Source: Candidatus Infernicultor aquiphilus
Lineage (GTDB): Bacteria; Atribacterota; Phoenicimicrobiia; Phoenicimicrobiales; Phoenicimicrobiaceae
Length of the DNA stretch: 34,802 nucleotides
NCBI GenBank assembly: GCA_002782675.1
Contig: PFIP01000127.1
Location: forward strand, 1 to 34,802
Direction of reading: 5' to 3'
Positions within the stretch are counted from its first letter, which is position 1; each line of letters opens with the position of its first letter. The notes beneath the pieces were generated by a model. The model worked only from the letters and a program-made list of their open reading frames with translations, did not search any database and had not been told where the DNA came from. Of the stretch, positions 1 through 34,802 are shown piece after piece. The position numbers and the translations under genes were made by a program.

Positions 1-15
1 GTGAATTAAGGGGTT

Positions 16-40
16 TTCAAGGGGAAGAATTCCCCTTGAA
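16..40. repeat. perfect 11-bp hairpin upstream of rpe
   Basis: An 11-bp arm at 16-26 (TTCAAGGGGAA) is followed by a 3-nt loop and its exact reverse complement at 30-40. No T-run follows, so it is not a standard intrinsic terminator. It may be a transcript-end or processing hairpin of the gene lying before the window, or a small palindromic repeat. Confidence 0.6.
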
Positions 41-108
41 TATCTTGATAATGTTTGAAGATCCTTCAAGCTATAATTATATTTATAAAAAAAGATGGTG
101 ATATAATT

Positions 109-765
109 ATGATAAGAAAACTTGCTCCCTCAATATTAGATGCGGATTTTTCCTGCTTAGAAAGGGAATTAAGAAAAATAGAAAAGGGAGGAGCGGATTT
201 AATCCATTTAGATATTATGGATGGACATTTTGTGCCCAATATATCCTTTGGTCCAAAGATAGTCGAATCTATTAAAAGTAAGACATCTCTTCCGTTGGAT
301 GTTCATTTAATGATAGAAAATCCTGCTAATCATATTAAGTCATTTATTGAAGCAGGAGGAGATATTATAACTATCCACTATGAAACCTGTAGACATCTGG
401 ATAGAGTTATTCAAACTATTTTAGATATGGGAGCTAAATGTGGAATTGCTTTAAATCCAGCAACACCTCTAAACGTTATTGAATATGTCATTAATAAAAT
501 AGATATTCTTTTATTAATGACTGTTAATCCCGGTTTTGGTGGACAAAAATTTATTCCAGAGATGATTACTAAAATAGAGAAAGCAAGAAAAATAATAGAT
601 AATCAAAAAAAAATAATTAGCTTAGAAGTTGACGGTGGAATAAATTTGAATAATATTTCTAAAATAATTACAGCTGGTGCGGAAATAATTGTGGCTGGTC
701 AAATTATATTTAAAAGTACGAATCCTGAAATAACTATAAAAAAAATAAAAAATATTTTAAAGTAA
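109..765 (+). CDS. rpe: ribulose-phosphate 3-epimerase
   Basis: Interconverts ribulose 5-phosphate and xylulose 5-phosphate in the cytosolic pentose phosphate pathway. The 218-residue TIM-barrel protein has the family signatures in order: PSILDADF at the N-terminus, HLDIMDGHFVPNISFGP, HLMIEN, VNPGFGGQKFIP and EVDGGIN, which together supply the metal-binding His/Asp residues and the phosphate-gripping loops. The frame is open further upstream to a TTG at 55, but those 18 codons are not like the family and the usual length is about 215-225 residues, so the ATG at 109 is chosen. der follows after about 40 nt in the same direction. Confidence 0.95.
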   Translation: MIRKLAPSILDADFSCLERELRKIEKGGADLIHLDIMDGHFVPNISFGPKIVESIKSKTSLPLDVHLMIENPANHIKSFIEAGGDIITIHYETCRHLDRVIQTILDMGAKCGIALNPATPLNVIEYVINKIDILLLMTVNPGFGGQKFIPEMITKIEKARKIIDNQKKIISLEVDGGINLNNISKIITAGAEIIVAGQIIFKSTNPEITIKKIKNILK

Positions 766-807
766 ATACAAAATTATTTACTTTTTAAAGAACTGGAAGT
801 ATATATT

Positions 808-2133
808 TTGGAAAAAACTGTTGTTACTATAATTGGAAGAATAAATGTAGGAAAATCAACTTTGTTTAATAGAATTATTAAAAAAAAGATTGCTATTGTT
901 GAAAGTGAGCCTGGTGTTACTAGAGATAGGATATACGCTGAATGTGAATGGAAAGGAAAACAATTTACTCTAATTGATACCGGAGGAATAGATTCTATCA
1001 AAAAAGAAGAAATTCATAAAAAAATAAATACTCAGACTGAATTAGCTATTGAAGAAGCAGATTTAATCCTATTATTAGTTGATATTAAAGAAGGAATAAA
1101 TACCGATGATTTTAAAATAGCAAAAACTATTAGAGATAAAAACAAACCAAGTATCTTGGTTGCTAATAAAGGAGATGTAAAGGGAAGTGAATTAAAATTA
1201 TATGAATTTTATGAATTAGGATTAGGGGATCCTTTTATTATTTCAGCAGAACATGGATTAAATGTTGATAATTTATTAGATAGAATAGTATCTTTTGTTT
1301 CAGAAAAAAAAGTAAATCCTGAAAAAGAAGAAAAAGATACCATAAAAGTATCAATTCTTGGTAAGCAAAATGTAGGAAAATCAAGTATATTAAATTATAT
1401 TTTGGGAGAAGATAGAATAATAGTTAGTGAATATCCCGGCACTACCAGGGATGCTATTGAGGTAACCTTTAAACGTAATTCATTAAAATTGATATTTACC
1501 GACACTGCAGGATTAAGAGATAAAGCAAAGCCAAAAGAAGATATTGAATATTATAGTACCTTAAGAACTTTTAAAGCTGTAAGTAATTCTGATATAGTAT
1601 TATTAATATTGGATTCTACACAAGGAGTAAGTGTGCAAGATAAAAAAATTGCGAGTTATATACAAAAGGAAAAAAAAGCTTGTATCATAATATTAAATAA
1701 ATTTGATTTGATTAAAGATGAAGTAGATAAGAATTTATTAATTAAAGAGACTAAATATGAATTATCTTTTATAAAAAACTCTCCTATTATGCTAACTTCT
1801 GCCTTGACTGGTTATAATATTGGTAAAATAATTTTTGAAATCAAAGAAGTTGCTTTTCAATATAGTAAAAAAATATCAACTCCCATATTAAATAATTTTT
1901 TAAAAAAAACAATTTATGAGAATCCACCAAAATTTATAGAAGGAAATTCATTAAAGATAAGTTATGCTACCCAAATAGGAATAAGACCTCCGAAATTCCT
2001 ATTGTTCGTAAATAATCCAAAATTAATGTATACTTCCTACTATAACTATTTAGAAAATAAAATACATCAAGCTTTTGGATTTGAAGGTTCACCAGTGATT
2101 ATTAATTTAATTAAAAAAGATAAAAAAAGGTAG
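808..2133 (+). CDS. der: ribosome-assembly GTPase Der (EngA)
   Basis: Tandem-GTPase protein needed for late 50S subunit assembly. It has 441 residues, the normal family length. The first G domain shows a P-loop (GRINVGKST), DTGG and NKGD. The second shows GKQNVGKSS, DTAG and NKFD. A C-terminal KH-like domain of about 100 residues ends in a lysine-rich tail. The first P-loop reads GRINVGKS where most Der proteins have GRPNVGKS; the GxxxxGKS core is intact. The start is TTG with a GGAAG-type ribosome-binding site upstream. plsY follows after 7 nt, so the two are probably cotranscribed. Confidence 0.95.
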   Translation: MEKTVVTIIGRINVGKSTLFNRIIKKKIAIVESEPGVTRDRIYAECEWKGKQFTLIDTGGIDSIKKEEIHKKINTQTELAIEEADLILLLVDIKEGINTDDFKIAKTIRDKNKPSILVANKGDVKGSELKLYEFYELGLGDPFIISAEHGLNVDNLLDRIVSFVSEKKVNPEKEEKDTIKVSILGKQNVGKSSILNYILGEDRIIVSEYPGTTRDAIEVTFKRNSLKLIFTDTAGLRDKAKPKEDIEYYSTLRTFKAVSNSDIVLLILDSTQGVSVQDKKIASYIQKEKKACIIILNKFDLIKDEVDKNLLIKETKYELSFIKNSPIMLTSALTGYNIGKIIFEIKEVAFQYSKKISTPILNNFLKKTIYENPPKFIEGNSLKISYATQIGIRPPKFLLFVNNPKLMYTSYYNYLENKIHQAFGFEGSPVIINLIKKDKKR

Positions 2134-2140
2134 TAATTTA

Positions 2141-2746
2141 ATGATAATTTTAGTTATTTTGATAAGTTATATATTAGGTTCTATCCCTTTTGGTTATATT
2201 ATAAGTAAATTAGTCAAAAAAATTGATATAAGAGATTATGGTAGTGGAAACATAGGCGCAACCAATACTCTTCGTATATTAGGGCCTTTTGTGGCCTCAA
2301 TAGTCTTAATTGGAGATATTGGTAAAGGATATTTTTCTATTTATTTATCACGTCTTATAAGTCACGATAGCATATTTATATTAACGATTGCCGGCCTAGC
2401 GGTTATATGCGGCCATGATTGGTCTTTATTTCTAAAGTTTAAAGGTGGTAAAGGAGTAGCTACTACCTTTGGAGTTATTTTGGCGCTTAATCCAATGATA
2501 TCGATATTAGCAGCAATAGTTTGGGGGATGGTTATAATAACCACAAGATACGCTTCTTTATCATCTATTAGTGCAGTAATTTCTATTATAATTTTTACAA
2601 TATTATTTAAACAACCTTATGAATACATCATATTCAGTATAATAATTTTAATTTTAACTATTTTTACACATAAAGAAAACATTAAACGGTTAAAATTGGG
2701 GAATGAAAGTAAAATAGGGGAGAAAATCAGGATTAAAAAAAGATAG
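2141..2746 (+). CDS. plsY: acyl-phosphate:glycerol-3-phosphate acyltransferase PlsY
   Basis: Integral membrane enzyme that moves an acyl group from acyl-phosphate to glycerol 3-phosphate, the first step of phospholipid synthesis. The 201-residue protein is hydrophobic throughout with about five membrane segments. It carries the cytoplasmic-loop signatures GSGNIGATNTLRILG near residue 33 and GHDWSLFLKFKGGKGVATTFG near residue 90, which bind substrate phosphates. A basic tail follows the last helix. The start lies 7 nt after der. Its partner PlsX is not in the window. Confidence 0.95.
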   Translation: MIILVILISYILGSIPFGYIISKLVKKIDIRDYGSGNIGATNTLRILGPFVASIVLIGDIGKGYFSIYLSRLISHDSIFILTIAGLAVICGHDWSLFLKFKGGKGVATTFGVILALNPMISILAAIVWGMVIITTRYASLSSISAVISIIIFTILFKQPYEYIIFSIIILILTIFTHKENIKRLKLGNESKIGEKIRIKKR

Positions 2747-2768
2747 AATTTATAATAAAAGAGGAAAT

Positions 2769-3881
2769 ATGACTAAAGTTATAATTAGTGATATCCAAAA
2801 TAATAAAATATCCAAAGCTATAGAAGATGTATTCGAGAAATTTGAGGTAGAAAATAAAGTAAAAGATAAAAAAGTTTTGGTAAAACCAAATATTTTAGGT
2901 CCCTTCCCTCCTGAAAGAGGAGTAACTACGGACCCAAGAATAATCTCAGCAGTGGTTAAGAGATTAAGGGATTATAAGGCTAAAGAGATAGTTGTCGGAG
3001 ATAATTCAGGTAGTATTTATTATGACCCATTAAAAATAGCTAAAATAACTGGAATTTTAGATGCTTCAGATGGTTGTTTCACTAATATTGCTAAAGACAT
3101 TATAGAAATAAAGGTAAAATCTAAATTTATAGATAAGCTTTTTATTTCAAAATCAGTTATAGAGGCAGACTATATTATTAATGTTCCAAAGTTTAAGACC
3201 CACGGTTTGACTACTATTGCGGGAGCAATCAAAAATATGTTTGGTATTGTACCAGGAGCAAAGAAAGCACAGTTACATACTTTGACTCGGTCTGTTTATG
3301 AATTTGCTGAATTATTAGTAGATATCTATCAAATAAGAATTCCGGATTTAAATATCATGGATGCTATAATTGGCATGGAAGGTAGAGGCCCTACCAATGG
3401 GGAACCGAGAGTTATAAATAAAATATTAAGTAGTGATAATGGAATTTCTCTTGATTCTATAATGGCCACTATGATGGGACTTAAGCCAGAATCAATTGAA
3501 CTATTGCAAGTAGCTCAAAAAAGAAATTTAGGAGAAATAGATCTATCCAGTATAGATATATCTGGGAAATTAGAAATAATTCCAGGATATAAGATACCAA
3601 ATAACGGTTTATTGCAAAAAATAAGAAAAGCAGCTACCCCCTACGTATTTAATTTCGCAGCAGTTAAACCAATAGTAAATCATAATAAATGTAAAGTATG
3701 CAAGAAGTGTATAGAAGTTTGCCCGGTTTCTGCAATGAAAATGAATTTAAAGAGCGGTTTTCCTGAAGTAGATAGGAAAAAATGTATTTCTTGCTTTTGT
3801 TGTGATGAACACTGTCCTTATGGAGCAATAATTTTACCTTCCTTGCCACTAGATTGGTATAATCGATTAAGAGGAAAATAA
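2769..3881 (+). CDS. DUF362 protein with C-terminal 2x[4Fe-4S] ferredoxin domain
   Basis: A 370-residue protein of the DUF362 family, common in anaerobes and of unsettled function. The N-terminal 300 residues hold the DUF362 region, including VKPNILGPFPPERGVTTDP and NVPKFKTHGLTTIAGAIKN. The C-terminus carries two clostridial-type ferredoxin motifs, CKVCKKCIEVCP and CISCFCCDEHCP, enough for two [4Fe-4S] clusters. This points to a cytosolic electron-transfer or cluster-handling role, but the substrate is unknown. A GAGG ribosome-binding site precedes the ATG. It lies between plsY and topA in the same direction, and nothing nearby indicates its pathway. Confidence 0.85.
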   Translation: MTKVIISDIQNNKISKAIEDVFEKFEVENKVKDKKVLVKPNILGPFPPERGVTTDPRIISAVVKRLRDYKAKEIVVGDNSGSIYYDPLKIAKITGILDASDGCFTNIAKDIIEIKVKSKFIDKLFISKSVIEADYIINVPKFKTHGLTTIAGAIKNMFGIVPGAKKAQLHTLTRSVYEFAELLVDIYQIRIPDLNIMDAIIGMEGRGPTNGEPRVINKILSSDNGISLDSIMATMMGLKPESIELLQVAQKRNLGEIDLSSIDISGKLEIIPGYKIPNNGLLQKIRKAATPYVFNFAAVKPIVNHNKCKVCKKCIEVCPVSAMKMNLKSGFPEVDRKKCISCFCCDEHCPYGAIILPSLPLDWYNRLRGK

Positions 3882-3928
3882 AAAAGTTAATCATATTATA
3901 ATAGCAACTATATTATTGAGGTGTATTG

Positions 3929-6031
3929 ATGGTCAAATATCTGGTAATTGTTGAGTCACCAACTAAGGAAAAAACCTTGAAGAAAATTTTAGGAGAAAAT
4001 TATCTTATTAAATCTAGCAAGGGGCATATAATTGATTTACCTAAAACAAAATTAGGTATAGATATTGGAAATGATTTTCAACCCGAGTATGTTACTATTC
4101 CCAGACAAAGAAGTATTGTAAAAGAATTAGAAAAATATTCAAAAGATAAAGATAAGATATTCTTGGCAACTGATCCGGATAGAGAAGGAGAAGCAATTGC
4201 CTGGCATATTGCTCAAAAATTAAAAATTAAAAATGATAACAACAGAGTTAGTTTTAATGAAATAACCGAAAGAGCTGTATCTCAAGCCTTTAAAAATCCG
4301 AGAGAGATTAACCTTAATATGGTAGATTCACAAAAGACCAGGAGATTATTAGATAGATTGGTAGGGTACAAGATAAGTCCTTTATTATGGAAAAAGATAG
4401 GTAAAAAACTAAGTGCAGGAAGAGTACAATCCGTGACATTGCGATTAATATGCGAAAGAGAAGAGGAGATACTTAAATTTAAAGAAGATGAATATTGGTT
4501 GATAAGTGTACTTCTTAATAAAACTGAAGATGAAGAAATAAAGCCTTTTGAGGCGAAGCTTTTTTCAGTTGATTCTAAAAAAATAACCATAAGAAATAAA
4601 AAAGAAGCGATGCAAATCTGTGAAGAAGTAAAAAATCAAAACATATATGTTAAAGATATTAATAAAAGAAAAGAATTTAAAAATCCTCAGCCTTCATTTA
4701 CTACCAGCAGCTTACAACAAGAAGGATATAACAAATTAAATTTTTCTATTAAAAAAAGTATGATTATAGCTCAACAATTGTATGAAGGCATCGCTTTGGG
4801 AGATAAAGGAAATGTTGGTTTAATTACTTATATGCGTACTGATTCTATAAGGGTATCCAATGAAGCAAAAAGTGAGGCGAAAAAATATATAGAAGAAAAA
4901 TATGGTAAAAAATTTGCAAAATCATTTGAAAACTTCGAAAAAGATAAAAAGAAAATAAAAAACAAAACCATTCAGGATGCCCATGAATCTATTCGGCCTA
5001 CTTCTGTATTTAATCAACCAGATTTGATTAAAAAATATCTAAGTAATGATCAATATAAACTATATAGTTTAATTTGGCAAAGATTTATAGCGAGTAGAAT
5101 GAAAGCTGCTTATCTAGAAAAAATCACTATAAATATAGAGGCGGGGAAATACCTATTTAGAGCTTCTGGATCTAATATATTATTTAAAGGATTTATGATT
5201 ATATATAATGAAGATAATCAAGATTTAAATAAACCTCCTGATCTTAAAGAAGGAGATAAACTAAAGATAATAAAAATTGAAGAAAAGCAATATTTTACCA
5301 AACCTCCTCCCAGATATACAGAAGCTAGCTTGGTAAAAACATTAGAAAAAGAAGGAATAGGTAGACCTAGCACCTATGTACCTATTATAGATACTATACA
5401 ACGTCGAGAATATGTGGAGAAGGTTAACAAAAAATTTAATCCTACAGAATTAGGAATAAAAGTAAACTCTTTTTTAACTCAATATTTTTCTGATATTATA
5501 AATGTTGCCTTTACTGCAAAAATGGAAAAACAGCTCGATGAAGTTGAATCTAATAAAAAAAAATGGGTAGATATATTAAAAACATTTTATAAAACATTTT
5601 CTAAGGATTTAGAAAAAGGAAACCAGGCCCAAAGAATTAAAATAACCCAGTTGTTTAGTGACGAAATATGTGATAAGTGTGGTCGCAAGATGTTGATAAA
5701 AAGCGGACGTTTTGGTAAATTCTTAGCTTGTTCAGGATTTCCTGATTGTAAAAATACCAAATCTTTTTTAGATAAAATTGGTATAAATTGTCCTGAGGAA
5801 GGATGCCCGGGAGAAATTGTTAGGAAAAAAACCAAAAAAGGAAGAATATTTTATGGATGCAGCAATTATCCAAAATGTTCTTTTATGACCTGGAATAAGC
5901 CGGTGGATAAAAAATGTCCTAAATGCAATTCCATTTTAGTGTTAGATAAAAATAAAAAAAACGGATTTTATTATAAATGCAGTAATTCTGTTTGTGATTA
6001 TAAAGATATTATCAAAGAAGATAAAGAATAA
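3929..6031 (+). CDS. topA: DNA topoisomerase I (type IA)
   Basis: Relaxes negative supercoils by cutting one DNA strand. The protein has 700 residues from the ATG at 3929, chosen over the TTG one codon upstream because GAGGTG at 3918-3923 is well spaced for it. The Toprim domain starts with VIVESPTKEKT and has the acidic DxDxxGE motif (ATDPDREGEAIAWHI). The active-site tyrosine is Tyr301 in GLITYMRTDS. The C-terminus has three four-cysteine zinc ribbons (CDKCG...C, CPEEGC...C and CPKC...C) that bind single-stranded DNA. All key residues are present. Confidence 0.97.
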   Translation: MVKYLVIVESPTKEKTLKKILGENYLIKSSKGHIIDLPKTKLGIDIGNDFQPEYVTIPRQRSIVKELEKYSKDKDKIFLATDPDREGEAIAWHIAQKLKIKNDNNRVSFNEITERAVSQAFKNPREINLNMVDSQKTRRLLDRLVGYKISPLLWKKIGKKLSAGRVQSVTLRLICEREEEILKFKEDEYWLISVLLNKTEDEEIKPFEAKLFSVDSKKITIRNKKEAMQICEEVKNQNIYVKDINKRKEFKNPQPSFTTSSLQQEGYNKLNFSIKKSMIIAQQLYEGIALGDKGNVGLITYMRTDSIRVSNEAKSEAKKYIEEKYGKKFAKSFENFEKDKKKIKNKTIQDAHESIRPTSVFNQPDLIKKYLSNDQYKLYSLIWQRFIASRMKAAYLEKITINIEAGKYLFRASGSNILFKGFMIIYNEDNQDLNKPPDLKEGDKLKIIKIEEKQYFTKPPPRYTEASLVKTLEKEGIGRPSTYVPIIDTIQRREYVEKVNKKFNPTELGIKVNSFLTQYFSDIINVAFTAKMEKQLDEVESNKKKWVDILKTFYKTFSKDLEKGNQAQRIKITQLFSDEICDKCGRKMLIKSGRFGKFLACSGFPDCKNTKSFLDKIGINCPEEGCPGEIVRKKTKKGRIFYGCSNYPKCSFMTWNKPVDKKCPKCNSILVLDKNKKNGFYYKCSNSVCDYKDIIKEDKE

Positions 6032-6108
6032 TTAATAAATAGAATAGATCTTTAAATATAAACTTAGCCTAAAATAAAAAATAAACTCCTCGAAAAGCAA
6101 AAAAGAGA

Positions 6109-7026
6109 GTGTTACATTTGAAGAAATATATAGAATTATATGCTTTTTTTTTAAAGAATGAAAAAAACTATTCTAATTATACCATTGTTTCCTATAGAAA
6201 TGATTTAATTCAATTTTTCAATTATTTAAAACTTTATAGGATACTAAAAGATGATAAAATAGAATACGTTGATCGTAGTGTTATGCGAAAATATATTGTT
6301 TATTTAAAGAAGAGTGATTATTCAGCAAGGAGTATTTCCAGAAAAATATCCACAGTACGTTCCTTCTTTAAATTTTGTTTAAGAGAAGGCATAATTAAAG
6401 TTAATCCAACCATTAATTTAATAACGCCTAAGATAAATAAAAAGTTACCTTATTTTTTGTATTTACAAGAAGTTAATAAACTTATTGAAACTCCATTAAA
6501 AAATACAATATTTGGAATTAGAGATAGAGCAATTCTTGAACTACTTTATGGCACCGGAATTAGAGTTGGAGAACTTGTAAATTTAAATATTTGCAATATT
6601 GACTTATATGAAAAAACTATTATAGTATTTGGAAAGGGTTCAAAGGAAAGAATTCTTCCCCTTGGTAATCCGAGCATAAGGGCAATACAAGAATATTTAA
6701 CCAGTAGAAATTTATTTGAAAAAAAAATATTTGTAAATAAAAATGACCTAGAGGCATTATTTTTAAATCGTTTAGGAGGACGATTAACCACAAGAAGTAT
6801 ACGTCGAATTATTATTAAATATATGAAAATGGCTGGTTTAAATAAAAAGATAAGCCCCCATGTTTTAAGGCATTCGTTTGCTACTCATCTTTTAGAGGGT
6901 GGAGCAGATTTACGTTCTGTGCAAGAACTTTTGGGGCATAAGAGTTTGTCCACTACTCAAATATATACTCATATTACTAAAGAAAGGTTAAAAACAATTT
7001 ATAAAAAGTCTCATCCCAGGGCTTAA
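6109..7026 (+). CDS. xerC: tyrosine recombinase XerC/XerD type
   Basis: Site-specific recombinase of the kind that resolves chromosome dimers at dif. It has an N-terminal SAM-like core-binding domain (residues 5-95) and a C-terminal catalytic domain. Catalytic residues counted from the GTG at 6109 are Arg152 (GTGIRVGEL), Lys in GKGSKERILPL, His251 and Arg254 (HVLRHSFATHLLEGG), His277 (LLGHKS) and Tyr286 (TQIYTHI). A TTG at 6118 is another possible start, since the GAGAG at 6105-6109 suits it better. It directly precedes hslV-hslU, the same arrangement as codV-clpQ-clpY in Bacillus, which favours a housekeeping Xer over a mobile-element integrase. XerC versus XerD cannot be settled here. Confidence 0.88.
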   Translation: MLHLKKYIELYAFFLKNEKNYSNYTIVSYRNDLIQFFNYLKLYRILKDDKIEYVDRSVMRKYIVYLKKSDYSARSISRKISTVRSFFKFCLREGIIKVNPTINLITPKINKKLPYFLYLQEVNKLIETPLKNTIFGIRDRAILELLYGTGIRVGELVNLNICNIDLYEKTIIVFGKGSKERILPLGNPSIRAIQEYLTSRNLFEKKIFVNKNDLEALFLNRLGGRLTTRSIRRIIIKYMKMAGLNKKISPHVLRHSFATHLLEGGADLRSVQELLGHKSLSTTQIYTHITKERLKTIYKKSHPRA

Positions 7027-7058
7027 GGTTAAAAATTTAAAAGGAGATGAAATAAAAA

Positions 7059-7586
7059 ATGTTTAAAGGAACCACAATTTTAGCCATAAAACATAAAGAT
7101 GAGGTTGCTATTTCTGGTGATGGCCAAATAACTATAGGTAATACCATTATGAAAAATAATACCAAAAAGATACGAAAATTATATAATGATAAAATTCTTA
7201 CCGGTTTTGCCGGGGCAAGTGCTGATGCTATGACTTTATTTGAAAAATTCGAAAATAAAATAGATGAGCTTCATGGAAATTTACCTAAAGCTGTTATTTC
7301 TTTAGCTAAAGAATGGCGAACTGATAAAATATTAAGAAAATTAGAAGCTATACTAATCGTTGCAGATAAAAAGAATATGTTTATAGTTTCTGGGACTGGT
7401 GATATAATAGAACCTGATGATAATATTGCTGCTATTGGCTCAGGTGGTCCTTATGCATTAGCTGCAGCAAAAGCTTTAGTGAAATTTTCTAATTTATCTG
7501 CTTATGAAATTGCTTTAGAATCTTTAAAGATTGCTGCATCAATTTGTATTTACACTAATGATAAAATAACAGCAGAAAAATTATAA
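7059..7586 (+). CDS. hslV: ATP-dependent protease proteolytic subunit HslV
   Basis: Threonine protease subunit of the HslUV (ClpQY) complex, a bacterial relative of proteasome beta subunits. It has 175 residues. The mature N-terminus is expected at Thr5 after removal of MFKG, giving TTILAIKH. Other family landmarks are [55 protein letters not shown] and the C-terminal CIYTND. An AAGGAGATG-type ribosome-binding site precedes the ATG. hslU follows after 19 nt, so both subunits are made from one message. Confidence 0.96.
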
Positions 7587-7605
7587 AAGATAGGAGGTAT
7601 TATAG

Positions 7606-9024
7606 TTGATTAATGATTTAACACCTTCGCAGATTGTTTCTGAACTTGATAAATATATAATTGGGCAAGATAACGCCAAAAAAGCTGTAGCTATAGCTTT
7701 AAGAAATAGAATCAGAAGGCAGAAATTGCCTCCTGAATTAATAGATGAAGTAACTCCGAAAAATATCATAATGATCGGGCCTACCGGAGTGGGAAAAACA
7801 GAAATCGCTAGAAGATTAGCAAAATTAGTTAAAGCTCCTTTTGTAAAAGTAGAAGCAACAAAATATACTGAAGTAGGGTATGTGGGAAGAGATGTGGAAT
7901 CTATAATTCGAGATTTAACTGAAGTGTGTATTCAATTGGTCCGTAAAGAATGGGCAATTAAAGTAGAAGATAAGGCAAGACAATTAGCCGAAGAACAAAT
8001 AATAAATTATTTATTCCCGGTAGTAAAAAAGAAAAAAGAGCAAAAAGCAGATTTATTTAAGGAATCATTTTATCCTGGAATTGAAAAAGAAAATAAAGAT
8101 TCTTTAAATGTTTTAATAAAAAAAGATGAAAGAGAAGAAAGATTTGAAAGGACTAGGAAAAAGTTTAAAGATAAATTAGAAAAAGGTGAGCTGGAAAACA
8201 GATTAATTGAAGTTGAAATTGAAGAAAACATTCAACCTACCGTAGAAGTATTTTCTAATTCAGGAATAGAAGGCATGGGTATTAATTTTAAAGATATTCT
8301 TGGTAGAATGTTTCCTCAAAAAAAGAAAAAGCAAAAAGTTACTGTTGCGGAGGCTCGAAAAATATTAATCTATAATGAAACTCAAAACTTAATAGATATG
8401 GATGAAGTAATTAGGACTACCATTAATAAAGTGGAAAATTTAGGGATTGTTTTTATTGATGAAATCGATAAAATTGCCAGACAAGAAAAATCATATGGAC
8501 CGGATGTTTCCAGAGGTGGAGTTCAAAGAGATATATTACCTATTGTAGAAGGTTCAACAGTCATAACTAAATATGGAGCTGTTAAAACTGACCATATTTT
8601 ATTTATAGCTGCTGGGACTTTTACTACTTCAAAGCCTTCTGATTTAATACCTGAATTGCAAGGACGTTTTCCTATTAGAGTTGAATTAAATAGTTTAAGC
8701 ATGGAAGATTTTAAAAGAATATTAATCGAGCCTTGTAATTCACTAATAAAACAATACATATCTTTGCTTAATACCGAAAGTCTGGAAGTAGAATTTACAG
8801 ATGATGCGATTAGCGAGATTGCTGAAACCGCTTTTTTAGTAAACGAACAGACAGAAAATATTGGAGCAAGGAGACTTTATACTATATTAGAAAAATTATT
8901 AGAAGATATTTCTTTTAATGCCCCTGATCTTAAAGAAAAGAAATTTACTATTGATGAAAAATATGTAAAGAAAAAATTACAAAGTATCGTAAAAAACGAA
9001 GATTTAAGCAGGTATATTTTATAA
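7606..9024 (+). CDS. hslU: ATP-dependent protease ATPase subunit HslU
   Basis: AAA+ unfoldase that feeds substrates to HslV. It has 472 residues, slightly longer than the roughly 440-460 usual, with the extra length in a lysine- and glutamate-rich I-domain at about residues 110-240. The N-terminus has [20 protein letters not shown], Walker A is GPTGVGKTE, and Walker B is VFIDEIDKI. Sensor and C-domain residues include the conserved [12 protein letters not shown] and [18 protein letters not shown]. The start is TTG, supported by a near-perfect AGGAGGT site 7 nt upstream. Confidence 0.96.
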
Positions 9025-9064
9025 AGTCAATAAAAAATAAAATAAATAAACCATTAAGTGTTTC

Positions 9065-9093
9065 TTGATTTAGAAAAAAAACTATGTTATACT
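9065..9093 (+). promoter_or_regulatory. predicted sigma-70 promoter of the rpsB operon
   Basis: TTGATT at 9065-9070 serves as -35 and TATACT at 9088-9093 as -10, with a 17-nt spacer. TG at 9085-9086 makes it an extended -10. It lies in the 169-nt gap between hslU and rpsB and would leave a leader of roughly 95 nt. That leader contains a 12-bp palindrome TTAGAATTCTAA at 9134-9145, a possible control structure. Confidence 0.65.
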
Positions 9094-9193
9094 ACTTTTG
9101 ATTTTGTGCATTAAATAGTAATTTATAGTGATTTTAGAATTCTAATTTAATATAAAAATACGAAATATTAAAATATAAATTGGAGGATAATAG

Positions 9194-9910
9194 ATGAGTG
9201 TAGTTTCAATGAAACAATTGTTAGAAGCGGGAGTTCATTTTGGTCATCAAATGAGAAGATGGGACCCTAGGATGAAATCTTATATTTTTACAGATAGAAA
9301 TAATATATATATTATAGATCTTCAACAGACTGTAAAATTAATTGATGTAGCATATGATTTTATAAAAGAGATATCTAGCAAAGGTGCAAATATATTATTT
9401 GTAGGAACAAAAAAACAGGCTCTGGAATCGATTAAAAACGAGGCAGAAAAATGTGGCATGTTTTATGTAAATTATAGGTGGTTAGGAGGAACATTAACTA
9501 ATTTCAATACCATTAGAAAGAGAGTAAAAAGACTTTATGAATTAGAGGAAATGGAGAATAATAAAATGTTTGAAGTTCTTCCTAAAAAAGAAGTAATGAA
9601 ATTAAAAGTAGAAAAGGAGAAATTAGAAAAATTATTAACCGGTATTAAAAATATGGAAAAGCTTCCAGATGCAATTTTTGTAGTTGACCCCAAAAAAGAG
9701 AAAATTGCAATTGCTGAGGCAATTAAACTTTCCCTACCCATTGTTGCTATTGTAGATACTAATTGTAATCCAGAAGAAATTGATTATGTAATTCCAGGAA
9801 ATGATGACGCAATTAGAGCAGTAAAACTTATCTCTTCAGTTATAGCAGATGCAGTTATAGAAGGTAAGAAATTAATTATAGACCAAGCAACTGAAACAGT
9901 TAAAAAATAA
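9194..9910 (+). CDS. rpsB: 30S ribosomal protein S2
   Basis: Small-subunit ribosomal protein of 238 residues, the usual length. It starts [19 protein letters not shown], the family's N-terminal signature, followed by [22 protein letters not shown] and [16 protein letters not shown]; the C-terminal part has [20 protein letters not shown] strong TGGAGGA ribosome-binding site precedes the ATG. It is the first gene of an rpsB-tsf-pyrH-frr cluster that is widely conserved in bacteria. Confidence 0.98.
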
Positions 9911-9941
9911 ACCTATATTTAAATGAAGTAAGGAGAAAAAT

Positions 9942-10541
9942 ATGGAAATTAATGCTCAGATGGTAAAAGAGTTAAGAGAAAAAACAAGTGCAGGAGTAAT
10001 GGATTGCAAAGAAGCATTAAAAATGAATGCCGGAAACCTAGAAAAAGCAATTGAATATTTACGTAAAAAAGGAATAAATGCTGCTTCTTCTAAGTTTAAT
10101 AGACAAACGCTAAGTGGGAAAGTAGAATCTTATATTCATTTATATGGTAAATTAGGTGTTTTAGTTGAGGTAAATTGTGAAACAGACTTTGTGGCCAATA
10201 CGGAAGAATTTAAAGAATTTATAAAAAATATCGCTATGCAGATTGCTGCATCAAATCCAAGATATATTACCAGAAAGGATATTCCAAAAAGTATAATTGA
10301 AAAAGAAAAAGATATATTTTATGCTCAAGTTGAAAAATCAGGTAAGCCAGCTCCTATAATTGAAAAAATTGTCGAAGGTAAATTGGAAAAATATTTTCAA
10401 GAAAATTGTTTAATGGAACAAATATTTATTAGAGATAATAATAAAAATATTGAAGAATTATTATTGGAATTGATTGCTAAGTTAGGCGAAAATATTTTGA
10501 TTAGAAGATTTGCAAGATTTAAGCTTGGCGAAGAAATCTAA
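9942..10541 (+). CDS. tsf: translation elongation factor Ts
   Basis: Guanine-nucleotide exchange factor for EF-Tu. The 199-residue protein belongs to the short EF-Ts class (E. coli has 283), with an N-terminal UBA-like domain (VKELREKTSAGVMDCKEAL) and a single core containing VEVNCETDFVANTEEFKEF. The C-terminal KLGENILIRRFARF is well conserved. AAGGAG precedes the ATG. It lies 31 nt after rpsB and is presumably cotranscribed. Confidence 0.96.
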   Translation: MEINAQMVKELREKTSAGVMDCKEALKMNAGNLEKAIEYLRKKGINAASSKFNRQTLSGKVESYIHLYGKLGVLVEVNCETDFVANTEEFKEFIKNIAMQIAASNPRYITRKDIPKSIIEKEKDIFYAQVEKSGKPAPIIEKIVEGKLEKYFQENCLMEQIFIRDNNKNIEELLLELIAKLGENILIRRFARFKLGEEI

Positions 10542-10613
10542 TAATTAAGACATAGATAATTAACCTTTATGGAAGTGTTTATAGGTTATTAAAATAATAG
10601 AGGATTTAAAATT

Positions 10614-11333
10614 ATGGAAAAACCTATTTATAAAAGGATACTTTTAAAACTCGGCGGCGAATCACTTTCCGGAGAAAAAGGTTATGGTATTGATATCCAA
10701 AAGATTAATTTTATTTCTAAAGAAATTATTGAGATTAAAAAATTAGGAGTACAAATAGCTATAGTAATAGGGGGGGGGAATATTTTTAGAGGCCAAGAAG
10801 GGAGCGAAAAAGGTATAAATCGAGTTTCAGCAGATTATATGGGCATGTTAGCAACCGCAATAAATGCTTTAGCTCTTCAAGATTCTTTAGAAAAATTAAA
10901 TGTAGAAACAAGGGTACAGACTGCAATCGAGATGAAGGCAATTGCTGAGCCGTATATTAGGAGAAGAGCTATTAGGCATTTGCAAAAAGATAGGATAGTA
11001 ATTTTGGCTGCTGGAACTGGAAATCCTTATTTTACAACAGATACTGCTGCTGCCCTAAGAGCAATAGAGCTAAATACTGAAGCAATTCTTAAAGCTACAA
11101 AAGTTGATGGAATCTATGAATCTGACCCCTTAAAAAATTCAAAAGCAGTAAAATTTAGTAAGTTAGGATTCCTCGAGTTTTTAAATAAAGGTTTAAAGGT
11201 TATGGATGCAACCTCTATTTCTTTATGTATGGAAAATAATATTCCAGTAATTGTTTTTAATTTAAATATTGCTGGAAATATTAAAAGAGTTATAGTTGGT
11301 GAAAAAATAGGCACAATAGTAAAGGGGGAATAA
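10614..11333 (+). CDS. pyrH: UMP kinase
   Basis: Phosphorylates UMP to UDP in pyrimidine nucleotide synthesis; cytosolic hexamer of the amino-acid-kinase fold. The 239-residue protein has [13 protein letters not shown] at the N-terminus, the GGGN nucleotide-binding loop ([11 protein letters not shown]), [20 protein letters not shown] and [13 protein letters not shown]. The three glycines at 10770-10778 are written as nine consecutive G's, odd in such AT-rich DNA. frr begins 2 nt after the stop. Confidence 0.97.
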
Positions 11334-11335
11334 AT

Positions 11336-11893
11336 ATGTTATCTGATTTATTAAACGATACAAAAGATAGAATGGAAAAATCAATCACAGTACTAAAAGA
11401 TAATTTTGCCCATATAAGAACCGGAAGAGCTTCTTTAACTTTAATAGATCGGATAAAAATATCATATTACGGTGTGTTAACTCCTTTAAAGCAAATAGCA
11501 AATATTTCTATTCCAGAATCAAATTTAATAGTTATTCAACCTTGGGATAAAAAATACCTTGCTGAGATTGAAAAAGTTATATGGAAATCTGATTTAGGGT
11601 TAGCTCCCTTTAATGATGGTAATATTATTAGACTTACCATACCTCCTTTAAATGAAGAAAGACGAAAAGAGTTAATAAAATTAGTAAAAAAAGAAGCTGA
11701 AAAAGAAAAAATAGCTATAAGAAATATAAGAAGAGATACAAATGATATAATAAAAAAAGATGAAAAAGAAAACAATATTTCAGAAGATGATTGCAAAGAA
11801 TACCAAAATAAAGTCCAAACCTTAACCGATGAATATATAAAGAAAATTGATAAATTATTAGAACTTAAAGAAAAAGAAATTATGGAAATATAA
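11336..11893 (+). CDS. frr: ribosome recycling factor
   Basis: Splits post-termination ribosomes together with EF-G. The 185-residue length is exact for the family. It shows DRMEKSITVLKDNFAHIRTGRAS at residues 11-33, YYGVLTPLKQIANIS, IQPWDKK, NDGNIIRLTIPPLNEERRKEL and the long basic helical hairpin ending in KIDKLLELKEKEIMEI. It is the last gene of the rpsB cluster; a terminator-like structure follows immediately after the stop codon. Confidence 0.97.
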   Translation: MLSDLLNDTKDRMEKSITVLKDNFAHIRTGRASLTLIDRIKISYYGVLTPLKQIANISIPESNLIVIQPWDKKYLAEIEKVIWKSDLGLAPFNDGNIIRLTIPPLNEERRKELIKLVKKEAEKEKIAIRNIRRDTNDIIKKDEKENNISEDDCKEYQNKVQTLTDEYIKKIDKLLELKEKEIMEI

Positions 11894-11894
11894 C

Positions 11895-11967
11895 CCCCCT
11901 TCTAATTTTAATATATATATAATATGCTTTTATTTATATTATATCTCTATTAAGGGGGTATTTTTAT
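11895..11967 (+). terminator. structured terminator after frr
   Basis: CCCCCTT at 11895-11901 pairs with AAGGGGG at 11952-11958. Between them ATATAATAT-type sequences can pair internally, extending the stem. TATTTTTAT follows at 11959-11967. It starts one base after the frr stop and should separate the rpsB cluster from uppS. Confidence 0.65.
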
Positions 11968-12022
11968 AGGTGATAATTAATGAATATAAAAATTATAAAA
12001 ATAAATTGATGGATAAAAATAA

Positions 12023-12733
12023 ATGGATAACATAAAATTACCTCAACATTTAGCTATTATAATGGATGGAAATGGGCGTTGGGCAAAAAAAAGAGGATTG
12101 CCTCGAAGTACAGGACATAAAGAAGGGGTAAAAGCAGTTAAAAGAGTTATATCTAACTGCATAGATTTAAACATTCCCATATTAACGCTTTTTGCTTTTT
12201 CTACGGAAAATTGGGAACGTCCTAAAAACGAAGTCTTAAACTTAATTAAATTATTCGGTAAAGTTTTAGATAGAGAAAAAGCAAATTTAATAAAAAATAA
12301 TATCAGAATAAATTTTATAGGAAGACTAAATGAACTTCCTAATTTACTTACTAAAAAGATGAATGAATTGATTGAATTAACTAGAAATAATAATAAATTA
12401 ATTCTAAATATTGCAATTAATTATGGAGGAAGAGCTGAAATTGTTGATGCAATTAATTCTATTATATTAGATTTATATGATAAAAAGATAAAAATTGAAG
12501 ATATTAATGAAAATACCGTAAGAAATAATTTATACACCCATGGTCTTCCCGACCCCGATTTATTAATAAGAACGGGTGGTGAAATGAGAATTAGTAATTT
12601 TATGATCTGGCAAATTGCATATGCAGAATTTTGGGTATCCCCTGTTTTTTGGCCCGATTTCGATAAAAATAATTTAATAGAAGCAATAAAAGATTTTCAA
12701 AAAAGGGTGAGAAAATATGGAGGGAAGGGATAA
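12023..12733 (+). CDS. uppS: isoprenyl transferase (undecaprenyl diphosphate synthase)
   Basis: cis-Prenyltransferase that extends farnesyl diphosphate with isopentenyl diphosphate to make the lipid carrier for cell-wall synthesis. The 236-residue protein has the catalytic-Asp motif MDGNGRWAKKRG near residue 14, FAFSTENWERP, INYGGRAEI, and the C-terminal PDLLIRTGGEMRISNFMIWQ that binds IPP. The ATG has only a weak ribosome-binding site. cdsA begins inside its last codons (17-nt overlap). dxr and ispG downstream make its isoprenoid precursors. Confidence 0.97.
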   Translation: MDNIKLPQHLAIIMDGNGRWAKKRGLPRSTGHKEGVKAVKRVISNCIDLNIPILTLFAFSTENWERPKNEVLNLIKLFGKVLDREKANLIKNNIRINFIGRLNELPNLLTKKMNELIELTRNNNKLILNIAINYGGRAEIVDAINSIILDLYDKKIKIEDINENTVRNNLYTHGLPDPDLLIRTGGEMRISNFMIWQIAYAEFWVSPVFWPDFDKNNLIEAIKDFQKRVRKYGGKG

Positions 12734-13529
12734 TAATTTTTTAAAAAGAATTATTACTACTATTATAGGAATTCCGTTAATAGTTTTGATAATATTTTGG
12801 GGGGAATTCCCCTTTTTTATTCTAATAATGATTTTAGCCTTTTTAGGATTAAATGAATTATACCATATGGCCCATAAACAAGGATACAAGCCATCATATA
12901 TATTGGGATCTATACTTACTGCATACTTTATTTTTACAACATTTTACGATATTTATAATCTAAAGTATTATCAAAATGTAATTGTTACTTTTTTTATTAT
13001 AATATGTTTTATTATCCAACTATTTAAAAAAGATTTTTCTAAAGTACTTCCTGACCTATCTATTCTGATTTTTGGAAGTATTTATTTAGGATATTTGCTA
13101 TCATTTCTATTAAAAGTTAAGTTTTTACCCAACGGAAATTATTACCTCCTTGGTCTTTTATTTATTACTTGGGCTAATGACATAGGAGCTTATATTATTG
13201 GTATTAACTTTGGGAAAAATAGAATATATCCTAAAATAAGTCCCAAGAAATCTCTTGAAGGGTCAGTTGGAGGGATTTTATTTAGTATCATTATTACCCT
13301 TGCCTTAAGAAGTTGGTTAAATTTATCTTTTAATAAGTTGATTTCTCTTGGGTTGATATTATCAATAGTAGGCCAACTTGGAGATTTATTTGAATCTGTG
13401 TTAAAAAGAGGTTCTGGAGTTAAAGATTCGGGAAAGTTAATCCCTGGCCACGGAGGTATATTAGACTCTTTTGATAGTTTATTATTTACAGCTCCCATAT
13501 TTTATTATTATATAAAATTACTAATTTAA
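12717..13529 (+). CDS. cdsA: phosphatidate cytidylyltransferase
   Basis: Membrane enzyme making CDP-diacylglycerol from phosphatidate and CTP. The 270-residue protein has about eight hydrophobic helices and the family signature near the C-terminus: SVLKRGSGVKDSGKLIPGHG followed by GILDSFDS. Most CdsA proteins read GGxxDRxDS, so the usual arginine is serine here; the two aspartates that bind metal are kept. GGTGAG upstream and the 17-nt overlap with uppS indicate translational coupling. Confidence 0.93.
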   Translation: MEGRDNNFLKRIITTIIGIPLIVLIIFWGEFPFFILIMILAFLGLNELYHMAHKQGYKPSYILGSILTAYFIFTTFYDIYNLKYYQNVIVTFFIIICFIIQLFKKDFSKVLPDLSILIFGSIYLGYLLSFLLKVKFLPNGNYYLLGLLFITWANDIGAYIIGINFGKNRIYPKISPKKSLEGSVGGILFSIIITLALRSWLNLSFNKLISLGLILSIVGQLGDLFESVLKRGSGVKDSGKLIPGHGGILDSFDSLLFTAPIFYYYIKLLI

Positions 13530-13565
13530 TATAAATAAATATTTTTGAAAGTGTAGAGTCTAATT

Positions 13566-14726
13566 ATGAGAAGAAAAATTGTTATATTAGGTTCAACAGG
13601 TTCAATAGGAAAACAAACTTTAGAAGTTATCCAAAAATATCCTAATGAATTTGAGGTAATAGGCTTAAGTGGTTGGGAAAATATAACCCTACTTAAAGAG
13701 CAGATAAATTTTTTTAAACCAAAAATATCAGTGGTTAAAAATGAGTATTTGGCTAAAAAATTGAAAAAAGATCTGAATAACTTAAGTGATATCAAAATAT
13801 TTTGGGGAATCGATGGTTTAATAAAAGTGTCAGTCTTAGATGAAATAGATCTTGTTGTAGTTGCAATAACTGGAATAGCAGCACTTCTTCCAACTTATGA
13901 AGCTGTGATACATAGAAAAAATATTGCTTTAGCCAGTAAAGAAACGATGGTAGTTGCTGGTGAAATATTAATGAAGGAAGCAAAAATAAGAAATACAAAT
14001 ATTTTGCCTATAGATAGCGAACCTAGTGCAATTTTACAATGTTTAAAGAATGAACAAAAAGATTTGGTAGAAAAAATTATTTTGACTGCATCTGGAGGAC
14101 CAATTTACAGTTTAACTGAATCCGCATTAAAAACTGTTTCCATTGAAGATGCGTTAAATCATCCCAATTGGAAAATGGGGAAAAAAGTTACTATTGACTC
14201 AGCAACCTTAATGAATAAGGGATTAGAAGTAATTGAAGTGAAATGGTTTTTCGATATTCCAACTAATAAGATAGAAATTGTAATTCATCCTCAAAGTTAT
14301 GTACACTCCATGGTTCAATTTATAGATGGTACTATTTTGGCTCAATTAGGTGAGCATGATATGAAAATTTCGATTCAATTTGCTTTATTTTATCCAAATA
14401 GAATTTATAACAACTTTAATCGATTAGATTTAACAAAAGTTAACCAATTAACTTTCAAAAAACCTAATTTTAATAAATTCCCTTGTCTTAAACTTGCCTA
14501 TCAAGCTATAGACCTTGGAGGAACAATGCCGGCAGTATTAAATGGGGCAAATGAAATTGCGGTTAATGCTTTTTTGAATAATCAGATAAGTTTGCCAGAA
14601 ATTCCCATAATTATTCAAAATACAATGAAAAATCATAAACCAAAGCTTAATCCAAGTATTAGTGATATTTTAGATGCTGACTACTGGGCTAGACAAAGAG
14701 CTTTATATTTGTGTACCAATCAATAA
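13566..14726 (+). CDS. dxr: 1-deoxy-D-xylulose 5-phosphate reductoisomerase
   Basis: Converts DXP to MEP with NADPH, the committed step of the non-mevalonate isoprenoid pathway. It has 386 residues. The N-terminal NADPH fold starts ILGSTGSIGKQTLEVI. Substrate and metal motifs are ALASKETMVVAG, DSE in ILPIDSEPSAI, TASGGP, NHPNWKMGKKVTIDSATLMN, KGLEVIEVKWFF and IHPQSYVHSMVQF. The residue after DSE is proline, where most family members have histidine (His153 in E. coli). Other catalytic histidines are present. ispG lies two genes downstream. Confidence 0.96.
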   Translation: MRRKIVILGSTGSIGKQTLEVIQKYPNEFEVIGLSGWENITLLKEQINFFKPKISVVKNEYLAKKLKKDLNNLSDIKIFWGIDGLIKVSVLDEIDLVVVAITGIAALLPTYEAVIHRKNIALASKETMVVAGEILMKEAKIRNTNILPIDSEPSAILQCLKNEQKDLVEKIILTASGGPIYSLTESALKTVSIEDALNHPNWKMGKKVTIDSATLMNKGLEVIEVKWFFDIPTNKIEIVIHPQSYVHSMVQFIDGTILAQLGEHDMKISIQFALFYPNRIYNNFNRLDLTKVNQLTFKKPNFNKFPCLKLAYQAIDLGGTMPAVLNGANEIAVNAFLNNQISLPEIPIIIQNTMKNHKPKLNPSISDILDADYWARQRALYLCTNQ

Positions 14727-14748
14727 TAATTAATTTTGGTGAATAAAA

Positions 14749-15795
14749 TTGTTAACTATAATAGCATTTATTTTCGTATTTAGTATATTGGTTTTTTTTC
14801 ATGAATTTGGTCATTTTATTGCTGCTAAAACATTCGGGGTAAGGGTATATAAATTTGCCTTTGGTTTCGGACCAAAAATATTTGGATTTATAAAAAATCA
14901 AACAGAATATATTATATGTTTAATTCCTCTCGGCGGTTTTGTAAAAATGGCTGGTGAAATAGGACAAGAGGAGGTAAAGGATACATCAGAAAAATTAACA
15001 GAAGAACAGAGATTTGATAAGAAATCTTTAGGAATTAGAGCGTTAATTATATCTTTAGGCCCTTTTATGAATATCATTACTTCAATTATTATATTCAGTC
15101 TCATTTTTTTTGTTAACGGAATTCCGATTACTAACAATAATGTTTATACAGTTATAAAAAATGGATCTGCTGATCAAGCTGGGATACTTCCGGGAGATAA
15201 AATAATTGCTATTAATTCAAAAGAAATAGATAATCCTGATGAAATTGCTAACATTATAAATAAAAGTTCTGGAGAAATTTTAAAACTAACCCTGGACCGA
15301 GAGGGGGAAAATATTGATATATTGGTAACCCCACAATATGATGTTAATTATAAAAAAGGATTAATAGGAATTACTTTTGAAATATCAATTAAAAAAATTA
15401 ATATATTTTATGCTTTTCTTAAAGGCTTAACAATTACTGGAAATATTATTAAATTAATTTTTTCAAATGTAATAGAGATGATTAGCGGGAAAGTACCAAT
15501 TGAAATAGCTGGACCTTTGGGTATAGCTCAGATGACGGGAGAAGCAGTAAAATTAGGTTTCTTGAATTTGTTATATTTTACTGCAATTTTAAGTATCTTT
15601 ATAGGATTATTTAATCTTCTTCCTATCCCAGTCCTGGATGGTGGTTATATTATAATTTTAACTATAGAAAAAATAAGGGGTAAGCCTTTGGAGGTTGAAA
15701 AAATCAACTTTATGTATTTAGTTGGAATATCTCTAATGATAGTTATTTTTGTAATCGCCACTTACAATGATATTTTAAGGATTTTCGCTAAATAA
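14749..15795 (+). CDS. rseP: site-2 intramembrane metalloprotease RseP
   Basis: Zinc protease that cuts membrane-spanning substrates such as anti-sigma factors. The 348-residue protein starts at TTG (GGTGAA 6 nt upstream). The first membrane helix carries HEFGH at residues 18-22. One PDZ domain follows (about residues 130-200, with GILPGDKIIAINSKEI). The last part has the LDG motif (NLLPIPVLDGG), whose Asp is the third zinc ligand. Its place between dxr and ispG is a common bacterial order. No anti-sigma factor gene is in the window. Confidence 0.95.
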   Translation: MLTIIAFIFVFSILVFFHEFGHFIAAKTFGVRVYKFAFGFGPKIFGFIKNQTEYIICLIPLGGFVKMAGEIGQEEVKDTSEKLTEEQRFDKKSLGIRALIISLGPFMNIITSIIIFSLIFFVNGIPITNNNVYTVIKNGSADQAGILPGDKIIAINSKEIDNPDEIANIINKSSGEILKLTLDREGENIDILVTPQYDVNYKKGLIGITFEISIKKINIFYAFLKGLTITGNIIKLIFSNVIEMISGKVPIEIAGPLGIAQMTGEAVKLGFLNLLYFTAILSIFIGLFNLLPIPVLDGGYIIILTIEKIRGKPLEVEKINFMYLVGISLMIVIFVIATYNDILRIFAK

Positions 15796-15817
15796 AAAAA
15801 TAAGGAAATTAGATAAG

Positions 15818-16882
15818 ATGTATACGAGAAAACAAACTAAAAGCATAAAAGTGGGTAACTTATTAATTGGAGGGAATGCTCCGATTTCAGTTCAATCAAT
15901 GACCAATACTGATACGAAAAATATACCAGATACAGTATCCCAAATAAAAAGAATGGAAAAAGAAGGTTGTGAGTTAGTAAGAGTGGCAGTTCCAGACCTG
16001 GAATCATGTTATTCATTACCTTTAATAAAAAAAGAAATTAATATACCCTTAGTTGCTGATGTTCACTATGATTATAAATTGGCCTTAAAATCTATCGAAT
16101 TTGGCGTAGATGGATTACGAATAAATCCTGGAAATATTAGAAATTATGAAAAAATTAAATTAATTATAAATTCAGCAAAGAAAAAAAATTTACCTATTAG
16201 ATTTGGTATAAACTCAGGTTCATTAGATAATGATATACTAAAAAAATATAAAAAAATAACTCCTCAAGCTTTAATGGAAAGTGCTGATAATATGGTCAAG
16301 ATATTAGAAGAAGTTAACTATCATAATATAATTTTCTCTATTAAATCTACCAACGTAATTGATACTATTGAAGCAAATTATATTTTTGCCTCAAAATACG
16401 ATTATCCTTTGCATCTAGGCATTACTGAAGCAGGTCCTCCTTTTCAAGGCATTATTAAATCATCTGTTGGGATTGGTTCACTATTATTCCAAGGAATTGG
16501 GGATACTATCCGAGTATCACTTACTTGTGATCCAATAGAAGAAATAAAAGTAGGTTATGAAATATTAAAAGCTTTACATCTCAGACAAAGAGGCACAAAT
16601 TTAATTTCCTGTCCTACTTGTGGAAGATGCAAAGTAGACCTCAATAAAATTATAAAAAAAGTTGAAAGACAGATTTGTAATATTGACCAACCATTAACTA
16701 TTGCAGTTATGGGTTGCATGGTAAACGGTCCAGGTGAAGCAAGAGAAGCAGATATAGGAATTGCTTATCATGAAAAAACTGGAGTTCTTTTTAAAAAAGG
16801 TAAAATATTAGGTAAATTTAGTGAAAAAGTGATAGTAAAAAAATTGATAGAAGAAATAAAAAATATGTCAGATAAGATATAA
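15818..16882 (+). CDS. ispG: 4-hydroxy-3-methylbut-2-enyl diphosphate synthase
   Basis: Iron-sulfur enzyme converting MEcPP to HMBPP, the penultimate step of the MEP pathway. The 354-residue protein has the TIM-barrel part starting TKSIKVGNLLIGGNAPISVQ and SMTNTDT, then the cluster-binding part with CPTCGRC and GCMVNGPGEAREADIG, giving three cysteines and the glutamate that hold the [4Fe-4S] cluster. This short form without the plant-type insert is the usual bacterial version. It is the last gene before the V-ATPase operon. Confidence 0.97.
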   Translation: MYTRKQTKSIKVGNLLIGGNAPISVQSMTNTDTKNIPDTVSQIKRMEKEGCELVRVAVPDLESCYSLPLIKKEINIPLVADVHYDYKLALKSIEFGVDGLRINPGNIRNYEKIKLIINSAKKKNLPIRFGINSGSLDNDILKKYKKITPQALMESADNMVKILEEVNYHNIIFSIKSTNVIDTIEANYIFASKYDYPLHLGITEAGPPFQGIIKSSVGIGSLLFQGIGDTIRVSLTCDPIEEIKVGYEILKALHLRQRGTNLISCPTCGRCKVDLNKIIKKVERQICNIDQPLTIAVMGCMVNGPGEAREADIGIAYHEKTGVLFKKGKILGKFSEKVIVKKLIEEIKNMSDKI

Positions 16883-16952
16883 ATTTAATACAATTATTAT
16901 TATATAATTTTAATTAATATATATTTTTAAACCATTTAATGAGGTGAAATTT

Positions 16953-17279
16953 TTGATAAACAAGCTTATAGAAGAAATTAAAGAAACCGAAGCTGTTGCT
17001 GATAAAATAATCAAAGATGCGGAAGATAAAGCAGCTAAAATTATTAAAGAGGCTCATCGAGAAGCAGATGAATTGATAGAGAAAATTAAAAAACAAACCA
17101 TTGAAGAAGGAAAAATAATAATAAAAAAAGAAGAAATATTATCAAAAAAGGAAGCAGAAAATATTATCAAAAAAAGCGAAATAGAAAAAGAAGAGATATA
17201 TAAAAAGGCAATAAAAAAGATGGAAGACACGGTTAAAATAATAGTTAAAGGTGTGGTGGGGGATAATGGCGATATGTAA
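16953..17279 (+). CDS. V-type ATPase peripheral-stalk subunit (H/G-like)
   Basis: A 108-residue, almost wholly charged protein with long heptad-type helices (repeated AxKIIKEA and KKEAENIIKK patterns). This fits the small coiled-coil subunit that pairs with subunit E to form the peripheral stator stalk (archaeal AhaH, Thermus AtpG, Enterococcus NtpF). The TTG at 16953 is preferred because GAGGTG at 16941-16946 is correctly spaced; a GTG at 16944 lies inside that site. The assignment rests on position at the head of the operon and on composition, not on a sequence signature. The last 14 nt overlap subunit I. Confidence 0.8.
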   Translation: MINKLIEEIKETEAVADKIIKDAEDKAAKIIKEAHREADELIEKIKKQTIEEGKIIIKKEEILSKKEAENIIKKSEIEKEEIYKKAIKKMEDTVKIIVKGVVGDNGDM

Positions 17280-19263
17280 AGTAAAAAAAGTTAATCTCTT
17301 CACTCATATCGAATTAAAAGATAAGGTTATTTTAGAACTTCAAAAAGCAGGATGTATTCAAATAACGGATGTTACAACTAAATTAGCAACCTCAGATTTA
17401 TTAACTTATAAAAAAATAAAGGCTACAGAGATTGATTCTGCATTGGTAGAAGTAAAATATTGTATAGATTACCTTTCTGATTTTAAAGATATTTCTAAAA
17501 AATCTGGTAAATCTATAGATCCTTTAAAAGATATATACGATTATAAAAAATTGGCTTTTTTATTTTCTAATTTTGATTCTAAAAATATTTATAGAAAATG
17601 TAAAGAACTAGATGGAACCCTAAAAGAACTAAAAAATAGAGAAAACTATCTTAAAAATCTACAAGAACACCTGGAAGAATGGAAAGAATTAGATATAAAA
17701 ATAGAGGATTTAGAAGGAACAAAAAATACCAAACTTATTTTAGGTAAAATCCCTTTAAAAAATTATATTTTTTGTTTAGAAGAAATAAAAAAAATAGGAC
17801 AAGAAATTGAAATAAAAAAAATTGATAAAAATAATAAACAGTATAAAATGATAATTATTTCAATTTCCGAACATTGTCATTTTATTAATAAAATCTTAAA
17901 TAAATACAATTTTGAATATTTTAATTTTCCCTTGGAATTCAGTGGAACTCCAAAAAATATTTTAAGAGACATTTCTGAGGAATTAAAAAGTATTGAGAAA
18001 AAAAGAGAGGATATTTTTGATATAAGTAAAAAGATATATAGAGAAAATTTATCATTGTACCTTGCTTTCGATTATTTAAATATTTGTAAAAGTAGAAAAG
18101 ATATAGAAATATACTTAAAACAGACCCAAAAAGTAATAATTATTGAAGGATGGATATTAGAAAAAGATATCAATAAACTAAAAAAGCAATTATTTGAAGA
18201 AAATAAAGAGTTGGAAATGATTTTTAGCAACCCTAAGGAAAATGATAATATACCAGTTGCATTAATTAATAATAAATTTATACAACCTTTTGAATCAATT
18301 ACAGAGTTATATGGTATCCCTCAATATAAAGAATTTGATCCTACCCCTTTATTTGCTCCCTTTTATTTTATTTTCTTTGGAATATGTTTATCCGATGCCG
18401 GTTATGGTTTAATTATGGCTGTTTTATGTTATTTTGCTTTATTAAAGTTCAAATTTAAAGGGACAACTAAAAAATTTATAAAATTATTTTTCTTATGCGG
18501 ATTATCTACTTTGATTATTGGAGCAATCATGGGTAGTTGGATGGGTGATGCACTTAATTATCTTCCCCCAAATATTTTGTTTCTAAAAACTTTTTTAATC
18601 GATAAATTATCCTTGCTTGATCCTATAAAAAATCCTATGCCTTTATTGTTAATATCTCTATCTTTGGGAGTAATTCAAATTTATACTGGATTTATTATTA
18701 AATTAATCGCAAATATTAAAGAAAGTAAAATGAAAATAGGTTTAATGGATCAAGGCTCGTGGTTATTATTAATTTCTGGCCTACTTTTATATATAATTGC
18801 AAATACTATTACTTGCCCCGTGGGTTTTAAAATATTTACAAAATATTTAACTATAACCGGAGTATTGTCTGTAGTTATTACCCAAGGAAGGTCAAATAAA
18901 AATATTATATTAAAGATTGCTGTTGGGATTATAAGTTTATATAATCTTATAGGATATATTAGTGATATTCTATCTTATTCACGATTATTTGCTTTAGGAT
19001 TATCAACTGCAGTTTTAGCAGTAGTAATAAATACTTCAGTATTATTTTTTAAGGAGGTGCCATTTATTGGTATTATTTTGGTAACTTTAGTTTTTTTAGC
19101 GGCACATTTATTTAATATGGTACTGGGTGTTATGGGTGCATTTGTTCATTCAACGCGTTTACAGTATGTAGAATTTTTTACTAAATTCTATAAAGGAGGA
19201 GGATCTCCTTTTAAACCTTTTAAAACTACCACTAAATATATAAAGGTTCAAATTAGTCGTTAG
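17266..19263 (+). CDS. V-type ATPase subunit I (a-subunit)
   Basis: Membrane stator subunit that forms the ion half-channels. It has 665 residues from the ATG at 17266; GTG at 17251 would also keep the frame. The first half is a cytoplasmic coiled-coil arm. The second half has about seven membrane helices and conserved blocks: FDPTPLFAPFYFIFFGICLS followed by DAGYG, YSRLFALGLSTAVLAVVIN with the essential arginine, and HSTRLQYVEFFTKFY. It overlaps the stalk subunit by 14 nt. The 133-nt gap to subunit K holds a short tandem repeat. Confidence 0.95.
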   Translation: MAICKVKKVNLFTHIELKDKVILELQKAGCIQITDVTTKLATSDLLTYKKIKATEIDSALVEVKYCIDYLSDFKDISKKSGKSIDPLKDIYDYKKLAFLFSNFDSKNIYRKCKELDGTLKELKNRENYLKNLQEHLEEWKELDIKIEDLEGTKNTKLILGKIPLKNYIFCLEEIKKIGQEIEIKKIDKNNKQYKMIIISISEHCHFINKILNKYNFEYFNFPLEFSGTPKNILRDISEELKSIEKKREDIFDISKKIYRENLSLYLAFDYLNICKSRKDIEIYLKQTQKVIIIEGWILEKDINKLKKQLFEENKELEMIFSNPKENDNIPVALINNKFIQPFESITELYGIPQYKEFDPTPLFAPFYFIFFGICLSDAGYGLIMAVLCYFALLKFKFKGTTKKFIKLFFLCGLSTLIIGAIMGSWMGDALNYLPPNILFLKTFLIDKLSLLDPIKNPMPLLLISLSLGVIQIYTGFIIKLIANIKESKMKIGLMDQGSWLLLISGLLLYIIANTITCPVGFKIFTKYLTITGVLSVVITQGRSNKNIILKIAVGIISLYNLIGYISDILSYSRLFALGLSTAVLAVVINTSVLFFKEVPFIGIILVTLVFLAAHLFNMVLGVMGAFVHSTRLQYVEFFTKFYKGGGSPFKPFKTTTKYIKVQISR

Positions 19264-19277
19264 CAGATAGTAATTCA

Positions 19278-19298
19278 TATCGAGTATCGAGTATCGCG
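19278..19298. repeat. three 7-bp tandem repeats (TATCGAG) inside the V-ATPase operon
   Basis: TATCGAG at 19278-19284 and 19285-19291, then TATCGCG at 19292-19298. The unit contains CG, rare in this AT-rich DNA. It lies in the only long gap (19264-19396) of the ATPase operon, just before the rotor subunit gene. Function unknown; it may be a remnant of an intergenic repeat. Confidence 0.6.
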
Positions 19299-19396
19299 TG
19301 AGAAAAATAAGAGTTTAGGAGTAGAGACACAATTAAAAATTCAAGTAGAGAAATTTATTAGTTAAAACTAACATTAATTAGAAATAGGAGGAAAAT

Positions 19397-19873
19397 ATGA
19401 TTACACAAGGAATAGTAATGGCATTTTTAGGTTCTGCAATAGCTATCGGATTAGCTTGTTCTGGCTCTGGTATGGGAGTTGGTATAGCTGGAGCTGCTGC
19501 TGAAGGAGTGTTAACTGAAGAACCAGAAAAATTTGGTCTAATGTTATTTTTGTCAGCCATCCCAGGCACTCAGGGCATTTATGGTTTATTAGTTGGGTTT
19601 TGGGTTTTAATGAAAACTGGTATTTTTGCAGGCGTACCATTACCCTTAACCTTAAATCAAGGATGGCAAATATTTTTTGCCTGTATACCTGTAGGAGTAG
19701 TAGGCTTTTTTTCTGGGTGGTATCAAGGAAAAACTGCTGCTGCAGCCATAGGATTAGTTGCCAGAAATCCAGAAGAGGTTGGCAAAGCCACAGTAATGGT
19801 TGCTATGGTAGAAACCTATGCAGTATTTTCTTTATTGGCTTCATTGTTACTTTTTAATGGAATAAATTTGTAA
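19397..19873 (+). CDS. V-type ATPase rotor subunit K (c-subunit)
   Basis: Proteolipid of the membrane rotor ring. The 158 residues form four membrane helices as two hairpins, the V-type duplication. The ion-binding carboxylate is Glu139 in MVETYAVF; the equivalent position in the first hairpin has no acid (IPGTQGIYG). Thr58, Gln59, Gln110 (WYQGK) and Glu139 correspond to the residues that bind Na+ in Enterococcus hirae NtpK, where the last two have the same numbers. This supports a sodium-translocating enzyme. A strong AGGAGG site suits the high copy number of the subunit. Confidence 0.95.
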   Translation: MITQGIVMAFLGSAIAIGLACSGSGMGVGIAGAAAEGVLTEEPEKFGLMLFLSAIPGTQGIYGLLVGFWVLMKTGIFAGVPLPLTLNQGWQIFFACIPVGVVGFFSGWYQGKTAAAAIGLVARNPEEVGKATVMVAMVETYAVFSLLASLLLFNGINL

Positions 19874-19888
19874 AAGGAAGACTATTAT

Positions 19889-20485
19889 ATGACCATTAAA
19901 GATATAAACGAAAAAATTATATCTGATGCTCAGATTCAAGCAGATAAAATTATTACTCAAGCTGAAGATAAAACTAAGGAAATTATCAAAAAAGGCAAAG
20001 AAGAAGCAGATAATATTAAAAATATAATATTGGGTAAAAACAATCAAGAAGCATCTCTAAAAAAGAATAAAATATTGACTGAGGCTAATTTAGAAGCAAG
20101 AAAAACTATTTTATTAGAAAAACAAAAAATTATGGAAGGTGCTTTTAACAAAGCTTTAGAAAGTATCTTAAAATTAGATGATAAAGATTATCACAATTTT
20201 ATAAAAAAGTTAATATTAGATAATATTGAAAAAGGCAATGAAACTATTTTTATTGCTTCTTCAGATAAAAATAAAATATCTAAAGATTTTATAGAAGATA
20301 TAAATAAAACATTGGAAGTTAAAGATAAGAAGGGTGAATTAAAATTATCCACTTCTTATCTTCCGATACAAGGTGGAGTAATTATTGGTTCTGGTAAGGT
20401 AAGAAAAAATATTTCATTGGAATTATTATTAAAAAAAGTTAGAGAAGAATCTGAAATTGAAATAGGTAAATATTTATTTGCTTAA
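19889..20485 (+). CDS. V-type ATPase subunit E
   Basis: Peripheral-stalk subunit of 198 residues. The N-terminal 100 residues are an alanine- and lysine-rich coiled coil that would pair with the small stalk subunit at 16953-17279; the C-terminal part is a compact domain with the family-like ending LPIQGGVIIGSGKVRKNISL that binds the top of the catalytic head. AAGGAAG precedes the ATG 15 nt after subunit K. The position between K and C matches other bacterial and archaeal operons. Confidence 0.9.
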   Translation: MTIKDINEKIISDAQIQADKIITQAEDKTKEIIKKGKEEADNIKNIILGKNNQEASLKKNKILTEANLEARKTILLEKQKIMEGAFNKALESILKLDDKDYHNFIKKLILDNIEKGNETIFIASSDKNKISKDFIEDINKTLEVKDKKGELKLSTSYLPIQGGVIIGSGKVRKNISLELLLKKVREESEIEIGKYLFA

Positions 20486-20535
20486 TATTTTTAAAGCAAT
20501 GCTTTTTATATAATTTGAATGGGGAAGGATGATTA

Positions 20536-21591
20536 ATGTTTAAATACTTTACAGCAGATACTAACAATCAAGAAGAATATGCCTTTGCTAATGGAAGGAT
20601 TAAAAAATTAGAAAAGGGATTATTAACTAAAGATTTATTAGATAGAATGATAAAATCAACTGATACTATATCTGCGATAAAAATTTTAATGGAAGGTAAT
20701 TTAAATAATTATTCCTTTGACCTTAATAATCCTGAAAATTATGAAGATTCATTAAATCGAGAATTATTATCTAGTTACAATATCATAAAAGATATTTCTA
20801 AAGTTTCTACTTTTAATTTTCTATATTTCACATTTGCTTCTAAATATGATTTTCATAATATCAAAATACTTATAAAATCGAAATATTTAAAAGAAGACGT
20901 TTCTGATAAATTAATATCACCAATTGGTACCATAAATATAAAAAAACTTAATTTAGCGATTATAGACGAAAAATATGAAGATCTTCCTAATTCTTTTGAA
21001 TTTTTAATTAAAAAAATATTTTTAGAATATAGTAAATTTAAAGACCCAGAGATAATAGATTTCATTCTAGATAAAGAAAGATATGTTATGATATTTAATA
21101 AAATTAAAGAGGTTGAAGTGATAGAGACAGAGGAAAATTTTTTAAAAAGGTTTATTAAAATAAATATAGATCTTAATAATATAATTAGTTCTATTAGAGC
21201 AAAAATAAGGGGAGAAGAAAAAATATTCTTAAAAAATTTTTTAATTAGCGAAGGTGATTTTAATATAAAAAACATAGTAGCAGTTTATGATTCACCGTTG
21301 TCTTCTTGGCCTGAAAAGTTAGTTTATACTGATTATAAAAATGTAATTGAATTAGGCATAAAATATTTTCAAAAAAATAATTCCTTAATGGAATTAGAAA
21401 AGTTAAGAGATAATTTTATTATTAATTTTACTAAAGTAGGAAAATTAATTACCTTTGGGATAGAACCTTTAGTAGGATTTATGGTAGCTAAAGAAAATGA
21501 TATAAAAAATATTAGAATAATTTTATCAGGTAAGTTAAATAAATTACTTCCCAGTACCATTAAAGAAAGTGTTCGTGATACTTATGTATAA
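20536..21591 (+). CDS. V-type ATPase subunit C
   Basis: The 351-residue funnel-shaped subunit joining the central stalk to the rotor ring (d-subunit in eukaryotes). It has the usual N-terminal YAFANGRIKKLEKGLLTKD, a mostly helical body, and a C-terminal part with TFGIEPLVGFMVAKENDIKN and IRIILSGKLN, characteristic of the family. GGGGAAGGATGAT lies upstream of the ATG. Its last 8 nt overlap the start of subunit F. Confidence 0.93.
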   Translation: MFKYFTADTNNQEEYAFANGRIKKLEKGLLTKDLLDRMIKSTDTISAIKILMEGNLNNYSFDLNNPENYEDSLNRELLSSYNIIKDISKVSTFNFLYFTFASKYDFHNIKILIKSKYLKEDVSDKLISPIGTINIKKLNLAIIDEKYEDLPNSFEFLIKKIFLEYSKFKDPEIIDFILDKERYVMIFNKIKEVEVIETEENFLKRFIKINIDLNNIISSIRAKIRGEEKIFLKNFLISEGDFNIKNIVAVYDSPLSSWPEKLVYTDYKNVIELGIKYFQKNNSLMELEKLRDNFIINFTKVGKLITFGIEPLVGFMVAKENDIKNIRIILSGKLNKLLPSTIKESVRDTYV

Positions 21592-21910
21592 TATTGCTAT
21601 GATAGGGAATAGAGATTCAATTATCGGTTTTAAATTATTAGGTATCTCAATTTTCCCAGTAAGCAAAAAAGAAGAAACTATAGAAATATTAAACAAAATA
21701 GTAAAAGAGAAATATGCAGCAGTATTTATAACTGAGGAAATAGCCATTCAAATATTTGAAAAAATAGAGGAATTACAAAAAAATAGTCTGCTCAGTTTCA
21801 CTATAATTCCAAATAAGTTTGAAAAGAAAAACTTAGGATTAAAAATATTAGAAAAAAATATAGAAAAGGCAATTGGAACAGATATTTTATTTAGAAAAGA
21901 GGAAGAATAA
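21584..21910 (+). CDS. V-type ATPase subunit F
   Basis: Small central-stalk subunit of 108 residues that binds subunit D. It has a Rossmann-like start ([20 protein letters not shown]) and a middle with [14 protein letters not shown], both family features. The ATG at 21584 gives the usual length; the frame is open to a GTG at 21569, but that would lengthen the overlap with subunit C. The stop codon shares one base with the start of subunit A. Confidence 0.92.
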
Positions 21911-23664
21911 TGGAAACAGGAAAAATTATTAAAGTAGCAGGTCCAGTAGTTGAAGCTGAAGGTCTACGAGGCGCAAAAATGTATGATGTTGTAAAAGTAA
22001 GTAATCAAAAATTAATCGGTGAAATAATTGAACTTGCTAAGGATTTAGTAACCATACAAGTTTATGAAGAAACCTCTGGCATTGGTCCTGGAGAACCTGT
22101 CTTTTCTACTGGTATGCCTTTAAGTGTAGAATTAGGTCCTGGGTTAATTAAATCAATTTATGATGGAATTCAGAGACCTTTAGATTTAATTAGATTATCT
22201 AAGGGAGATTTTATTAGCCGGGGTGCTGAAGAAGATGCAATTAATAGAAAAAAGAAGTGGGATTTTGAGCCAGTTCTTAAAAAAGGAGATAAAGTAATTT
22301 CTGGAGATATTATTGGAACTGTTCAGGAAAGTAGTATTATCCAACATAAAATAATGATTCCATATGGAATCCAGGGTGAAATTGAAGAAATATATAAGGG
22401 TAAATTTACAGTTACTGAAACAATTACCAAAATAAGAGATAGACAAGGATTACTTCAAGAAATAAAAATGTTGCAAAAATGGCCAGTAAGAAAATTGAGG
22501 CCTTATAAAGAAAAATTACCTCCTTTTGAACCATTAATAACTGGTCAACGAGTAATTGATACGTTTTTCCCAATTGCGAAGGGAGGGACTGCTTGTATTC
22601 CAGGACCTTTTGGTAGTGGGAAAACAGTAATTCAGCATCAGCTTTCTAAGTGGTGTAACGCAGAAATTATTATTTTTATTGGATGTGGCGAGAGAGGGAA
22701 TGAAATGACTGACGTTTTATTAGAATTTCCTGAATTAATTGATCCCCATACCGGAAAAAGACTAATGGAAAGAACTATCTTAATTGCTAATACTTCGAAT
22801 ATGCCGGTAGCAGCTCGTGAAGCTTCTGTTTATACTGGTATAACTATTGCTGAATACTATAGAGATATGGGTTATAATGTTGCACTTATGGCTGACTCGA
22901 CTTCTCGTTGGGCAGAAGCAATGCGAGAAATTTCAGGTCGATTAGAAGAAATGCCAGGCGAAGAAGGTTACCCTGCTTATTTAGGGACTAGAATTTCTAG
23001 CTTTTATGAAAGATCAGGTAGAGTAAAATGTTTAAGTAATGATGATAGGGAAGCAACTTTAAGTGTCATCGGAGCTGTATCACCTCCGGGGGGAGATTTA
23101 TCTGAACCAGTTACTCAAAATACCTTGCGTACAGTGCAAGTTTTTTGGAGTTTGCAAGATAAGTTAGCTTATGAAAGGCATTTTCCAGCGATTGATTGGT
23201 TAACTAGTTACTCCCTTTATTTATCTCAGTTATCTGAATTTTATGAAAAGGAAATTAATAAAGATTTTATAGAACTACGTAATAAATCTATGGGGATTCT
23301 TCAACAAGAAGCAGAATTAGAAGAAATTGTAAGATTAGTTGGAGTTGATGCCTTATCAACTCATGAAAGATTAATATTAGAAACAGCGAGATCAATTAGA
23401 GAAGATTTTCTTCATCAAGATGCTTTTGACGAAATAGATACCTATACTTCTGTAAAAAAACAATTTTTAATGTTAAAATTAATTATTTTATTCCATGAGA
23501 CTGCAGAAAAAGTAATTGTACAAGGTGTAAATATAGAAAAAATCAATTCCCTACCGGTTAAAAGTAATATAATAAGAGCTAAATATATTAAAGAAAATAA
23601 TCTAAAAAAATTTAGTGAAATTGAAAAAGAAATAATATGTCAAATTAATTCAACAACCACTTAA
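21910..23664 (+). CDS. V-type ATPase catalytic subunit A
   Basis: Catalytic ATP-hydrolysing or ATP-making subunit of 584 residues. Walker A is [13 protein letters not shown] near residue 235; the catalytic region continues with [51 protein letters not shown] and [20 protein letters not shown]. The non-homologous insert that distinguishes V-type A from F-type beta subunits is present at about residues 110-190. Nothing suggests an intein. It is coupled to subunit F by a one-base overlap. Confidence 0.98.
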
Positions 23665-23689
23665 AGGGAAGGAGAAAATATAGAAAAAA

Positions 23690-25099
23690 ATGATTAAGGA
23701 ATATTTAACCATATCTTATGTAGCTGGTCCTTTAATAATAGTTGAAAAAACAACAGATGTTAAGTATCAAGAATTAGTTGAAATAGAATTATCTTCTGGG
23801 GAAATTAGAAGAGGACAGGTACTTGAAGTGACTGAAGATAAAGCAATTGTTCAAGTATTTGAAGGAACAACAGGTATCGATGTCTCCGATAGTAAAGTTC
23901 GCTTTTTAGGAAAAGTAATAGAGCTACCTGTTTCATTAGATATTTTGGGTAGAATATTTGATGGTTCTGGTAGGCCGATAGATAATGGACCTCAAATAAT
24001 TGCAGAAAAAAAATTAGATATAAATGGTAATCCCCTTAATCCTTATGCTCGAGACTATCCCAACGATTTTATACAAACTGGGATTTCTTCTATCGATGTC
24101 TTAAATACGTTAGTTAGAGGACAGAAATTACCTATTTTTTCTGGCGCCGGGTTGCCCCATGCCAGACTTGCTTCTCAGATTGCTCGACAGTCAAAAGTAT
24201 TAGGTAAGGAAGAAAAATTTGCCGTAGTTTTCGCTGCTATGGGGATAACCTTTGAAGAAGCAAGTTTTTTTATAAATGATTTTAGAAGAACCGGAGCGAT
24301 AGAAAAGTGTGTTATGTTTATTAATTTAGCGAATAACCCAGCAGTGGAGAGAATTATAACTCCCCGGATGGCTCTAACTTGTGCAGAATATTTAGCATTT
24401 GAAAAAAATATGCATGTTTTGGTAATACTAACTGATATGACTAATTATTGTGAGGCTTTAAGGGAAGTATCAGCAGCTAGAAAAGAAGTTCCGGGAAGAC
24501 GTGGTTATCCTGGTTATTTGTATACAGATTTAGCTACACTTTATGAAAGAGCAGGGAGAATAAAAGATAAGAAAGGATCAATAACCTTAATTCCAATTTT
24601 AACTATGCCTGAAGATGACAAAACACATCCTATCCCAGATTTAACCGGTTATATCACAGAAGGTCAGATAATATTATCCAGGGAACTTCATCATAAAGGA
24701 ATTTACCCACCCATAAATGTATTACCATCTTTGTCTCGTTTAAAAGATAAAGGTATAGGGTTAAATAAAACTCGCGAAGATCACGCAAATGTAATGAATC
24801 AGCTTTTTGCTTCTTATGCCAGAGGAAAAGAGGTTAAAGAATTAGCTGTAATCTTAGGAGAAGCTGCTCTAACTAAGATTGATAAAAAATATGTAAAATT
24901 TGCAGATAAATTTGAAGAATTATTTATTAAACAAAGTGAAGATGAAAATAGGTCTATTGAAGAGAGTTTAAATATAGGGTGGCAATTATTAACCATCCTA
25001 CCAATAGAAGAACTGAAAAGAATAAAGGATGAATTTATTAAAAAGTATCTACCAAAAGATACATTAAAGGACGAAAAGATAAATGCTATTACACGTTAA
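23690..25099 (+). CDS. V-type ATPase subunit B
   Basis: Non-catalytic nucleotide-site subunit of 469 residues alternating with A in the head. It lacks a functional P-loop: the equivalent place reads [11 protein letters not shown]. Other landmarks are [50 protein letters not shown] and [30 protein letters not shown] site lies upstream with rather long spacing (about 15 nt). Its last 17 nt overlap subunit D. Confidence 0.98.
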
Positions 25100-25700
25100 T
25101 CCTAATCGAATGGAATTAATAAAATTAAAAAAGAGATTGATTGTAGCAAAGCGAGGATACAAGCTTTTAAAGGACAAAAGAGACGCCTTAATTCAAAAAT
25201 ATATTCAATTAGTCAAAGAAGATAAAATAATTAGAGAAGAAGTCGAAGAAAAATTAATGAAAGGTTATTCAATATTTTCGAATGTAACTTCTTTAATGAG
25301 CGAAATAACACTTGAGGAAACTTTAATGTTTCCGAAAGCGAAAAGCTTTATTGAAATAGATTTTACAAATATTATGAGTGTAAATGTTCCAAAATACAAA
25401 TATATAGGTGAAGGGAATTATTATACCTATAGCTTAATTGAAACAACTGCGGAATTAGACCATGCTTTACGAAATTTTTATGAAATATTACCTTTAATGT
25501 TAAAATTAGCAGAATTAGAAAAAGCAGTTTCCCTTCTAGCTGATGAAATTGAAAAAACTAGAAGACGAGTTAATGCATTAGAATATATATTAATACCTGA
25601 TTTAGAAAATACCATAAAATTTATTACTATGAAATTGGATGAAATAGCAAGATCTGCAATTTCAGCAATTATGAGAATTAAAGAAATTATAAGAGCTTAA
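25083..25700 (+). CDS. V-type ATPase subunit D
   Basis: Central rotor shaft, 205 residues, forming a long antiparallel coiled coil inside the A3B3 head. The family start [20 protein letters not shown] and the C-terminal [20 protein letters not shown] are clear. It starts within the last codons of subunit B and is the last gene of the operon, followed by an intrinsic terminator. Confidence 0.97.
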
Positions 25701-25708
25701 TTTAAATA

Positions 25709-25740
25709 AAAAAACGGCGAGATATACGCCGTTTTTTATT
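25709..25740 (+). terminator. intrinsic terminator of the V-ATPase operon
   Basis: AAAAAACGGCG (25709-25719) pairs exactly with CGCCGTTTTTT (25727-25737) around a 7-nt loop; the T-run forms part of the second arm. It lies 9 nt after subunit D. The A-run on the left side means it could also stop transcription from the other direction. Confidence 0.92.
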
Positions 25741-25790
25741 TATAAATCAAATAATAATATCAATGTTTTGAAAAGAAAGCCAAAATAATT

Positions 25791-26525
25791 ATGAAATTTG
25801 GAATAATATCAGATATTCATAGTAATTCTGAAGCATTAGATTGTGTATTAAATAATATGGAAAAAGTTGATGAATTTATTTGTTTGGGAGATATTGTTGG
25901 TTATGGGGCGGATCCTAATTATTGCGTTAAAAAGATAAAAGATTTAAACTGTAGATGTATAGGTGGAAATCATGATTTTGGAGTTATAGGAAAATTAGAT
26001 ATAAATTATTTTAATGATGCGGCAAGAAAAGCAATTTTATGGACCTCTCGAAAGATAGAAGAAAATAATAAAATATTTTTATTAAACCTAAATAAAAAGA
26101 TTCAAGTTATTGAAAATATATTTGCAGTTCATGGAAGTCCTCGTGAACCAATATTTGAATATATTTTAGATAAAAATAGCGCGTATGATATATTTAAGAA
26201 ATATGATTTCAAAATATATTTTATTGGACATTCCCACTTAGCAGGATGTTTTTCTTTTAATAAAAGCAATAACCAGGTAAACTACACTGATTTTATTAAT
26301 GGTGGTTACATTGAAATTTTAAAAAATAAAAGGTATATTATTAATTGTGGGAGTGTCGGTCAACCACGTGATGGTAATCCAGATGCAAGTTATGGAATTT
26401 ATGATACAGAATATAAGGTAGTTAAAATTTATCGAATATCTTATCCAATTTATTTGACTCAAAAAAAAATAATTAATGCAGGGTTACCTAAAATTTTAGC
26501 CGATAGACTTAGTTGGGGTAGATAG
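25791..26525 (+). CDS. calcineurin-like metallophosphoesterase
   Basis: A 244-residue protein with the full set of metal-binding motifs in order: SDIHSN near residue 7, [22 protein letters not shown] and GHSH. A dinuclear metal centre can be built from these. The family includes phosphodiesterases and phosphatases of many substrates, and the sequence does not say which. It stands alone between the ATPase terminator and the tRNA gene. No signal peptide is seen, so it is probably cytosolic. Confidence 0.88.
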
Positions 26526-26534
26526 TATATATAT

Positions 26535-26608
26535 GTGCCCGTGGCTTAATTGGATAAAGCGGCGGCCTCCGGAGCCGTAGACTGGAGGTTCAAATCCTCT
26601 CGGGCACA
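26535..26608 (+). tRNA. tRNA-Arg (anticodon CCG)
   Basis: A complete 74-nt cloverleaf. The acceptor stem GTGCCCG (26535-26541) pairs with CGGGCAC (26601-26607), the D stem is GCTT/AAGC, and the anticodon stem 26562-26566/26574-26578 encloses loop CTCCGGA with anticodon CCG at 26569-26571. The T arm has loop TTCAAAT. The discriminator base is A at 26608; CCA is not encoded. Confidence 0.97.
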
Positions 26609-26652
26609 CTATTTAATTTTTAGATAATATATGTAAAATTAGGATAAATTAT

Positions 26653-27261
26653 ATGTTCTATTGGATAACAAGAGCTATATGTTGGTTATTATTAAAAATA
26701 TTTTGGCAAATGAAAATAATAGGAATTGAGAATGTACCTAAAAGGAGAGCGTTAATAATTGCTTCGAATCATGTAAGTTACTTAGATCCAATCGTTTTAG
26801 CAACATCAATGAAGAGAAAAATTTGTTTTATTGCTAAAAAAGAAGCTTTTAATAATATTTTTGGAAATTTTATACTTAAAAAATTGAATGCCTTTCCTGT
26901 GGATAGGGGAAAAAATGATATCCTTGCTGTAAAAAAAGCTATAAATATTTTACAAGCAGGGAAAATATTAGGTGTATTTCCTGAAGGTTCACGTTCATTA
27001 AATATTGAATTACAAGAATTAAAATTAGGTGTAATAAAAATTGCTATAAAAACAGGTGTTCCAATCGTACCAGTTGGAATTATTGGTACCCATAAGATAT
27101 ATCCTCGTGGAAAGATTTTACCTGCTTTTTTTAAATATAAAATAATCGTTCATTATGGTAGCCCTATATATCTAAACAAATTAAATTTAAAAGACAAAAT
27201 ATATCATAAAGAATCATTAAATATATTAAGTAATAAAATAAAACAATTGATAATAATATAA
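26653..27261 (+). CDS. plsC: 1-acyl-sn-glycerol-3-phosphate acyltransferase
   Basis: Acylates lysophosphatidate to phosphatidate, the step after PlsY and before CdsA, both also in this window. The 202-residue protein has an N-terminal hydrophobic anchor, the catalytic HX4D motif in SNHVSYLDP near residue 36, and the FPEGSRS glycerol-phosphate-binding motif near residue 113; VPIVPVGIIG follows. It starts 44 nt after the tRNA. Confidence 0.92.
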   Translation: MFYWITRAICWLLLKIFWQMKIIGIENVPKRRALIIASNHVSYLDPIVLATSMKRKICFIAKKEAFNNIFGNFILKKLNAFPVDRGKNDILAVKKAINILQAGKILGVFPEGSRSLNIELQELKLGVIKIAIKTGVPIVPVGIIGTHKIYPRGKILPAFFKYKIIVHYGSPIYLNKLNLKDKIYHKESLNILSNKIKQLIII

Positions 27262-27313
27262 CATAAATGAGAATATTGATATTTAATAAAAAAATTAGAA
27301 GGTAAATAAAACT

Positions 27314-28732
27314 ATGAAAAAATATTATATATTTATTATTATAATTTTTATTATTTTATCACCTATTTATAGTATGGCAAACATTGATTATATTACTATG
27401 TTAACCTTTGGTGAATATGGTAACAGGGCAGGTGAATTTAATTATCCGGTTTGCCTGGCACTCGATAAAGATAATAACTTATATGTATCTGATTGGGAAA
27501 ATGACCGTATACAAAAATTCAGCTCTGAGGGAAGATTACTAAAGGTGATTCCGGATGGGGAAGGGGAGGATGCATTAAAACTTGATGGCCCGGTTGGCTT
27601 GGCTCTGGATAGTAACGGAAATATAATCATAGTAGAACAATTTAACCATAGAATCCAGAAAATATCACCGGAAGGTAAATCCTTACTGATGACTGGGAAA
27701 GAAGGTAATGGCCCGGGTGAATTTTCGAATCCAAGAGGCATAGCCATAGACAAAGATGATAATATTTATGTTGTAGATACAGGAAATAGTAGGATACAAA
27801 TATTTTCCCCTACTTTCGAGTATATTAAACAATTTGGGAAAGAAGGTATGGGAGACGGTGAATTTTATTACCCCAGAGGAATTACTTTTGATGAGGAAGG
27901 AAATATGTATATTGCCGATACTTTCCATGACCAGGTACAGGTATTTAGTAAAGAAGGCCTATTTTTAAGAAAATTTGGAGAAAGCGGGAGTGAGTTTGGA
28001 CAATTTAGCGGCACAAGATATATTGCTCTTGATTCAAAAAATAATATATATATCACTGATTACAAAAACGGAAAAGTAGTAAAATATGATAAAGATAATA
28101 ATTCCGAATTAGAATTTGGTAATGAGTCAGATAGAATTAATCTAAATTCCCCTGAAGGAATTGTTATAGATAACAGGGACTATATTTATGTTGCCGATGC
28201 TGGAAATAATAGAATTGTAAAATTCTGCGTATCCCAAATAGTTATTCACAGTAATTTAGGCGATAAATATAGCGAAGAGAACAATTGGGAGAAAGCAATA
28301 TTAGAATATGAACAAGTCATTTCTATAGATCCATTAAATATAACCGCCCGCGAAGGAATTGCTACTGCTTTTTATGAAAATAAACAATGGGAAGAAGCTA
28401 TCGAAGCTTATAACTACCTTTATAAAATACATCCGGATGATCAAAAAATAAAATTAAAGATCATTGATTCTCAATTCAATTTAGCTGTAAATGATGAAAA
28501 AAAATCACTTTTTAAAGAAGCATCCAGAGAATTTAAGGAAGTATTGAATTTAAATCCTAATTACCCTTCAGCCAAAAAAAGATATTATTTATCTTATGCT
28601 AAATATTTATTTTATTCAACTTATTTTAGAGTAATATTTTTATTAATAATTATAGTGATATTTTTTATAATAGCATTACCAAAAATAAAAAAGAAAAAAA
28701 CCAGTCGACATTCCAAAATAGACAAATATTAA
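27314..28732 (+). CDS. exported NHL-repeat beta-propeller protein with TPR and C-terminal membrane anchor
   Basis: The 472-residue protein has a signal peptide (residues 1-22, a lysine-led isoleucine- and phenylalanine-rich core ending SMA). Six NHL repeats then run from about residue 30 to 310, each of the type GEFxxPxGIAxDxxxNIYVxD-xxNxRIQxF, which would close a six-bladed propeller. Two or three TPR-like helices follow (NNWEKAILEYEQVISIDP, KQWEEAIEAYNYLYKIHPDD, FKEASREFKEVLNLNPNY). One membrane helix and a lysine-rich tail end the protein, so the propeller and TPR part should face outside. NHL propellers usually bind proteins or polymers; the ligand is unknown. The NHL-coding half is visibly richer in G and C than its neighbours. 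Confidence 0.88.
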   Translation: MKKYYIFIIIIFIILSPIYSMANIDYITMLTFGEYGNRAGEFNYPVCLALDKDNNLYVSDWENDRIQKFSSEGRLLKVIPDGEGEDALKLDGPVGLALDSNGNIIIVEQFNHRIQKISPEGKSLLMTGKEGNGPGEFSNPRGIAIDKDDNIYVVDTGNSRIQIFSPTFEYIKQFGKEGMGDGEFYYPRGITFDEEGNMYIADTFHDQVQVFSKEGLFLRKFGESGSEFGQFSGTRYIALDSKNNIYITDYKNGKVVKYDKDNNSELEFGNESDRINLNSPEGIVIDNRDYIYVADAGNNRIVKFCVSQIVIHSNLGDKYSEENNWEKAILEYEQVISIDPLNITAREGIATAFYENKQWEEAIEAYNYLYKIHPDDQKIKLKIIDSQFNLAVNDEKKSLFKEASREFKEVLNLNPNYPSAKKRYYLSYAKYLFYSTYFRVIFLLIIIVIFFIIALPKIKKKKTSRHSKIDKY

Positions 28733-28800
28733 AATAAAATAAATAATAAAGTTTATATATTAAATCTAATAATTTTTAAAAGAGTAGGGGAGGGAATTTT

Positions 28801-29670
28801 ATGGATAAGTTAGAAGTAAGGAAACCTGCCGTTGCAGGTAGTTTCTATAATGCTAATTTAAAATCTTTAAAGAAACAGATTGAAAATTGTTTTTTACATA
28901 AAATAGGCCCAGGCAAAATTCCCACAGTAAATCTTCAAGGAGAGAAAAATATTATGGGTTTAATCAGTCCTCACGCTGGTTATATGTATTCAGGACCTGT
29001 TGCAGCTAATGGATTTTATAAAATTGCTTTAGATGGTAAGCCTGATACAATTATTATAATAGGTCCTAACCATCGTGGTTTTGGAGAAGATATTTCTATT
29101 ATGGTTGAAGGAAACTGGGAAACACCTTTAGGTGAATTAGAAATTGATACAAATATTGCAGAAAGCATTTTAAAAAACTCTAAAATAATTAAGGTAGATA
29201 GAAAAGCCCATCAATTTGAACATTCTATAGAAGTTCAATTACCATTTATTCAATATATTTTTGGTGAAAAGGTTAAATTTGTACCAATTTGTATGATTCA
29301 TCAGGATATTAATACAGATATAGAAATTGCTAAATCAATTTGTTCTTCAATAATTAATAAAAATGTTTTAATCATTGCTAGTTCGGACTTTACCCATTAT
29401 GAACCACAAGAATACGCTATAAACATAGATAAGCAAGCAATAAATGCTATTTTAGATTTTGATCCTAAAAAATTATATGATATGATTTACCAACAGAATT
29501 TAACTATGTGTGGCCCTGGTCCAATTACTGTAATGCTTATTGCGTGTGAAACACTAGGTGCAAAAAAAGCTGAATTGCTAAAATATGCTACTTCGGGAGA
29601 TGTTTCGGGAGATGTTTCGGGAATGTTTGACCAGGTGGTTGGTTATGCTTCTATAATCATCCGAAAATGA
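28801..29670 (+). CDS. MEMO1-family protein (AmmeMemoRadiSam system protein B type)
   Basis: A 289-residue MEMO1 (DUF52) family protein, related to nonheme-iron dioxygenase folds. It has RKPAVAGSFYNAN at the start, SPHAGYMYSGPVAANGF, IIIGPNHRGFG, HQFEHSIEVQLPFIQYIF, ASSDFTHYEP and TMCGPGPITVML, with the histidines and cysteine of the pocket kept. The C-terminus contains a repeated GDVSGDVSG coded by a 12-bp tandem repeat (about 29596-29620). The usual AMMECR1 and radical-SAM partners are not nearby. Function is unsettled in bacteria. A GGGGAGGG site precedes the ATG. Confidence 0.9.
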   Translation: MDKLEVRKPAVAGSFYNANLKSLKKQIENCFLHKIGPGKIPTVNLQGEKNIMGLISPHAGYMYSGPVAANGFYKIALDGKPDTIIIIGPNHRGFGEDISIMVEGNWETPLGELEIDTNIAESILKNSKIIKVDRKAHQFEHSIEVQLPFIQYIFGEKVKFVPICMIHQDINTDIEIAKSICSSIINKNVLIIASSDFTHYEPQEYAINIDKQAINAILDFDPKKLYDMIYQQNLTMCGPGPITVMLIACETLGAKKAELLKYATSGDVSGDVSGMFDQVVGYASIIIRK

Positions 29671-29724
29671 TGCATATCGATTATAATGTGAATTAGTCGA
29701 TAGTGAATATTAAAAGTAGTAGGG

Positions 29725-29809
29725 GGCAGAACTTGTGTCTGCCTGTAGAAGTAGGGGTCGGATTTATCCGACCCGTTTTCATTGCGGATTCTATGAATCG
29801 AACTTCTAC
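29725..29809. repeat. compound palindromic element (nested hairpins)
   Basis: First hairpin GGCAGA/TCTGCC at 29725-29730 and 29738-29743. Then GTAGAAGT (29745-29752) pairs with ACTTCTAC (29802-29809) and encloses two more hairpins: GGGTCGGAT/ATCCGACCC (29755-29763 and 29766-29774, 2-nt loop) and GATTC/GAATC (29787-29791 and 29795-29799). It is GC-rich beside its surroundings. It looks like a non-coding mobile repeat (REP or MITE-like) rather than a terminator; no T-run follows the long stem. Confidence 0.75.
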
Positions 29810-29888
29810 GGAAAAAGGATATTCCTATACAATTAAATTATATGTTTTTTAAAAAAAATAATTATTAAATATATTGAGAAATAATAGC

Positions 29889-30230
29889 ATGATAGAAAAT
29901 TATCGTTTTGGGAAAATATTAATCAACGGAAAAGAATATAATTCAGACCTTATTATCTTTAAAGATCATATTTATGATAATTGGTGGAGAAAAGAAGGGC
30001 ACAATCTTTGTATTGATGATGTAAAGGAAATAATAAATAAAAAACCAGATATTTTAATTATTGGAACTGGATTTTATGGTTTAATGAAAGTATCAGAAGA
30101 TTTAATAAAATACATAAAATCAGCAGGAATTGAACAAGTAATTATTAAAAAGACAAGAGATGCATGTGAGGAGTATAATAAACTTTATAAAAATAAAAAT
30201 ATAATTGCTGCTTTTCATTTAACCTGCTAA
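29889..30230 (+). CDS. Mth938-like domain protein (DUF498 / AAMDC family)
   Basis: A 113-residue single-domain protein. Family landmarks are YRFGKILINGKEYNSDLIIF at the start, NWWRKEGHNLCIDD, IGTGFYGLMKVSEDL, the conserved YNKLYKNKNIIAAFHLTC and the very C-terminal LTC. The family (archaeal MTH938, human AAMDC) has a known fold but no firm biochemical role. The ATG at 29889 matches the family start; a TTG at 29874 would add five unlike residues. It follows the MEMO1-family gene with the palindromic element between them. Its 3' end is overlapped by a short reading frame on the other strand. Confidence 0.88.
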   Translation: MIENYRFGKILINGKEYNSDLIIFKDHIYDNWWRKEGHNLCIDDVKEIINKKPDILIIGTGFYGLMKVSEDLIKYIKSAGIEQVIIKKTRDACEEYNKLYKNKNIIAAFHLTC

Positions 30231-30260
30231 CCTTCCACCAACCTGCACGTACTTTTTCAT
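30219..30260 (-). other. 13-codon reading frame with strong Shine-Dalgarno, probable gene-start remnant or leader peptide
   Basis: On the minus strand, AAGGAGGT (30275-30268) lies 7 nt before an ATG at 30260-30258, the strongest ribosome-binding site in this part of the window. The frame reads MKKYVQVGGRLAG and stops at 30219, inside the end of the Mth938 gene. The GC-rich hairpin 30277-30300 lies just upstream. This layout would suit the truncated 5' end of a lost gene or a leader peptide. Coding status is not proven. Confidence 0.4.
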
Positions 30261-30276
30261 TTAAATACCTCCTTAA

Positions 30277-30310
30277 CCCCGGTGTCCTCGACCACCGGGG
30301 ATCATTTTTT
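30277..30310. terminator. GC-rich hairpin with T-run after the Mth938 gene
   Basis: CCCCGGTG (30277-30284) pairs with CACCGGGG (30293-30300) around an 8-nt loop, followed by ATCATTTTTT (30301-30310). On the plus strand this is a good intrinsic terminator. Read on the minus strand it stands directly before the AAGGAGGT and ATG at 30275-30258, where it could act as a leader structure. Confidence 0.75.
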
Positions 30311-30339
30311 CTAGATAAGTTTTTTAAAAAAGAGGGTTT

Positions 30340-31206
30340 TTGAAAGATTTGTAGTATAAGGAATATAGTTTAATAATTTATACTCTATCTCAAATTAATT
30401 TTTTAAATAATAATATAATTGAGAGGCTTAATATTATTAAAACAGAGGAAGAAATACCTTTTAAAAGTAAATGTTTTGTAATTAGTTACTCTCATAGATT
30501 AAATAAAGAAGCTTTTTCTTTGTTAATGAGTGAAAATGCTCCTTTTATTGTAAGTGATATTCAGGAAAGGTCTTTTTTAATTACTATAACAAATAAATCA
30601 AGTAGTTGTAATGATATTGCACATTTTGTTGCTTTTTCAGGTGTTTGTATATCGACTTTTATAATGGCATTAAATATTGCAAGTTTAGGATACTTTACAT
30701 GGGATTGGTTTGGCTTTTCAATGCGTACATATGAAGTTTACGATCCAATTAAAAAGAGCAATATTTTTCCATTTCTTTTGAAGATGGAAGGAAGAAAAGA
30801 ATATTTTGAAGGAAGTATCAAAGAAATTTCAGAAAATGAAATTCGAAATACTCTAAAATATTATGGAGTTTTAGCAAAAGAAAAAAACAATATCTACAAT
30901 TAGAGAAGAATATATTAAAGGTATATTGCACCTAAGCCTTACGTTTTTTAATATAGATTTTTATAAAGAAGCTTTTTATAATTTTTATTGGTGCTTTGAG
31001 AATATCGTAACTAATAAGGTTCTTCAAGTTGAGAAACTAGATAAAGAAGTTAAAGATATTGAAAAAGAAATAAATAAAGTAGGTCTTAAAAATATTTTTA
31101 CTAAACAATTTATTAAATCCTCCTATTTAATACGTTCAAACCAAGTGATGCATGCTCAGAAAAAACAAGTAAACATAACATTAGATGATGTATATGCGAT
31201 AAAAAC
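30340..31206 (+). pseudogene. broken HEPN-domain gene
   Basis: A reading frame is open from 30355 to the TAG at 30901-30903 with no ATG, GTG or TTG before 30520. Upstream in the same frame, AGAGGG and a TTG at 30340 are cut off only by a TAG at 30352-30354. Near an A7 tract (30881-30887) the reading moves to the +1 frame, open from 30875 to 31294, so joining the parts gives one protein of about 290 residues. Its C-terminal part reads FYKEAFYNFYWCFENIV, then IRSNQVMHA followed by ITLDDVYAIKTC. That is the RX4-6H motif and layout of HEPN nucleases, often found in defence or toxin systems. The first half is not recognised. Its end runs into a transposase fragment. The lesions could be true decay or an assembly error. 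Confidence 0.55.
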
Positions 31207-31404
31207 ATGTTTAAGGGATTTTTCTCGTTCCTTAAAAGATCATTTTTATGGATCTACCATTATATTTCACCAAGACATATTGAAAGATGTTTAAAAGAAT
31301 GTAATTTTAGATATAATATCAAAAAAGGTATAGAAGAAAATAGATTTAATTTACTTTTAGGCAATTGTTATGGTAGAATTACTTATAAAGAACTTATCAG
31401 TTAA
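31189..31404 (+). mobile_element. C-terminal remnant of an ISXO2/IS1595-type transposase
   Basis: The frame open from 31189 to the stop at 31402-31404 contains GFFSFLKRSFLWIYHYISPR followed by HIERCLKECNFRYN, then LLLGNCYGRITYKELIS. This resembles the end of ISXO2-like DDE transposases (LKR-x-x-G-x-YHHISPKHLxRYLxEFxFRYN ... GKRLTYxELI). Only about 65 residues remain; the catalytic part is gone and no terminal inverted repeats are recognised. It overlaps the end of the broken HEPN gene in another frame, so an insertion followed by deletion probably removed that gene's 3' end. Confidence 0.6.
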
Positions 31405-31424
31405 AAAATAAGGAAGTGATTTGG

Positions 31425-31982
31425 ATGATACCATATAGAGAAGAAAAGCGTGAAAATGCTATGTGTTATTTTGCTACCGAGCATTGCAATAAAACAGGAA
31501 GATATTTATCACAAACAATATTGTTTAAATATTTAGCTTATTTAGATTTTTTAAGTTTAAAAGATATTGGTAAACCAGCTCTTGAATTTGAATATAAAGC
31601 TATGGTAAACGGACCCGTACCACATGAATTATATAATGAGAGGAGAAATTATAAATCAAGATTGGTAGAATTTATTTCAAGAGGCAATGGTAAATATATT
31701 ATAAAAGCAAAAGAGAATGCAAACCTAGACTATTTTTCAAAATACGAGATCGAAAAAATGGATGAATTGGTTAAGAAATATGCAGATCCCAATAAAGCCG
31801 AAAAAGAAAATACGGACAAAATTTGCGATGATATTCATAAAGATGTTCGAGCCTATGATGTAGCATATAAAAAGAAGAAAAATTCAATAATAGAATATAA
31901 GGACACGTTTAAAAATATTTTTAGCAAAAAAGAATGCGAATTATCACCAATAGAAGAAAATTTTTTATTGTATCTACATTAA
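31425..31982 (+). CDS. Panacea / SocA-like antitoxin-domain protein
   Basis: A 185-residue protein. Residues about 25-75 (RYLSQTILFKYLAYLDFLSL, then KPALEFEYKAMVNGPVPHELY) match the Panacea (DUF4065, SocA-like, GepA) domain pattern: a helical LxKxLYLxD segment followed by a GPVPxxLY turn. This domain is known as a versatile antitoxin that neutralises many unrelated toxins. The C-terminal half is charged and helical with no recognised family. The ATG at 31425 is chosen because AAGGAAGTGAT ends 5 nt before it. The next gene starts 5 nt after the stop, the tight spacing typical of toxin-antitoxin pairs. Confidence 0.75.
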   Translation: MIPYREEKRENAMCYFATEHCNKTGRYLSQTILFKYLAYLDFLSLKDIGKPALEFEYKAMVNGPVPHELYNERRNYKSRLVEFISRGNGKYIIKAKENANLDYFSKYEIEKMDELVKKYADPNKAEKENTDKICDDIHKDVRAYDVAYKKKKNSIIEYKDTFKNIFSKKECELSPIEENFLLYLH

Positions 31983-31987
31983 TGTAA

Positions 31988-32440
31988 ATGGAAATAGGTA
32001 CAGTATTCAAATGGATAAATTATCCTGAACAAAGAGATGGAATCACAAAAGACCGCTGGTTTGTATATTTAGGTACAAGCAGTAAATTATCTACACCATT
32101 AAACGTTTTTATCTTTACAACTACAAGTAAAACAAATCTCTATAAATCCGGGAATGAAAGAGAGAATAAAAAGAATACTATAAATTTTAAAGCCGGTGAG
32201 TTCGGATTTGATGTGGATTGTATTCTTGATGTATTTTTCTTTCAAAATAATTGGACACTTGGAGAATTTGAAAAATACAAGAAATATTTTGATATTAAAG
32301 GGAAAATATCTAATGAAAAACTTAAAATTATCTATGGGAAAATATTAAAAGAAAATAGTATACAAAAAATAATAAAAATAGATATTAAAACAAACCTTAA
32401 TAATATTAGAATTTTTGGTTTAGAAAGGCCAAAGCAGTAA
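31988..32440 (+). CDS. putative toxin partner, possible MazF/PemK-like SH3-fold protein
   Basis: A 150-residue protein of no family recognised with certainty. The N-terminus, IGTVFKWINYPEQRDGITKD then RWFVYLGTSS, has the outline of MazF/PemK proteins (a G-x-I/V opening strand, then K-x-R-x-x-x-x-L in the second strand). FIFTTTSK and a terminal GKISNEKLKIIYGKIL also resemble that fold, whose end often reads GxIxxxxLxxIxxxL. It lies 5 nt after the Panacea-domain gene and is intact, so it is the natural toxin candidate. The fold call is inference; it could instead be an unrelated partner. Confidence 0.5.
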   Translation: MEIGTVFKWINYPEQRDGITKDRWFVYLGTSSKLSTPLNVFIFTTTSKTNLYKSGNERENKKNTINFKAGEFGFDVDCILDVFFFQNNWTLGEFEKYKKYFDIKGKISNEKLKIIYGKILKENSIQKIIKIDIKTNLNNIRIFGLERPKQ

Positions 32441-32445
32441 TTTTT

Positions 32446-32718
32446 ATGGAGAAAAAAACAAATCTAAAACTTAATATGCCTTTCGAAAAAGCTCTTGAGA
32501 GATTTGCGTCTATAAATATAAACAGATATTACAGAAATTGAAGAAGTATCTAATGGCAAAAAACCGGTACTTTTTATTAAATGGATTGGTGATACATTTT
32601 TTAATTCCTAGTTAATGAAAAAAATACTGTAAATATTTTATTTTTAAATTATGAAATAATTAAACCTTCAATTTCGTCATTTAAGGGGGGGTCTTTTATC
32701 CCCTTCACATATAATTAA
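32446..32718 (+). pseudogene. small gene broken by two frameshifts
   Basis: An ATG at 32446 opens NMPFEKALERFASIN and reaches a stop at 32539. From about 32528 a second frame continues as ITEIEEVSNGKKPVLFIKWI then GDTFFNS, ending at a TAG at 32609. From 32608 the third frame runs LVNEKNTVNILFLNYEIIKP to a stop at 32716-32718. Joined, they make about 90 residues that read as one continuous small protein. MPFEKALERF-type openings are seen in small proteins of unknown role. It starts 6 nt after the putative toxin gene. Confidence 0.5.
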
Positions 32719-32836
32719 TCACAAGTGACTTTTTATACAGTGTTTCTCCATAAAAATATTTTTAAAAAAGAAGGAGTTTGTGTAATCTCCATATAAGTAT
32801 TATATTAAGAGTCTTTTAAAAATATAATAGGGGGTT

Positions 32837-33073
32837 TTGTTGTATATGTATTTGAATAATAGAATCGTAGCAAAAGATATAATAAATGATGTAAAAGAAA
32901 TCACATTTAATTATGAGGTCTTGAGAGTTTCTTTCTTTTTTTTATTATTTGATTTACTTTACATAAGATATATTATAGGACGTAGTAAAATTATAAAAAA
33001 TAGGTTAAAGTTCCTCGAACACCCTTTTATTTTTTATCTTCGAAACTGTTTCATTATCATCATATTCATCTAA
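32837..33073 (+). pseudogene. possible gene fragment before the end of miaA
   Basis: After ATAGGGGG, a frame with starts at TTG 32837 and ATG 32846 reads MYLNNRIVAKDIINDVKEIT then FNYEVLR. It then turns into low-complexity hydrophobic sequence that overlaps the 3' end of miaA on the other strand. The first 28 residues look like real coding sequence, resembling AKDIxNDIxxGMTxxELM openings of some small bacterial proteins, and may be a truncated remnant. The later part is most likely a chance open frame. Confidence 0.3.
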
Positions 33074-33958
33074 ATTTATCCATTCAATATTTTTTATTTT
33101 ATGATTAAACCAGGTCATTTGTCTTTTTGCATATCTACGAGTATCTCTTTTGATTAAGTTAATGGCTGTTTTTTGGTCATATTCACCATCAAGATATTTA
33201 TTTATTTGTTTATAACCTAATCCCTGCATGGAATTTAGATTTTCATTATATCCTCTTTCTCTTAACATTTTTACTTCTTCTATAAGTCCATCTTTAATCA
33301 TTTTATCAACACGTGAATTTATTTTTTGATACAATTTCTCTCTATTCCTTTTTAGTCCTATAATTTGATATTTAAATTTTGCATTTTTATGGTAAGCTTT
33401 TTTCTGTAAATAAGAGATGGTTTTACCAGTAGATTGATATACTTCCAGAGCTCTAATTATTCTTTTTAAATCATTTGAATTAATTTTTAAAGCAGAAATC
33501 GGATCTATTTTAACTAGTTTATTATATAAATACTCTTTACCGTAAATTTCTGATTCTTCTTCTAATATTTCTCTATAAACACTATCTTTATTAGGTCCTG
33601 AGAAGATTGGTTCGATTATTGAGGAAATATAGAGCCCCGAACCACCAATTAATATTGGTATTTTGCCTCTTTTAAAGATATCTAATATTATCTTGGTAGC
33701 TAATTTGCTATATTGGATTACGTCAAAATTCTCTGCTGGATCAGCAATATCTATCATATGATGTTTTATTATTTTTAATATGTTATTATTAGGTTTAGCA
33801 GTCCCAATATCCATATATTTATATATTTGCATGGAATCTGCAGAAATTATTTCTAGATTAGGTAATTTTTTAGCTAATTTAATGGAAATATCTGTTTTAC
33901 CTACCCCGGTTGGACCTAATAATATTAATAAATTATTATCTTCCTTATTGCCAGTCAT
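33005..33958 (-). CDS. miaA: tRNA dimethylallyltransferase
   Basis: Adds a dimethylallyl group to A37 of tRNAs that read UNN codons. The 317-residue protein has the P-loop [11 protein letters not shown] at residue 14, the SADSMQIYKYMDIGTAKP block, HHMIDIADP, LIGGSGLYISS, LIEEVKMLRERG, SMQGLGYKQI and DTRRYAKRQMTWF. Its start overlaps the miaB stop as ATGA, so the two are translationally coupled. MiaB acts on the product of MiaA, and the dimethylallyl donor comes from the MEP pathway encoded in this window. It converges on the accessory island. Confidence 0.96.
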   Translation of the reverse strand: MTGNKEDNNLLILLGPTGVGKTDISIKLAKKLPNLEIISADSMQIYKYMDIGTAKPNNNILKIIKHHMIDIADPAENFDVIQYSKLATKIILDIFKRGKIPILIGGSGLYISSIIEPIFSGPNKDSVYREILEEESEIYGKEYLYNKLVKIDPISALKINSNDLKRIIRALEVYQSTGKTISYLQKKAYHKNAKFKYQIIGLKRNREKLYQKINSRVDKMIKDGLIEEVKMLRERGYNENLNSMQGLGYKQINKYLDGEYDQKTAINLIKRDTRRYAKRQMTWFNHKIKNIEWINLDEYDDNETVSKIKNKRVFEEL

Positions 33959-34802
33959 TTAACTAATTCTCCATATAAGGTCCAGGTATCTGATTTAATA
34001 ATTTTCACCTCAACTAATTTGCCAACCAATTCTTGCTCACCAATAAAGACAACGGTTTTATTAGTTTTTGTTCTACCTGAAAGTTGATTGGGGATATTTT
34101 TTAGAGATTTTTTATCCACTAAAACTTCCAATACCTCCCCTTCTAATTTTTTATTAATTTTGGTGGAGATTTCCTTTTGTAAATTAATAAGTCTCCGTAA
34201 TCTTTCTTTTTTAACTTGTAAAGGAACCTGATTAGGCATTAGAGAAGCAATGGTATTTTCTCTGTTGGAATATATAAAAGTATAGGCATCATCAAATTTT
34301 ATTTCCTCAAAAGTATTTAAAGTCTGTTGAAAATCTTCTTCTGTTTCTCCTGGAAATCCTACCATTACATCAGTAGTAATGCTTATATTATTTATATTAC
34401 TTCTAATTTCTTTAATAATACTTTTATATTGATTAACATTATATTCCCTATTCATAATTTTGAGAATTTTATTCGAACCTGACTGAATAGGTAAATGTAT
34501 GTGTTCGCAAACTTTATCACCATTCTTTACCACTTTTATTAAATCAAAATTAAAATCTTTGGGATGAGAGGTCATAAATCTTATTCTTTCTATGCCATTG
34601 ATATTATTTAGTAGTGTTAATAATTTGGAAAATGTTACAGATTCAGGTAGATTTTTTCCATATGAATTTACATTTTGTCCTAATAAAAATATTTCTTTAT
34701 AATTTTCTTGAGCTAAATTCTCTGCTTCAGCTAATATTTCAGAAACTCCCCTGCTCTGTTCCGGTCCTCGGGTATAGGGAACGACACAATAAGAACAATA
34801 AT
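33955..34802 (-). CDS. miaB: tRNA-2-methylthio-N6-dimethylallyladenosine synthase (partial, 3' part)
   Basis: Radical-SAM methylthiotransferase that modifies the base made by MiaA. The visible 281 residues begin within the cluster motif (YCSYCVVPYTRGPEQSRG, the last two cysteines of CxxxCxxC) and run through the radical-SAM barrel (IFLLGQNVNSYG, FMTSHPKDF, HLPIQSGSNKILKIMNREYN, TDVMVGFPGETEEDF) to a C-terminal TRAM domain (about the last 65 residues). The N-terminal part lies beyond the window edge. A shorter start at an internal ATG (34575) is not credible. Confidence 0.95.
   Translation of the reverse strand, partial: YCSYCVVPYTRGPEQSRGVSEILAEAENLAQENYKEIFLLGQNVNSYGKNLPESVTFSKLLTLLNNINGIERIRFMTSHPKDFNFDLIKVVKNGDKVCEHIHLPIQSGSNKILKIMNREYNVNQYKSIIKEIRSNINNISITTDVMVGFPGETEEDFQQTLNTFEEIKFDDAYTFIYSNRENTIASLMPNQVPLQVKKERLRRLINLQKEISTKINKKLEGEVLEVLVDKKSLKNIPNQLSGRTKTNKTVVFIGEQELVGKLVEVKIIKSDTWTLYGELVK

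Follow-up and report, generated by a model that had tools for sequence, protein, structure and literature searches.

Between a MEMO1-family gene and an Mth938-like gene, the window (the whole stretch of 34,802 nucleotides that was analysed) holds a dense cluster of hairpins, and the question raised by this locus is whether the cluster evolved in place, as a terminator or a structured RNA, or was brought in as a mobile repeat. All of the structures recorded in the preliminary description, namely three hairpins and an enclosing 8-bp inverted repeat, are present: the arms of the GGCAGA/TCTGCC hairpin lie at 29725-29730 and 29738-29743, those of the GGGTCGGAT/ATCCGACCC hairpin at 29755-29763 and 29766-29774 (9 of 9 positions paired), those of the GATTC/GAATC hairpin at 29787-29791 and 29795-29799, and those of the enclosing repeat GTAGAAGT/ACTTCTAC at 29745-29752 and 29802-29809 (8 of 8 paired). 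Folding of 29713-29815 as RNA gave -37.6 kcal/mol, with a z-score of -3.8 relative to dinucleotide shuffles and one of 200 shuffles folding as well, and as DNA the z-score was -5.27, none of 200 shuffles being as good. The nested hairpins are genuine and unlikely to have arisen by chance.

Layout of the element and a second repeat family

The feature itself begins at the GTAG at 29719, and sequence common to other copies extends to about 29839. Its parts and the neighboring genes are as follows.

28801..29670, plus strand: upstream neighbor, 289 aa, MEMO1-family according to the preliminary description
29719..29743, plus strand: degenerate REP-C of a second family, a GTAG foot with the GGCAGA/TCTGCC hairpin, consensus GTAGGGGCAGACCTTGTGTCTGCCC (pattern scan and REP-C alignment A4, its irrelevant row L039 being disregarded)
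29745..29752, plus strand: left arm GTAGAAGT of the 8-bp repeat, where the REP-C tail meets the 5' flank of the REPIN
29751..29809, plus strand: REPIN/BIME unit, consisting of A, linker and inverted B (model R1, 67.1 bits, E 4.0e-18)
29751..29774, plus strand: REP-A, a GTAG foot (29751-29754) and the perfect 9-bp hairpin GGGTCGGAT-TT-ATCCGACCC (copies, alignment and compensatory changes)
29775..29785, plus strand: 11-nt linker GTTTTCATTGC, common to the nearest copies (e.g., L003 and L131)
29786..29809, minus strand: inverted, decayed REP-B, consensus GGGTTCGATGAATCGAACCC plus CTAC, holding the third recorded hairpin and the CTAC end (alignment A1)
29802..29809, plus strand: right arm ACTTCTAC of the 8-bp repeat, a mutated REP-B foot with TT where the other 22 copies of A1 have CC
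29810..29839, plus strand: 3' flank GGAAAAAGGATATTCCTATACAATTAAATT, common to copies L002 and L003 of the same genome and to copy L131 of a relative
29889..30230, plus strand: downstream neighbor, Mth938-like according to the preliminary description, 113 aa from its ATG (TTG start at 29874 in the list of open reading frames)

The element starts 48 bp past the upstream stop codon, which ends at 29670, and the downstream gene starts approximately 80 bp beyond it. Hairpin A is intact in the window copy and hairpin B carries four substitutions; in the other 22 copies of A1, hairpin B is complete, and its foot reads CCCCTAC instead of the CTTCTAC found here. The third recorded hairpin is a remnant of B. 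The enclosing 8-bp repeat was found in one of the 23 aligned copies, that of the window, and is accordingly rejected as a feature of the family; judging from this alignment, neither it nor the third hairpin is an inherited family feature. The private change of CC to TT that perfects the 8-bp repeat may represent a template-switch (quasi-palindrome) mutation. The impression of a single composite design given in the preliminary description did not hold, as the stretch is composed of two adjacent REP families, and the enclosing 8-bp repeat is private to the window copy.

The second family, REP-C, was identified by the pattern GTAGGGGCAGACCTTGTGTCTGCCC, which has 26 matches in the genome beyond the window copy at up to three mismatches (none for the reversed-pattern control), and its copies adjoin a different RAYT gene in two relatives (L067 and L068). 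The window REP-C has an extra G and further changes and is therefore a worn member.

Two other repeats were observed nearby. An in-frame 12-bp tandem repeat, TTCGGGAGATGT, is present in about 2.5 copies at 29592-29622 near the 3' end of the MEMO1-family gene, and a perfect terminator-like palindrome, CCCCGGTG-TCCTCGAC-CACCGGGG followed by a run of T, is located at 30277-30300. The sequence GTCCTCGACC is common to this palindrome and to a larger element with terminal inverted repeats.

Repetition, stem covariation and taxonomic spread

A 103-bp query gave 46 DNA matches in the window's own genome (G000; 1.67 Mb in 173 contigs, 92% complete) at E up to 10, the weakest among the matches listed having an E of 9.5e-4, and most of them fall on the right-hand part of the query. 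Good copies have the structure GTAG-GGGTCGGAT-TT-ATCCGACCC-linker-GGGTTCGAT-NN-ATCGAACCC-CTAC, the first hairpin being A and the second B. With the covariance model R1 (58 positions, 18 pairs), at least 146 matches on both strands were obtained, corresponding to at least 111 distinct places on at least 58 contigs, a lower bound since 150 of 830 candidates were scored. The high copy number characteristic of GTAG REPs is thus observed, as is their form, a palindrome of 20-40 bp with an unpaired GTAG at one end: the REP unit is 24 nt long, and GTAG is present without variation in all 22 REPs of alignment A2. The copies are mainly intergenic (22 of 24 examined among the 30 loci from the DNA search, by crude ORF calls), with a mean coding fraction of 0.77 in the surrounding DNA.

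In the phylum, R1 matches were identified in 26 of 50 genomes, including all 14 of the same family, three of ten from a different family of the same order, with no more than two matches in any one of these, and nine of the 26 others. Those in family f3 are weak, with best E values between 1e-7 and 1e-5, and may represent other REP types. One locus (L037) and its counterpart in a relative (L056) align at 82.8% identity over 2792 bp with the doublet in both, and therefore at least one copy was inherited.

The stems show compensatory changes. Among 23 aligned doublets, 16 of them distinct, pairing is seen in 98.3% of cells, and both partners have changed in four pairs; the covariation score is 0.138 compared with 0.069 for shuffled alignments and far lower values for slid controls, and none of 500 shuffles equals it, a count that is not a probability because the sequences are related. 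The preliminary description had proposed counting copies and searching for covariation, and both searches supported a mobile repeat; a single copy with unconserved stems, the outcome it had named as contrary, was not what was found.

The A-B arrangement predominates among the doublets examined. The inverted GTAG..CTAC pairs listed from the fetched Atribacterota loci number 56, with two counted twice owing to the overlap of loci L021 and L022; 51 are A-B, five combine with another hairpin type, and none of the 56 is A-A or B-B. Because R1 is itself an A-B model, the 37 pairs drawn from its loci carry a bias, which is smaller for the 19 from the DNA search (17 distinct). Spacing between A and B is mostly 5-12 nt, in some cases 22-26 nt, which corresponds to the short regular spacing of inverted REPs in REPINs and BIMEs. 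Lone REPs, mostly A, are also present, and rows of head-to-tail REP-A adjoin the RAYT gene on contig C78 described below.

In 12 of the 30 first-fetched loci, counted by position, the REP lies inside a longer element with the ends TGGTTGTnnCCCAAAAAG/CTTTTTGGGnnACAACCA; measured full copies are 195-218 bp long, and L025 is a 98-bp form. REPIN cargo in this element was observed at L008, L009, L011, L016, L019 and others, at about 1440-1660, and some copies (L025 and L028) are without the second REP. REPINs have therefore also spread as cargo, and part of their copy number is not due to a RAYT.

A candidate transposase with hairpins in its reading frame

Four Y1_Tnp genes in the window's genome scored above the Pfam cut-off, and a fifth RAYT, on contig C152 (L074), was found by protein query. 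The one on contig C78 (L035 1628-2170, minus strand, 180 aa) is flanked on either side by REP-A copies and contains hairpins B and A in frame at its ends, in the order hairpin B, gene and inverted hairpin A, spanning 471 bp from GTAG to CTAC. The inverted REPs that typically flank RAYT/TnpA_REP genes are thus found here, and the matching TnpA_REP that the preliminary description had suggested looking for was recovered with the same hairpins at its ends.

By sequence and by fold, the solved structure nearest to the protein is a TnpA_REP. Its best sequence match in the PDB is TnpA_REP 4er8 (E 3.1e-6), and a model predicted from nine homologues (mean pLDDT 77.9, falling below 50 at residues 1-19 and 156-165, the REP-encoded tails included) has its best fold match in the same entry, a RAYT bound to a REP hairpin (E 8.0e-8, TM 0.64, rmsd 2.3, 24% identity). 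The HUH motif (H82-x-H84) and the single catalytic tyrosine within Y---NP (Y137..N141-P142) are invariant in all nine sequences of alignment A3. A WQ....EH..R motif is also conserved in the alignment of the C78 RAYT; by our reading of the sequences, its residues would be those contacting GTAG, as W94, Q95, E100, H101 and R104 are listed in the account of GTAG recognition by E. coli TnpA_REP in PMC6006769. The top family is NCBIfam REP_Tyr_transpos (NF047646; 66.8 bits, E 1.8e-18), below the curated 80-bit cut-off, which is a scoring threshold and not a structural feature.

Homologues of the C78 RAYT were identified in Atribacterota (L048, 86% identity, apparently from the same assembly as G037, a genome of the same family as G000), two Deltaproteobacteria (74% and 73%), Armatimonadetes (63%), Omnitrophota (52%) and Doudnabacteria (47%). 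The foot-to-foot unit is exactly 471 bp in C78, in G037 (L064) and in both Deltaproteobacteria, and 503 bp in the Armatimonadetes copy. Between the Atribacterota and deltaproteobacterial units, the 24-nt ends are 92-100% identical compared with 73-77% for the middle; the feet are altered in one of the two deltaproteobacterial copies, and the other contains an internal stop codon. The hairpins of the Omnitrophota copy lie outside the predicted gene, and none were found at the Doudnabacteria copy. A plasmid search with the RAYT returned zero matches.

The C78 RAYT is the likely candidate for the mover of the window doublet. REPINs resemble the C78 unit without its middle, since the two hairpins agree in order and orientation. 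In the proposed mechanism, the two inverted REPs would serve as the ends, left and right, of a non-autonomous element that is mobile as single-stranded DNA, and a RAYT/TnpA_REP (an HUH single-tyrosine transposase) would recognize the GTAG foot and hairpin, cut beside them and move the unit, mostly into intergenic DNA; the REPINs would have arisen from a 471-bp unit of the C78 type by internal deletion. A close RAYT (>80% identity) was detected only in the window's genome and in G037 among 50 phylum genomes, whereas R1 matches occur in all 14 genomes of the family; this would be explained if the mover is frequently lost or escapes detection in draft genomes, or if a different RAYT moves the repeats.

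With the scan used, no GTAG hairpin was found in the flanks fetched for the other three Y1_Tnp genes above the Pfam cut-off (L031-L033); one B hairpin is present in a longer stretch near one of these genes (L040). Since the hairpins of the C152 RAYT are GGGCGTATTGC, it is not the natural candidate for moving the A/B family. This gene (L074 1132-1758) and another RAYT gene (L066 639-1277) carry REPs with the GGGCGTATTGC hairpin in frame between HUH and the tyrosine, translated as GVLQYAP. Among L065-L074, distinct RAYT lineages of the phylum adjoin distinct GTAG hairpins (GCGACATGCC, GGGCGTATTGC, GGGCAGACCTTGT, GGGGCACGGC and GGGGCGAAAA). Outside the phylum, two dispersed doublets in the deltaproteobacterial genome G052, which hosts a RAYT homologue, were typed B-B, unlike the ends of its RAYT, and in the Omnitrophota genome G054 dispersed doublets have GGG stems and the RAYT flanks have CGG stems.

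Alternative explanations and known systems

The order of the MEMO1-family and Mth938-like genes is kept in seven relatives, and the window doublet is absent from the orthologous gap in all seven. Five of them (L080, L081, L082, L083 and L084) have a short gap without a GTAG repeat, that of G031 (L076, about 1204-1331) holds a different palindromic repeat, GTCATTGCGAGC..GCAATCTC, and that of G038 (L077, about 2355-2672) has a single REP-A and a further repeat, GTCATTCCCGCGAAAGCGGGAATC; in two more relatives (L078 and L079), the second gene was not found downstream in the fetched stretch. Judging from these seven gaps, the doublet is not conserved at the site, and the gap was hit by repeats more than once. 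As the gaps have diverged, an exact empty site cannot be read, and neither a precise target site nor an excision junction was seen.

Repetition, stem covariation, the A/B architecture, the RAYT ends, the fold and motifs of the protein and the absence of the doublet at the orthologous site together make it very probable that the cluster is a worn REP doublet (a REPIN/BIME unit) of an Atribacterota GTAG family beside a worn REP of a second family, with the C78 RAYT as its likely mover. The window copy is probably dead now, as its REP-B has decayed, and would at most form a transcript hairpin downstream of the MEMO1-family gene.

An intrinsic terminator or mRNA-stabilizing 3' hairpin that evolved here for the MEMO1-family gene is very unlikely. 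Its position 48 bp past the stop codon would suit this role, and a scan called 29755-29774 with GTTTTCATTG terminator-like (one found, 0.1 expected), but the sequence is dispersed at no fewer than 111 places, it folds well as single-stranded DNA too, and the doublet is absent from this site in the seven relatives with the same gene order; copy number and this absence lead us to reject a terminator as the main reading, in agreement with the earlier judgment that the element is not a simple one. The element may still act as a terminator by accident.

The chance that the element is a conserved structured regulatory RNA appears remote. The strong fold and the covariation would be expected of such an RNA, but its copies are spread over 58 contigs or more, the doublet is missing from the orthologous site in the seven relatives, and the same hairpins bracket a transposase gene. 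An Rfam scan of the whole window yielded, at gathering score, only a tRNA elsewhere and no match at the element. Of the mobile repeats that had been suggested, the REP was borne out by the copies, covariation and RAYT. A classical MITE of a DDE transposon with GTAGAAGT/ACTTCTAC as termini is hardly credible and largely refuted: the element is short and non-coding with an inverted repeat at its bounds, and a genuine terminal-inverted-repeat element with REPIN cargo exists in the same genome, but the GTAGAAGT repeat is private to the window copy, the motif of that genuine element is absent from the window locus (L001), and the element ends match the RAYT gene.

Returning to the REP doublet and its candidate RAYT, a broader scenario can be advanced tentatively. 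A minimal 471-bp unit, whose terminal hairpins both encode part of its own transposase, namely the disordered residues at the two ends of the protein, may have moved between Atribacterota, Deltaproteobacteria and Armatimonadetes. On repeated occasions it may have given rise to A-B doublets by internal deletion, and these would account for the hundred or so doublets of the window's genome and for those carried in other elements. Translation of the transposase may also be limited by the hairpin just past the start codon.

Good descriptions of GTAG REPs, of their inverted dimers and of the RAYTs beside them are given in PMC3733652, PMC2817692 and PMC3116915, and overlap of REPs with RAYT gene ends (5'ov, 3'ov) is marked in a figure legend of PMC3733652. 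Like the REPINs/BIMEs of those accounts, the present repeats have a GTAG foot, a short palindrome, inverted doublets, high copy number and intergenic location, a RAYT flanked by the same repeats, and several RAYTs each with its own hairpin. They differ in that nearly all doublets examined combine two different hairpins (A and B), that the host belongs to Atribacterota, and that a REP from a second family adjoins the window copy. In the E. coli REPtron (TnpA_REP, 4er8), as presented in PMC8266576, where the part played by GTAG in binding and cutting is also set out, the HUH-Tyr fold, the WQ....EH..RN motif and the combination of more than one type of GTAG-tagged hairpin as dimers are similar, whereas here the identity in the fold alignment is 24%, the stems are without a conserved bulge and the gene overlaps its REPs. 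In TnpA_REP subclass 2.4 (RAYT group 4; PMC6006769), REPs are long, their stems start from three G-C pairs, and REPs can lie in frame within the RAYT gene, between HUH and Tyr. These traits recur here, the in-frame REPs in L066 and L074; assignment to this subclass is by resemblance and not by the profiles of that paper, and in C78-type units the REPs instead form both ends of the reading frame without an insertion between HUH and Tyr. IS200/IS605 elements (IS608 and ISDra2) share the single-tyrosine HUH transposase and hairpin ends, but their sequence and fold scores are lower than those of TnpA_REP.

A literature search, with most subscription journals outside its scope, found no paper on REPs or RAYTs in Atribacterota. 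Since GTAG REPs, dimers, RAYTs and end overlaps are already described in these papers, the repeats constitute a new family within an established class, and the odd hairpin cluster is accounted for as one REP copy from a phylum that has received little study, a candidate transposase being encoded by the same genome. The most unusual aspect is that the RAYT unit is coding throughout, its two terminal hairpins included, and occurs in three phyla, which goes somewhat beyond the descriptions consulted; with its ends in its own frame, this unit could provide a clean natural model of the passage from an autonomous unit to REP doublets.
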